This document shows, piece after piece, positions 1 through 48,963 of a stretch of 48,963 nt of DNA. The notes below the pieces were generated by a model that was given only the letters and a program-made list of their open reading frames with translations, made no database searches and was not told where the DNA came from. Origin of the DNA: Thermoplasmatales archaeon (lineage in GTDB: Archaea > Thermoplasmatota > Thermoplasmata > Thermoplasmatales > Thermoplasmataceae); contig JACWAH010000014.1 in assembly GCA_014874365.1 (NCBI GenBank), forward strand, positions 1 through 48,963. The letters are read 5' to 3'. The number at the start of each line of letters is the position of its first letter. Position 1 is the stretch's first letter. Position numbers and translations under genes: made by a program.

Positions 1-58
1 CATGGATGCCGTTGAGTTTGTATATTTCCATGAGTGTTTCGCCATAAAGTGTGCTCAT
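1..58 (-). CDS. N-terminal fragment of an unidentified protein (runs off the window)
   Basis: A minus-strand reading frame opens with ATG at 58-56 (MSTLYGETLMEIYKLNGIH) and runs off the left edge after 19 codons. An in-frame TAA two codons upstream fixes the 5' limit. An AT-rich stretch at 81-90 (minus strand aagatttatt) lies about 25-30 nt before the ATG, where an archaeal TATA box for a leaderless mRNA would sit. Too little protein is visible to name it. It would be divergent from the carbonic anhydrase gene. Confidence 0.4.
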   Translation of the reverse strand, partial: MSTLYGETLMEIYKLNGIH

Positions 59-434
59 ACATTAACATGGCAGGTTCATGAATAAATCTTACTGTTACCG
101 GTAAGGTGATCAGAGGGAGGTTTTTCGGAATTCTCATCTGTTTTGGAAGCAAACTAGATCTTAATATTCAGGGTATAAGGGACTGGCAGAGACCGATTGA
201 TTTTCATGGAACTTTTTAATTATCTTCATGTGTCCACGCATTGTGCATGGTCGGACAAGACCGATACGATCCTCAGAAAATAAGGGGCAGTTAAATGATG
301 CCATAAAGCATATAACTGCAGTTCAATAATCGACTGAGGGCTGGCAGGTTGGAATAACGAGCAGAAATATATAAGGCAACTTATTTGACTGGATCATACG
401 AGAATTTAATATGAGATTGTAGATTCTTAGACCA
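59..434. other. Gene-free upstream region with TATA-like elements
   Basis: No credible coding frame was found in this 376-nt stretch; the longest frames are a few dozen codons and lack promoter support. Two TATA-like sites face the plus strand: atatataag at 366-374 and tttaata at 405-411. The second lies about 25-28 nt before the TTG start of the carbonic anhydrase and best fits a leaderless transcript. The first would give a leader of about 35-40 nt. Confidence 0.4.
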
Positions 435-959
435 TTGTCGATTAAAATAGGGGAAGGTTGTTATATTGCCCCCACAGCCGTAATAATAGGCGATGTTACA
501 ATAGGGGACAGGGTCATGATTTGCGATCATGCAGTTATCAGAGGAGATGTAAACAACATAACCATTTCGAGCGAGTCTAACATACAGGATTCGGTCACCG
601 TGCACGCAGAAGCTGACAACCCGGTCTTCATAGGCTCAAAGGTTTCAGTTGGCCACAATTCTGTCATACACGGGTGCACGATTTCAGATAAGGTCTTGAT
701 TGGAATGGGGTCTGTGGTAATGACTGGTGCCGTTATTGACTCTGGAACAGTAGTAGGCGCAGGTTCCCTGATCACTGAAGGATTTAAAGGCGTACAGGAT
801 TCCCTGATACTGGGATCTCCGGCAAAGACCCTAAAGCGGGATTCGAAGTACAGGGTAATGGCAGAACTGAATTCTCTTGCATATGAAAAATTAAGGGAGA
901 ATTATCTCTCAGGAAAATATGATCGCATAACAGGCCAGGAGTATCTCAATGGAGAATGA
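435..959 (+). CDS. Gamma-class carbonic anhydrase family protein (left-handed beta-helix)
   Basis: The 174-residue protein is built of hexapeptide repeats of the left-handed beta-helix type (for example IGDVTIGDRVMI). It has the gamma-carbonic anhydrase metal signature: IRGD at 35-38 and three histidines at 57 (VTVHAE), 74 and 79 (VGHNSVIHGC). The 5-residue spacing of the last two matches Cam-type enzymes. It lacks the long acidic loop of Methanosarcina Cam, so it is CamH/YrdA-like. The likely role is CO2/bicarbonate interconversion in the cytoplasm, but many family members have no measured activity. The start is TTG at 435; a TAG in frame at 420-422 excludes a much longer protein. The TPR gene begins 15 nt downstream, suggesting one transcript. 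Confidence 0.85.
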   Translation: MSIKIGEGCYIAPTAVIIGDVTIGDRVMICDHAVIRGDVNNITISSESNIQDSVTVHAEADNPVFIGSKVSVGHNSVIHGCTISDKVLIGMGSVVMTGAVIDSGTVVGAGSLITEGFKGVQDSLILGSPAKTLKRDSKYRVMAELNSLAYEKLRENYLSGKYDRITGQEYLNGE

Positions 960-974
960 GGAAGCCGCTGCTCT

Positions 975-3900
975 ATGACAGACTTACAATCCAGGTTATC
1001 AAAGAAACTATCCGCTTCGATATCTGAAATACTTGTAAAAGGCAAGACTGCCGAAGGAGGATGCATTTCACTGGTAAATGATCTGGAGACCCTTATTCAG
1101 GATGAAAAGTACATCGACGAGTCCCTGATGGACACTCTTCAATCGCTGATGAATTCTTCTGCATTTTCTTCCGAATGCAAAGATAGTATAATCAAGAAGA
1201 TAGAAGAAGTTCCTGCGGTAAATTTTGAGTCATCCGTATTAAAAGTTCATGAATTGATCTTCCAGAACAGGATAGAAGACGCCTTCAGTTTGATTGAGAA
1301 AGATAGCAGATTTGAGGGTAATGAAAAAACAATTAACATTCTGAAGTACATTGCGTTAAGATCAGGGCAGTACAAGGAATGCGCTCTCATTATGGCAAAA
1401 CTCGGCTTACTGGTACCTGAAATTCTTCATTCATTTCTGGAATCAAAACCGGATATCCAGGAAATTAAGAAAATTGTATTACTTATGAAGGAGCATTCCA
1501 AAGCAACAGATTACACCACTTTTCTGGAGACGGTTTATGCTGGTCATGCCTTGGGCGAATTCAGGAATGAACTCATTTCCCTTTATCTAAAGTCTGCAAA
1601 CAAGGAAAAACTATCTCAATTGATGAAAGGAATCTCGGAATCTAGCATAAGCGACGCAGACGAACTGTCCAGGTTGTCGGATATTTTCCTCTCAGGTGGA
1701 GACATGGAGATGGCAATGAGATTTTCCAAGAAGGCCATAGTTCTAGATCCCACACTCTTGGAGGCAAATCTTTCCTATTTAAAGGCTCTTACTTCTTCGG
1801 AAAGATATGAGGAGGCATATTCGCAGGCACAAAAGATTGGGAGTGAATCCCTGAGAAATGACCGGATTGCAATGCTGAAAGTCATTTCAGCATACAGAAC
1901 AAACAGATTCAGGGAGTGCATTGAGACGGTTGAAGAACTCCAAAAGACCGGAAATAGTTCCAGGGAACTGCTTCTATACCTGATAAGGAGTTACATTGGC
2001 CTGTCTGATTACCATCGAGCATTGAAGATTATAGAAGAAAACGATGCTGCTTACGCAACGGATTCCGAAATTCTCAAAGAGAAATTTAAGCTTGAACAGA
2101 TGTTCGAAAACAAAGGGCAAATATACCTGACGGCAGAAAAGATTCTTCTGATTGAGAATAACAACCAGGATGCGCTTAGATTTGTAATATTGAGGCTATA
2201 CGAATCCGAGGAATACTCGAAGATTGTAGAAAGATTTTCATCAATTACATCCGACGACCCGGAAATTCTGGCTTTAGTCATTTCCAGTTACCTCAGAACG
2301 TCAACAGATATTGAAGGGATTAAATCTGTCCTCAGGAAATCTGGGCCCGTCCTTTTAGAAGCCCGTTTCATTGACACAATTTTTGAGATTGCTACTACAG
2401 ATGCGTTCATCTCAATGCTGGCGCAAGAAATCCCTCTGGCGAGCGAACCAGCCTGGGGAATAATGACAATTCTGGATTTCCTGACCGGGAAAACCTTATC
2501 CGCCAACAAAAACGATCTTGACAAAGCTGTAAAACTGAAATCAGTTGGGCTGACCTGGTCGCTTGCAAAATCAAGATTCTACGCCAGTGACTGCGTAATC
2601 GAAGAAGAAATATATTCGATACTTTCAGGAAAGCCTTCAGATGTCATATTGAGCACGCTAACACGCCTCAAGGAAATCTTTGAAGGAAAGTCTCCAAAGA
2701 ACGTTAGAGATTCGCCCTTCATGAAATACCCGGTAAGCGAGGCACTGGCACTAACCAACAAGAATAAAGAAGCAGAGACAACTCTGGAGGAATCAGTAAG
2801 GGACAAAAAAACAGATCCTTTTTACTGGTACGTTACTGCGCTTACGCAATACGTGGCCTCTGATTTTGCCTCATCCATGAAATCAATAAAAAGAGCGCTT
2901 CAGTCCTTTACCAATGTGGATTTTCTTATTTTGAAGTTGAAAGATGCAATAAAACAGGAGGACAAAGAGGAATTCAAGAATACACTCGAGAAACTTTTCA
3001 CTTTGCAAGAAACTGGCAAGATTCCATTTTCCCAGATCAGAGAATTTGTGTCAGGCACAGGCGTTGACCTGCTTTCATGGGTAGCGCAGATACTAGAAAG
3101 AAATACACTGGATGACGAGGAAGCTTCAAGAATAATCCTGATGCAAAAGGAAAGAATGGGCGACCTTTCGAACGCATCAAAGGTCTCCAGAAGGATAATG
3201 AGCGGCAAGTACATGAAATCCGATCTGCTGAAGCACATTTCCTTATTGGAGAAAATGAACAACAGTGAAGACAGAATTAAGATCCTGAAGGAAGCGGAGA
3301 CTAAATTCAAGGATCCGCAGATAGAGACCATGCTTGCCGAGTCACTGTATGAAGAACGAAACTATCAGGAAGCATACGACCATTTCCTTCATGCCATTGA
3401 CCTGGGGGCAGATATTTCCTCAAACAGGGCTTTTGCGGAGACTCTGCTTGAAACGAAAAAGTACAAGGACGCAAATGAACTGATTGATAAGAATTCATTC
3501 TTTGCCCTTAAAATAAGGTATCTGGCCAGACAGCATTCATACAAAGAATTGATAGAAATCTTTCTTGAAATCAAGCCAGATACGTATGAGTGGAATGAAT
3601 CGCTGGATTTTATTACTGGAAATCTTTGGAAGAATTCGGATATCAGGGAGATGCTTTTCAAGTTCTTTGACAAGAGCAGGAACAGGTCTCTTGGCGAACA
3701 AATTGCCAATGTACTGAGTACAGCTGGAGATAAAGTGGAGGCTATTGAAATAAGGAGAAAGCTGGTGAAAGCCTATCCGGAAGATGCTTTTAACATTTCA
3801 AAGCTGGCGATCCTTCAGGCAGAGGGCGGTTATGTTGCAGATTCCATCGCACTTCTGAAGAAGTCAATAGGAAAATTGAAGAGACCCGAGGCTGGACTGG

Positions 3901-4658
3901 AAATCATAGACACACTAATCAGAATATCATATCTTAACGGATACTTTGACGATGTGATTCAAGTGTACGAGGCGAATCCAACCTACATTAACCATAACAA
4001 CATCGAAATGATCATCCGGTCCTATATTGAAAAAAGGGATTATGCCACTGCCGAGAAGATTGCCAGCCGGTATAACGGGGCAATTCTGGCCGACACTGCG
4101 TTCGATGAGATCATTAAGGAAATTAACGAATCCCGTCATTTTTTCAGTATTGCAGATCTCACAGCCCAGCTACTGGACGCTGAGTACAAAGCAGGCAGAA
4201 TATTTGATCTCGAGGAGGCAGTCTACAAAGCTGGAATACCGGTTGCAAAAGCGGAAGAGATATTTCAGTTTCTTTCAGAAGAAGGGTATTATGCTGACAT
4301 TAACAGACCAAAATATGAGGCCATTTCCAAAGAGATAATGCAGAAAGCAGTCAGGAAAGCGAGTCTTTCCAACATTGGCCAGTTAAGGATCAATGTTATA
4401 TTCAACTGCATGGACAACAGGGACCTGATCCTTGCAAAAAACATATATATTTACATTAAGGAGAACCTGAACAAACAGAGGTACGCGGATGCGGATAACA
4501 GTTACAAAGAAAAGCTGGTCAAAGCAGCGCTGAGAGAGAGATTGAGAATTGAGCCTCTAAACATCGCATACAACCTCAATCTGGGAATAGATGATGCAAT
4601 GGACGTGATTGTCCTCCTTAACCACATTCTTGACCTTAGCAGGGGAGGTGGAAGGTAA
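975..4658 (+). CDS. Giant TPR-repeat protein, 1227 residues
   Basis: An almost entirely alpha-helical protein. Repeats resembling tetratricopeptide units recur along its length, for example around AMRFSKKAIVLDPTLLEANL, YEEAYSQAQKIG, NYQEAYDHFLHAIDLGA and EDAFNISKLAILQAEGGY. No signal peptide, membrane helix or catalytic motif is visible, so a cytoplasmic scaffold or protein-interaction role is the most that can be inferred. The ATG at 975 is 15 nt after the carbonic anhydrase stop, and the M50 protease ATG follows its stop after 2 nt, so the three are probably co-transcribed. Its partners cannot be read from sequence. Confidence 0.85.
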   Translation: MTDLQSRLSKKLSASISEILVKGKTAEGGCISLVNDLETLIQDEKYIDESLMDTLQSLMNSSAFSSECKDSIIKKIEEVPAVNFESSVLKVHELIFQNRIEDAFSLIEKDSRFEGNEKTINILKYIALRSGQYKECALIMAKLGLLVPEILHSFLESKPDIQEIKKIVLLMKEHSKATDYTTFLETVYAGHALGEFRNELISLYLKSANKEKLSQLMKGISESSISDADELSRLSDIFLSGGDMEMAMRFSKKAIVLDPTLLEANLSYLKALTSSERYEEAYSQAQKIGSESLRNDRIAMLKVISAYRTNRFRECIETVEELQKTGNSSRELLLYLIRSYIGLSDYHRALKIIEENDAAYATDSEILKEKFKLEQMFENKGQIYLTAEKILLIENNNQDALRFVILRLYESEEYSKIVERFSSITSDDPEILALVISSYLRTSTDIEGIKSVLRKSGPVLLEARFIDTIFEIATTDAFISMLAQEIPLASEPAWGIMTILDFLTGKTLSANKNDLDKAVKLKSVGLTWSLAKSRFYASDCVIEEEIYSILSGKPSDVILSTLTRLKEIFEGKSPKNVRDSPFMKYPVSEALALTNKNKEAETTLEESVRDKKTDPFYWYVTALTQYVASDFASSMKSIKRALQSFTNVDFLILKLKDAIKQEDKEEFKNTLEKLFTLQETGKIPFSQIREFVSGTGVDLLSWVAQILERNTLDDEEASRIILMQKERMGDLSNASKVSRRIMSGKYMKSDLLKHISLLEKMNNSEDRIKILKEAETKFKDPQIETMLAESLYEERNYQEAYDHFLHAIDLGADISSNRAFAETLLETKKYKDANELIDKNSFFALKIRYLARQHSYKELIEIFLEIKPDTYEWNESLDFITGNLWKNSDIREMLFKFFDKSRNRSLGEQIANVLSTAGDKVEAIEIRRKLVKAYPEDAFNISKLAILQAEGGYVADSIALLKKSIGKLKRPEAGLEIIDTLIRISYLNGYFDDVIQVYEANPTYINHNNIEMIIRSYIEKRDYATAEKIASRYNGAILADTAFDEIIKEINESRHFFSIADLTAQLLDAEYKAGRIFDLEEAVYKAGIPVAKAEEIFQFLSEEGYYADINRPKYEAISKEIMQKAVRKASLSNIGQLRINVIFNCMDNRDLILAKNIYIYIKENLNKQRYADADNSYKEKLVKAALRERLRIEPLNIAYNLNLGIDDAMDVIVLLNHILDLSRGGGR

Positions 4659-4660
4659 AA

Positions 4661-5260
4661 ATGCAATTCATAAACACTTCAACGGAGGAAGTGAGGGATA
4701 TTCTGGTCGCAGTGATCATTCTTACTGCCGCCTTTCTTTTGCTTGATGTTACCAACTATGGAAAACAAGCACTTATTTCAAATCTCCCGCTCTTTATCAC
4801 GGCAGCCCTGATTTCAGTCCTTACAGCCTTTCTGATGCATGAGCTATCGCATAGATACGTGGCCAGAAAACATGGACAGTATGCCTACTTCAAGCTGTGG
4901 CCCATGGGCGCACTACTAGCTCTGGTCACTTCATTTTTGGGAATTATTTTTGCTGCACCTGGCGCGGTATATTATCACGGATACGGCGCTGACAGGGAAC
5001 TTAATGGAAAAATTTCCCTTGCCGGTCCTGGAATGAATCTTGTGCTTGGAACAGCGCTTACCGCTGCAGGGGTGATATCCGGGAATTCTATTGCAACTGT
5101 CATCCTGCTTCAGGCTGGCCGGCTTAATTTCTGGTTCGCGTTTTTCAACCTGATCCCCTTCTGGCAGCTTGACGGAGCCAAGGTGTATGCGTGGAACAAG
5201 GAATTGTTCCTGGTTGTTATAGCGTTTGCACTGGTTGGAACAGTGTTGCTGAGCTACTGA
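4661..5260 (+). CDS. M50-family (site-2 protease-like) intramembrane zinc metalloprotease
   Basis: A 199-residue polytopic membrane protein with about five to six hydrophobic helices. HELSH at residues 60-64 is the HExxH zinc-binding active site inside a membrane helix. AGPGMNL (121-127) and NLIPFWQLDG (163-172), with Asp171, match the GPxxN and NxxPxxxLDG motifs of the site-2 protease family, where that Asp is the third metal ligand. It lacks PDZ or CBS domains, so it is a minimal core enzyme. Such proteins cleave transmembrane substrates; the substrate here is unknown. The ATG lies 2 nt after the TPR stop codon, so the TPR protein is a candidate partner. Confidence 0.88.
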   Translation: MQFINTSTEEVRDILVAVIILTAAFLLLDVTNYGKQALISNLPLFITAALISVLTAFLMHELSHRYVARKHGQYAYFKLWPMGALLALVTSFLGIIFAAPGAVYYHGYGADRELNGKISLAGPGMNLVLGTALTAAGVISGNSIATVILLQAGRLNFWFAFFNLIPFWQLDGAKVYAWNKELFLVVIAFALVGTVLLSY

Positions 5261-5284
5261 TTCTCAGTTGTGCGATAAATACAG

Positions 5285-5293
5285 CTTAAATAG
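5285..5293 (+). promoter_or_regulatory. TATA-like element upstream of the zinc-ribbon/EF-1beta/GT2 run
   Basis: The sequence cttaaatag lies 35-43 nt before the zinc-ribbon ATG at 5328. At normal archaeal TATA-to-start-site spacing this predicts a leader of about 10-15 nt. It would drive the run 5328-6868. Confidence 0.35.
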
Positions 5294-5327
5294 GTCTGGG
5301 TAATTTGGCAAAATCTGAAGTGAAAAT

Positions 5328-5495
5328 ATGTCGAATGTAGATAACTGCACATCATGTGGAATTGGCCTTGTTGAAAAAGGATTCTCAATATTCGATTGTC
5401 CTGCCTGCGGAGAAGCAAGCATTGGCAGATGCGTTCAGTGCAAGGGGCATTCAACGCCATACACCTGTCCTAAATGCGGTTTTACCGGGCCATAG
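5328..5495 (+). CDS. Small archaeal zinc-ribbon protein (DUF1610/HVO_2753-type)
   Basis: A 55-residue protein from ATG 5328 to TAG 5493-5495. It contains four CxxC pairs: CTSC, CPAC, CVQC and CPKC, so it can hold two zinc ions in two short ribbons. The arrangement matches the small archaeal zinc-finger family often encoded just before the EF-1beta gene and annotated as an RNA-binding zinc ribbon. Here the EF-1beta ATG lies only 9 nt after the stop, supporting a translation-related role by context. The biochemical function is not visible in the sequence. Confidence 0.85.
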
Positions 5496-5504
5496 GTGAA
5501 TTAT

Positions 5505-5771
5505 ATGGGAGATGTGCTGGCCTCGCTGAGAATACTACCAGATAGTCCTGAAACAGACATTGCTAAAGTGACTGAAGAAATTAAGCATGCACTTGCAAAT
5601 CTCTGCACGATAAACAAGACCCTTGAGGAGGAAATTGGATTTGGGCTGAAGGCCCTTATCATTGAAGTTATAGTTCCCGACGAAGAGGGGAAGCTTTCTG
5701 TAATCGAGGAGAAACTTGCTGGAATAGAGGGTATTTCACAGGTGGATACTCAAAACGTCAGCCTGATCTAG
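5505..5771 (+). CDS. ef1b: Elongation factor 1-beta (aEF-1beta)
   Basis: An 88-residue protein starting MGDVLASLRILPDSPETD, the usual start of archaeal EF-1beta. It corresponds to the C-terminal nucleotide-exchange domain that reloads EF-1alpha with GTP. I chose the ATG at 5505 over the in-frame GTG at 5496 because ggtga at 5495-5499 makes a good Shine-Dalgarno site five bases before that ATG, and because family members start with MGDV or MGEV. The end reads LAGIEGISQVDTQNVSLI, a typical ferredoxin-like terminal strand. It sits between the zinc ribbon and the GT2 gene, which starts 2 nt after its stop. Confidence 0.92.
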   Translation: MGDVLASLRILPDSPETDIAKVTEEIKHALANLCTINKTLEEEIGFGLKALIIEVIVPDEEGKLSVIEEKLAGIEGISQVDTQNVSLI

Positions 5772-5773
5772 AA

Positions 5774-6868
5774 GTGGCCATTCTCTTACTTATTTTAACC
5801 CTATTGTACTGGTTTTTTGTTATTTTCATTATACTTAGCGCTATCTTTTTCCTGGCAATTCAACTTACAAAGGAAAAAATACGGCCGCCAAGCGAACCGC
5901 CTAAAGGAAGAGTCCTGGTGATGATTCCGTGCAAAGGACTGGATCTCACTTTAGGCGAGACGCTTTCTTCAATTAAGCAACAGGAGTATGACGGATTCAC
6001 TCCGTTGTGCATAGTAGATGACATAAATGATCCAGCTGTCACTGTAATCAAGAATTCTGGACTGAAGATGATTATCAGCGACGAAAAGTGCAAAGGCTGC
6101 AGTGGTAAAGTGAGGGCCCTTTGTTCCGCAATCAAGCAGTTTCCATACTTTGACTATTACGTAATTGCAGATTCAGACATTATTGCAAGGAAGAACTGGC
6201 TTAATAGCTTGATGACTGAACTTAGCGATAGAAGTGTAGGGCTCAGCACAACTTTCCCCATATTCGTTCCCAATGGAAGATTCTGGTCGCACGTTAAAGC
6301 TGTCTGGGGAATGGTCGGCCTATCAATGATGAAATCAAATCGCACGAGATTTGGCTGGGGAGGTTCTTTGGCTTTTTCCCGTTCTCTGGTAGATGGATAT
6401 ACCGATGTATTTTGCAGTTCTATCTCAGATGACATTGCTCTGTCAAAGATATGCAAGAAGAGGGGGCAGACCCTCAGTTTCAATGCAGAAGCAATTCCAC
6501 TTATTCATGTAGATGAAAATCGGAAAACCTTCATGGAATGGGCAAACAGACAGGTCGCCTTATCTGTCTCATCCGGCGGAAGCGTGCTGTCCTTTGGGCT
6601 GGTGTATTTTCTGGGTCAATGCGTACTGATGATATCTTCGCTTATACTTGGATATTTTGTCTCCCACTTCTTCTTTTTGCTCCTGCTGCCATTCTTTACA
6701 CAGTCCCTCCGTTACAGAAAAGCACATGGGAATCTACCAGCAGGTGTTGTATTGATAGAATTTATTTTGCCTTTCATATACTCTTACAACCTTCTCCATG
6801 CAGCAAAAGTGAAAGATATTGAATGGCGTGGCGGAAAATATACACTGCACACTTTTCACGACCTTTAA
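5774..6868 (+). CDS. Membrane-bound family 2 glycosyltransferase (GT2, ceramide-glucosyltransferase-like)
   Basis: A 364-residue protein with an N-terminal membrane helix (about 3-30), a cytosolic GT-A catalytic domain, and two or three C-terminal hydrophobic segments (about 270-340). Catalytic landmarks are IPCKG (51-55), VDD (81-83), the metal-binding DSD (133-135), GWGGSLAFSR (194-203), SDD (218-220, likely catalytic base) and WANRQ (256-260), which stands where processive and GT21-like enzymes have QxxRW. It probably transfers a sugar from a nucleotide-sugar donor to a membrane lipid, for example in tetraether glycolipid synthesis; the acceptor is inference. GTG start 2 nt after the EF-1beta stop. 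Confidence 0.85.
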   Translation: MAILLLILTLLYWFFVIFIILSAIFFLAIQLTKEKIRPPSEPPKGRVLVMIPCKGLDLTLGETLSSIKQQEYDGFTPLCIVDDINDPAVTVIKNSGLKMIISDEKCKGCSGKVRALCSAIKQFPYFDYYVIADSDIIARKNWLNSLMTELSDRSVGLSTTFPIFVPNGRFWSHVKAVWGMVGLSMMKSNRTRFGWGGSLAFSRSLVDGYTDVFCSSISDDIALSKICKKRGQTLSFNAEAIPLIHVDENRKTFMEWANRQVALSVSSGGSVLSFGLVYFLGQCVLMISSLILGYFVSHFFFLLLLPFFTQSLRYRKAHGNLPAGVVLIEFILPFIYSYNLLHAAKVKDIEWRGGKYTLHTFHDL

Positions 6869-6969
6869 TGCATAAGTAATTTTTAGTGAACTCGCTTTGA
6901 AGGGAAAGTAATATTAACGAGATGGTCTTATTTTGTCAGAAAGTCGTCAGCCATTCTTGGGTGTAATGA

Positions 6970-7305
6970 ATGTCAGTTCCGTACAGAATAACAATAAGGG
7001 TGTCAGAAGGCACAATGAAGAAACTGGAACAATTAGTTGAAAGCTACCATTATGAAAGTGTTTCGGATGTAATCAGGAAAGCAATCGATGTATTGATAGA
7101 AAGGGATTACAAAGACCAGGGGATCGAGAAACTGAACGTTACCGTTTCCCGATCTCTTCTGGATGAACTGAATATCAAGATGGAGAGCGAGGAGACACTT
7201 CCTCTGGAAGACATAATAAAGGCAGCATTAAGAGAATATGCTTCAAGAGAGATGAAGAAAGAAATGAAAGCTCTCATGAAGGAACTCGACGGGAAAGATT
7301 CTTAG
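6970..7305 (+). CDS. Tandem ribbon-helix-helix DNA-binding protein
   Basis: A 111-residue protein with two apparent ribbon-helix-helix units. The first is at about 3-48, with strand YRITIRVS followed by helices around MKKLEQLVESY and SVSDVIRKAIDVLIE. The second is at about 55-95, with strand KLNVTVSRSLLDEL and helices through PLEDIIKAALREYASR. RHH proteins usually dimerise to form the DNA-binding sheet, so a tandem copy could form an intramolecular pseudo-dimer. A charged helical tail (MKKEMKALMKELDG) follows. It lies 25 nt upstream of pheT, perhaps co-transcribed. The target is unknown. Confidence 0.75.
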   Translation: MSVPYRITIRVSEGTMKKLEQLVESYHYESVSDVIRKAIDVLIERDYKDQGIEKLNVTVSRSLLDELNIKMESEETLPLEDIIKAALREYASREMKKEMKALMKELDGKDS

Positions 7306-7330
7306 TCATCCGACGATAGAAGTATCGTAA

Positions 7331-8947
7331 ATGGTAACGATAAGGCTTGCCAGGAAATCATTGACTGACAGGTATGGTGCCGATTCCGTTGATATGATAA
7401 AGAAATATGCCGATATCATAGGTTATTCGGTGGAGGATGGTGAGGATTTTTCTGTTGAGCTTAACCCGGACAGGCTTGATCTTGCTTCTTTTCCTACCCT
7501 TATAAGTAGCATAAGGGATTTTTACGACAGGAAAGAGTCCAAGGATAAAATTACCTTTTCCAATGAAAAAATTATAACCCTCGAAAACGACGCAGTAAAG
7601 ATCAGGCCTTATCTGGTAACATTTACGGCAAAGGGTAATAAAATTGGAAACAACCTCGAAATTCTCATTCAATATCAGGAGAAGTTACACGAGACGATTG
7701 GGAAGGGTAGAACCAGGTCTTCAATCGGGATTCATGATCTCGATAACGTTACTCCTCCATTCAGTTTTAAATGTGAAAAGACTGATTTCGTGTTTGAAAC
7801 CTATGATGGATTCAAGGGAACTATTGGCGAAATTTTAGCTGAACATCCTAAAGGAAAAGAATATTCAAGCCTGATTAATGCTTTTGGAACAGCACCTCTA
7901 ATCACGGATTCCTCTAACAGAGTTCTGTCCATGCCGCCAATAATTAACGGAGCAGCATCAAAGCTTGTAGAGTCCACCAGGAATTTTTTCATTGATGTGG
8001 AAGGACTGGACTTGAGAGTAGTATCAGGAACCGCCTATCTAATGGCAAATGTTTTTTCGGCAATGGGTTATGAGATAGTTTTCTACGACGAAGCGACGGA
8101 CTGGTTCCCGGAATTCACGAAATACAATGACAGGGTAGTGTCTCTTAACCAGGAAAGTGTCAAAACATATACTGACATCGAACCGAAGAATGTCCCAGCG
8201 TACCTGCTTAAGATGGGGTATAAAATTCGATCCCTGGGCGGGAAGCAGTTTGATGTGCTTGTCCCGGGATTCAGGGTGGACGTTATGGGTGAAGCCGATC
8301 TTATCGAAGACATTGCCAAAGCTGCAGGCTATGATTCTGTTAAAGAGAAACCGCTACAACTCGGTACACTTGGCAGGGGAGATCCGCTGAGGGAATTGTC
8401 CTCGGATATCAAGTCCATTTGTGCGTACATGGGTTTCCAGGAAACGATGAATTTCTTTGTAACTTCCCCAAATCTTTATAACAAAAAAAGAAACGAAAGT
8501 GGATTACACATTATTAACCCAAAATCCGAAGAAAGCTCCATTGTTAGGAGCAGCCTTTACCCTTCCATTTTGTGGACATTCCACCTTAACAAACGGAGAC
8601 CAACCCCGCAGAAGGTGTTCGAGATCGGATCTGTTTTGGTAAAAGGAAAGCAGAACCTGCGCCTGTGCCTTGCGGAATATGGCTCAAAGGCATCCTTCAA
8701 CGAATGCAGGAAGACACTTGATGCATTATGTTCCAGAACTCTTGGAGAATTACCCTTCATAAAAGCAACTGGAAACTCGGATATTATCCACGGGAGGGGT
8801 GGAAAAATCGAAATTGGAGAGAAAGAAATCGGTATAATGGGTGAGATATATCCGGAAACATTGATAGAATTTGACTTAAATCTACCCGTGACCATTATCG
8901 AGATTGACCTTGAAAAGTTCATAAAAACTGTTACTCAAGGCAATTGA
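7331..8947 (+). CDS. pheT: Phenylalanyl-tRNA synthetase beta subunit
   Basis: A 538-residue protein of the length of archaeal/eukaryal-type PheRS beta, which lacks the long bacterial N-terminal additions. Visible landmarks are the start MVTIRLARKSLTDRYG, ELNPDRLDLAS, the B3/B4 region with GRTRSSIGIHDLD and PPIING, and the B5 and catalytic-like region around FRVDVMGEADLIEDIAKAAGY. It forms the tetrameric alpha2beta2 enzyme that charges tRNA-Phe; the alpha subunit is not in this window. ATG at 7331. The last 17 nt overlap the convergent regulator gene at 8931. Confidence 0.95.
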   Translation: MVTIRLARKSLTDRYGADSVDMIKKYADIIGYSVEDGEDFSVELNPDRLDLASFPTLISSIRDFYDRKESKDKITFSNEKIITLENDAVKIRPYLVTFTAKGNKIGNNLEILIQYQEKLHETIGKGRTRSSIGIHDLDNVTPPFSFKCEKTDFVFETYDGFKGTIGEILAEHPKGKEYSSLINAFGTAPLITDSSNRVLSMPPIINGAASKLVESTRNFFIDVEGLDLRVVSGTAYLMANVFSAMGYEIVFYDEATDWFPEFTKYNDRVVSLNQESVKTYTDIEPKNVPAYLLKMGYKIRSLGGKQFDVLVPGFRVDVMGEADLIEDIAKAAGYDSVKEKPLQLGTLGRGDPLRELSSDIKSICAYMGFQETMNFFVTSPNLYNKKRNESGLHIINPKSEESSIVRSSLYPSILWTFHLNKRRPTPQKVFEIGSVLVKGKQNLRLCLAEYGSKASFNECRKTLDALCSRTLGELPFIKATGNSDIIHGRGGKIEIGEKEIGIMGEIYPETLIEFDLNLPVTIIEIDLEKFIKTVTQGN

Positions 8948-9959
8948 GGATTGTTTCTTCTGCAATGGGTACATTCAATAGCTTCCTTAATTTTTCTAAT
9001 GGTCCAAGTAAGATGCCTTTGTGCAATTTCAGGCCTTTTAGCGAATCTTTCAGCTCTTCCAGAGTAAAACCAGGGAACACTTTCAGGAGTTCTTTGACGA
9101 AGTTCTGATCAAGAAAACCTTCCTCTATTCTTTCGTTGCGAAGCCCCTCGTACTCTGTAACCGAAATTTCCAGAATCTCTCTGTTTGTTTTCAGGTAATT
9201 TCGATTAGCACTGAGAATGCAGCATGGAATTGAACCCAGGTGTTCCTCATATCCCGAGATTTTCACTGTTCCAGAGTCTTTCAGGTATCTGGAAAGGTAT
9301 GGCTCCCATATCACTAAAAATCTGAATTTTCCAGACCTGAACTTTCTTGCAGCTTCCTCCTGGTTTTCAAAAATTGAGAATCTTTCGCTTTTTTCCCTGA
9401 AGTGAAGGTCTGCAAGTGCGTACATAGAGGAAGCGTTTGTAGTTGCCACCAGATTGCCTTTGGATTTCGTATTCTCAAGTATAGCGGAACCTCCGGACGC
9501 TATACCTGTGAGCATTTGTGTCCTGCCGGACGAGTAGCACGAGATCATGGCAGTCAGAGATGGCAAAAAACCGATATCTGCATAACCAACTGTCAGAGCC
9601 CTATTTATTTCATCCCCGGACTCAGCCACATGTATTATGACTTTATACCCGCGCTTCAAAAATACGCTGTAAAGCAAATATAACAATGGAATGTATTCCG
9701 ATGCTCTTAGCATCCATATCCTGACAGCTTTAGGAATGGGGAAGGGGTAGTATTCAGTGGCCCAGATCTTTACCACTTTTTCTCCTTCCTTTAGTTTTAC
9801 AATTTCCCCATGCTTTTCCATCAACTTCAGAGTATCTGAAATGTAGGACTTTGCAAATCCTAAAGAGTGATCGAGCTCAAACTGCCAGCTTCCGTCTGGA
9901 CCGGGTTTTTCCAGAAAGGCCCTTATAGCCTTCTTGATGCCTGTTTCTCTGTTTGCCAT
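8931..9959 (-). CDS. Winged-helix regulator fused to a substrate-binding-protein-like sensor domain
   Basis: A 342-residue protein without a signal peptide. Residues 1-75 look like a winged helix (KKAIRAFLEKPG, LGFAKSYISDTLKLMEKHG with the recognition helix, then a wing around KLKEGEKVVKIW). Residues about 80-300 resemble the type 2 periplasmic-binding fold of SsuA/TauA/NMT1 proteins: IPLLYLLYSVFLKRGYKV, ALTVGYADIGFLPSLTAM, KSKGNLVATTNASSMYALAD, FRSGKFRFLVIWEPYLSRYL and SIPCCILSANRNYLK. A cytoplasmic transcription factor using a solute-binding fold as ligand sensor is the natural reading. The ligand cannot be told. It is divergent from aglB and overlaps the 3' end of pheT by 17 nt. Confidence 0.72.
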   Translation of the reverse strand: MANRETGIKKAIRAFLEKPGPDGSWQFELDHSLGFAKSYISDTLKLMEKHGEIVKLKEGEKVVKIWATEYYPFPIPKAVRIWMLRASEYIPLLYLLYSVFLKRGYKVIIHVAESGDEINRALTVGYADIGFLPSLTAMISCYSSGRTQMLTGIASGGSAILENTKSKGNLVATTNASSMYALADLHFREKSERFSIFENQEEAARKFRSGKFRFLVIWEPYLSRYLKDSGTVKISGYEEHLGSIPCCILSANRNYLKTNREILEISVTEYEGLRNERIEEGFLDQNFVKELLKVFPGFTLEELKDSLKGLKLHKGILLGPLEKLRKLLNVPIAEETILNCLE

Positions 9960-9981
9960 TTCCTACCAACTGCACATTGAC

Positions 9982-9993
9982 TTGGTACTTATT
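9982..9993 (+). repeat. Direct repeat copy 1 (ttggtacttatt) in the regulator/aglB intergenic region
   Basis: The 12-mer ttggtacttatt recurs at 10095-10106 with one mismatch (ttggtactaatt). This copy overlaps the AT-rich element that, on the minus strand, lies about 30 nt before the regulator start at 9959, so it could be an operator for autoregulation. Confidence 0.45.
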
Positions 9994-10049
9994 GCAAAGG
10001 ATGATTTAGTTCATAATTTTGTCTGCTGAATGCATTACCCAGAAGAGGC

Positions 10050-10076
10050 GAGTACGTGCAAACAATTGCAGTACTC
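10050..10076. repeat. Inverted repeat between the divergent regulator and aglB
   Basis: The arms gagtacgtgca (10050-10060) and tgcagtactc (10067-10076) pair over 10 bp with one bulged G and a six-base loop. It lies in the 217-bp divergent intergenic region, between the two direct-repeat copies. It could be a regulator-binding site or a transcript hairpin. Confidence 0.45.
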
Positions 10077-10094
10077 ACATCAAATAAGCGCCTA

Positions 10095-10106
10095 TTGGTA
10101 CTAATT
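10095..10106 (+). repeat. Direct repeat copy 2 (ttggtactaatt) in the regulator/aglB intergenic region
   Basis: Second copy of the 12-mer at 9982-9993, 113 bp away and in the same orientation. It lies about 25 bp upstream of the aglB TATA element. Confidence 0.45.
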
Positions 10107-10132
10107 TTCTAATGTTATGGTGTCAGTGATGT

Positions 10133-10140
10133 TTTTTATA
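10133..10140 (+). promoter_or_regulatory. TATA-like element of aglB
   Basis: An AT-rich run (tttttata) 37-44 nt before the aglB ATG at 10177. At usual archaeal spacing, transcription would start about 10-15 nt before the ATG. Confidence 0.45.
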
Positions 10141-10176
10141 CAGAAATTACATTAGCGTGAGCTAGGTAGTGCACCG

Positions 10177-13100
10177 ATGACCGAATCTGACACGAGCAGT
10201 CTGCATAGACTGAAGACATTAATCACAAACAGTCCGGAAATAATGGCACTCGCCTTTCTTATGTTGTTGTATCTGTTTCTTGGCAACTACTTTGCATTTT
10301 ACCAGACTCTTTACTTGCCTGGAGTACCAACATCTGGAGGAAGTGACCCCTATTACAATTTCAGGGTAATCCAGTATATTATCACCGACAAGCACTTCCT
10401 GGTATACGATGCAGCTCTGAACTATCCTTTAGGAGCCGGAAACCCCAGGAATCCCTTCTTCCATGAATTGATAGTATTAGTTGCCACTATCTTTTCACCA
10501 ATATACGGTCAGATGAACGCTGCGCTAATAGCGTTCGAGGAATATGATGCGGTCTTTGGCGCATTGTTAATTATACCTGTATTTCTAATCGGCAACGAGA
10601 TCTTTGGAAAAAAAGCCGGACTCATAGGTGCGTTTCTCTACACGTTAATGCCAAGCAACCTTTCAGCAGGCATTCTGTCAGATGGCAGGAATCACACGCC
10701 CGAGTTGATATGGGCTTTCTTTACGATTTACTTCTTCCTCAAGGCCGTCTCGCTTGCCAGAAAAACAACCATAATCGATTCGTTGACACAGGTAACCAAA
10801 ATTCCAGGATCAATTATCCGATATTACAGGGAAAATAAGCTGAGTTCCATTTATGCGTTGCTGGCTGGGGCCTCCACTGGTGCATTGATGCTTTCTTGGC
10901 AGGGGTTTGCGTATATTGTTGCAATTATCCTGATTTATATCTTTGTGCAACTCATAGCAAATATTTTCATGAAGAAACCATCAGGGTATTTAGTCTTCCT
11001 CTCAACATTATATGTTTCTCTGGCTTTCTTCCTGGGAGCTTATTACTATATCTATATGCACGAGACATCACTTTGGTACGTTCCTCCTTTGCTTCTAAGC
11101 GTGGCGGTTCTGTTATTCGGGGTGTTTGTTGCTATTCTAAGGAACAGGCCCTGGATTATTATCATCCCTACTCTTATTTTGATTGTCCTTGCAATATTTG
11201 CCTATGCTTATACCTTTGACAAATCAATACTTAACATATTGTTAAGTGGGGATGGATATTTCATAAAGAACAGGGTTTATGATACAATTTCAGAAGCACA
11301 AGCCCCTCAACTGGGATCATACATCAGTGGCTTTGGCCCGGCCCAGTTTCTGTTGGGGATGAGCGGAATTGCATATGTTGTATACCTGTTCTTCAAGAAG
11401 CGAAGTGAATCGATTCTATTCCTGCTGGTTTTTGCGATAGTGTCAATATACATGAGCTTTGCAGCTGCCAGGTTCAACGTAACAGCAGCTCCTGCTTATG
11501 CAATACTAGGTGGAGTACTCTTAGTCTACTTCTGGGGAATTTTAAAGGAAGGAAAAGTAACTTCCTCGATCAGTCAAGATCAGAGCGGTAGAGTAAAAAG
11601 GCTGATGAAAGGAAATAAATCCTGGATGAGGACCGCATTTGTGCTTGTCCTGATAATAGTCCTTGTAATCCCGTCTGGATTCAGTTCCATAGCTGCCGCG
11701 GTACCTGCAAACGGAGCCTCGGAAATAAATCAGGCAATTTACAATGAGTTACCGTCTATACTCCAACCTGGTAATTTTTCTGCAGGCAACAGTCAATTTG
11801 TCGGAGGTACCGGCTTTGGAATAACAAATGATTCTACGCCCTTATCCAGTGCACTGAATTGGCTAGGCACCCAAGATACAAATCAATCGTTTAATCAGAG
11901 GCCAGGCTATGTGTCATGGTGGGACTACGGTTTCCAGGAACTCAGCCAGGGTAAGCATCCAACAGTAGCAGATGATTTCCAGAATGGGTATCAGGTTGGG
12001 GGTCAGGTTCTGCTGGCTCAGAACAACAGTCAAATTATCTCGCTTTTCATTGCGAGAATTCTGCAGGCTGAGTTTAAAGACAACGGTGGGAACCTTCCTT
12101 CGAACATAGTTTCTAACATGAATTTCTATCTTGGGAGCAAAATGACAACGCTTCTGGCGAACATATACTCCGATCCTCTCCAGTATGCATATCAAATTTA
12201 CAGGGACCCCGCGCTTTATGGTCAATATATCCAGGGAATATCTTCACAAAACGCATATTTTGCTTTGTATACAGGTATTCTAACATCGCATTACAGCACC
12301 GATGTGCTAGTAAATCTGTACCTTTATCTGACTCGAACAACTGGATTCAATATTCAGTATGTTGGGATAGACAACGGGCTTTTCCCATTTTCAGGAACCA
12401 ACCCGGGTATTTTCTATGCTCCAACTTACCTCACGGATCACGTTTCATACACGTATAACGGAGAAATCGTTCCTTACAGTTATTACAACATTGATTCAGT
12501 TACTGCTAACGCGACATATGCCCTTAACCAGACTCCAAGTGGTGCGGCAGTGACTGGATATGACATCTCTTATAATTCTGCGTTCTATAATTCCACTATT
12601 TACAGGTTCACGATAGGTTACCCACCCTCAGTGACAGGCAACACATCCGGAATCCCGGGGCTTACCTTTGGACAGACAAAGTACTTCATGATGCCGGCTT
12701 GGAACATGAGCAATTTCGAGGTTACCTATGCGGGGATACCTTGGAATCCTTATACTAACTTTTCTTCGCACCCGGATGCCTGGCAGATTATTCCGTTGCA
12801 GCAGGCTTACTATTATAAAGAAATAGGATACGGTACCTCAGAAATTTTTCCGCCCACTTACCAGCTAACAAACTCTCTTGATACTATAGTTTCCTACTAC
12901 CCAGGGGCCATCATAACTGGAAGAGTTACCCTACCAAATGGACTTCCTGTGCCCGGTGTTCACGTGACAATCCTGGATCAATATGGAATTCCTCATTCTG
13001 AAATTAATACCAACATCAACGGGTACTACAATATTACTGCCGTTCCAGGTAATGACACATTGGTGTTTTCAAACGGTGTTATGAATAAGCAGTTCCTTAT

Positions 13101-16100
13101 TGGTAACAACACACAATACTATAAGATACACGTCTCAAAGGACCAGGCGGAAAGAAATGCCGTTAACCTGAATACAACCACTGGCCTGCCTGATTATTAC
13201 ATAGTGCAAAACTACACTTTTCCTGTTTCTTCAGTGTCTGGAGTTGCGAACTTCGAATATATGTACAAACCATTCAACGCATCCAAGAAAATTCCCCAAA
13301 CCTTCACGACAAGAATATCCAGCGGTACCGTACAACTCGTCAACTATGCAACCGGCACGATTCTGAATGCCACAATAACAAACGGGATTTTTAAATTCCC
13401 AGATATCCCGCCAATGTTCTACGATGTAAATCTAATCGTTGACGGAGTCCTATACAAGAATGTGTCCAGCACTACTGTTGTGGCTAAAGCTACCTTGCAA
13501 GAAACGTTCAATGTATTCTTTGATGCTCTATTCGTTCATGTTGCTCCGATCCCAGGTTCCAACACTACCCATGTGTCAGGGGTAAGAGTAACGGCATTCA
13601 ACAATGTTACAAGCTACTCCAACTACACTAATTCAACGGGTGAAACCGTAATTTGGCTTAACCCTGGTTATTATAACGTTTCCGTAAACCAGACAGGTTC
13701 AATTGCCTCATCGTATCAACCGATTTCCTTTTTAAGCTATTCGGAAAACCAAACTCTGAATTTGACAGCTGAGCCAGGTTATGTATTAACCGGCACTTTA
13801 TCGAACAACTGGGATGGATCCCAGCTGTCGCTATATCCTAATGCGCTTGTCTCATCCCCAATTACAATTTATCCAACAGCCTCCGGCTCGTTTTCAGTTC
13901 TCGCTCCGGGAGGACTGTATACGCTCTATGCTTATCATGACAACAATTCATTTATTCAGACAATTTACCTTGATAAGAACACATCTTTAACGGTAACTCT
14001 AGAGCAATCAAGTGTGCTTACACTGTCTGCGGTGACACCATCACTTTCGTCTCTGAGCGGAAATTATTTGATTAAGGAGGGGGCTTCTATTTTGGAAGTG
14101 CCCTTCCAGTATGGTGCAAGCCGTAATGTTAGCCTTCCTGATGGTTATGTTACTGCTGAAGTTGACGGTTTAGTGGTTGGGCAAATTTATACAGGCGAAA
14201 AAAGTTTCGAATTCACCCATAGTCAGAATGCGAGCATACCAGTGGCTCAATATAAGTATATCGAAATCTATCCTTATAATTCCGAGATCGGCTCATCTTT
14301 CAATTCTAAAACTGCCATATACAATGGATTGCTGGAACTCTACTCGTCAGGTACCCTGATATGGTTCACTACTATTACTTCAGTCGGGGCTGCAAGAGTT
14401 TCCACTTTAAATCTTTCAATGAGCGATCTTAGCTATGTTATTCAGGCATATCCTTTCTCGGAGTACGTTAGCAATTTGGTGTCCGGAACCACAATATATG
14501 CGCCTCTTGCAACTACAACTGATACCCTGAATCTGGTTCTCCAGCACAATGGCGTCAACACAAATTATAATGGCACGCTTAACCTGATAGGGGTTAATAA
14601 CTACACGGTTCCAATTACGAACGGGCAGGGGACTGTCGCCGTGATTCCGGGAGTATACTCACTTGAACTTTCTTCTCAGTATGCCGCGTTAATACCGCAG
14701 ACGGGATTTGTGCTTGCGAAAAATACAACTGTCCCAAACACTTTGTACATCAATGCATCTGTTATTCTTTCGGTCACTGTCAGCACTGCTAAGGGAGAGT
14801 ACTTTTTCAATCAATATGGCAATAGCGTAAATGGAAGTACATTGACCCCTGGCAATTACACGATTTATGCGATTTCAGGAACCAATGCGAATATATCCTC
14901 AGTGTTTGTGAACTCTAATTTCACCTATAATCCTGGTTATTCTGCAGCAGGTTTGGTAACATTGACCAACAGTTATAACAGCTCCCTCGGGTCATACGAT
15001 CTCGAATACAAAGGGATGAAGTTTTCGTTGTCTTCCGGATCATATGAACTTCCTTATGGCCAATACCAGGCGACGGTTAACTACACTAAACAGACATCAG
15101 GCGGATTATATCATCTTGTGGGCACCGAAACATTTAATGTAACCGGCGGCCCTGCGACGATTGTAGTTCCTGCCTCTTTGCAGAAAATAATGGTCACTGT
15201 CAGCGGGAAGACTTTATCCTCAAAATATGCCCCATACAGCACAATAGAATTCTTTAATTCCACAGGGACGCTGGTTGCGGCAACAAATGCGAATGCTTCA
15301 GGTAACTTCAGCATTAGTTTGTCGCCGGCAACTTACGGGGTATATGTCTATAACAATGCATCCCAGGTTGCTAACGTAACCGTATTTTACCTGTCTTTGA
15401 CGAATACAACTTTGAACCCCAAACTTACGAGCGCGTACCAAGTTGTCTATGAAGTTACTCTTCAGTCTGTCGCACTGGCAAGACCCGTGAACATAAGCCA
15501 GGGGAATTTCCTGATGAAGGGTTATACTTCTAACAGTACACCCTCTAACGGGACAGTTCTCTTACCATCAGGAATATACAGATTTTCCTCTTCTTATTCC
15601 CTGGTGATGCCATTCGGAGCGCATAATGTCACGGTTTCCTATGTAGAAAATTATACGCTTAATATAAACGGAACCAGTTTCGTTGACATAATACTCCATA
15701 AAGTAGTACTTCCGGATTTCCATTTTAAAATACTTAGCTCCAGCGGCGGCCCAATTCAAAATGGCAGCTCAGAAAACTTTACTTTTGAGATAACCAATTT
15801 AGGAAATGTGGAGATGAATCTTACCCTGTCCACCGGTTATACACTCTGGAACATGACTTTCAACAACAGTGTCATCAAGGATCTTGAACCTTATGCTAAT
15901 GCAACAAGAACGGTAGAAGTGCAGGCTCCGTACAAATTCATTATGAGCGGTTTGAATACGATACCGATTTCATTTTCTTACAACTATACCGGTAGTCCTT
16001 ACAAGGCGAACCTGAATGTATCGATCATAAAGTATCTCAATCTTAACGTAACTCTTCCCACTTTTGCCATTCAGAATTCTACCCAGTACCTGTTTCCCTT

Positions 16101-16524
16101 CGTCTTGAATAACACTGGCAACAACCAGTTAAACGTAACTTTCACTACTGAATACCAGTATTTCAACGCTTTTGGATGGAACGCCTCATTCGTTTACGAG
16201 AACAAAGTTGCAGGTAAAGCTTCCATATTATTCAACCAGACAGCCACTGTGTATCTACAGCTTATACAGATATCTCCGAGCGCAAAAAGCATCTCAGACT
16301 TTTACGTAATCTTCCACTATTCCAATATCACTGAAAATTTAACTGTAAATAACCCGCATTATCCGGGAAGTTCGATAAACACAGGCTATCCAACGGGTCC
16401 AGGAATAATTTCCAATTATACCGGTGATCCAATAGTGCAGCTTTACATCGGAATAATAATAATTGCCATCGCAGTGGTAGCTGGCCTGGGAATCTCAGCA
16501 TACAGGGGGAGAAAGTCCAGATGA
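10177..16524 (+). CDS. aglB: AglB (STT3-family) oligosaccharyltransferase with very long extracellular C-terminus
   Basis: A 2115-residue protein; typical AglB is roughly 800-1000. The first ~470 residues are polytopic and include GSDPYYNFR (acidic residue 57, first external loop) and LSDGRNHTPE near residue 170. The STT3 signature WWDYG is at 581-585, on the soluble catalytic domain that recognises the N-x-S/T sequon. The enzyme transfers a glycan from a dolichol-type lipid to asparagine on the outer face of the membrane. From about residue 900 onward there are several beta-sandwich modules, including carboxypeptidase-regulatory-like repeats (ITGRVTLPNGLPVPGVHVTI), extremely rich in Asn, Ser, Thr and Tyr with many N-x-S/T sites, then a C-terminal membrane helix ending YRGRKSR. 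The next gene overlaps by 4 nt. Confidence 0.92.
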   Translation: MTESDTSSLHRLKTLITNSPEIMALAFLMLLYLFLGNYFAFYQTLYLPGVPTSGGSDPYYNFRVIQYIITDKHFLVYDAALNYPLGAGNPRNPFFHELIVLVATIFSPIYGQMNAALIAFEEYDAVFGALLIIPVFLIGNEIFGKKAGLIGAFLYTLMPSNLSAGILSDGRNHTPELIWAFFTIYFFLKAVSLARKTTIIDSLTQVTKIPGSIIRYYRENKLSSIYALLAGASTGALMLSWQGFAYIVAIILIYIFVQLIANIFMKKPSGYLVFLSTLYVSLAFFLGAYYYIYMHETSLWYVPPLLLSVAVLLFGVFVAILRNRPWIIIIPTLILIVLAIFAYAYTFDKSILNILLSGDGYFIKNRVYDTISEAQAPQLGSYISGFGPAQFLLGMSGIAYVVYLFFKKRSESILFLLVFAIVSIYMSFAAARFNVTAAPAYAILGGVLLVYFWGILKEGKVTSSISQDQSGRVKRLMKGNKSWMRTAFVLVLIIVLVIPSGFSSIAAAVPANGASEINQAIYNELPSILQPGNFSAGNSQFVGGTGFGITNDSTPLSSALNWLGTQDTNQSFNQRPGYVSWWDYGFQELSQGKHPTVADDFQNGYQVGGQVLLAQNNSQIISLFIARILQAEFKDNGGNLPSNIVSNMNFYLGSKMTTLLANIYSDPLQYAYQIYRDPALYGQYIQGISSQNAYFALYTGILTSHYSTDVLVNLYLYLTRTTGFNIQYVGIDNGLFPFSGTNPGIFYAPTYLTDHVSYTYNGEIVPYSYYNIDSVTANATYALNQTPSGAAVTGYDISYNSAFYNSTIYRFTIGYPPSVTGNTSGIPGLTFGQTKYFMMPAWNMSNFEVTYAGIPWNPYTNFSSHPDAWQIIPLQQAYYYKEIGYGTSEIFPPTYQLTNSLDTIVSYYPGAIITGRVTLPNGLPVPGVHVTILDQYGIPHSEINTNINGYYNITAVPGNDTLVFSNGVMNKQFLIGNNTQYYKIHVSKDQAERNAVNLNTTTGLPDYYIVQNYTFPVSSVSGVANFEYMYKPFNASKKIPQTFTTRISSGTVQLVNYATGTILNATITNGIFKFPDIPPMFYDVNLIVDGVLYKNVSSTTVVAKATLQETFNVFFDALFVHVAPIPGSNTTHVSGVRVTAFNNVTSYSNYTNSTGETVIWLNPGYYNVSVNQTGSIASSYQPISFLSYSENQTLNLTAEPGYVLTGTLSNNWDGSQLSLYPNALVSSPITIYPTASGSFSVLAPGGLYTLYAYHDNNSFIQTIYLDKNTSLTVTLEQSSVLTLSAVTPSLSSLSGNYLIKEGASILEVPFQYGASRNVSLPDGYVTAEVDGLVVGQIYTGEKSFEFTHSQNASIPVAQYKYIEIYPYNSEIGSSFNSKTAIYNGLLELYSSGTLIWFTTITSVGAARVSTLNLSMSDLSYVIQAYPFSEYVSNLVSGTTIYAPLATTTDTLNLVLQHNGVNTNYNGTLNLIGVNNYTVPITNGQGTVAVIPGVYSLELSSQYAALIPQTGFVLAKNTTVPNTLYINASVILSVTVSTAKGEYFFNQYGNSVNGSTLTPGNYTIYAISGTNANISSVFVNSNFTYNPGYSAAGLVTLTNSYNSSLGSYDLEYKGMKFSLSSGSYELPYGQYQATVNYTKQTSGGLYHLVGTETFNVTGGPATIVVPASLQKIMVTVSGKTLSSKYAPYSTIEFFNSTGTLVAATNANASGNFSISLSPATYGVYVYNNASQVANVTVFYLSLTNTTLNPKLTSAYQVVYEVTLQSVALARPVNISQGNFLMKGYTSNSTPSNGTVLLPSGIYRFSSSYSLVMPFGAHNVTVSYVENYTLNINGTSFVDIILHKVVLPDFHFKILSSSGGPIQNGSSENFTFEITNLGNVEMNLTLSTGYTLWNMTFNNSVIKDLEPYANATRTVEVQAPYKFIMSGLNTIPISFSYNYTGSPYKANLNVSIIKYLNLNVTLPTFAIQNSTQYLFPFVLNNTGNNQLNVTFTTEYQYFNAFGWNASFVYENKVAGKASILFNQTATVYLQLIQISPSAKSISDFYVIFHYSNITENLTVNNPHYPGSSINTGYPTGPGIISNYTGDPIVQLYIGIIIIAIAVVAGLGISAYRGRKSR

Positions 16525-17300
16525 AGAAACTAGCGATTGTGGTCCTGGCAGTATTCTTCTCAATGATATTTCTGCCAGTCATAACTTCAGATAACAGCAA
16601 TGCTTCACTTCCAGCGATATTCCAGAACACAATCTCATCACCCCAATATGTGTATGAAGGAGAAAATTTCACGATATACATGAATACGACTTACGGATTC
16701 CAAAATTACACAGGGGTCATGTATTTTTACGGTGACAATTTATCGGGCCTGCATAATAGCACTACACAGTATTTTCCTTATCACTCATACAGCATGGAAG
16801 TCAATATTACTGCGCCCTACTACGAGGAGCAACTGAATATAATGGGGGAAGTATGGGATAATACCAGTTCCCAGTTATATTCAGCCAAGGCAATTGCGAC
16901 AGTAAAGATTCTCCCTCCCTTGAATATTACTATACAGCTCAGAAATCCTGGCATGACCGCGATTTATAACCTTACCGCGAATTTCACTCTCGACGGTGCG
17001 TTTGTTGGTTCCAAAACCATTTCTGAGTTAGCGCCATATTCAACACTCACAGTTACACTGGAACTGGCGTATCCCCATCTTAACCAGGGTCTGCACACTT
17101 TTACCGTGACTGTGAATAAACCGACAGCATCAATTAACGGAGGCTTTAGTACCTATCAGGGCCAGTTTTATTATGGCAATCCCCCCAGTTATACCTGGAT
17201 TTATTATATTGCGGCAGCCGTAATAGCCTTCATGGCCCTGCTTGTCCTGAGTTCTGGGAGACGAAATGCTCGTTTAAAGAAACCAAAATGGAAAAAATAA
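16521..17300 (+). CDS. Secreted, C-terminally membrane-anchored beta-rich protein
   Basis: A 259-residue protein with a signal peptide (MKKLAIVVLAVFFSMIFLPV), an extracellular domain of about 190 residues rich in Asn/Thr/Tyr with several N-x-S/T sites, and a C-terminal helix (YIAAAVIAFMALLVLS) followed by a basic tail. The stretch LNITIQLRNPGMTAIYNLTA looks like an Ig-like/CARDB-type domain. Its ATG overlaps the aglB stop as ATGA, so the two are translationally coupled. An accessory to the oligosaccharyltransferase or a co-expressed glycoprotein are both plausible; this is inferred only from position. Confidence 0.7.
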   Translation: MKKLAIVVLAVFFSMIFLPVITSDNSNASLPAIFQNTISSPQYVYEGENFTIYMNTTYGFQNYTGVMYFYGDNLSGLHNSTTQYFPYHSYSMEVNITAPYYEEQLNIMGEVWDNTSSQLYSAKAIATVKILPPLNITIQLRNPGMTAIYNLTANFTLDGAFVGSKTISELAPYSTLTVTLELAYPHLNQGLHTFTVTVNKPTASINGGFSTYQGQFYYGNPPSYTWIYYIAAAVIAFMALLVLSSGRRNARLKKPKWKK

Positions 17301-17302
17301 CT

Positions 17303-17938
17303 TTAGATTGAATTTCTAATCGTTACGAACCTGGTGTCGATGAAATTTTCTCCTTTTGCAACAATCTTGGGGTCCTTGCTGCGAGCCATTGCTATCACAG
17401 CTGCAGCTATCGCATTATTCTGGGGCCTGTGTCGGAATATAGTCGTATTGCTTTCGTCAACTATGGAATAAAGCAGATGGTTACTGTCGAGTATTTCAAC
17501 AATCTTCAGCCCGTTTGGTCTATCACCATCACCCATCCTGATTGTATAGTTCCTGTAACTGTAATCAGAGATAATCTTCAAAATATGTGATTCCAGGTCA
17601 GCTATATCCGGGACTTCAGTTGCCTCAGTCAATACATCATCGCAAACTACAGCTATTCCAGGTTTAGGACCAGGATCAATCCCTATTACCAGTTTCCTGA
17701 AATCCACCTGATCTATCAGCCTTGGGAGGGCCATCCTCACTGCCTTGTGCGGATCGTTTTCCCGGATCTGCCTGTCGTCTATGATGTGATCACTTTCAGT
17801 ACTGAGTATAACGACTATGTCTGTAGGGATAGAACTTGATGGGTCAAGGCTGAAGTAAGGCAGTTGCCACTCTTTAGCAATGTCTATCACATTGTGATAG
17901 AAGCGAAAGTCGCTTGTAAATATGCCAATACGGCTCAT
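17303..17938 (-). CDS. RuvC/YqgF-like RNase H-fold protein of unknown function
   Basis: A 211-residue protein from ATG 17938; an upstream in-frame TTG at 17944 would add two residues. The central stretch LVIGIDPGPKPGIAVV is the first strand and glycine turn of an RNase H/RuvC-like fold with the first acidic residue. RMGDGDRPNG and HRPQNNAIAAAVIAMARSK supply later elements. The N-terminal ~90 residues (IGIFTSDFRFYHNVIDIA) form a separate alpha/beta unit. It may act on nucleic acids, but no activity can be assigned. The end is 2 nt from the convergent stop at 17300, and the recJ-like gene lies 96 nt upstream. Confidence 0.6.
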   Translation of the reverse strand: MSRIGIFTSDFRFYHNVIDIAKEWQLPYFSLDPSSSIPTDIVVILSTESDHIIDDRQIRENDPHKAVRMALPRLIDQVDFRKLVIGIDPGPKPGIAVVCDDVLTEATEVPDIADLESHILKIISDYSYRNYTIRMGDGDRPNGLKIVEILDSNHLLYSIVDESNTTIFRHRPQNNAIAAAVIAMARSKDPKIVAKGENFIDTRFVTIRNSI

Positions 17939-18034
17939 TACCAATCTAAGAAGGATGTTATGGTACTAAAACTTCTCTATTGGCTGAGGCTTCCACATAA
18001 ATCCCTTCAATGCTGTCAATTTAAGATGCAAAGC

Positions 18035-19387
18035 TTATTGGCAGCCAAAGTTTCCTATTTCTTCCTCGATAAGTGTATTTACCCTTGTCAAGAACTCTCT
18101 TTCTTTGCCTTTCGGAATTGAGCCTCCTGCAGCAATATCATGACCGCCTCCATGACCGCCAACAGAATCACAGGCAACCTTCATGACTGTTGATAAATTC
18201 AGTCCACTGCTTACCATCTTTGCAGTCCCCCTTGCGGATACCTTGGTTATATGGGAATCTCCAGAATTAAAACCAATGATGGGTATATTCTGTTTTGAAT
18301 AGTACAGCATCAGAAGCCCAGCAATGGAACCTGCCATTTCGGAATCGGGGGCATAAAAGTACTGAACATTACTCAGTGCGAACATCTCTTTAGAAGCCTG
18401 TCTCGCAAACTCAATGAGCTTGCTTTTGAATTTCCTCCAGTTATCCATGCAAATCTGTTTTACCGACTCATCCCCAAGGAAGTACTGTACAACCATCCCA
18501 TTTTGAGATATCTTGCTATTTCCATCAATTATTCCTGCGATTTCTTTTGAAGTTAGCCCGAGTCTATCGAAAACATACATGTCCGTTTCAAGATACTTCA
18601 ACGCGTCCGAAGATATCTTCTGTTTAAGTAGTTCAATCACGAGTTTCTCTTCCAGTTTATGTTTCTCGTCTTCGGTAAGCTCCCTTGGCTTCTTTCCGTA
18701 ATCAATATTAAGCGAACTCAGGAAACTCTTCGTGAATTCTCTGTTACCAGACAGAGTGCCGAAAAATGGGTCAACTGAATATGAAATTGCTTCAAGCAGG
18801 TCTTCTCCCGCAATGTTCATTGTCCTTATCTTTTTGAAAGTTTTCTCGAATTTTTCCACAAGAGCTTTGTTTAAGCCCACGAATCCTCTAATGTCCTGCT
18901 TATCAGCAATAGCTCCTGATATGAAAAATGGCATGAGGTCAACATTCTTTTCGTTTAAGGTCAAAGCGAATACAAATGCCATAGTAGCTCCACAGGCTCC
19001 TTTGGTACCATCAATTCCATGATCCCTGGCGTTGATATTTATGCCTTTTATATTGCCACCTGTGTAAAAATGGTGGTCTAGGATAATGATTTTCTCATTT
19101 TCGGAAATCAATGAACTTTGATCTGACCCTGCGTCAACAACAATAATTTGGTTATCGAGGTCTTCATCTATTCTTGCTTTAAGTGCTTCAGGGTTCAATT
19201 CCTTTATGTAACCAATATGAAATTTCTTTCCTTCCCTGAGGAGAGCTTTGGCCAGTATTATGGCTGAACTGGTCCCGTCACCATCATAATGTGCGATAAT
19301 TTTGACGTAGTCAACCTTTCTAATCGAATCTGCTGCCTTTTGAAGAAGGCTTATCATGGGATCCGGAACGATTCCGGAAAGAATCAT
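18035..19387 (-). CDS. Archaeal RecJ-like DHH-family single-strand exonuclease
   Basis: A 450-residue protein of the DHH phosphoesterase superfamily. The Asp-rich motif HYDGDG (33-38), VVDAGSD (83-89) and the hallmark DHH (104-106) form the metal centre. The C-terminal DHHA1 domain is marked by SVGGHGGGHDIAAGG near residues 415-430. Archaeal RecJ-like proteins act in single-strand DNA or RNA degradation, and some (GAN) bind the GINS replication complex. The gene follows uS15 after 5 nt, an arrangement common in archaea. Confidence 0.88.
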   Translation of the reverse strand: MILSGIVPDPMISLLQKAADSIRKVDYVKIIAHYDGDGTSSAIILAKALLREGKKFHIGYIKELNPEALKARIDEDLDNQIIVVDAGSDQSSLISENEKIIILDHHFYTGGNIKGININARDHGIDGTKGACGATMAFVFALTLNEKNVDLMPFFISGAIADKQDIRGFVGLNKALVEKFEKTFKKIRTMNIAGEDLLEAISYSVDPFFGTLSGNREFTKSFLSSLNIDYGKKPRELTEDEKHKLEEKLVIELLKQKISSDALKYLETDMYVFDRLGLTSKEIAGIIDGNSKISQNGMVVQYFLGDESVKQICMDNWRKFKSKLIEFARQASKEMFALSNVQYFYAPDSEMAGSIAGLLMLYYSKQNIPIIGFNSGDSHITKVSARGTAKMVSSGLNLSTVMKVACDSVGGHGGGHDIAAGGSIPKGKEREFLTRVNTLIEEEIGNFGCQ

Positions 19388-19392
19388 TTAAA

Positions 19393-19830
19393 TCAGAGTA
19401 CTTTTTCCAGACTCCAGTTATCAGGAATCTTGTTCTCTCTTCTATAATATTTCACTAGCCTGAGTATTTTGGCCATTATAAGACCACGTTTCCTGATATT
19501 TGCAAGATCTTTAGGACTAACCTTAGTGTGCTTGGTTGCGTTCTTATATCTTTCAATCAAGTTAGAAAGGTCAGCAGGGAAGTCCACCTTTGCGCCATTC
19601 TCTTCAAGTAATTTGGACAGTTTCTTTCCAAAGACATATTTTGTCCCAGGAACACCGTAATGGTCCCGCAGTCGGAGCCCAACCTCTGAGACAGAAACGT
19701 TCTCTTTTCTCATATTAAGGGCTGCTTCCAGCACTTCCTTTTGATCAATATAAGCGAATTTCGCAGGATCGTAAATTCCTGTTTTATGTGATCTTGATTT
19801 TCCTCTCTTTCTGGTATGCATTCTGGACAT
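19393..19830 (-). CDS. rps15: 30S ribosomal protein uS15
   Basis: A 145-residue protein with the archaeal/eukaryal start MSRMHTRKRGKSRSHK and an N-terminal extension preceding the S15 three-helix core (YVFGKKLSKLLEENG, LSNLIERYKNATKHTKVSPK, LRLVKYYRRENKIPDNW). It binds 16S rRNA in the central domain of the small subunit. It is probably the first gene of a transcript continuing into the recJ-like nuclease. Confidence 0.96.
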   Translation of the reverse strand: MSRMHTRKRGKSRSHKTGIYDPAKFAYIDQKEVLEAALNMRKENVSVSEVGLRLRDHYGVPGTKYVFGKKLSKLLEENGAKVDFPADLSNLIERYKNATKHTKVSPKDLANIRKRGLIMAKILRLVKYYRRENKIPDNWSLEKVL

Positions 19831-20234
19831 TGTTTACCTACCGATTTAAACCCAATGATAATGTTATTAATCTACTTTGCCAGCCAGTGTGCTATGATCA
19901 GGTATCAAACTCCTTAAGAATGTTCTTTATGAAGATTGAAGCTTACCCAATTCTACGACCCTTTATGGAAATGTGAGTAAAGATTTGTACAATGCGATAA
20001 CAAGCATGATTGTGCATAAAGGAAAAAAAGGAGAAAAAAAAGGAGAAGCAAGATGTAACTTATGGGAACCGTACTAATTTAGTAAAGTAACAATCTTGGA
20101 AAAATACAGATGTATCCTCCGGAATTGTTGAACATGATACTAAAAAATTCTATAAACAAAGACGTAGAACATTTTATCGAACTTTGTATATTTATTAGCA
20201 ATGTTTATATAGAAGGTACCGTTGAATTTCGTTA
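19831..20234. other. Divergent promoter region between rps15 and the symporter operon
   Basis: No gene was found in these 404 nt. A purine-only tract with two near-identical units (ggaaaaaaag gag) lies at about 20020-20047. The plus-strand promoter for the symporter pair sits at the right end. The frames inside are short and lack start signals. Confidence 0.5.
20204..20211 (+). promoter_or_regulatory. TATA box of the DUF3311/symporter operon
   Basis: The sequence tttatata is centred about 27 nt before the ATG at 20235, the expected spacing for a leaderless archaeal mRNA. Confidence 0.6.
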
Positions 20235-20471
20235 ATGAACGAAAGTAAAAACGACGTTCTAACGAGAAAGATCATCGCAGGTCTTCTTTTATTAATCCCT
20301 GCGGCGGTCTTTTCCCTAACTCCGTTGTATAATTCTGCAAGCCCTAGTCTGGACCTATTGGGATTGACCTTCTTTTACTGGTTTCCAATAGCCTGGCTCT
20401 TTGTTTCTGCTCTGGCTTACGTTATAGCAGCAACAATTCTCAATAAGCTGGAAGCGGAGGGAAAGATATGA
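20235..20471 (+). CDS. DUF3311-type small membrane subunit of a sodium:solute symporter
   Basis: A 78-residue protein with two hydrophobic helices (IIAGLLLLIPAAVFSLTPLY and about 45-68) separated by a short loop containing FFYWFPIAW. This matches the small DUF3311 proteins encoded directly before SSS-family transporters. Its last codons overlap the symporter start by 4 nt (ATGA), so the two are probably made together and may assemble. The ATG at 20235 is at leaderless distance from the TATA box. Confidence 0.82.
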   Translation: MNESKNDVLTRKIIAGLLLLIPAAVFSLTPLYNSASPSLDLLGLTFFYWFPIAWLFVSALAYVIAATILNKLEAEGKI

Positions 20472-22021
20472 ACAATACGGTGGTCATTGGAGTATTTCTG
20501 GTGCTTTTCGCCATCTTCATCGCTCTAGGATTCTGGGCATCGAGATTCAGGAAGGGTGACTTGAGCGAAATAGGAGAATGGGCGTTAGCCGGGAGAAGGC
20601 TCGGAGCCTATCTAGCCTGGTTCCTTGTAGGAGCAGACCTGTATACGGCGTACACATTTATCGCAATTCCTGAGTCTATATTTCTACACGGCGCGATCTA
20701 CTATTTTGCCGTCCCTTACGTAGGAATTGCATTTGCAGTTGCCATTATTACAATGCCAAGGCTTTGGAAGATTTCGAAAGACAAAGACTACGTTACCGCC
20801 GTGGATATGGTTCACGACAAATTCAACAGCCAGACTCTCGCCATCCTGATAGCAATAACGGGAATCATCGCTGAATTGCCATATATCGCGTTGCAAATAT
20901 ACGGAATGCAGGCTGTATTGACAGTTATGATCGGCCAGGCCACTTCCTACGACGCTACATTGATAACCGAACTTTCTCTGGTACTAGCCTTCATAATTCT
21001 AGCCGCGTTTACCTTTACAAGCGGTTTGAGAGGGGCTACAATCACTGCTCTGATGAAGGATGGAATCATAATTGTTACGGTGGTTGTTGCAATAATCGCC
21101 ATACCCATATACATTGGTGGTTTCGGCAATGCAATGACTGCCTTTGCAGCCGGTATAATTCATCCCGTACACGCGCCAGTCACAGGAACGGGCGACCTCA
21201 GCCCGCTTTTGTTCAACGGATTCATTAGCCTTTCGATTATGAGCGCACTGGCATTATATCTATATCCACACGCCATAAATGGGGTATATAGCGTTGACTC
21301 CACAAAGAAGTTGAGACTGAGCACGGCAATGCTTCCTATCTACGGCGTCGGTCTTGCACTCCTGGCTCTTCTGGGTATCCTGGCCTATTCTTCTCCATCT
21401 GCTATGGCGTTGATAAGCAAATATGGTGCGGTTACTGTAGTACCATCGTTGCTTTATGCAGAATTCCCAGACTGGTTCGTAGGAATCGCGTTCCTTGGAA
21501 TCTTCATCGGCGGTTTAGTTCCAGCTTCAATAATGGCAATATCGCAAGCAAACCTCATGGTTCGAAACGTCATAAAGCCTTTCAGGCCCAAGATGGACGG
21601 AAAAACGGAAGCGCGAATGGCTAAATGGTTCTCTGTGATCTTTAAGTTTATCGCACTTGGATTCATATTCCTTATTCCTGCAACTTTTGCACTGGGATTA
21701 CAGCTGGTTGGGGGTATAATCGTTCTACAGACACTACCTTCAATATACCTCGCAATGTACACGAAGAGATTGGAGAAGTGGTCCGTTGGTATCGGCTGGG
21801 CAATTGGCCTGGTGCTGGGTACGTATATGCTTTACGCAGCAAACTTTGTACAGCACACCTATGCATCTATTTCAACAGTTCTGTTCGACTTTACTGCACC
21901 ATCCTGGGTAACCTTCCTGTATATCGGATTTGTTGCACTCCTCGCGAATGTGGTGATCAGTGTTGTTGGATCTTTGATAGTGAACGCTGTTCGGGGGCAA
22001 TCTAAAACGGTAAAAGCTTAA
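20468..22021 (+). CDS. Sodium:solute symporter family permease
   Basis: A 517-residue polytopic protein with about 13 hydrophobic helices. Family landmarks are the first helix (VVIGVFLVLFAIFIALGFWA), EWALAGRRLGAYLAWFL, the LYPHAINGVYSVDS region and GGLVPASIMAISQANLMVRN, which fits the SSS helix with the conserved Ser/Ala-rich sodium site. It moves a small solute with Na+ or H+ across the membrane. The companion DUF3311 protein and overall similarity suggest a monocarboxylate-type substrate, but this cannot be read from sequence. A T-rich stretch follows the stop. Confidence 0.88.
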   Translation: MNNTVVIGVFLVLFAIFIALGFWASRFRKGDLSEIGEWALAGRRLGAYLAWFLVGADLYTAYTFIAIPESIFLHGAIYYFAVPYVGIAFAVAIITMPRLWKISKDKDYVTAVDMVHDKFNSQTLAILIAITGIIAELPYIALQIYGMQAVLTVMIGQATSYDATLITELSLVLAFIILAAFTFTSGLRGATITALMKDGIIIVTVVVAIIAIPIYIGGFGNAMTAFAAGIIHPVHAPVTGTGDLSPLLFNGFISLSIMSALALYLYPHAINGVYSVDSTKKLRLSTAMLPIYGVGLALLALLGILAYSSPSAMALISKYGAVTVVPSLLYAEFPDWFVGIAFLGIFIGGLVPASIMAISQANLMVRNVIKPFRPKMDGKTEARMAKWFSVIFKFIALGFIFLIPATFALGLQLVGGIIVLQTLPSIYLAMYTKRLEKWSVGIGWAIGLVLGTYMLYAANFVQHTYASISTVLFDFTAPSWVTFLYIGFVALLANVVISVVGSLIVNAVRGQSKTVKA

Positions 22022-22038
22022 AATTCCCTTTACTTCCA

Positions 22039-22056
22039 TTTTTTTATCCTTTTTTA
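22039..22056 (+). terminator. Oligo-T terminator after the symporter
   Basis: Two T-runs (ttttttta and cttttttata) lie 18-35 nt after the symporter stop. This is the usual archaeal termination signal of T-tracts without a required hairpin. Confidence 0.5.
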
Positions 22057-22144
22057 TATCATTACCAAAAATTTCCATTTTTCATAATATTAAATTTCAG
22101 TTTTCCAATTGATGGTAGGTTGGCTGAGTTCAGGTAGGATAATT

Positions 22145-22157
22145 TCCTCGACGAGGA
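22145..22157. repeat. Short perfect inverted repeat between convergent genes
   Basis: tcctcg-a-cgagga lies between the ends of the symporter and nep1 genes. It is too short to fold stably with a one-base loop, so a protein-binding palindrome or chance are the options. Confidence 0.25.
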
Positions 22158-22184
22158 TAAACCACCTGCTTCTTGCTTAAAAGT

Positions 22185-22856
22185 TCAGGTTAGTTCTGTT
22201 AACCTTTCATATTGGGAGATTATCATAGAAGCTACTGTCCATATTGTCAGCTCTTCCTGGAAAATTGAATACCGTTCTTTAATAAATTCAATGTTCGAAG
22301 TGAAATCACCGTTTGAGAAACCTCCAATTACAACAGTGCAAGAATCATCGGCTTTCAAGACCTGATCCACCCTTTGCGTTTTGCCATTGGGGTGAAGAAG
22401 TATTATTCTGCCTCCAAGTGAATGAAGAAACTGGTCAAGGGATTCCAGCTTTTCAATCTTCAATAACACATTACCGTCAGAACTAATCTCTCTCTTCTTA
22501 AAGAGATCTTCAATAAGACCCTGGAACCTATTAAATGATTTTGGAATCCTTGTTTCCGGGGAAATTGATATAAGCTCTGAATTTCTTGTGTGAATATATG
22601 TTCTCACTTTTCCTTTGAGATTAAGGATCGACGACTGGATTACGTTGAGCGCAATATAGAATATATCCGGCCTCCCCCTTCTGCTGGATTCACCAGGGAA
22701 ACTTCTATCGATAACCCTATGAAGAATTGAACTGTCAAGGAGGATTTCTCGTGCTGGCTTCTTCCTTTTCTTTGCCAATATGGTGACTTCCCGGTCGTTG
22801 AGCAGTTTCTCCGGAATAGTTTCTAGCTCACTGTCAATAAACACAATATTCAGCAT
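22185..22856 (-). CDS. nep1: Nep1 (Emg1) 16S rRNA pseudouridine N1-methyltransferase
   Basis: A 223-residue SPOUT-class methyltransferase. Typical Nep1 signatures are LLDSSILHRVID, SSRRGRPDIFYIALNVIQSS with the RRGRPD motif, VRTYIHTRNSELI, IPKSFNRFQGLIEDLF and a C-terminal trefoil-knot region around CTVVIGGFSNGDF and LTIWTVASMIISQYERL. It methylates the conserved pseudouridine in the small-subunit rRNA decoding region during ribosome assembly. ATG at 22856. It is convergent with the symporter and lies downstream of the unknown protein at 22907. Confidence 0.9.
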   Translation of the reverse strand: MLNIVFIDSELETIPEKLLNDREVTILAKKRKKPAREILLDSSILHRVIDRSFPGESSRRGRPDIFYIALNVIQSSILNLKGKVRTYIHTRNSELISISPETRIPKSFNRFQGLIEDLFKKREISSDGNVLLKIEKLESLDQFLHSLGGRIILLHPNGKTQRVDQVLKADDSCTVVIGGFSNGDFTSNIEFIKERYSIFQEELTIWTVASMIISQYERLTELT

Positions 22857-22906
22857 AGATTCCTCTCATTTTCGTAAATTGCACAGGCGATTATATCAAT
22901 AAAAGG

Positions 22907-23554
22907 CTAATCCTTCTTGCTGTCCCTGATTTCCTTGAGTGCTTCCTTATCACGGGAATAAAGGTATGGTGCCAGATCAAGGTCATCAGGGCTCTTTCCA
23001 AGTTTCCTTCTGTAAACGTCCCTAAGATGCTTGTCTACTTCTTTGCAATAATCTTCCCACTTTACCCCAAGGGATTCAACGTACTCTTTCTCTATTTTTG
23101 TTGCAATTTCGTGGGCATAAGGATATTCAAATGCACTGTCAGCAAGCCACTTTTCTGGGATTTCATGGTGTCGGTCAATCGTGACTGTAGTGTCTATTTT
23201 CTTACCGTCGACTTCTATGATTTTTGGAAAATGCTCGTCAAGGAAAACAGTGTGTCCATCAACTGAGTAACCACCAGTATATTTTATATCATGAACAGTG
23301 TCGACTTTAATGGAGTCTCCGTCCTTGAAATCTATCACGGTACCAATTTCAGAGTTATTATAAAATACGTGGTCAGAACTGTCGATCTCTATCTTATCTC
23401 CTCTTTTCAACGCCTTCTTTGAAATCACTTTAACATAGGTTGGTTTCACATAATTTATTCCAGCAACAGCGTATTTTTCGGTGTATGAACTTTCTATTTT
23501 CTTATGGAATATTACTTCATATTGCATTCTATGCTTCGAACCCTGTTCCTTCAT
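22907..23554 (-). CDS. Conserved archaeal-looking protein of unknown function with a His-rich motif
   Basis: A 215-residue soluble protein I do not recognise. Residues 1-120 are beta-rich (KYAVAGINYVKPTYVKVISK, RGDKIEIDSSDHVFYN). Then comes a striking stretch, TIDRHHEIPEKW, followed by YPYAHEIATKIEKEYVESLG; the several His, Asp and Glu residues could bind a metal. The charged helical tail contains DDLDLAPYLYSRDKEAL. An in-frame ATG at 23527 is a possible alternative start. It lies 47 nt downstream of the ABC exporter genes and 50 nt upstream of nep1, all on the minus strand, which may mean co-transcription. Confidence 0.6.
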   Translation of the reverse strand: MKEQGSKHRMQYEVIFHKKIESSYTEKYAVAGINYVKPTYVKVISKKALKRGDKIEIDSSDHVFYNNSEIGTVIDFKDGDSIKVDTVHDIKYTGGYSVDGHTVFLDEHFPKIIEVDGKKIDTTVTIDRHHEIPEKWLADSAFEYPYAHEIATKIEKEYVESLGVKWEDYCKEVDKHLRDVYRRKLGKSPDDLDLAPYLYSRDKEALKEIRDSKKD

Positions 23555-23600
23555 GGCTATTCATATCAAACCGGTATTCAAACTTCATCATTCATTTCAG

Positions 23601-25382
23601 CTAAAGCTCAGGGTCTCCAGTTCCTGAATAGATGCGATAAAGTGAGTTGAATATGCCATCCGAGGCGGACAATTCCTCAAATGCACCTTCTTCGACAATC
23701 TCACCTCCGTGGATCACGGTGATTCTGTCGACCAAGGAAATCAGAGAAAACCTGTGTGTGATCAGTACTAACGTTTTATCCCTTACATATAGTCTCAGCG
23801 ATTTCATGATTACAGCTTCCGAAAAAGGATCTATCTGTGACGTGGGTTCGTCCATTAAGAGTATTTCAGGATTTCTCACGTATGCTCTCATTAGCGATAC
23901 TGCCTGCTTTTGCCCCTCAGATAGGTTTGAACCCAATTCTCCAACCTGCGTGTCTATCCCTTCAGGAAGAGAATCAAAGATTGCGTCGAGTCCGTATTCT
24001 TTTGCAAGCCTGCTGGTTTCGTCTTTTGAGATTTCAGGTTTGCTAAACTGTATATTCTCATACACGGAACCCCTGAAAATAAATATGTCCTGAAGGACCG
24101 GCGCAATCAGATTCCTATACCGTACTAGATTCAGTTCCCTCAAGTTATCGCCGTCAACGATTATGTCGCCTTCTGTCGGTTCGTAAAATCCAAGAAGCAG
24201 GTTAGAGAATGTAGTTTTTCCAGCCCCGGTATGCCCAACTATTCCAATCTTTTCACCCTTTGCGATTGTAATGTTTATGTTCTTCAGCGCATAATCTGTG
24301 TCGTATTTGAACGAAACATCCCTGAATTGAATACTGTTTTTGAAATGGTCTGGTGACTGTGTTTTCAAGTTGTATATCTCGTCATCGCTGTCAATGATTG
24401 CATATATCCTTGCAATGCCGACCATCGCTGACTGATACGATGTATAGAGTTGCGACAACTGGGTCACCGGTTCAAAGAAATTCTGTACATACAAAATAAA
24501 AGCGACAAGAATACCAACTGAAATCAGTCCGGCAGAAAGTTCCAGCGCGCCCGCAAGTATAACTATTGCAATACCTGCCGCCTCTATCATGCGGATCGCA
24601 GAACCATAAATTGACGACAGGAACGCTGCTTTCATGTTTGCTTTATAATTATTAGTATTTAACGAAGAAAACCTTTTTTCGGTATAATTTTCAACACCAT
24701 ATGCTTTGGTTGCCCTAAAAGCACCTATGTTTTCACTCATGGAACCGGTAATAGCAGCAATAGTTTTTCTGGTTGCAAGGTAATTTCTCATTACTCTAGG
24801 TTGCAATATAAAAGTAAAGCCTACAAGCACAGGAATTACAATAAGTGCATAAAGGGCGAGAGTCCAGTCCAGGAAGAACATGATTGATATTGACAATATT
24901 ACAGTGGAAATTCCAGAAATCACCGCAGGAAGTAGAAATGTCAGGAACTCGCTTAAGTTCTCGGCATCGTTAGTAATTCTACTAATCAAATAGCCCGTTT
25001 TAACTTTTCCGAAAAAAGACACGGGTACCCGTTGAAGGTTTCCGAATGCTCTTTCTCTGAGACTCTTGATCTCGGATTGAGCAAGTCTGGTGGATTCGAC
25101 TGTTCTGATCCGGTTTGAGGCGAATGTTATCAAGAACAGGACAAGGAATATGCCTGCAAAGAACTCAAAGGAGGAATAATTTCTCTGAATGATGCCGTTA
25201 ATGGAAAAACCAAGTGTTAAGGGGTACAAAGTCCCTGCTATGGCCGTGATTACAACCGAAAGAAAAACTTTCAATGACACCCGTCTCATAGATAACATTT
25301 CAGTTATGAGTCTTCTAAAAGCCTTTGAATTCTTCATTCTAACAAGGAAATCGTCCTCAGTTTCATCATAACTCTTCGGCAT
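23601..25382 (-). CDS. ABC exporter half-transporter B (canonical Walker B, LSEGQ signature)
   Basis: A 593-residue ABCB-type protein with a six-helix membrane domain (about 35-310) followed by an ATP-binding domain. The Walker A GHTGAGKT is near residue 383, the Q-loop is in APVLQDIFIF, the signature is the variant LSEGQ, Walker B is ILLMDEPTS with the catalytic Glu, and the H-loop is LVLITHR. I chose the ATG at 25382 because a strong Shine-Dalgarno (ggaggtga) lies 5 nt before it; the GTG at 25391 falls inside that site. The start overlaps the end of the upstream half-transporter gene, so the two are coupled and probably form a heterodimer. The exported substrate is unknown. Confidence 0.9.
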   Translation of the reverse strand: MPKSYDETEDDFLVRMKNSKAFRRLITEMLSMRRVSLKVFLSVVITAIAGTLYPLTLGFSINGIIQRNYSSFEFFAGIFLVLFLITFASNRIRTVESTRLAQSEIKSLRERAFGNLQRVPVSFFGKVKTGYLISRITNDAENLSEFLTFLLPAVISGISTVILSISIMFFLDWTLALYALIVIPVLVGFTFILQPRVMRNYLATRKTIAAITGSMSENIGAFRATKAYGVENYTEKRFSSLNTNNYKANMKAAFLSSIYGSAIRMIEAAGIAIVILAGALELSAGLISVGILVAFILYVQNFFEPVTQLSQLYTSYQSAMVGIARIYAIIDSDDEIYNLKTQSPDHFKNSIQFRDVSFKYDTDYALKNINITIAKGEKIGIVGHTGAGKTTFSNLLLGFYEPTEGDIIVDGDNLRELNLVRYRNLIAPVLQDIFIFRGSVYENIQFSKPEISKDETSRLAKEYGLDAIFDSLPEGIDTQVGELGSNLSEGQKQAVSLMRAYVRNPEILLMDEPTSQIDPFSEAVIMKSLRLYVRDKTLVLITHRFSLISLVDRITVIHGGEIVEEGAFEELSASDGIFNSLYRIYSGTGDPEL

Positions 25383-27153
25383 TATCTTCACCTCCGTCTT
25401 TTTTAGGTCCCTTGTCGTTATCGATAGATATCGCTTTCTCCAATGTAGATTCTACAACTTCACCATTCTCAAGAAGAAGCACTCTCTCAGCGAAACGAGC
25501 GACAGAAGGTCTGTGAGATACGATAATTATTGTTGTTCCATTCAATTCTCGGCGAATATTTCCCAGCATCTCCATTTCCGTTTGAGGGTCAACGCTGGAA
25601 GTCGCATCATCCAGTACCAGAATACCCGGTTTTCCAATAACTGCCCTGGCAACCAGCATCCTCTGCTTCTGTCCACCAGAAAGTGTAATTCCCCTCTCTC
25701 CAACCGCTGTGTTATACTCTTCAGCCAGTCCCTCGATAAATTCGGAAATTTCTGCGATTTTTGCAGCTTTCCTGACTTCATCAATGGTGAACGGCCTCCC
25801 AAAAGCAATATTGTCAAAGACAGTTCCAGAAAGCAGATTGGAGGATTGTGGCACTATTGCGACCAGTTTTCTCAAATCAGACAGCGTGTACTGTTCAATT
25901 GATTTTCCAGCTATCTCAATTTTCCCCTCTGAAGGTTCGTATAAACGCGGAATAAGGGAAATAAGAGTGGACTTTCCCGAACCTATCCTTCCCGTCAGGG
26001 ATACGATTTCTCCCGGCTTTATGCTGACTTCTATCCTGTTCAGGATCCTCCTGTCACCCCTGATAAATGAAACACCCTGAAAGATGAGGTCGGCTCCCGG
26101 CAGTTTCATCTTCGATAAACTGTTGCCAGCGGATTCCTCTTCCCTGTCATTAATGATCTCCTTTATTCGAACTATGCTTGCCCTGGCGTTTTCCGAGAAA
26201 ACAATTATTCTTCCCAGGAAGCTGATCGGAGAACTTACCATTATGAATATGTTCACTGCAGCAACCAAAGAACCCACAGAAGCGCCAGAAATAATGTCAA
26301 TAAAGCCACCATAAAGGATGACTGCAGTTGCCGCTACCCCAACAGAAAGCGGCATCAGATTGTTGTATAGGCCTCTTAGATGAGCCACTTCCATGTATTC
26401 GTCATAATAATTTCCCGTAGTTTGATTGAATCTCTTGTCTTCTGACCTTGCTCCCTGGTATCCCCTGACAACTCTCTGTCCAACTATATTTTCCTGGAGT
26501 CTTTCATTCATGAGTCCGTAAATGCTTCTTATGTTACGCCAGTGTATTCTTTGTTTTCTCTGAAACACCATTCCAGTGTAAACTATAAATGGAACGCTGA
26601 GCGCAAAAAATAGCGCGTAAATGTAATTTAACGTAATAAGAAGGTACAGCCCTATGACTATGAGAAACATCGTAGAAATCAAAGTGGTGGTTGTGTTCAA
26701 TATGAAATTTCTGGATGCCTCTATGTCCATAGTGGAGCGAGATAGCAAGTCTCCAGAAGTTTTATTTTCCATAAAACCAACCTTCTTTAACAGGAGTTTG
26801 TGAAGAAGGTGCGACCGCAAATTGAAAGCATAACTTTGTGAAACGAGTTGTGAGAGGTAATTTATAAAGAACTGTGAAAACGCAGTTATTGCTGATACCA
26901 CCAGGATAAGGATTATGAAAGATTGAATTCTGTAGATTTCACCACTTTCCAGTGCTCCAACAGAATCACCAATATATATTGGAATCAGGAGTCGGGCTAC
27001 CGCTGCGACGAATGCAAACGAAATAATAACCAGAATCAATTTGGATTTTTTCTGAATATAACCCAGGCTGAATCTTAATGGATCAAATACTCCTGAAATT
27101 TTCTTTAATACAGTGACTTCTTCTTTGATTTGCGGACCTCCGCAATTGTTCAT
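25366..27153 (-). CDS. ABC exporter half-transporter A (degenerate Walker B)
   Basis: A 595-residue ABCB-type protein with a membrane domain of six helices (about 40-330) and an ATP-binding domain. Walker A GRIGSGKST is near 385-393, the Q-loop is in VPQSSN, and the signature is canonical LSGGQ. Walker B is ILVLDDATSS, where the usual catalytic Glu after the Asp is replaced by Asp. The H-loop (IIIVSHR) is present. This is the pattern of heterodimeric exporters with one inactive site, as in TM287/288. It overlaps the partner gene by 17 nt. The tail after the ATPase domain is strongly acidic and ends with DGGEDNAEEL. Confidence 0.9.
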   Translation of the reverse strand: MNNCGGPQIKEEVTVLKKISGVFDPLRFSLGYIQKKSKLILVIISFAFVAAVARLLIPIYIGDSVGALESGEIYRIQSFIILILVVSAITAFSQFFINYLSQLVSQSYAFNLRSHLLHKLLLKKVGFMENKTSGDLLSRSTMDIEASRNFILNTTTTLISTMFLIVIGLYLLITLNYIYALFFALSVPFIVYTGMVFQRKQRIHWRNIRSIYGLMNERLQENIVGQRVVRGYQGARSEDKRFNQTTGNYYDEYMEVAHLRGLYNNLMPLSVGVAATAVILYGGFIDIISGASVGSLVAAVNIFIMVSSPISFLGRIIVFSENARASIVRIKEIINDREEESAGNSLSKMKLPGADLIFQGVSFIRGDRRILNRIEVSIKPGEIVSLTGRIGSGKSTLISLIPRLYEPSEGKIEIAGKSIEQYTLSDLRKLVAIVPQSSNLLSGTVFDNIAFGRPFTIDEVRKAAKIAEISEFIEGLAEEYNTAVGERGITLSGGQKQRMLVARAVIGKPGILVLDDATSSVDPQTEMEMLGNIRRELNGTTIIIVSHRPSVARFAERVLLLENGEVVESTLEKAISIDNDKGPKKDGGEDNAEEL

Positions 27154-27256
27154 TACCCGGTTGCACAGCCATAATCATACTCTGGCAAAATAATCTATGC
27201 GAAAACTAAGGGATTCGAAATAGCAAATATGCCATTAGCAAGCAATTATTTTGAGT

Positions 27257-27397
27257 TCAGAGAAGCTCATACTTATTGACCAGGTTTCTCCACTCTTCAG
27301 CAGGGATATTGAACTTTTCACAGATTTCAGGTACATCGACTCTTTTGTCAAGCAACTTCCTAATCTGCCTTACCTCTTTTTTGGATAATTCCTTCAT
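27257..27397 (-). CDS. 46-residue helix-turn-helix-like small protein
   Basis: An open frame from ATG 27397 to TGA 27257-27259 encodes MKELSKKEVRQIRKLL followed by DKRVDVPEICEKFNIPAEEW. The order (basic helix, short turn, EICEKFNIPAEEWRNLVNKY) resembles a small helix-turn-helix, like the start of a sigma-70-region-4 or Trp-repressor unit. It is alone in a 372-nt gap between the ABC genes and msrA. AT-rich DNA lies just upstream (27408-27418), though closer to the ATG than a standard TATA box. Its coding status rests on composition and the plausible fold only. Confidence 0.5.
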   Translation of the reverse strand: MKELSKKEVRQIRKLLDKRVDVPEICEKFNIPAEEWRNLVNKYELL

Positions 27398-27525
27398 AGG
27401 TACCAAATAAATATAATTCCTACTGTAAGATGAACATTACGTATATCTGACTGGCCATATTATATCAGCATTGGTTGACTCTACCCAAATGGTTTTTACC
27501 ACGATTCAAGTGGATACCTGGATTA

Positions 27526-28071
27526 TTAGAGTTTTAACTTAATCTTACCGACTGATAATTTGTTTTTTACTTTCTCCACTTTGGGCTGAATTACCAGCCT
27601 ACAGTAACCTTTTTCTGGATTATTCTTGAAATAATTATGGTGGTAATCTTCTGCAGGGTAGAATTTGTCAAGTTTCTCGATCTGAGTTACAATCGGTTTT
27701 CTGTACTTCTTCTCTTCAATCAGATGATTTACGTAAGATTCAATGACTGGTAACTGTTCATCCTCAAGATAGAAAATTGCTGATCTATACTGAGTTCCGA
27801 TATCTCCTCCCTGTTTATTCAACGAAGTGGGGTCATGCGAGGAGAAAAATACTTCAAGTATACCACTTAGATCAACTATGCTGTCGTCAAACTTGACCAT
27901 GACAACTTCCGCGTGCCCGGTTTTATCAGTGCAGACATCTTCATAACTCGGATTCTGCAGATGACCACCAGAATAACCAGGCTCCACAGAAACAACTCCA
28001 TCTACCAGTTGAAAAACTGCTTCCATACACCAGAAACAACCGCCACCTAGCACCACTCCCTTAACGCTCAT
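27526..28071 (-). CDS. msrA: Peptide methionine-S-sulfoxide reductase MsrA
   Basis: A 181-residue protein with the MsrA active-site motif GGCFWCMEAVFQ (catalytic Cys in GCFW), then VEPGYSGG, YEDVCTDKTGHAEVV, and FFSSHDPTSLNKQGGDIGTQYRSAIF. It reduces the S epimer of methionine sulfoxide in proteins, with thioredoxin-type donors. A second Cys (CRLVI) lies near the C-terminus as a possible resolving residue. The ATG overlaps the msrB stop by one base, so the two reductases are translationally coupled. Confidence 0.95.
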   Translation of the reverse strand: MSVKGVVLGGGCFWCMEAVFQLVDGVVSVEPGYSGGHLQNPSYEDVCTDKTGHAEVVMVKFDDSIVDLSGILEVFFSSHDPTSLNKQGGDIGTQYRSAIFYLEDEQLPVIESYVNHLIEEKKYRKPIVTQIEKLDKFYPAEDYHHNYFKNNPEKGYCRLVIQPKVEKVKNKLSVGKIKLKL

Positions 28072-28433
28072 TATTCATCAGCCTCAAATATCATTGCAAT
28101 GGAGTTCACGCAATGTCTAGTATCTTTTGAGGTAAAGCCCTCTCCCAGGAAAACATGACCCAGGTGTGCACCGCAGGCGGCACACTGAATCTCAGTTCTC
28201 CTTCCATCAACATCAGGAATTCTTTTCACTGCTCCCGGAATTTCATCGTCAAAACTTGGCCATCCACATCCACTGTCAAACTTTGATTCTGATCTATATA
28301 GGCTGGTTCCGCACCTTTTGCACTTATACGTGCCCGTCCTGTGATTATTTTCATACTCACCTGTGAAAGGTGTTTCAGTGCCTTTGTTGACTATGACCCT
28401 TTCTTCTTCCCGGGTCAGCGTTCTGTATTCCAT
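28071..28433 (-). CDS. msrB: Peptide methionine-R-sulfoxide reductase MsrB
   Basis: A 120-residue protein from ATG 28433. Motifs are the zinc-binding pairs CKRC and CAAC, SGCGWPSFDDEIPG, HLGHVF and the catalytic Cys in RHCVNS. It reduces the R epimer of methionine sulfoxide, complementing MsrA. The upstream in-frame TTG at 28454 would add seven residues, but a TATA-like tttaagta at about 28458-28466 lies 25-30 nt before the ATG at 28433, supporting a leaderless start there. It is first in the msrB-msrA operon. Confidence 0.93.
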   Translation of the reverse strand: MEYRTLTREEERVIVNKGTETPFTGEYENNHRTGTYKCKRCGTSLYRSESKFDSGCGWPSFDDEIPGAVKRIPDVDGRRTEIQCAACGAHLGHVFLGEGFTSKDTRHCVNSIAMIFEADE

Positions 28434-28684
28434 TCCAGTGAATAATCTAAGCAAATTACTTAAATCTCTCCAAACGTTATAATAGACATCTTGCTGTTTA
28501 AAATATGTAAAACAATCTACTCATATCGATTAAATCATCGGTGTGAACTGTGAACAGGTTTAGATTGGACTTGAGTTGAACTGCTGAATTATTGATGAAG
28601 TGGAACCAATATATCCTCTAAGATGCCCGAAAATAGAAAAGTCATTAATATACAGATACCAATTACCAAAAAAAGAGAGTTTCC

Positions 28685-28945
28685 ATGGGAGCAATGAAAA
28701 TATTCAGAGAGAAAGGAACCAAAGAATCAACCGGACACGTCCTCGGGCATATCACAGTGAAGAATCTCTTTAAATTCTTCGGACTTTTGTTGATTGTAAT
28801 CCCACTTTCTTTCTATCTGGGTTGGTCTATTGCATACGATACCTGGACAGATGTAGGCCTTTACTCTTTTGTAGCCCCAACAGTGGTTTTTGGCATTTTG
28901 ATAATCATGCTTGCTGACGAAAAATATAAAGAAAAATCAGCCTAG
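28685..28945 (+). CDS. Small two-helix membrane protein
   Basis: An 86-residue protein with a basic N-terminus and two hydrophobic helices (FKFFGLLLIVIPLSFYLGWSI and LYSFVAPTVVFGILIIMLA), ending in a charged tail DEKYKEKSA. ATG at 28685, with MKIF at 28694 as an alternative. The TATA-like ttaatatac lies at about 28643-28651. The 3' end overlaps the convergent VirB4-like ATPase gene by 9 nt. No family was recognised. Its size and topology resemble the small helper proteins of Ced systems, but the opposite strand argues against co-transcription. Confidence 0.65.
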   Translation: MGAMKIFREKGTKESTGHVLGHITVKNLFKFFGLLLIVIPLSFYLGWSIAYDTWTDVGLYSFVAPTVVFGILIIMLADEKYKEKSA

Positions 28946-30973
28946 AATACGAACTTCGTCTGTGGAAGCAATAACCCTGATTCTTCTCACGCAGTCTCCT
29001 GAGTAAATGCATTCCGAAAAAGCTGAATTCTTGCCGCCAGGCAGAAGAGAGACATCCGGGATATCAATATCGTCACCTATGAGTGAATTTATGGACGCGT
29101 TACCTGTTTCCGAGTTTCTAAAAACAAACAGGTGCCGGGAATTACCGAGAATTGACCGATTTAATGACCCTTTAAGAAAATCCTCAAGGTTCTGCGAAGC
29201 CAGTATCACCGATGTGTTATAATGCCTGGAATGCCTGACCAGGTTATCCAGCATCTCTCTACCCGTAACAGTTTTGAGCATTAAGTGTGCCTCGTCGATC
29301 AGGACAATTTTTTTCTCTTTGGGCATGCTGGTCATCCAATCCTGAAACACCGTCCTGAAATTGGATAACCTGGATTTAGCATCGTCACTTTTTAGATTTC
29401 TAAGGATTGTGATGTTTGCAGAAATAGCATTTTCTATGCCTCCTGTTTCCGATAGCTTATTACTGTGTGAGAGCTGATTTTCACCACCGCCAAAGGAACT
29501 TGAGCCATTTAACCCGACGAAACTGATTTTCAGATTACCCGCGTTGTCAATATTCCTGAATAATTCCTCTTCATATTCATTCAGAGGATCAAAAATAATT
29601 ATGCGGTTAACCATCTTCTTTTCAAGCATTCTCCGTACTATAAGCTTAATAAAGAATGATTTTCCGGATCCTGTCTGTCCCAGTACAGTCGCATTGTAGG
29701 ATTCACCAGAAAATATATCAAGAAAGATGGGTTTTGAATTTGCTACGTCAATACCTATCATTATCCCATTGAACTCTTCCAGGTTTTCCGGGATGTGAAT
29801 AAGATTGGCAGCGGATTCTGCATCAACCGGATATTCATGCGTTTCCTTGATCGATATTGAGCAACCGTGCCTGGACCGCCTGGAAATTCCGGTGGTGCTT
29901 AAACCGAGGGAAACCATGCTCCTCAGGATTGTGTCATCAGCACCTCTTAATTTTGCAGGGTGAGGTGAAAACGTTTCAATAATAACTTCATTTCCAAATA
30001 TGGGACTTCCTGCGTTCATGGCAGATATCAGGCGATCAGAGTCCTTCTTAAGAGAAGAAAGTTCGGAGATTTTTCCACTTCTGCTTGAATTGAGTTTGAT
30101 TCTAGCCCCGTATTCTGCAGTAGCCATCCTCAGAACTTTTCCAATCTGGTTTGTCTCTAATTTGGTTAAACTAGTTTTGATCCTGAAAGGAATGTTGAGG
30201 GAAGTCAGAAAAGCCCATAGATCGTTATCCACCTTTGTTAGGTTAAGAAATTTATGCGAGGTTGAAAATACCCTTCCCCGATTGGTAAAGTGTTTGTATT
30301 TCGGCCTGCCACGGGAATTCGCCCGTATTTCACCGCTTTCATGAGGGATGTTCATAACTAGGTCCTTAAGCTCTTCCGCCGCCAGTGGGGAAGAAACAAA
30401 CCCGGAGGGATGGATGGCAGAGTATAGAGAATCAACTCCACTCATAGTTCCATTGTTTCTAACCAGTATGTATGATCGGAAATATACCGTATTCCCGAGG
30501 ACAAACCTCTCAATACCTGATTTGTCATCAGTACTTTTAACGGGACTCGGTACAGCAGTCAGAATAAACATCGCGGTTCCATTAATCGATCTAAGGAGAG
30601 ATGTAATTCTCCCAAGCATCATTTCCTTTTCTTGTTTTGACTCAATACCCTTATTCTGCGAAAGGAGCCTGGCAATCTGAAATCTTGAATTTCCAATGGA
30701 AAATGAGGTATTGTCTGAACCCACGAATATATTGGTTATTACGTCGGAAGTTCCCCTCCCCTCATTAGAATAATGATCAAATTTCTTTCTTAGCAAGAAA
30801 AGAGCAAGCAACCCAAAATAACATACGGCAAAAATCAAGGAATAGAAATAACCCGCCTTAAACAGAAGGAAGGTTATCACTCCCCCCATCAGGGCCAGGG
30901 AGTAGTAAAGGTACTTCCGGTCTTCATGCAATCCTGCGGTAATGTTTGAAGGCAGCGGGTGTGAAGAAGTCAT
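28937..30973 (-). CDS. Membrane-anchored VirB4/HerA-type ATPase (CedB-like)
   Basis: A 678-residue protein. Two hydrophobic helices near the N-terminus (ITFLLFKAGYFYSLIFAVCYFGLLALFLL) are followed by a VirB4-like domain and a RecA-fold motor with Walker A GQTGSGKS near residues 431-438, FDPLNEYEEEL after it, and Walker B KIVLIDEAHLML near 554-565. The C-terminal motifs VRHSRHYNTSVILASQ and RHLFVFRNSE are typical of HerA/FtsK/VirB4 motors. Such ATPases drive DNA or protein across membranes. The ATG overlaps the stop of the polytopic protein gene by 4 nt. The likeliest known analogue is CedB of the crenarchaeal DNA importer; a conjugation or secretion motor is the alternative. Confidence 0.8.
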   Translation of the reverse strand: MTSSHPLPSNITAGLHEDRKYLYYSLALMGGVITFLLFKAGYFYSLIFAVCYFGLLALFLLRKKFDHYSNEGRGTSDVITNIFVGSDNTSFSIGNSRFQIARLLSQNKGIESKQEKEMMLGRITSLLRSINGTAMFILTAVPSPVKSTDDKSGIERFVLGNTVYFRSYILVRNNGTMSGVDSLYSAIHPSGFVSSPLAAEELKDLVMNIPHESGEIRANSRGRPKYKHFTNRGRVFSTSHKFLNLTKVDNDLWAFLTSLNIPFRIKTSLTKLETNQIGKVLRMATAEYGARIKLNSSRSGKISELSSLKKDSDRLISAMNAGSPIFGNEVIIETFSPHPAKLRGADDTILRSMVSLGLSTTGISRRSRHGCSISIKETHEYPVDAESAANLIHIPENLEEFNGIMIGIDVANSKPIFLDIFSGESYNATVLGQTGSGKSFFIKLIVRRMLEKKMVNRIIIFDPLNEYEEELFRNIDNAGNLKISFVGLNGSSSFGGGENQLSHSNKLSETGGIENAISANITILRNLKSDDAKSRLSNFRTVFQDWMTSMPKEKKIVLIDEAHLMLKTVTGREMLDNLVRHSRHYNTSVILASQNLEDFLKGSLNRSILGNSRHLFVFRNSETGNASINSLIGDDIDIPDVSLLPGGKNSAFSECIYSGDCVRRIRVIASTDEVRILG

Positions 30974-31977
30974 ACATGTTCACTGTAGGACTTCTGATAT
31001 GCTTCGTTCCAGTCGATAGCGTACGAGTTTGGTTGAGATCCGTAGTTTGAGTTAACTGTGTTGGGCATTCCAAGTCTATTAAGTTCAGCAGCCGTTGAAG
31101 TATTCCCGATATCGGGTATCCGGTCAGTGAGAATCCCTGGAATCGAAGTTCTTTCGAATATGCTCTCGAACATTATGACGCTGCTGAGGCTACCAACCAT
31201 GTTTCCAAAGATTCGCGCTCTCTCAACGAACAGAATTGGGATGCTCGAGCAGAGAAAGAGGGATCCAATCTGCACCATGGTATTTCCTTCTACGATGTAC
31301 ATTGGATATAGTGCCAGCAGCATGAATATGGGTAGGGCCGTAGACTCCACTACTGTTTTCCATAAAGTAATCGAGTATTTCTCCATATACGGGATTATAA
31401 TAAGAAGCGATGCGAACGGCAGTACAAGGTAGGAAAAAATAATAAGGGATGTCCGTACAGCCAGCACGACATATATAGAAATCATTGGAACATCATACCC
31501 GGCAATAAATAATAGCCTAACAAGACCGTTCCCTGAAAATAATCCGGATTGGGTGGTTTGGGGTATTAAGGTTGGCCAGTTAACTCCAGAGTTCCATATT
31601 GGGTTATAGATGTACACTTCTGCAGACAGTATTCCCTGAATTATCTCGATTGAAAATATGGACAATAGAATGGCAAAAATAGGCTTAAAAAGTTTATGGG
31701 TTGCCTGTTTTTCACCAACCGAAGAACTGTATATAAAAAACAACGCGAAAACGGCAAGAACAGCGCCAGTGAGCTCCGGCATTGTGCTATTCAGGAACCT
31801 TTCATATCCACCGAAAAAGTTTACACCTGGATTCAGGACCAGCAGGTAACTTTGAGCTGGATCAAATCCCTGTGTGAGTAGTACGTTCCATAATACTACC
31901 GCAGATGCCTGAGCAACCAGCAGTATTGCAGAGAAAGCCTGGGAAATTATTAGGTTAATTTCTCCTTCTAAACCCAA
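30970..31977 (-). CDS. Polytopic membrane protein, VirB6/CedA-like by context
   Basis: A 335-residue protein with about seven hydrophobic helices, including IISQAFSAILLVAQASAVVLW, ELTGAVLAVFALFFIYSS, LFKPIFAILLSIFSIEIIQGIL, LIIFSYLVLPFASLLIIIPY and ALPIFMLLALYPMYIVEG, followed by a hydrophilic C-terminal tail of about 60 residues. It lies between the two-helix small protein (4-nt gap) and the VirB4-like ATPase (4-nt overlap). Size, topology and position match the inner-membrane channel component VirB6/CedA. No sequence motif alone proves this. Confidence 0.65.
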   Translation of the reverse strand: MGLEGEINLIISQAFSAILLVAQASAVVLWNVLLTQGFDPAQSYLLVLNPGVNFFGGYERFLNSTMPELTGAVLAVFALFFIYSSSVGEKQATHKLFKPIFAILLSIFSIEIIQGILSAEVYIYNPIWNSGVNWPTLIPQTTQSGLFSGNGLVRLLFIAGYDVPMISIYVVLAVRTSLIIFSYLVLPFASLLIIIPYMEKYSITLWKTVVESTALPIFMLLALYPMYIVEGNTMVQIGSLFLCSSIPILFVERARIFGNMVGSLSSVIMFESIFERTSIPGILTDRIPDIGNTSTAAELNRLGMPNTVNSNYGSQPNSYAIDWNEAYQKSYSEHV

Positions 31978-31981
31978 CAGA

Positions 31982-32254
31982 TCACGTACCTGTGGCCACG
32001 TAGTACACTACAGCGTAAAGTGTACCAGTTATCGCCAATATGAATATGATTGTCCCAATAAATGCGTACTTGACGCGGACTTTTGCTTCCATTCTCTTTT
32101 TTTCATCTTCGCTGAAAAATCCGAAGGCTATTGGGAGCCATAATAAAGCGATTACAATCGCGGAAACGCCCAGTATAAGTGAAAAGAACCTGTTCACAAC
32201 ATCAGATACGCTAGAATAATATGCACTTTGTACCAAAAGTTCACTAATGTACAT
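31982..32254 (-). CDS. Small two-helix membrane protein, VirB2/CedA1 pilin-like by topology
   Basis: A 90-residue protein with two long hydrophobic helices (FFSLILGVSAIVIALLWLPI and YAFIGTIIFILAITGTLYAV) joined by a strongly charged loop (SEDEKKRMEAKVRVK). The helix-basic loop-helix layout is that of VirB2/TrbC pilins and of CedA1, the pilin of the archaeal DNA-import machinery. It is the first gene of the three-gene operon. ATG at 32254, with a TATA-like element about 26 nt upstream. The N-terminal segment (MYISELLVQSAYYSSVSDV) is not a classical signal peptide. Confidence 0.65.
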   Translation of the reverse strand: MYISELLVQSAYYSSVSDVVNRFFSLILGVSAIVIALLWLPIAFGFFSEDEKKRMEAKVRVKYAFIGTIIFILAITGTLYAVVYYVATGT

Positions 32255-32275
32255 TATGCCGATATGTGCAGGATT

Positions 32276-32283
32276 TACTTAAA
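32276..32283 (-). promoter_or_regulatory. TATA box of the Ced/VirB-like operon
   Basis: The minus-strand sequence tttaagta is centred about 26 nt before the ATG at 32254, the spacing expected for a leaderless transcript covering 32254 to 28937. Confidence 0.55.
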
Positions 32284-32399
32284 TCTCCTATCAACGACCA
32301 TCTGAAAATTCCATTTTTCAAAGTACTTGCGGAATGACCACCTCCTGATACATCGCAATACTCTCATTCCTGGGAAGTAGTCTTCCCGTTATTGGATAC

Positions 32400-32891
32400 T
32401 TAGATCTTTGGCGGATGCTTTCTAATTTCCCGAAGTTGTGATTTCCTGTATTCGCTCCTCTTTGCACCCTCCTCCCATCTTATTCTGTCCTCTTCAGTGT
32501 CAATTCTCAATTCCGGTATTGGAACCGGTTTACCAGAATTATCGACTGCAACGTACGTCAGGAACGCCCTTGTTGTGAACTTCTTATCTCCAGTAATATG
32601 GTCTTCCGAAACAACATCAGACTCGACTTCCATAGTTTCCTTCGTCACGTAGTTTATCCTTGATTCGATAGTAACAATGTCCCCAATGCTGATTGGTGTG
32701 AGAAAATACAAAGAGTCTATGCTGCCAGTTACCACGTTTCTTCTGGAGTGCTTAAATGCCACTATTGAGGCTATGTTATCTATCCACTCCATTAGCCTGC
32801 CGCCGTAGAGGTTATTGAAAACGTTTGTGTCCGGTGGAAGGACGACTCTTTGCATAATGGCTGAGGAATCTTTCCAGCTTTTTGCTTCCAT
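32400..32891 (-). CDS. Hotdog-fold acyl-CoA thioesterase (YciA-type)
   Basis: A 163-residue single hotdog domain. Landmarks are NVFNNLYGGRLMEWIDNIAS with the family Asp in the central helix, AFKHSRRNVVTGSIDSLYFL, and a strand run through IGDIVTIESRINYVTKETME. It hydrolyses acyl-CoA to free acid and CoA; chain-length preference is unknown. ATG at 32891. A TATA-like element (32911-32919) lies about 25 nt upstream on the minus strand. It is divergent from rpiA. Confidence 0.9.
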   Translation of the reverse strand: MEAKSWKDSSAIMQRVVLPPDTNVFNNLYGGRLMEWIDNIASIVAFKHSRRNVVTGSIDSLYFLTPISIGDIVTIESRINYVTKETMEVESDVVSEDHITGDKKFTTRAFLTYVAVDNSGKPVPIPELRIDTEEDRIRWEEGAKRSEYRKSQLREIRKHPPKI

Positions 32892-32984
32892 TATCGTGCA
32901 TTAATAAAATTGTATTTAAGATATGAGAAGGCAAGAAAGCTAATAACGTAAGAAAAGAAATAAACCACAGGTTTATGCATCTTT

Positions 32985-33653
32985 ATGCCCAATTTAGAGG
33001 AAGAGAAGCGCCAGGCCGCTATGGAAGCGGTGAAACTTGTTTCTGATGGAATGATTGTAGGACTGGGAACTGGATCTACCGTTAAATACTTCCTTGATGG
33101 GCTCGCGAAGAAAGTGCAGGAGGGACTTAAAATCACCGGAATCCCAACTTCACTGAGGACCGAAGAAATCGCCAGAAATAATCATATACTGCTTGACCTG
33201 GGCGTGGACAAAATTGACATCGACGTTGACGGAACAGATTTAGTGGGCGTGGACGGAACTCTAATAAAAGGTGGAGGTGGAGCGCTCTTTAGGGAAAAGG
33301 TTGTCGCCTATTCCAGCAGATACGTGGTAATAATCGCAGATTCAACAAAATACCGTAAGACCCTTGGAAAAGATTTAACAGTGCCGGTGGAAATCCTCTC
33401 TTTTATGCATGCTGCAACTTTAAGGAGACTTTCCGAACTCGGGAGTTCAGTTACACTGAGAAACAACGGAAAATTCATAACCGACAATGGAAACATGGTT
33501 GCCGATTGCCATTTCGATAATATCACCGACTTTGCAGAACTGGATTCTGCAATGAAAAGCATTGCAGGCGTAATTGAAACTGGAATATTTCCTGAAACCG
33601 CTGATTTGCTGATATATGTTGAAAATGGATTAGTAATGAAAAAGGAATTTTGA
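32985..33653 (+). CDS. rpiA: Ribose-5-phosphate isomerase A
   Basis: A 222-residue protein. GLGTGSTVKYF (26-36) is the phosphate-binding loop, DVDGTDLVGVDGTLIKGGGG carries the catalytic region, and ALFREKVVAY follows with the conserved Glu and Lys. It interconverts ribose 5-phosphate and ribulose 5-phosphate for nucleotide synthesis. The length is normal for the family. An A-rich promoter-like stretch (about 32954-32964) lies 25 nt before the ATG. It is convergent, with a 1-nt gap, to the HTH gene at 33655. Confidence 0.95.
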   Translation: MPNLEEEKRQAAMEAVKLVSDGMIVGLGTGSTVKYFLDGLAKKVQEGLKITGIPTSLRTEEIARNNHILLDLGVDKIDIDVDGTDLVGVDGTLIKGGGGALFREKVVAYSSRYVVIIADSTKYRKTLGKDLTVPVEILSFMHAATLRRLSELGSSVTLRNNGKFITDNGNMVADCHFDNITDFAELDSAMKSIAGVIETGIFPETADLLIYVENGLVMKKEF

Positions 33654-33654
33654 A

Positions 33655-34020
33655 CTATTTCTTGAAGCTCTTAAGCGCTTCAATAGTTCCATTTATTTCA
33701 CCAATCTTGACGGATAGATCTTGTATAATCTCCTCAAGTATTTCATTGAAACCCTTGGAAAGTTTGTAACCATGAATCGGTCTCCCCTTCCCTTCTTTTT
33801 TCATGTTACGTTTGTTAATCCATCCCTTTCTCCTGAGCCACTGCATAGCTATGGAAACCTCAGGCTGCCTAAGACCGGTTTCCCGCTCTATCTCTACACT
33901 GGTAATCTCGTTCTTGTCCCTAATATAAACCAGGGTGTATGCTACGCTTCTGGGTACATCCGATATAATTAAGAATTTAGCCAGTCTGTCAGACTCCTCA
34001 CTTATTGGCATTGAAGTCAT
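33655..34020 (-). CDS. Winged helix-turn-helix transcriptional regulator
   Basis: A 121-residue protein with one winged helix at about 20-85: DVPRSVAYTLVYIRDKNEI, the recognition helix around GLRQPEVSIAMQWLRRKGW, and a wing with KKEGKGRPIHGYKL. A C-terminal coiled-coil-like helix (EILEEIIQDLSVKIGEINGT) probably dimerises. It resembles the archaeal ArsR/MarR/TrmB-type small regulators. MTSMPIS has a second ATG at 34011. A TATA-like run (tatatatag on the minus strand, about 34048-34056) lies about 30 nt upstream. Confidence 0.75.
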   Translation of the reverse strand: MTSMPISEESDRLAKFLIISDVPRSVAYTLVYIRDKNEITSVEIERETGLRQPEVSIAMQWLRRKGWINKRNMKKEGKGRPIHGYKLSKGFNEILEEIIQDLSVKIGEINGTIEALKSFKK

Positions 34021-34075
34021 AATATATTAGGAATATAAATAAGTATCTATATATAATAATTCTGTCGGAATAGTC

Positions 34076-34333
34076 TTAACTTTTTGCAAGCGCTTCGAGT
34101 TTGCTTATTATTGTGTACAGAAAAGTTCTACCGACAGAGGGGACGTTTGGATCATTAGACAGGTCGTCCAATGTGGATATGACCTTTGCACACCTCAAAT
34201 CAAGGCTCTCTTTCTGATTGTTCAGTTTCATTCTTGAATCCAACGCCACTTTTCTTACGTTCTTTGGAACTGACAAATCCTGATTCAATTCATCTAACAG
34301 CTGCATCACTTCATTGAATAATCCCTGATTCAT
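34076..34333 (-). CDS. UPF0147 family protein
   Basis: An 85-residue all-helical protein with the family signature DLSVPKNVRKVALDS and LSNDPNVPSVGRTFLYTIIS, a duplicated helical pair. The function is unknown; the family is widespread in archaea. I chose the ATG at 34333 because it overlaps the upstream stop as ATGA, although an in-frame ATG at 34342 exists. It is translationally coupled to the Lrp-type domain protein. Confidence 0.85.
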   Translation of the reverse strand: MNQGLFNEVMQLLDELNQDLSVPKNVRKVALDSRMKLNNQKESLDLRCAKVISTLDDLSNDPNVPSVGRTFLYTIISKLEALAKS

Positions 34334-34653
34334 TGTTTCCACCCCACCGGAGAAGTTCCGGAATCTTTCAGCGTAGATAAAACCATCATGGTTTTGGTCT
34401 CCCTCACGCCTGGCAATTTTATGAGCTCATCCACCAGGAATTCGTGCAGGTTCCAGAACTCAGGGAATCTAACCTTGATAATAATATCAAAGTCACCTGT
34501 CACAATAAAAACATCCTTTATACTTGGATTGCCAGCGAGAGTCTTAGATAATGAATCTACGCGATCCATCTCGGATTTGATTCCTACTATGGCGCTAACC
34601 GTTTTCCCATCATAATACTTTACAAGGGAACCCTCAATATCGTCGGACTCCAT
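34330..34653 (-). CDS. Stand-alone Lrp/AsnC-type ligand-binding (RAM) domain protein
   Basis: A 107-residue protein consisting only of an alpha/beta Lrp/AsnC C-terminal domain: VSAIVGIKSEMDRVDSLSK, IKDVFIVTGDFDIIIKVRF with the family G-D-x-D-turn, and LPGVRETKTMMVLST. The DNA-binding helix-turn-helix of full Lrp proteins is absent. The frame stays open upstream to 34761, but that part (LLIMALFYQFITDNN) is not Lrp-like. A TATA-like ttttttat at about 34682-34690 lies about 30 nt before the ATG at 34653, so I place the start there. Stand-alone RAM proteins can bind amino acids and modulate Lrp partners. Confidence 0.75.
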   Translation of the reverse strand: MESDDIEGSLVKYYDGKTVSAIVGIKSEMDRVDSLSKTLAGNPSIKDVFIVTGDFDIIIKVRFPEFWNLHEFLVDELIKLPGVRETKTMMVLSTLKDSGTSPVGWKQ

Positions 34654-34810
34654 AGTTCCACTCAGGGGGTATATTGAGCATGATAAAAAAGTGTACGATG
34701 AGCTTTGCACGGCATTATTATCAGTGATAAACTGGTAAAACAGCGCCATTATCAGTAACAAAACTGCTCAATTGAATACAACTTTACACCTACTGGAGCC
34801 TTCATAAGAA

Positions 34811-34820
34811 TTTTATATAT
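34811..34820 (+). promoter_or_regulatory. TATA box of tRNA-Tyr
   Basis: ttttatatat lies about 23 nt before the first base of the mature tRNA-Tyr, a normal archaeal tRNA promoter position. Confidence 0.6.
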
Positions 34821-34838
34821 CACGGTTATAAAGCAGAA

Positions 34839-34941
34839 CCCGGCTTAGCTCAGTTGGTAGAGCGGCGGACTGTAGAGGAAAATCCAGTATTGGAATGCCG
34901 CCGTAATCCGCAGGTCTCTGGTTCAAATCCGGAAGCCGGGA
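34839..34941 (+). tRNA. tRNA-Tyr (GTA) with a 30-nt intron
   Basis: The acceptor arms cccggct (34839-34845) and agccggg (34934-34940) pair fully; 34941 is the discriminator A. The D-arm is gctc...gagc, the anticodon stem is gcgga/tccgc, and the anticodon GTA is at 34872-34874. The T-arm is tctgg-ttcaaat-ccgga. The anticodon loop is interrupted after position 37: bases 34876-34905 form an intron, leaving position 38 at 34906. This is the canonical archaeal intron position (37/38), removed by the bulge-helix-bulge splicing endonuclease. CCA is not encoded. Confidence 0.95.
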
Positions 34942-35265
34942 CATTCAACATGGTTAAGTTCCTACCTTTGTGTGGGAATGAAAGCCATGATCAACATACA
35001 TACTGAAAGTCAAAAGCCCTCAAACTGGTCGTATCGACTGATTTGATACCCTGCTGGTTTGCTTTCGGGGTACAAATCAGGCTGGAGTATGATTGTTCCT
35101 TAAGACGCAACGCTGCAATCATCAATGGCCCTTAAAACTGGCAATTAGTGAAGGCGGAACAGTCCGGATCGCGAGAAATGAAACGAAAGAGAGGCAATAG
35201 TGAGTGCCTTCGATGCTTTGTTGAGGAGGGTATGCAAGTTAAGACTAGCGACCCGAGGCCCATCT
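34942..35265. other. Gene-free stretch with strong hairpins after tRNA-Tyr (possible structured RNA)
   Basis: No convincing coding frame was found in these 324 nt. A long hairpin pairs 35038-35051 with 35067-35080 over 13 bp with one bulged A and a loop of about 15 nt. A second pairs atgattg (35089-35095) with caatcat (35116-35122) around a 20-nt loop. A third, small one is aggca/tgcct (35192-35196 with 35205-35209). No T-run follows the first two, so they do not look like terminators. I could not match it to RNase P, SRP, H/ACA or C/D box RNA. Confidence 0.45.
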
Positions 35266-36000
35266 TTATTTTCGGACACTTACAGAAATGAATCCCGTAT
35301 GCCCTATAATCTGATTGTCAGGCCTTGTGTGACCCTTTCTTACAAGCAGGTCTCGTTTGATAATCTCTGTAGACTCAATGTGTATAAACCCATATTTTCC
35401 CAATTCAGTTACTGTATTTTCTACCTGGTTGAAATTAGGGCAGTAGGTGATAAGAGTACCACCACGGGTGATGCTTTTTGAAAGATTACCCAGCGCGTTC
35501 CAGGGATCTGGGATGTCCACGAAAGCAGCGTCGAAGCTTCCTTCAAGCGGAAAATTGCGAATATCTGCCTGGATAATTTCCCACTGTCTATCTTCAAAAA
35601 AGGGCTGAACGTTGGACCTAGCAAGACTTATGTTTTCAGCGCTCAAATCAAGGCTGGTCAATGATCCTTCTTTTATGATCCACAGTATTCCAGCTGAGAG
35701 TGCGCCAGTGCCAACCCCAGCTTCCAGCACCCTGGAATTGTATTTAATGCCAGATCTGAAAATCATGTATGCAAAGTCACTTGGATGTATGATCTGAGGT
35801 CCCCTCTTGAACAGTTGCGGGAAATAAGTGGGGTTGGGGAAAAGGACATCAAAATCCTCACCTTCAAACGAAAAATGATCTCCAGGCGTAAATATCCTGT
35901 TTTCAAGGAATGGTTTGGTTTTTCCGGAGATTGTAATTTCAGATTTAGTGGAGTCGTAAAAACCCGTCTTTTTATCTGATTTTATTAGATAGAGTGCCAT
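35266..36000 (-). CDS. trmI: tRNA (adenine-N1)-methyltransferase TrmI (m1A57/58)
   Basis: A 244-residue SAM-dependent methyltransferase. The N-terminal beta domain leads to the TrmI signature KRGPQIIHPSDFAYMI, then the SAM-binding motif VLEAGVGTGALSAGIL, SLDLSAENISLARSN, and DIPDPW, where TrmI enzymes have a conserved DxPDPW motif. Archaeal TrmI methylates A57 and A58 in the T-loop, a thermal-stability modification. It is the most upstream-coding gene of the block after the rhodanese (14-nt gap), so probably co-transcribed with it. Confidence 0.92.
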   Translation of the reverse strand: MALYLIKSDKKTGFYDSTKSEITISGKTKPFLENRIFTPGDHFSFEGEDFDVLFPNPTYFPQLFKRGPQIIHPSDFAYMIFRSGIKYNSRVLEAGVGTGALSAGILWIIKEGSLTSLDLSAENISLARSNVQPFFEDRQWEIIQADIRNFPLEGSFDAAFVDIPDPWNALGNLSKSITRGGTLITYCPNFNQVENTVTELGKYGFIHIESTEIIKRDLLVRKGHTRPDNQIIGHTGFISVSVRK

Positions 36001-36014
36001 TTGAAGCGCAGATC

Positions 36015-36365
36015 CTATTCTGAGTATTCCACATCAAGACCGGAGAGGTGCCATTTTACCATCCCACCTTCCACGTTCATTGTGTTCTTGATCCCCAGTT
36101 CATTGAGGTATGCGCAAGCATAATAACTTCTTTCGCCGCTATGACAGACAAGCGCAACGCCTCTCTTCGAAGACATCTCCTTTATTTTTTCCAGATGGTC
36201 CGGGATTTCCTGCATTGGAATGTTTATTGACCCCTTGATGTGGCCAAGGTCCCCAAAATATTCGAAAGGTTCCCTGACGTCTATGACTGCTAAATTCTCT
36301 CCATCCTCAACTTTCATAGCAAGTTCGTGCGGTTTGATTTCCTCAACCTTTCTTTGTAACTCCAT
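36015..36365 (-). CDS. Single-domain rhodanese-like sulfurtransferase
   Basis: A 116-residue rhodanese domain: the N-terminal VIDVREPFEYFGDLGHIKGSINIP, and the active-site loop VCHSGERSYYAC with the persulfide-forming Cys. The C-terminal part GGMVKWHLSGLDVE is the usual rhodanese ending. It can carry sulfane sulfur for transfer. It lies 56 nt downstream of thiI on the same strand, which has its own rhodanese domain, and upstream of trmI, a neighbourhood of tRNA modification genes. Confidence 0.9.
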   Translation of the reverse strand: MELQRKVEEIKPHELAMKVEDGENLAVIDVREPFEYFGDLGHIKGSINIPMQEIPDHLEKIKEMSSKRGVALVCHSGERSYYACAYLNELGIKNTMNVEGGMVKWHLSGLDVEYSE

Positions 36366-36421
36366 CTTCTACTTGGTATGCTTATCCGGTGACTATATTA
36401 AACAGTTATTCACGATTAAAG

Positions 36422-37858
36422 CTAATTTTTCTCAATGGATTTGATGTGTTCAGTGTCCGTATAGCTTGCCTTGAACCCTCTTTTGTTGAGCAGGCTTGCC
36501 CCCCTCGCACTTAATAGCCCTTTTGTGCAATAAAGAATAAACGTTTCATTCCTGTTCCTGCTCTCCACAAAAGCTGTGAGAGAATTGAGGTCCATGTTCA
36601 ATGCACCCGGATAATGCCATTTGTCATATTTTTCCTTAGTTCTCAAGTCAATGACTACAGCATCATTCGCAAATTCCATATTTTCACTTTCCTTCACCAA
36701 CGCATTCATTTCTTGCCCGACAGGCATGTCGCTATTCCTGTCAAATACAATACTCTCTGAAAGCATTTTTTCGAGTGTTTCATCCGGAACTGATTCATTG
36801 GATAGTTCGTCAATTGAAATTCTTGTAATTGGATTGGCAGCAAAAAGAGAACAGAATTCTCCAAGGTTCTTATTAGGGAGCAGGTCCTTTGCCTTTCCTT
36901 CTTCAACTATCTCCTCCTTATCTTTTCCGATGAGTGGTCTATATACCGGGTAACTAATGGAGAGTGAAAGGGCAAACAGGTTATCCGAAGTTTGAGATGA
37001 TACCTGTCCAAGGGATTCACCAGTTATTATTCCAATTGCCCCGATTTTTTTGGAAAGTTTCTCGGCGATTAGATATAAGGACTTCTTGAACGTGACATTG
37101 GGGTACTTCCATAACCCTCCTTCCTTTCCCATTTCAAGCAGCGGAGAACCGTCAATCACGTATAATCTCGAATTAAAACCGCTTCCCCACGTTGAAACCA
37201 GCCGGATGAATTGATCGACTGTGATCTCCGTATCATAAGGGTCCGCCAGGGAGACGAATGCAAAGTCCACCATCACACCGCGCTTCATCATATACCAAGC
37301 TGCAAGAGGGGAATCCATCCCGCCGGAGAGAAGTGAAACCATCCTCCCCTGAGAGCCAAGCGGGAGGCCACCCGGTCCTCTAATAATATCCGAGAAAAAG
37401 TACGCCTTCTGCCCCCTGATTTCAATTTGAACTTCCGATTCAGGTGCAGTAAGATTCACGCCATTTGAAATAGGCTTTAGTTTATCACCCAGTTTTATTT
37501 CAAGGTCAAGCGATCGGAATTCATGTGCTCCCTGCCTCCTTGCCCTGATTGCGAAGGTTTTTCCAGCTACAGAATGCTGGAAGAAAATGAAGGCTTTTTC
37601 AGTGAGGTCATCGAGATCGGTAAATTCAAACGATTCCACCCAGGAAGTGGATCTGAGCCCAAATACTGAAGAAATTATCTTTTCTGCCTTAGCCGTTCTC
37701 TGGCAGTCAATGAAAAGTCTGCCGTTTTCCCTGATGCTATTTCCTGTTATATCGTTGCTTGACAACGCAGCAAGCAGGTTTTTCAGGAGAAGTTTCTCCA
37801 TCATGGCCCTTGTTCTTTCACCCTTAAGGCCGATCTCAGAGTATCGAATGAGATACAC
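36422..37858 (-). CDS. thiI: ThiI tRNA 4-thiouridine sulfurtransferase with C-terminal rhodanese domain
   Basis: A 478-residue protein: ferredoxin-like and THUMP domains (about 1-165), then a PP-loop ATP-pyrophosphatase with SLLSGGMDSPLAAW, GIITGESLGQVSSQT and RPLIGKDKEEIV, then a rhodanese domain (about 385-478) with active-site Cys in LYCTKGLLSARG. It activates U8 of tRNA by adenylation and inserts sulfur. The rhodanese Cys supplies the persulfide, as in Escherichia coli ThiI. GTG start at 37858; the start MYLIRYSEIGLKG is typical. The upstream frame closes at a TAA within about 40 nt. Confidence 0.93.
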   Translation of the reverse strand: MYLIRYSEIGLKGERTRAMMEKLLLKNLLAALSSNDITGNSIRENGRLFIDCQRTAKAEKIISSVFGLRSTSWVESFEFTDLDDLTEKAFIFFQHSVAGKTFAIRARRQGAHEFRSLDLEIKLGDKLKPISNGVNLTAPESEVQIEIRGQKAYFFSDIIRGPGGLPLGSQGRMVSLLSGGMDSPLAAWYMMKRGVMVDFAFVSLADPYDTEITVDQFIRLVSTWGSGFNSRLYVIDGSPLLEMGKEGGLWKYPNVTFKKSLYLIAEKLSKKIGAIGIITGESLGQVSSQTSDNLFALSLSISYPVYRPLIGKDKEEIVEEGKAKDLLPNKNLGEFCSLFAANPITRISIDELSNESVPDETLEKMLSESIVFDRNSDMPVGQEMNALVKESENMEFANDAVVIDLRTKEKYDKWHYPGALNMDLNSLTAFVESRNRNETFILYCTKGLLSARGASLLNKRGFKASYTDTEHIKSIEKN

Positions 37859-38014
37859 ATTGATGTATGTGAACTGCGTAATTTACCTTAGCTGTTTGCA
37901 TTGCTAAAATAGAGATAATCCGCAAATTCCAAACACTATGTTCCGAGAGTACCGGGTTGTAGCATTTTTAGATGGTAAAGGATTATTATCCAAATGCAAT
38001 TCCGGCTTGATTTT

Positions 38015-38173
38015 ATGCAGGAACTGATATGCAATATAGAATTTGACCAGGACGGGGATACGTTCATAGCAAAACTCAGAACTGAAATAGGTGGTTTGCG
38101 AGAACTCAACGGTTCTTCCTTCGATAGTGTTCTCAACCAGGTAATGCTTGAACTCGAAGAAGAGTTCCTTTAA
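38015..38173 (+). CDS. 52-residue conserved-looking small protein
   Basis: ATG at 38015 to TAA at 38171-38173. The sequence begins MQELICNIEFDQDGDTFIAK, then LRELNGSSFDSVLNQVM and an acidic helix ELEEEFL. The pattern (three-stranded sheet then a helix) resembles small HicB-like or uncharacterised archaeal beta-beta-beta-alpha proteins. A TATA-like attattat at about 37982-37989 lies 25-30 nt upstream. An in-frame ATG at 37994 is an alternative. No function can be assigned. Confidence 0.6.
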   Translation: MQELICNIEFDQDGDTFIAKLRTEIGGLRELNGSSFDSVLNQVMLELEEEFL

Positions 38174-38186
38174 GGCTTGTTTATAA

Positions 38187-38501
38187 CTATTTTACTGAAT
38201 TGTACCTGACATCTCTCTCCTTGACCTCACCAATAAACCTCTTGCAGGTGTCAAGCTTCAGTCGATAGTTGACTTGCAGTCATAAGATCCCCATTTTTAA
38301 AAACTCCACAGATTCCAGTACCCGTATTTTATTCTCTGAGGATCGAGTCAGTATTGGGAAATCCCTGTCTGAAGTTACCATACAAGGACATGCAAAGATA
38401 ATTGAAAATATGTAATGAAAATCAACCGGAATTTTACGATAATCGAGCAAGAAAGCTCCGACCTTCAGCGAGGAGAGCATGTCAGAAACCAATTGTACCA
38501 C
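38187..38501 (-). pseudogene. Remnant of a PIN-domain (VapC-like) nuclease
   Basis: The minus-strand frame 38501-38280 encodes 73 residues. Its middle reads PVDFHYIFSIIFACPCMVTS followed by DRDFPIL and ends IRVLESVEFLKMG. This is how the C-terminal half of PIN domains runs: an acidic residue before a helix, then T-x-D-x-DF, then a closing strand and EFL. The N-terminal half with the first catalytic acid is missing; an in-frame TAA lies just upstream of the GTG start. After the TGA at 38280 the same frame stays open to TAG at 38187 with coding-like sequence (LDTCKRFIGEVKERD). A decayed gene is the best reading; a functional short protein is not excluded. Confidence 0.4.
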
Positions 38502-38535
38502 AAACAGTTAATTATCACAAGTTATACGATACAAG

Positions 38536-39576
38536 TTGATAATCCAGGTTCTATCCGTGGCAGCAATCTTGCTACTCGTTGTGCCCTCTGTTAGCGCTGC
38601 TGATGGAGATAACCAAATGGTAATGCAGCTGGATAGGTCTCCAGGACTGTCGTTCAATATTGCCCCTAATGTTTCAATCTCTCTGAAAGATGTTGGCCTG
38701 GGGTTTATAGGACCAGGTGGACAAATATATGGTGCAGGTTTTGCAAATTCAGACTGGGCAGTATCAAAAGTATCGACGAATCAGGTGACTTATAAGACAG
38801 ATTTGGACATGAAAGTTTTGAACAAGACACTTCTCGAGAATTTATCTCAATATTTACCTGTAAATCTATCAAACATCAGTTCGCTAGAAAATTTACTCCC
38901 AGGGTTAAGCAATATAGTTGGCTCCAACACTGTAAAGCCAATGGCCGATTCCATTGAAGTCATTGTATATATTAACGTGACCAGGATTTCAGCGGCGTCG
39001 AATAACAACGTTTCAATTTATCAAAACAATTCAAGCGTCATAAACTATACCAACGGGAATTTTTCCCTTATAGAGCTTAATTATTCATTTCAATTTCCAG
39101 AATTCTCGCCTCCTGGATTTCTCTTCATGATCCAGTATGTGCATGGGATATCCGACTACCAGTATGCGCATTTTGGAAAGGTATCCGTCAAGGCGACTTA
39201 TGAAAGAGCACTTCGCGACGGAATAAGACTTGATTTTGGCTCACATTCGAATTATTCCGCATATTACTGGTGGAACAACAGCTATCTTAACAACGGTGGA
39301 TCCACGGGCTATTACAACTTCAGTTATAATGTGGGATTTGGAAAGCAGTCCGTGGTATTCTTCTATAACCTCACCTCACAGACGCAGTCCGTAAATGAAG
39401 ATCCAGTGTTCATGGTTCCGGCTGTTTCCATAACCACGATCTCCCTTCCGCCAGCGATAGGCCATGCGGTAAGCTACCTTGCCAGGCATCTCTTCTTCAT
39501 TGGAATTGGGATGGCTGCTGCAGGAGTGTTTTTACTGGGTGGATACGGCGTTTATAGAAAAAGAAAGATACTCTAA
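38536..39576 (+). CDS. Secreted, C-terminally anchored surface protein
   Basis: A 346-residue protein with a signal peptide (MIIQVLSVAAILLLVVPSVSAA, likely cleaved after the SAA region), an extracellular domain rich in Asn, Ser and Tyr with many N-x-S/T sites, and a C-terminal helix (LFFIGIGMAAAGVFLLGGYGV) followed by YRKRKIL. It would be a substrate for the AglB glycosylation in this window. TTG start at 38536. The 3' end overlaps the convergent winged-helix gene by 4 nt. No family was recognised. Confidence 0.65.
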   Translation: MIIQVLSVAAILLLVVPSVSAADGDNQMVMQLDRSPGLSFNIAPNVSISLKDVGLGFIGPGGQIYGAGFANSDWAVSKVSTNQVTYKTDLDMKVLNKTLLENLSQYLPVNLSNISSLENLLPGLSNIVGSNTVKPMADSIEVIVYINVTRISAASNNNVSIYQNNSSVINYTNGNFSLIELNYSFQFPEFSPPGFLFMIQYVHGISDYQYAHFGKVSVKATYERALRDGIRLDFGSHSNYSAYYWWNNSYLNNGGSTGYYNFSYNVGFGKQSVVFFYNLTSQTQSVNEDPVFMVPAVSITTISLPPAIGHAVSYLARHLFFIGIGMAAAGVFLLGGYGVYRKRKIL

Positions 39577-40067
39577 TTTTTGTCAAGCAGATTGATAAGC
39601 GATGATGCCAGGCTATCCAGAAACTTCTCCCTGTTTTGCACTAGAAAATTTATGATTTGTTTGTAATCGGTGAATTCCACGGTAATCTTGTTTCCCTGGT
39701 CCTCACAGGAAACAATTGAGTCGGCAGTCATGCTTTCCAGGGTTTCCCTTCGCTTATCATCAGAATTCCATAAGAGAGTTAACTTCCCCTTGTTCCGAAT
39801 TAACTCCATAATTAGTATCCTGGAATTCCTGCTCCTCAGGTAGAATGCCAGATTCCTCTCGATAATGTTCCCGCTTACGTTTGAGAAATACCGTAATAAT
39901 CGGCCATCCCTTCTGGAAACTATGGTTTTATCCCTTTCCATTCTGTATAAGTGATATTCCAGCTGGCCAATGGCAAGACCAGACCTCCTCTGTAATTCCC
40001 TGAAGTGCAGGCCAGGATTCTTCTCGATGATATCGAGCAGGATCTCTCTGGAATTCCCCTTATCCAT
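39573..40067 (-). CDS. Winged-helix transcriptional regulator
   Basis: A 164-residue protein with an N-terminal winged helix (about 5-65): REILLDIIEKNPGLHFRELQ, recognition helix SGLAIGQLEYHLYRMERD, wing VSRRDGRLLRYF. A second, less clear helical unit follows (SRNSRILIMELIRNKGKLTL) and then a C-terminal beta/alpha part. It resembles archaeal ArsR/MarR-like regulators with two DNA-binding-like units. The start codon follows the stop of the membrane-protein gene with no gap, so the two are one transcriptional unit. Confidence 0.75.
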   Translation of the reverse strand: MDKGNSREILLDIIEKNPGLHFRELQRRSGLAIGQLEYHLYRMERDKTIVSRRDGRLLRYFSNVSGNIIERNLAFYLRSRNSRILIMELIRNKGKLTLLWNSDDKRRETLESMTADSIVSCEDQGNKITVEFTDYKQIINFLVQNREKFLDSLASSLINLLDKN

Positions 40068-40343
40068 CTAGTTGCTCAGCCCTGTCAATAAGTACAGATA
40101 GATAATCAGCATCGAAAAGAACATAAAAATTAAGATTGTATCGTAGTAAGGGAATGCAACAATACCTAACAGGGATAATGAAATGAGAATCGAGGTCAGA
40201 AACGAAATTATGAAAATTAGCAGAAGCGGTCTCAAGATCTTTATCCTGGATTTTCTGTAGGCCCTTGCTGCTATAATTATAAGAAGAAGTGAGAGCGCAA
40301 TTGTGAGGCCAGAAATTAAGTAATCGATATCCTCAGTGCCCAT
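40068..40343 (-). CDS. Small three-helix membrane protein paired with a regulator
   Basis: A 91-residue protein from ATG 40343 with three hydrophobic helices (LISGLTIALSLLLIIIAARA, LLLIFIISFLTSILISLSLL, TILIFMFFSMLIIYLYLL). The frame is open to a TTG at 40370, but a TATA box (atttatacaa on the plus strand, 40361-40370) is centred about 24 nt before the ATG at 40343, fixing the leaderless start there. It abuts the winged-helix regulator gene. It could sense a membrane signal or anchor the regulator, but this is inference. Confidence 0.65.
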   Translation of the reverse strand: MGTEDIDYLISGLTIALSLLLIIIAARAYRKSRIKILRPLLLIFIISFLTSILISLSLLGIVAFPYYDTILIFMFFSMLIIYLYLLTGLSN

Positions 40344-40472
40344 AGAATATGCCATCCAATATTTATACAAATAGCGGCTATAAATGTTTAGATCACAGTG
40401 TATGGCAACTCAAGCGTATTGGCAACCGCCAAATATAATATAGAGGAAGAGAAATTCCGATACAGTAATATA

Positions 40473-40958
40473 ATGTGTGAACGATGTAAAGTTGAGGCCA
40501 TTCTTTTTGGCTCCAACACTCCGCTTTCTCTTAGGGAAATTGCTTCTCTGCTGCATTTGACATCGCAGGAATGCTCAAAATACTTAAGGGGGCTCATCAA
40601 AGATTACAGCAGGCGGGAAACTTCCCTGGAGATTAGAAAAATTGGCAACAGGTACCGGATAGAACTCAAGAAAGAATTTGTTCAATATGTATACCCCGTC
40701 GCGGAAAAGGAATTTTCCCAATCCGATTTGAAAGCTTTGGGTTTAATTTTCAAGTCTGGGGGGCTATCGCGAACACAGATGAGAGAGAATTTCGGCGAAA
40801 GATACAACGAGATAATCACGAAGCTGAAGGACAGGAAACTTATTTCGGCAAAAAAGGTTGGAAGGGCAGAAGTTTTCAGAATAACCAGCAATTTCTTCAA
40901 GTATTTTGGCGTTAGGCCCGAGGATATTCCCATGGGACAGGAGGAATCGAAAGAATGA
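40473..40958 (+). CDS. scpB: ScpB-like chromosome segregation/condensation protein
   Basis: A 161-residue protein. KVEAILFGSNTPLSLREIAS at the start is the first ScpB winged helix, followed by IRKIGNRYRIELKKEFVQYV and a second winged helix (FSQSDLKALGLIFKSGGLSR to AEVFRITSNFFKYFG). ScpB partners ScpA (a kleisin) on SMC. I prefer the ATG at 40473 because ScpB proteins start just before this motif; a GTG at 40398 would add 25 residues. The ATG of purD overlaps its stop by 4 nt. ScpA is not in the window. Confidence 0.8.
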   Translation: MCERCKVEAILFGSNTPLSLREIASLLHLTSQECSKYLRGLIKDYSRRETSLEIRKIGNRYRIELKKEFVQYVYPVAEKEFSQSDLKALGLIFKSGGLSRTQMRENFGERYNEIITKLKDRKLISAKKVGRAEVFRITSNFFKYFGVRPEDIPMGQEESKE

Positions 40959-42259
40959 TCAAGGTCTTACTTGTGGGTGGAGGAGCCAGGGAAGATGCTA
41001 TTTGCAGGAAATTGGTTGAAGATGGAGCATCAATTTGTTCTGCTGCTTCAAACATGAACCCATCGATTTCCGCTTTATCAAGAGGTATCCTTGTCACGAA
41101 GGAAACCGATGAGAACTCGATTTTTGATTTTGCAGTAAGAAACGAGGTAGATCTTGCTTTTGTTAGCCCGGACTCAGCTCTGGACACGAATCTGGTGGAT
41201 CGTTTCATGGAAAGAGGGATCAGGGTAGCTTCCCCGGGACGCAGTGCAGCAAAGATAGAAACCTCAAAAGCGTTCATGCGTGACCTTGTTGACAAACATC
41301 AAATTCCTGGGCAGATTGACCACAGACTCTTTACCTCAGAAAATGGATTACTGGACTATTTCCAGGAGCTTGATGGATCATATGTAATAAAACCGATAGG
41401 CCTCACTGGAGGCAAGGGGGTAAAGGTTAAGGGGGACCATTTCAGGACAGACAGGGAGGGCCTGGAAATTGCATCCAAGATTCTGAGGTCTGATTCGAGC
41501 GTCTTGATCGAGAGAAAGGCAACCGGAGAGGAATTTTCACTTCAGGCTTTCTGTGATGGCTCACATCTTTCCTTCATGCCGGTAGCTCAGGATTACAAAA
41601 GAGCCTTTGAGAATGATGAGGGGCCAAATACCGGAGGGATGGGTTCAATAACGTCATATGACCACAGCCTGCCTTTCCTGAGCCCTGGCTGTGTGGAAAA
41701 AGCGAAAAGCATCCTCAAGCAGATAGCCGGAGCATTGCAAAAGGATGGACATGAATTCCATGGAATACTGTACGGCCAGTTCATGGATACCGGCTCCGAT
41801 ACTGTAATCATTGAGGTTAACGCCAGGTTTGCTGACCCAGAGGGTATAAACGCTATCTTCCTCATGGAAGGTTCTCTGCTGGAAACCCTGTTTGGAATTG
41901 CCGATGGATCATTGCAGAACCAGATGAAGTTCACCAATATGTCCACAGTTTTGAAGTACGTTGTACCTACCGGTTATGGCAGCTCACCAAAGGCTACTGA
42001 ACTGCATGTGGATTATGCTAAGTTCCCTGGAAATCCAAGAGTTTATTACGCCTCTGTAAACGGTTCTCTTTCAAATGTAAAGACCACAAGTTCGCGGGCA
42101 CTGGCAGTTATAGCAATGTCTGCAAAAATTTGGGATGCATCAGAGAAAGCTGAAAGTTCACTCTCCGCCATCAAAGGAGATTATTCCCACAGGAGGGATA
42201 TTGGAACGAAGGAATCTATAGAGAGAAAGACCAAATTTATGGAGACTTTGAGGAGTTGA
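40955..42259 (+). CDS. purD: Phosphoribosylamine-glycine ligase
   Basis: A 434-residue ATP-grasp enzyme. The N-terminal domain starts MIKVLLVGGGAREDAICRKL. The grasp region contains SYVIKPIGLTGGKGVKV, the signature NDEGPNTGGMGS, and the catalytic metal site IIEVNARFADPEG. It joins glycine to phosphoribosylamine in purine synthesis. The gene starts within the scpB stop (ATGA). Its 3' end overlaps the convergent EF-Tu-like gene by 23 nt. Confidence 0.95.
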   Translation: MIKVLLVGGGAREDAICRKLVEDGASICSAASNMNPSISALSRGILVTKETDENSIFDFAVRNEVDLAFVSPDSALDTNLVDRFMERGIRVASPGRSAAKIETSKAFMRDLVDKHQIPGQIDHRLFTSENGLLDYFQELDGSYVIKPIGLTGGKGVKVKGDHFRTDREGLEIASKILRSDSSVLIERKATGEEFSLQAFCDGSHLSFMPVAQDYKRAFENDEGPNTGGMGSITSYDHSLPFLSPGCVEKAKSILKQIAGALQKDGHEFHGILYGQFMDTGSDTVIIEVNARFADPEGINAIFLMEGSLLETLFGIADGSLQNQMKFTNMSTVLKYVVPTGYGSSPKATELHVDYAKFPGNPRVYYASVNGSLSNVKTTSSRALAVIAMSAKIWDASEKAESSLSAIKGDYSHRRDIGTKESIERKTKFMETLRS

Positions 42260-43148
42260 AGCTCGCAATAATTCTCGGTGTTAATGACTGTGAGCAAATC
42301 ACGCCTTTCCCATCTAACATATATATGGGTGAATCCAGGGAAATGTCGCCTTTTTCCATGGTTCCCCTCTGATATCTCATAGTCGACGCAAAGAAGACCT
42401 CACCCTGGTCCGGGGGTGGATTCTTTTGAGCAGGATGTTTGGCAATAGAGCCCTTAAGCAATTTTTCCGAGTCGATCTCAGTGTCACTTAGAACCATTCC
42501 TCTCTCCAATTCATCAGTGTCAATCCCCTTGAGTGAAAGGCCAACTCTCGTTCCCTCTTCCGCCTCAGGGACATCCTCATCCTGTACCTGTATTGACCTG
42601 ACCTGTATACTTTTCTTAGCCAGTGAAAGGAAAAGATCCTGATGTTTTTCCACTTTCCCTGAAGTCACGAAACCCAAAGCAACAGTCCCCACGCTCCTGA
42701 CTGTGAAAAAGTGATCAATCAATATTTTTGTTCCCCTGCCTTGAGTTCTGTGATCAAATCTTCCGGCCTTTTCAACTACGCTCGCCCCATTATCGGTTAA
42801 TACTGGATAATTTTTCAGGGAGGTGTTTGATAAAATCGACTTAATTCTATCAGCGTTTTCCTCTGAGGTGTAGACCAGCCCTGTGGATATTCCGGACAGG
42901 TCCAGGGCCATTATGACCTCGCCAAGGTTCTTGTCAATAGTTTCAACCTGTAGTATTGCAGCATCCACCGGAGCAATGCAGTCCGTAAGCGACGATAGCT
43001 TATCGGGAAACAGCGAAGGGTTGAGAATGGTGAAAACGTAATCATCAGTTTTTCTCGAGTAAAGCGTAATGTCGCTCTGCGTGCCTTTCTTGCCAATCTC
43101 TCTTATGAAATCCTGGCTACCATAATAAAACAAATTCAAATTTTTCAT
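42237..43148 (-). CDS. EF-Tu/SelB-like protein with a degenerate G domain
   Basis: A 303-residue protein. The C-terminal ~170 residues fit EF-Tu domain 2 and the start of domain 3 (FFTVRSVGTVALGFVTSGKV, SIQVQDEDVPEAEEGTRVGL, LERGMVLSD). The first ~120 residues hold the place of the GTPase domain (APVDAAILQVETIDKNLGEV resembles the G-domain core) but lack the P-loop GxxxxGKS/T, DxxG and NKxD motifs, so GTP binding is unlikely. Similar proteins occur in other archaea without a settled role. The ATG overlaps the hemH stop by 4 nt, so it is translationally linked to haem genes. Confidence 0.72.
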   Translation of the reverse strand: MKNLNLFYYGSQDFIREIGKKGTQSDITLYSRKTDDYVFTILNPSLFPDKLSSLTDCIAPVDAAILQVETIDKNLGEVIMALDLSGISTGLVYTSEENADRIKSILSNTSLKNYPVLTDNGASVVEKAGRFDHRTQGRGTKILIDHFFTVRSVGTVALGFVTSGKVEKHQDLFLSLAKKSIQVRSIQVQDEDVPEAEEGTRVGLSLKGIDTDELERGMVLSDTEIDSEKLLKGSIAKHPAQKNPPPDQGEVFFASTMRYQRGTMEKGDISLDSPIYMLDGKGVICSQSLTPRIIASFNSSKSP

Positions 43149-44056
43149 TTATTTTCCCCCCTTGTTGAAATTATCTTTGCCAACAGTCTCTTCATCTCTT
43201 CTGTATGGTTCGGTAATCCCGTTCTTAGATATTTGAGTCCCCTCCTCCTTATTTCCCCGCCTACAATTAAATCCAGATCATAAAGTATCTCAAGATGGTC
43301 ATAGCAGAAACCTATGGGAACAGTAACAACAGTGGTTATTTCCGGTCCAATATCTTCCAAGGTTGACAGGATATTCGGCTGTGACCAGTTCTTCCCATAT
43401 TTTCCCTGGCTTTGAAATCCACCCAGGTAATTCTTAAGTTTGAGCTCCGTCGAAATAGTTTTCACTGAATCCATGAAACTATCAACGTATTCTGATTCAG
43501 TTTCAGAATTCGGCAAACCATGGGCACTGAAAAGAAACAGCGTATTCGGGTCTGAGGTCAACCCGGTTTTAAAGATGAGGGATTTCCACAATACGGTGAA
43601 TTCCCGGAAAGTGTGGAATCCGTTCACGAATTCTGATCTCCCTTCTATTCCATACTGTAATCGCAGGCGTTCAAACTGTGTCTTGTAGGATTCTTCGACA
43701 TTCTTCGATGGGAATGGAAAAAGAGGGATTGCAAGCAATTCGAAGAAATTGCCGGGGTCAAGGCTCTTGAGGACATCGGAAATTGACGGAATCCAGTGTT
43801 TATACCCTAGAAAAACCTGATACTCTCCGTTGGAATAGTCAATAAGCTGGTTCCTGAGAGTTTCGAGGATATGTGTGGAGGGAGATGAACCTCCAAACAT
43901 CCTGTATTTGGCCATGTTCTCTTCAATGGCGTATTGAGGGACCGGCCTTCCATCGTATATTCCGGAAAGATATTCACCGACATCGGAAAGTCGTTCCGGA
44001 CTCCCGTAACCCATTAGAATTACCCCCAGTTTGCGCGTATTATCTCTTGAAGGCAT
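43145..44056 (-). CDS. hemH: Ferrochelatase (haem or coproporphyrin III)
   Basis: A 303-residue protein with the ferrochelatase landmarks VILMGYGSPE, AKYRMFGGSSPS, the metal-site histidine in LFSAHGLPNS, and GGFQSQGKYGKNWSQPNI followed by VTVPIGFCYDHLEILYDLD with the conserved Glu. It inserts Fe2+ into a porphyrin. No Cys cluster for an Fe-S centre is apparent. ATG 44056 overlaps the hemE stop by 17 nt. It lies second in the hem gene pair behind asnS. Confidence 0.92.
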   Translation of the reverse strand: MPSRDNTRKLGVILMGYGSPERLSDVGEYLSGIYDGRPVPQYAIEENMAKYRMFGGSSPSTHILETLRNQLIDYSNGEYQVFLGYKHWIPSISDVLKSLDPGNFFELLAIPLFPFPSKNVEESYKTQFERLRLQYGIEGRSEFVNGFHTFREFTVLWKSLIFKTGLTSDPNTLFLFSAHGLPNSETESEYVDSFMDSVKTISTELKLKNYLGGFQSQGKYGKNWSQPNILSTLEDIGPEITTVVTVPIGFCYDHLEILYDLDLIVGGEIRRRGLKYLRTGLPNHTEEMKRLLAKIISTRGENK

Positions 44057-45062
44057 GCACCGCCTCCGTAATCTTTGCCACAGTTTCTAATTTTGCGTCG
44101 GGAGGAACTCCATGGCCCAGATTGAAGATATAATCATTCCGTCCTTTAAGTCCATTTAAAATCCTGGCTATCTCCTTTGCGCTGGCCTCTGGTCCCACCC
44201 TCGTTAATGCCGGGTCCAGGTTACCCTGCACTCCTATGTTTGATGCTGTGTCAATAGCAAATCGTGGCAAGTCATGCCTCCAGTCAACGCTGATAAAATC
44301 AAATCCCATTTTTACCAGACGATCATCCAGATGGCTGCTTCCTGCGGAGAAATAAATCAAGGGGACCCTGCCTCTGAGCTCTGAGACTATCTCCACGAGA
44401 TATTTTTCGTAAAAATCAATAAACATATACTTTGGCAGGTTGCCAATCCAACTATCGAATATTTGTAAAGCTGTGATCCCAGCCTCAATTTGAGCCTTAG
44501 AAAATGCAATAACCATGTCTGTAAGCATTTTCAGTATCTTCTTTGCCTCCAATGGATGAGTATAAAGAAAGTCCCTTGTAAGGCTAAGATCGGGGTCCCT
44601 TTTGTTCATAACTATATATGAGAGCAAGGTCAGGGGACCGCCAACAAATCCTATCAATGGAGTAGCCCTATTACTGGACAGGAATAGCTTGATGGATTCC
44701 CCAAGCGGGTAAGGATCGATTGATTGTGCATAATCAATGAGCCCCGTGCCTGCCATCATCCCCATCAGTGTCTTATCAGATACCGGCCCCTTGCCTTCCA
44801 GATACTGAAAATTAAAACCCATTCCTTCCAGCGGAAGAACAAGATCATGAAATATTATTGCCGCATCCAGGCCGAATTTATTTACCGGAGTAATAGAAAT
44901 CTCAGCTACTGTTTTCGGAGTTTTGCATATCTCCTTAATTCCATTGCTTCCACGCATTTTCCTGAACTCTGGAAGATATCTTCCTGCCTGTCTCATGAAC
45001 CAGACGGGAATCGATTCATGTTCCTCCCCTCTAAGCGCAAGCTCAAAGTCTTTGAAACTCAT
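44040..45062 (-). CDS. hemE: Uroporphyrinogen decarboxylase
   Basis: A 340-residue protein starting MSFKDFELALRGE, then the signature PVWFMRQAGRYLPEFRKMR, IIFHDLVLPLEGMG, LIGFVGGPLTLLSYIV, LQIFDSWIGN and FNLGHGVPPDAKLE. It decarboxylates uroporphyrinogen III to coproporphyrinogen III. The frame is open to 45239, but that 59-residue extension overlaps asnS on the same strand and is not HemE-like. The real ATG at 45062 lies 4 nt after the asnS stop. Confidence 0.95.
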   Translation of the reverse strand: MSFKDFELALRGEEHESIPVWFMRQAGRYLPEFRKMRGSNGIKEICKTPKTVAEISITPVNKFGLDAAIIFHDLVLPLEGMGFNFQYLEGKGPVSDKTLMGMMAGTGLIDYAQSIDPYPLGESIKLFLSSNRATPLIGFVGGPLTLLSYIVMNKRDPDLSLTRDFLYTHPLEAKKILKMLTDMVIAFSKAQIEAGITALQIFDSWIGNLPKYMFIDFYEKYLVEIVSELRGRVPLIYFSAGSSHLDDRLVKMGFDFISVDWRHDLPRFAIDTASNIGVQGNLDPALTRVGPEASAKEIARILNGLKGRNDYIFNLGHGVPPDAKLETVAKITEAVHAFKR

Positions 45063-45066
45063 GGTC

Positions 45067-46356
45067 TCATGGCTTTGTTCTTCTGATAGTTCTGGGGAAT
45101 GGGATAGAATCTCTAATTGTTTTGAGTCCGGCAATCCAGGTGACGAGCCTGTCCAGCCCAAGGCCAAAACCAGAGTGTGGAATGCTACCGTATTTTCGGA
45201 GGTCCAGATACCAGTAATAATCGTCTTCGGGCATTCCAAAGTCTTTCAGTTTTTGCTTTAAGACATCCAGCTCCCAAATTCTTTCTCCTCCTCCTATGAT
45301 TTCTCCATACCCCTCAGGCGCCAAAAGATCATGGCAAAGTACAGTTTCCGGGTGATCAGGGTCTGGCCTGTGGTAAAAACTCTTCAGGGAAACAGGAAAA
45401 TCTGTTACAAACACCGGCTTATCAAAGTGGTTGGTGATGGTTCTCTCCTCATCGGCTCCAAGATCCATCCCGTATTCAAGCTTCAGGCCCAGTTCATTGC
45501 CAATTTCGATAATCCTGCGGTATGGTATCCGCAGGAAAGGTGAGTTCATATTTTTGAGTTTATTTATATCTCTTCCAACGCGTTCAAGATCCTCCACATT
45601 GTGTTTCAAGACTTCTGAAATAATGTAGTCCATCATCTTCTCTTCTTCTTTCATCATATCTTCGTTGCCATACCATGCGACCTCCCCCTCTGCATGCCAG
45701 TATTCGGTAAGGTGCCTCCACGTTCTGGACTTCTCAGCCCTGAAGCTTGGCGCTATAGTGAATACCTTTTCCAGGCTGAATATCATTGTTTCGAGGTAAA
45801 ATTGCGAACTCTGCGTAAGGTTAACCTCCTGGCCGAAAAACGGAACCTTGAAGAGGGTTGAGCCTCCTTCTGTGGCTGTGGAAACCATCATCGGCGCTTG
45901 CACCTGGTAGTAACCCTGTGAGTAAAAGTAATCGTTGAAGCTTTTGAAAACGGTATTTCTGATTTTGAGTACGGAAGTGAACTCCCTGCTCCTTACCCAG
46001 AGATGTCTGATATCCAGCAGGAACTCTTCACCTTTGTCCTTTGTGACAGGAAAATTATCATTGCGGCAATAAACCTTCAAGGAATTCATGACCAGCTCCC
46101 TTTCCCCAGGGGCTCGTTTATCTTCCTTCAGTATACCACTTATCTCAATACTGCTCTCGACAGTCAGGGAGGAAGCAATCTTGAACTCGTCTGCTGAAAG
46201 AGCAGGCTCCTCCCCTACAGCCTGGATTATTCCGGAAGAATCCCTTAGGACAACAAATGCTTTTTTGCCAACGCTTCTTGCCCGGTATACCCAACCTCTA
46301 AGCGTTACGTTTTTGCCAACGTACTTTTCAGACAATGCTTCAGATACAGAAATCAT
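45067..46356 (-). CDS. asnS: Asparaginyl-tRNA synthetase (class II)
   Basis: A 429-residue enzyme: OB-fold anticodon-binding domain ([20 protein letters not shown]) followed by a class II catalytic domain. Motif 2 is around [20 protein letters not shown], motif 3 is [32 protein letters not shown] is typical of Asn[13 protein letters not shown]-like sequence follows ([12 protein letters not shown]). The C-terminal [16 protein letters not shown] fits AsnRS rather than AspRS. ATG at 46356, with a TATA box about 28 nt upstream. First gene of asnS-hemE-hemH. Confidence 0.92.
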
Positions 46357-46380
46357 CCAATCACTCTGTAATTAAAAGCC

Positions 46381-46390
46381 CTTTAAATAA
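46381..46390 (-). promoter_or_regulatory. TATA box of the asnS-hem operon
   Basis: The minus-strand sequence ttatttaaag is centred about 28 nt before the asnS ATG at 46356, as expected for a leaderless transcript. Confidence 0.55.
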
Positions 46391-46393
46391 CTT

Positions 46394-46951
46394 CTATGGC
46401 AGAAGCTGTCTTACCGCCAGAGAATTAACTCTCAACGGATATGAATAATGTTCAGGTGCGATATCTTGTTTGACACCTTCAGGGAATTTCTGGGCAACCA
46501 ATTTAATGGCTTTGCTGTACATCTTCAAAGCAACTTCCCGCTGATTCATCTGTTCCTTTACCTGGGATGCGCACAGCAGTATGAGACCCCGGAAGAAATT
46601 CCTCTTGAGCAAGTCCTCTTCATGTTTCCAAATAGCCTCAAGCAAAACATGGGCTCTCCAGAATTCACCACTGTTGATGAGGTAAAGAGCCTCGTCCAGT
46701 ATCCGTTCACTTTTGATTAAATCTGTGGTGGGTGCAACTTCTTCTATTAAGGTCAAATAAAAACTACTATTTTCTTTTACAAGTCCTTTGATTATTTCCT
46801 CAGTCGCTCTGGCAGTCTGGAAGTCGTATTCAATGTGCGAAATATGATGTCTGGAAATTAAATCTCTTACTTCTATATTTTTCAATATCTCTAAATATTT
46901 TTCAGAATGTGCATCACGAACCTGCAGGGTGTATCTATTGAATTCCTTCAT
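46394..46951 (-). CDS. DUF309-type helical protein
   Basis: A 185-residue protein. The C-terminal ~100 residues match DUF309: EALYLINSGEFWRAHVLLEA with the family FxxxH-x-E-x(W) helix, then KRNFFRGLILLCASQ and ALKMYSKAIKLVA. DUF309 proteins are small helical bundles of unknown function in bacteria and archaea. The N-terminal ~80 residues (RYTLQVRDAHSEKYLEI) are an extra helical region. ATG at 46951, divergent from tRNA-Cys; a shared AT-rich element lies at 46970-46977. Confidence 0.75.
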   Translation of the reverse strand: MKEFNRYTLQVRDAHSEKYLEILKNIEVRDLISRHHISHIEYDFQTARATEEIIKGLVKENSSFYLTLIEEVAPTTDLIKSERILDEALYLINSGEFWRAHVLLEAIWKHEEDLLKRNFFRGLILLCASQVKEQMNQREVALKMYSKAIKLVAQKFPEGVKQDIAPEHYSYPLRVNSLAVRQLLP

Positions 46952-46969
46952 TTCTTAGCCGACATCCAT

Positions 46970-46977
46970 TAAATACG
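46970..46977. promoter_or_regulatory. AT-rich element between the DUF309 gene and tRNA-Cys
   Basis: ttaaatac lies 30-37 nt before the mature 5' end of tRNA-Cys. Read on the other strand (gtatttaa) it lies about 22 nt before the DUF309 ATG. It may serve either promoter. Confidence 0.45.
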
Positions 46978-47006
46978 TGTTAGCTTTTTCCATTGAGTCC
47001 AAGTAT

Positions 47007-47078
47007 GGATAGGTGGCAGAGTGGTTATGCGCGGGACTGCAGATCCCGTCTATTAGGGTTCAAATCCCTACCTATCCT
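47007..47078 (+). tRNA. tRNA-Cys (GCA)
   Basis: The acceptor arms ggatagg (47007-47013) and cctatcc (47071-47077) pair fully, with discriminator T at 47078. The anticodon stem cggga/tcccg encloses the loop ctgcaga, with anticodon GCA at 47039-47041. The T-arm is taggg-ttcaaat-cccta. No intron. The last 13 bases of the acceptor/T region recur at 48548, suggesting an integration site. Confidence 0.95.
47065..47077 (+). repeat. Putative attL core inside the tRNA-Cys 3' end
   Basis: tccctacctatcc, the T-arm/acceptor 3' portion of tRNA-Cys, is repeated identically at 48548-48560. This is the classic layout of an element integrated in a tRNA gene with the tRNA restored at one end. Confidence 0.5.
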
Positions 47079-47305
47079 CTTATTAATATATAATATTTTA
47101 AATATGTATACTGACGAGGGATTTAACTGAGGTTTAGTAGATATGGAGTTTTGATAAGGTGGGTTATTTATTGAACTCAAACAAGCAACCCGACTCATTG
47201 TGTCAAGTTGGGTGGTCTCCTTTGCAACCCTCTCTCTTTATTGCTCTCTATGTGGTAGTATATTTACCTTAAGTCAGGCTTGCCTGTAAGGTTTGACGAG
47301 AAACA
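47079..47305. other. AT-rich left end of the tRNA-Cys island
   Basis: No gene was found in these 227 nt. The first 25 nt are almost pure A/T. At 47111-47135 the sequence ctgacgagggatttaactga and its continuation recur imperfectly at 48569-48593. A hairpin pairs acccgact (47188-47195) with agttgggt (47206-47213) around a 10-base loop. Confidence 0.4.
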
Positions 47306-47818
47306 CTATTCGATTGAAATACCTAAGAATGCATCAAAAATGGGTTTCAATTTCAATTTCATTTTAGCATTACTTAGCTCTACTAACTCAAGACAGATTG
47401 GCTCAGAGTTTTGCTGCACAAACCCCCATTTAACGTTACAGAGCATTTTGTATATCCACTTAGAGGCGTCGTCTGGTTTTCCATTTAAGTCTACTTCACA
47501 AAATGACGTATAGATCGATAGACTACCCTTAGGGATGTTATTGGAAGGCTCATCCGAATATCCTGACCAAGGGGACAGTCGACTGGCAGAATAGAATGGA
47601 ACTTTTTGCGTATTGTTCTTGTCATTGTCAATCACAGGATCTTGAACATTGCCACTCGTGTCCACCTCTTCGTATGTCTGCAAGAATGCCCAATCTGATG
47701 AGTTACCTTTAACTATGTTCACGCTTGCACATAGACCACATGGGTGGCCTGATGTTAAGGTAGGCTTGTAGGGTTTAAGCCTCAACTCAAATCTGGAAAA
47801 TGTTTTCACAATCACCAA
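47306..47818 (-). CDS. Orphan protein of the tRNA-Cys island
   Basis: A 170-residue soluble protein of unknown function. It has four cysteines: two in HPCGLCASVN form a CxxC, plus one each in TSFCEVD and YKMLCNVKW; another lies in EPICLEL. The middle is polar and Asn/Asp-rich, the ends are beta-rich (FELRLKPYKPTL, KMKLKLKPIF). The start is TTG 47818 or GTG 47815, both weak. Its different look from the neighbours and its position next to a toxin-antitoxin pair suggest an acquired gene. Confidence 0.5.
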   Translation of the reverse strand: MVIVKTFSRFELRLKPYKPTLTSGHPCGLCASVNIVKGNSSDWAFLQTYEEVDTSGNVQDPVIDNDKNNTQKVPFYSASRLSPWSGYSDEPSNNIPKGSLSIYTSFCEVDLNGKPDDASKWIYKMLCNVKWGFVQQNSEPICLELVELSNAKMKLKLKPIFDAFLGISIE

Positions 47819-47874
47819 TTTATCACACTCATTTGTGAGAGATCAAACAGAGACATGCCGTGTGAAAAAATCCA

Positions 47875-48135
47875 TCACTCGTAGACACCACTTCGATGTT
47901 CAAACCGCAATAAAACTAGGCTATTGCCATTTATTGAATAGATCAACCTAAAAGGCGGTATTCTAACGGTTCTCTCTCCCTTTAAGGTATAGCTGAGTGG
48001 TTTTCCAATTTCTGGATTTTCCATTATCTTGCTAATGTTCTTTTCCAATCTTTCTTTGACCTTCTTGTCTACCACCTTCTTTACCTCGTGTTCAAATTTA
48101 GAAGTGTAGACGATTCTATCTATACGTGTTACCAT
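47875..48135 (-). CDS. RelE/ParE-superfamily toxin
   Basis: An 86-residue protein with the RelE fold: VYTSKFEHEVKKVVDKKVKE (helical hairpin), LEKNISKIMENPEIGKPLSY, then the beta sheet with RTVRIPPFRLIYSINGNSLV and LRFEHRSGVYE. The Arg pair and final HRSxVYE motif are those of archaeal RelE ribonuclease toxins, which cleave mRNA in the ribosome. It follows the antitoxin gene with a 7-nt overlap. Confidence 0.9.
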   Translation of the reverse strand: MVTRIDRIVYTSKFEHEVKKVVDKKVKERLEKNISKIMENPEIGKPLSYTLKGERTVRIPPFRLIYSINGNSLVLLRFEHRSGVYE

Positions 48136-48410
48136 TCTCTGAACTCTTTGAAGAAGTCTTCTTTTGAGCGGACTTTGTAATTTCCTTTATCAATGTCCTT
48201 CCATGCTTCCTCAATGAGTTTTAATGTTTTCATATCTGCAGGTGATATCTTTGAGCTAATTTTCTTCAAAACAATCAAATCGTCTTGTGCAGTAACAGCG
48301 AGAAGGGTTCCGTCGCCAATGTTGAGTTTTTTGCGTATGCTTGAAGGGATCACTATTTGTCCTTTTGAGCTTGTTTTGGTGAATTCTGTTTCGAAAGTCT
48401 CGCTACCCAT
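48129..48410 (-). CDS. AbrB/MazE-type antitoxin
   Basis: A 93-residue protein. Residues 8-50 are a swapped-hairpin AbrB DNA-binding domain (TKTSSKGQIVIPSSIRKKLN then IGDGTLLAVT), and the C-terminal helical tail (ADMKTLKLIEEAWKDIDKGN) should wrap the RelE toxin. Such antitoxins repress their own operon. ATG at 48410. First gene of the toxin-antitoxin pair. Confidence 0.9.
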   Translation of the reverse strand: MGSETFETEFTKTSSKGQIVIPSSIRKKLNIGDGTLLAVTAQDDLIVLKKISSKISPADMKTLKLIEEAWKDIDKGNYKVRSKEDFFKEFREW

Positions 48411-48527
48411 TATGTAAGAATTTCTTACTTATACTTAAATCTATTCTTCCCAAACATGCTGCAGTCAATAAACTACGGTTGTCTTTTCAATTTGTTTACA
48501 GTGTATTTTGGGTGATATCTTGGTATC

Positions 48528-48545
48528 CACTTAATTATTTAAGTG
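48528..48545. repeat. Perfect inverted repeat next to the right att copy
   Basis: cacttaa-ttat-ttaagtg is a 7-bp stem with a 4-nt loop, ending 2 nt before the 13-base tRNA-Cys repeat at 48548. It could be a recombinase arm site, or a terminator-like element. Confidence 0.4.
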
Positions 48546-48547
48546 AC

Positions 48548-48560
48548 TCCCTACCTATCC
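48548..48560 (+). repeat. Putative attR: second copy of the tRNA-Cys 3' end
   Basis: Identical to 47065-47077 (tccctacctatcc), 1483 bp downstream and in the same orientation. The DNA just beyond it (48569-48593) also resembles that beyond the tRNA (47111-47135) at about 20 of 25 positions. Confidence 0.5.
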
Positions 48561-48643
48561 ACTTTCATCTGACTTAGGATTCAACTGAGATTTCCCTGGC
48601 AAAAACTTTTATGATATTCAGACACATATAGAAACTAAGAATA

Positions 48644-48963
48644 ATGGATACACAGGTATTGTTGAGAAAGCCAAGAGAGGAAGACATCGAAAAAATGTTT
48701 GAAATCCTAGAAAATTCGTTGAGCCAATATCTGAGAGTCAATGATGTTGCCTCCGAGAATAATCAATTAATCATCAACAGAGACATTGTTCAGGAATACG
48801 TGGAAAACGACGATTATCTGTGCATTGTTGCTTTGGTTGATTCGGAAATCGCAGGATGGATTGCTGGAAGCGAAAAAAGTAACATCCTCATGGAGCATGG
48901 GTGCTCATTATGTGAATTTTATATTGAAGAGATAGTAGTCGATTTTAGTTACAGAAGAAGAGG
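48644..48963 (+). CDS. GNAT-family N-acetyltransferase (N-terminal part, runs off the window)
   Basis: ATG at 48644; 106 residues are visible before the edge. The start MDTQVLLRKPREEDIEKMFE is the first strand and helix of a GNAT domain. YLCIVALVDSEIAGWIAG is the central strand pair, and FYIEEIVVDFSYRRRG reaches the acetyl-CoA pyrophosphate-binding motif A (V-x-x-x-Y-R-x-x-G). The substrate is unknown. A TATA-like ttttatgat lies about 33 nt upstream. It is the first gene beyond the island. Confidence 0.82.
   Translation, partial: MDTQVLLRKPREEDIEKMFEILENSLSQYLRVNDVASENNQLIINRDIVQEYVENDDYLCIVALVDSEIAGWIAGSEKSNILMEHGCSLCEFYIEEIVVDFSYRRR

Follow-up and report, generated by a model that had tools for sequence, protein, structure and literature searches.

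The operon and its neighbours

The window, a stretch of 48,963 nucleotides from a Thermoplasmatales archaeon, carries three open reading frames on the minus strand that had been picked out in a first-pass annotation, and their coordinates and operon structure are confirmed. The frames encode a pilin of 90 residues (31982..32254), a polytopic membrane protein of 335 residues (30970..31977) and an ATPase of 678 residues (28937..30973). The first and second genes lie 4 nt apart and the second and third overlap by 4 nt, just as the annotation had it. The three products are found again as one block, with 20-50% identity, in dozens of related genomes and so are not the result of chance open reading frames.

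A TATA box, TTTAAG (32278..32283, minus strand), starts 29 nt upstream of the pilin start codon and is the predicted promoter of a leaderless operon. Each of the four genomes of the window's genus has this hexamer beginning exactly at -29, and 15 of 37 pilin genes have a TATA-like hexamer beginning at just that position, in keeping with the proposal that the operon is leaderless. Convergent to the operon, on the plus strand (28685..28945), is the gene for an 86-residue two-helix membrane protein, homologues of which adjoin the ATPase in 24 of 41 loci. It is a conserved neighbour and a possible accessory component; a Pfam search placed it in no family above cut-off. The neighbours within the window are housekeeping genes, and no integrase, replication gene or other mobile-element gene was recognised among them. 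Assignment of the downstream genes as MsrA/MsrB in all relatives was considered and rejected, as these genes are Msr in the window's own genus only.

The three gene products

The 90-residue protein (FFSEDEKKRMEAKVRVKYAFI) is predicted to form two membrane helices with a charged hairpin between them. It matches the Pfam family PF18895, T4SS_pilin (8.3e-7, score above gathering), as do 34 of the 35 pilins of the family, and 32 of the 35 match the NCBIfam Mbov_0395 model for pilin-like conjugal transfer proteins. The earlier description of a small, two-helix, VirB2-like protein therefore holds, and the sequence identifies the protein as a VirB2-type pilin of a type IV secretion system (T4SS). The 86-residue neighbour, also with two helices, has no PF18895 match and serves as a small negative control for this assignment. 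A profile search of the PDB with the pilin gave chance membrane-helix matches only and returned no Ced or Ted pilin. Comparison of the pilin and VirB6-like profiles, a test of the reported kinship between CedA1 and the N-terminal part of CedA, gave no signal. The pilin is the most conserved of the operon's components and in some relatives has a signal-peptide-like N-terminus. Related genomes contain arrays of pilin-domain proteins bearing additional outer domains, and in some relatives the pilin gene lies next to genes for large surface proteins with Ig domains or for a secreted peptidase.

The 335-residue protein, translated from a TTG start, had been described as a seven-helix VirB6/CedA-like protein. 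The AlphaFold model (pLDDT 78.5) displays six long helices rather than seven. In a Foldseek search of the PDB, R388 TrwI/VirB6 takes each of the first four places (prob 0.96-0.99, E about 0.03), although at 0.28 the TM-score over the whole model is low. Searches of sequence families (Pfam, NCBIfam and a PDB profile search) gave no match, so the identity as VirB6 rests on the fold, and the model suggests a VirB6-type polytopic pore protein. The likeness to CedA finds no support in sequence: the curated CedA model NF041796 has no match at E<=1 in the genome and none in any of 35 homologues.

The third protein is a VirB4 ATPase with a VirB4-type N-domain, anchored to the membrane, as had been proposed, by two N-terminal helices (model residues 13-40 and 42-68). 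The Walker A motif GQTGSGKS (residues 432-439; 29657..29680, minus strand) is intact and almost every position is invariant in the alignment; Walker B is IVLIDE at residue 556. TrwK/VirB4 structures fill the first 14 places in a Foldseek search of the PDB (E 6.8e-20 over 729 columns), and a profile search of the PDB gave VirB4 (4ag5) as best match at 3.4e-14. The sequence also matches DUF87, the HerA central domain, but in the fold comparison HerA attains an E of 5.9e-7, 13 orders of magnitude behind VirB4. The protein is therefore a T4SS motor and not the repair motor of a HerA-NurA pair.

Coupling ATPase, relaxase and NurA

The first-pass annotation stated that no coupling protein, integrase or plasmid gene is nearby. 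No mobile-element gene was recognised in the window, but the genome encodes an unlinked homologue of the VirD4/TrwB-type coupling ATPases, 628 residues in length, on another contig (G000:C21:93665-95548). It matches TrwB_AAD_bind (4.7e-10), TraG-D_C (above cut-off) and SXT_TraD (7.8e-12), and TrwB is the best match in the PDB; a search with PF02534 gave no match. On these family matches the protein probably represents the VirD4 (T4CP) component of the T4SS core. Such an ATPase is present in 49 of 61 family genomes. It was not found in the genomes of Ferroplasma, Acidiplasma and genus g19, which retain the pilin, VirB6 and VirB4 triad, and so it cannot be essential everywhere.

A search of the genome for relaxases of the MOBP family (PF03432), the only relaxase class covered, found none. 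NurA was found in none of the four genomes of the window's genus, and neither was the HerA-NurA pair, which the Ced model proposes as the source of single-stranded DNA.

Distribution and inheritance

Among 57 genomes at least 80% complete from the family (Thermoplasma, Ferroplasma, Acidiplasma and Cuniculiplasma relatives), the pilin is present as a single copy in 55, and VirB6 and VirB4 adjoin it in nearly all loci examined. The tree of VirB4 and VirB6 lists 14 groups of at least two rows; each of them forms a single clade, and every genus with at least two rows is monophyletic. Genus g13 pairs with the genus of E-plasma, and g18 (Acidiplasma) with g19. The triad is thus a fixed, vertically inherited chromosomal feature across an order of acid-loving archaea. 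Relatives of the pilin and ATPase were sought in viral contigs, and of the pilin in plasmids; none was found. The suggestion of a domesticated chromosomal system outside the Crenarchaeota fits these data well, given its near-universal presence in the family, the monophyly of the genera and neighbours among which no mobile-element gene is recognised.

Comparison with known systems

How does the operon relate to the DNA-transfer machines already described? The Ced system of Sulfolobales and Desulfurococcales (CedA, CedA1, CedB and CedD) likewise has chromosomal VirB2-, VirB6- and VirB4-type parts, lacks a mobile element and an identified relaxase, and employs an ATPase bearing membrane helices (PMC9905601, PMC11868833). 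The operon had been put forward as the core of Ced, a claim to which the curated models lend no support. In addition to the result with CedA, the ATPase of the window scores 40.1 bits against the CedB model NF041017, for which the cut-off is 700 bits and which no protein in any of 349 genomes of the class exceeds; against the CedD model it scores 25.6 bits compared with 600. The arrangement of ATPases also differs. Ced possesses both CedB and CedD, whereas here there is one VirB4 with a complete N-domain, and a VirD4-like ATPase is encoded elsewhere in the genome. Judged by these models, the Thermoplasmatales set should not be called Ced.

Ted of the Thermoproteales (TedA, TedB and TedC) is by description similar, in that a single VirB4, VirB6 and pilin make up a minimal chromosomal set, the pilin with the signal-peptide-like N-terminus seen in some relatives of the present operon. 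It belongs to another lineage, however, and the ParA-like, Rad50 and HerA-like genes that flank it (PMC9905601) were not recognised here. The T4SS of Patescibacteria, related to MPF-FATA, combines chromosomal VirB4 with PF18895 pilins, mostly lacks a relaxase and in some genomes includes pilin arrays (PMC12102498), but it occurs in another domain of life, in epibionts, and has extra MPF-FATA parts. The R388 machine provides the best whole-PDB fold matches for both larger proteins (TrwK/VirB4 and TrwI/VirB6), at about 10-16% identity; here, outer-membrane parts are lacking and no relaxase was found.

The genes CSP5_1185-1189 of Cuniculiplasma divulgatum were listed in 2016 as 'type IV secretion components' (PMC5155288) and, as far as described, very probably represent the same cluster: VirB4 (arCOG04034), a protein with several membrane passes (arCOG05369) and small membrane proteins are listed, as is a gene of the VirD4 family, which stands apart. 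That paper lists the genes only, and does not identify the pilin or VirB6 fold, the conservation of the cluster or a role in DNA exchange.

Proposed function and alternatives

We consider it probable that the operon encodes the central components of a T4SS of the conjugation type, minimal and fixed in the chromosome, which in the Thermoplasmatales would move cellular DNA between cells. The VirB2-like subunits, in a single membrane, would give rise to a thin pilus or a junction, with the VirB6-like protein as the pore at its base. A membrane-anchored VirB4 hexamer may power both assembly and the passage of DNA, which in most genera is probably supplied to the channel by the unlinked VirD4/TrwB-type ATPase. 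The likeliest cargo is cellular DNA, passed from neighbour to neighbour for recombination, because the system is vertically inherited and no mobile element is associated with it. An import or exchange system had been proposed; import as the direction is unsupported, and export or traffic both ways is equally compatible. Several results count against transfer of cellular DNA: no MOBP relaxase was found in the genome, the coupling-type ATPase was not found in Ferroplasma, Acidiplasma and g19, the fold match to VirB6 has a low TM-score, and HerA-NurA was not found in the window's genus, so that this pair offers no source for the DNA substrate there.

Might the cargo be something else? The same core parts would serve a domesticated T4SS with proteins as its cargo, be they effectors, toxins or adhesins, as in several bacterial T4SSs; no MOBP relaxase was found, and in some relatives the pilin has a secreted peptidase or large surface proteins with Ig domains beside it. 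We regard this as unlikely, as no effector-like gene is conserved beside the operon across genera and the coupling-type ATPase is closest to the conjugative TraD/TrwB families. Less likely again is that pilin and motor build only an adhesive or biofilm pilus with no cargo. The conservation of the pilin and the arrays of pilin-domain proteins with outer domains are in its favour, but the VirB6 pore and VirB4 motor are retained beside the pilin in nearly all loci, and the coupling-type ATPase in most genera.

It is very improbable that the operon belongs to an integrated conjugative element or to a plasmid remnant. All its parts are typical of conjugative elements, and Sulfolobus conjugative plasmids encode ATPases similar to that of the operon. 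The attributes of such an element, nearby integrase, relaxase and replication genes and a patchy distribution, are nevertheless not seen; the genes are near-universal, single copy and monophyletic by genus, their neighbours are housekeeping genes, and viral contigs are without matches. Finally, an ordinary HerA repair motor beside unrelated membrane proteins, to which the DUF87 match might point, can be regarded as refuted. The ATPase has the N-domain and fold of VirB4, NurA was not found in the genus and the pilin and VirB6 partners adjoin the ATPase in nearly all loci. The first-pass annotation would have been abandoned had the ATPase clustered with plain HerA/NurA motors and the membrane proteins borne no likeness to VirB6 or VirB2; a VirB4, a T4SS pilin and a VirB6 fold were found instead.

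Domesticated conjugation for cellular DNA is described from Crenarchaeota only, and the authors of the Ced and Ted structures knew of no report elsewhere (PMC9905601). High recombination is reported in Ferroplasma populations (PMC2704941), for which the operon now offers a concrete genetic target. Fixed in the chromosome and vertically inherited, the three genes are a concrete and testable candidate for the means of DNA exchange in acid-loving archaea. A wider proposal, in which our confidence falls a little short of even, is that archaea have, in addition to Ced and Ted, a third conjugation machine that is chromosomal and inherited vertically, and that an entire euryarchaeal order ordinarily exchanges its DNA by this means; the machine would account for the strong recombination of Ferroplasma and operate without HerA-NurA in at least one genus. 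The presence of the pilin, pore and motor set together with a coupling-type ATPase in Thermoplasmatales suggests that such machines are plausibly old, or repeatedly captured, in archaea.

Residues 1-230 of the ATPase (30284..30973, minus strand) comprise the two membrane helices and the N-lobe, and in many relatives this N-terminal portion is a separate gene of about 230 codons. An hhalign comparison of the split-off proteins with the fused set aligned them to residues 3-208 of the window protein (Prob 99.5, E 2.4e-23). The recurrence of this split, in which the N-terminal membrane protein of VirB4 is encoded apart from the ATPase, is a natural comparison for the division of labour between CedB and CedD.

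Components of the operon

The window is contig 8 of an archaeal genome of 1.48 Mb, and three genes on its minus strand encode a VirB2-like pilin (90 residues, 32254-31982), a VirB6-like multipass protein (335 residues, TTG start, 31977-30970) and a VirB4-type ATPase (678 residues, 30973-28937). Four nucleotides separate the first two genes and the last two overlap by four, in agreement with the operon described in the first-pass annotation. All four genomes of the genus carry a TATA-like hexamer that begins exactly 29 nt ahead of the first codon of the pilin gene; the overall count is 15 of 37 loci. This position is consistent with a leaderless transcript, as had been proposed.

The pilin matches the Pfam family T4SS_pilin (8.3e-7, above the curated score) and an NCBIfam model for a pilin-like conjugal transfer protein of a mycoplasma ICE (9e-8, under the curated cut-off). 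These models are also matched by 34 and 32, respectively, of its 35 homologues, which upholds the VirB2-like assignment. Several remoter relatives match T4SS_pilin, and two give weak TrbC/VirB2 matches. The convergent 86-residue, two-helix protein beside the ATPase (28685-28945, plus strand) has no T4SS_pilin match, so the pilin result is not just a reward for a small hydrophobic protein. That neighbour, with the motif FYLGWSIxYxTWxDxGLYSF, is conserved at 24 of 41 loci.

Sequence-family and profile searches gave no family match for the 335-residue protein. An AlphaFold model, built with 35 homologues (mean pLDDT 78.5), was searched against 350,542 PDB chains. At the top of the list stand four TrwI/VirB6 chains of the R388 conjugation machine (probability 0.96-0.99, E 0.027-0.041), followed by more chains of the same structures. 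Because model and matches superpose loosely overall (TM 0.28), the VirB6-like identification, which rests on the model, is good but not final. The model has six long helices and not the seven first counted.

For the ATPase a PDB profile search ranks VirB4 (4ag5) first, at 3.4e-14. The best fourteen PDB folds for its model all belong to structures of R388 TrwK/VirB4; the lowest E is 6.8e-20, for an alignment of 729 columns that takes in the N-domain. A plain HerA motor, the reading that would have undone the VirB4 assignment, is rejected, the best HerA-NurA match being 5.9e-7. In many relatives the ATPase is split into a protein of about 230 residues with membrane helices, which can be aligned with residues 3-208 of the ATPase encoded in the window (Prob 99.5, E 2.4e-23), and an ATPase of about 470 residues; the tree requires at least seven such split or fusion changes. 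Loci of the I-plasma family have a second ATPase, HerA/CedB-like and 677-679 residues long, which follows virB4 on the same strand (L054:12732-15409; also L051, L052, L056 and L058), with a protein of about 215 residues next in most of these loci.

Distribution and inheritance

Is the triad a mobile element? The pilin model has matches in 131 of the 349 class genomes and in 55 of 57 family (Thermoplasmataceae) genomes of at least 80% completeness, and gene order is the same in most triads. In the VirB4 plus VirB6 tree each listed group with at least two rows forms one clade, with 98-100% support. At 25 of 41 loci the fetched region contains a thioesterase, which is upstream in those that were mapped. 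The rest of the window is housekeeping (PheRS, S15, EMG1, ThiI, PurD, UroD, ferrochelatase, a class II (D/K/N-type) tRNA synthetase and ScpB). No relatives of the pilin or ATPase were found in viral contigs and none of the pilin in plasmids; plasmid matches of the ATPase are distant, mostly DUF87-type proteins. The triad is a core chromosomal system and not a mobile conjugative element, as the first-pass annotation had argued.

That annotation also noted the lack of a coupling protein. Locally this is correct, but contig 21 carries a VirD4/TrwB-like ATPase of 628 residues (G000:C21:93665-95548, equivalent to L124:7663-9549), the one further DUF87 protein above the cut-off in this genome. It matches TrwB_AAD_bind (4.7e-10) and TraG-D_C, both above curated scores, SXT TraD below the curated cut-off (7.8e-12) and, in the PDB, TrwB (6e-4); there is no PF02534 match. 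The gene stands alone among unrelated genes. Of 61 family genomes 49 have it; searches of Ferroplasma, Acidiplasma and g19 genomes did not find it, g19 being the genus paired with Acidiplasma in the tree. No MOBP relaxase was found in the window's own genome.

Relation to known systems

The triad works like a minimal type IV secretion system (T4SS). Membership of the crenarchaeal Ced importer, the earlier proposal, is rejected by the available tests: the curated CedA model has no match in the genome or among the homologues, CedB scores 40 bits against a cut-off of 700, and there is no CedB/CedD pair. NurA, which most of the family possesses, was not found in any of the four genus genomes, and no additional HerA-type protein exceeds the cut-off in the window's genome; the proposed single-strand-making step of Ced would thus have no obvious agent here. 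A comparable system is the chromosomal T4SS of Patescibacteria, which uses the same pilin family (PMC12102498).

The most likely mechanism, modelled on T4SSs and on Ced and its Thermoproteales counterpart Ted (PMC9905601, PMC11868833), would have the pilin leave the membrane to build a pilus or junction, with the VirB6 pore at its base and a VirB4 hexamer as motor. In genera retaining the VirD4-like gene, its product would hand over the DNA. The analysis establishes what the genes are, their order, their conservation and their inheritance; pilus, cargo and transfer we infer by analogy, with import, export or both equally compatible. Heavy recombination is known in Ferroplasma populations (PMC2704941); a link to this operon would be hypothetical, and Ferroplasma is among the genera in which the VirD4-like gene was not found.

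Golyshina and colleagues listed 'type IV secretion components' in Cuniculiplasma, comprising one cluster, which encodes VirB4 together with multipass and small membrane proteins, and, apart from it, a gene of the VirD4 family (PMC5155288). Part of the annotation was thus already known. The literature searched, largely outside subscription journals, makes no mention of what the pilin and pore are, of a fixed inheritance across the order, of VirB4 splitting or of the exchange hypothesis.

Some further features were observed. Tandem arrays of four to five pilin-domain proteins, most with extra N-terminal regions, occur in two related genomes (L112:5426-12685 in G040; L113 in G303), where they adjoin VirB6, VirB4 and a surface protein of about 744 residues (with Ig domains in G040); they resemble arrays of Patescibacteria. 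One genome encodes a Kumamolisin/subtilase-type secreted peptidase (L079:8846-11134) upstream of its pilin gene. Elsewhere in the window, 10177-16524 (plus strand) encodes a 2115-residue protein with an STT3 oligosaccharyltransferase domain and a very long tail carrying CarboxypepD_reg and weak Big_6 matches.
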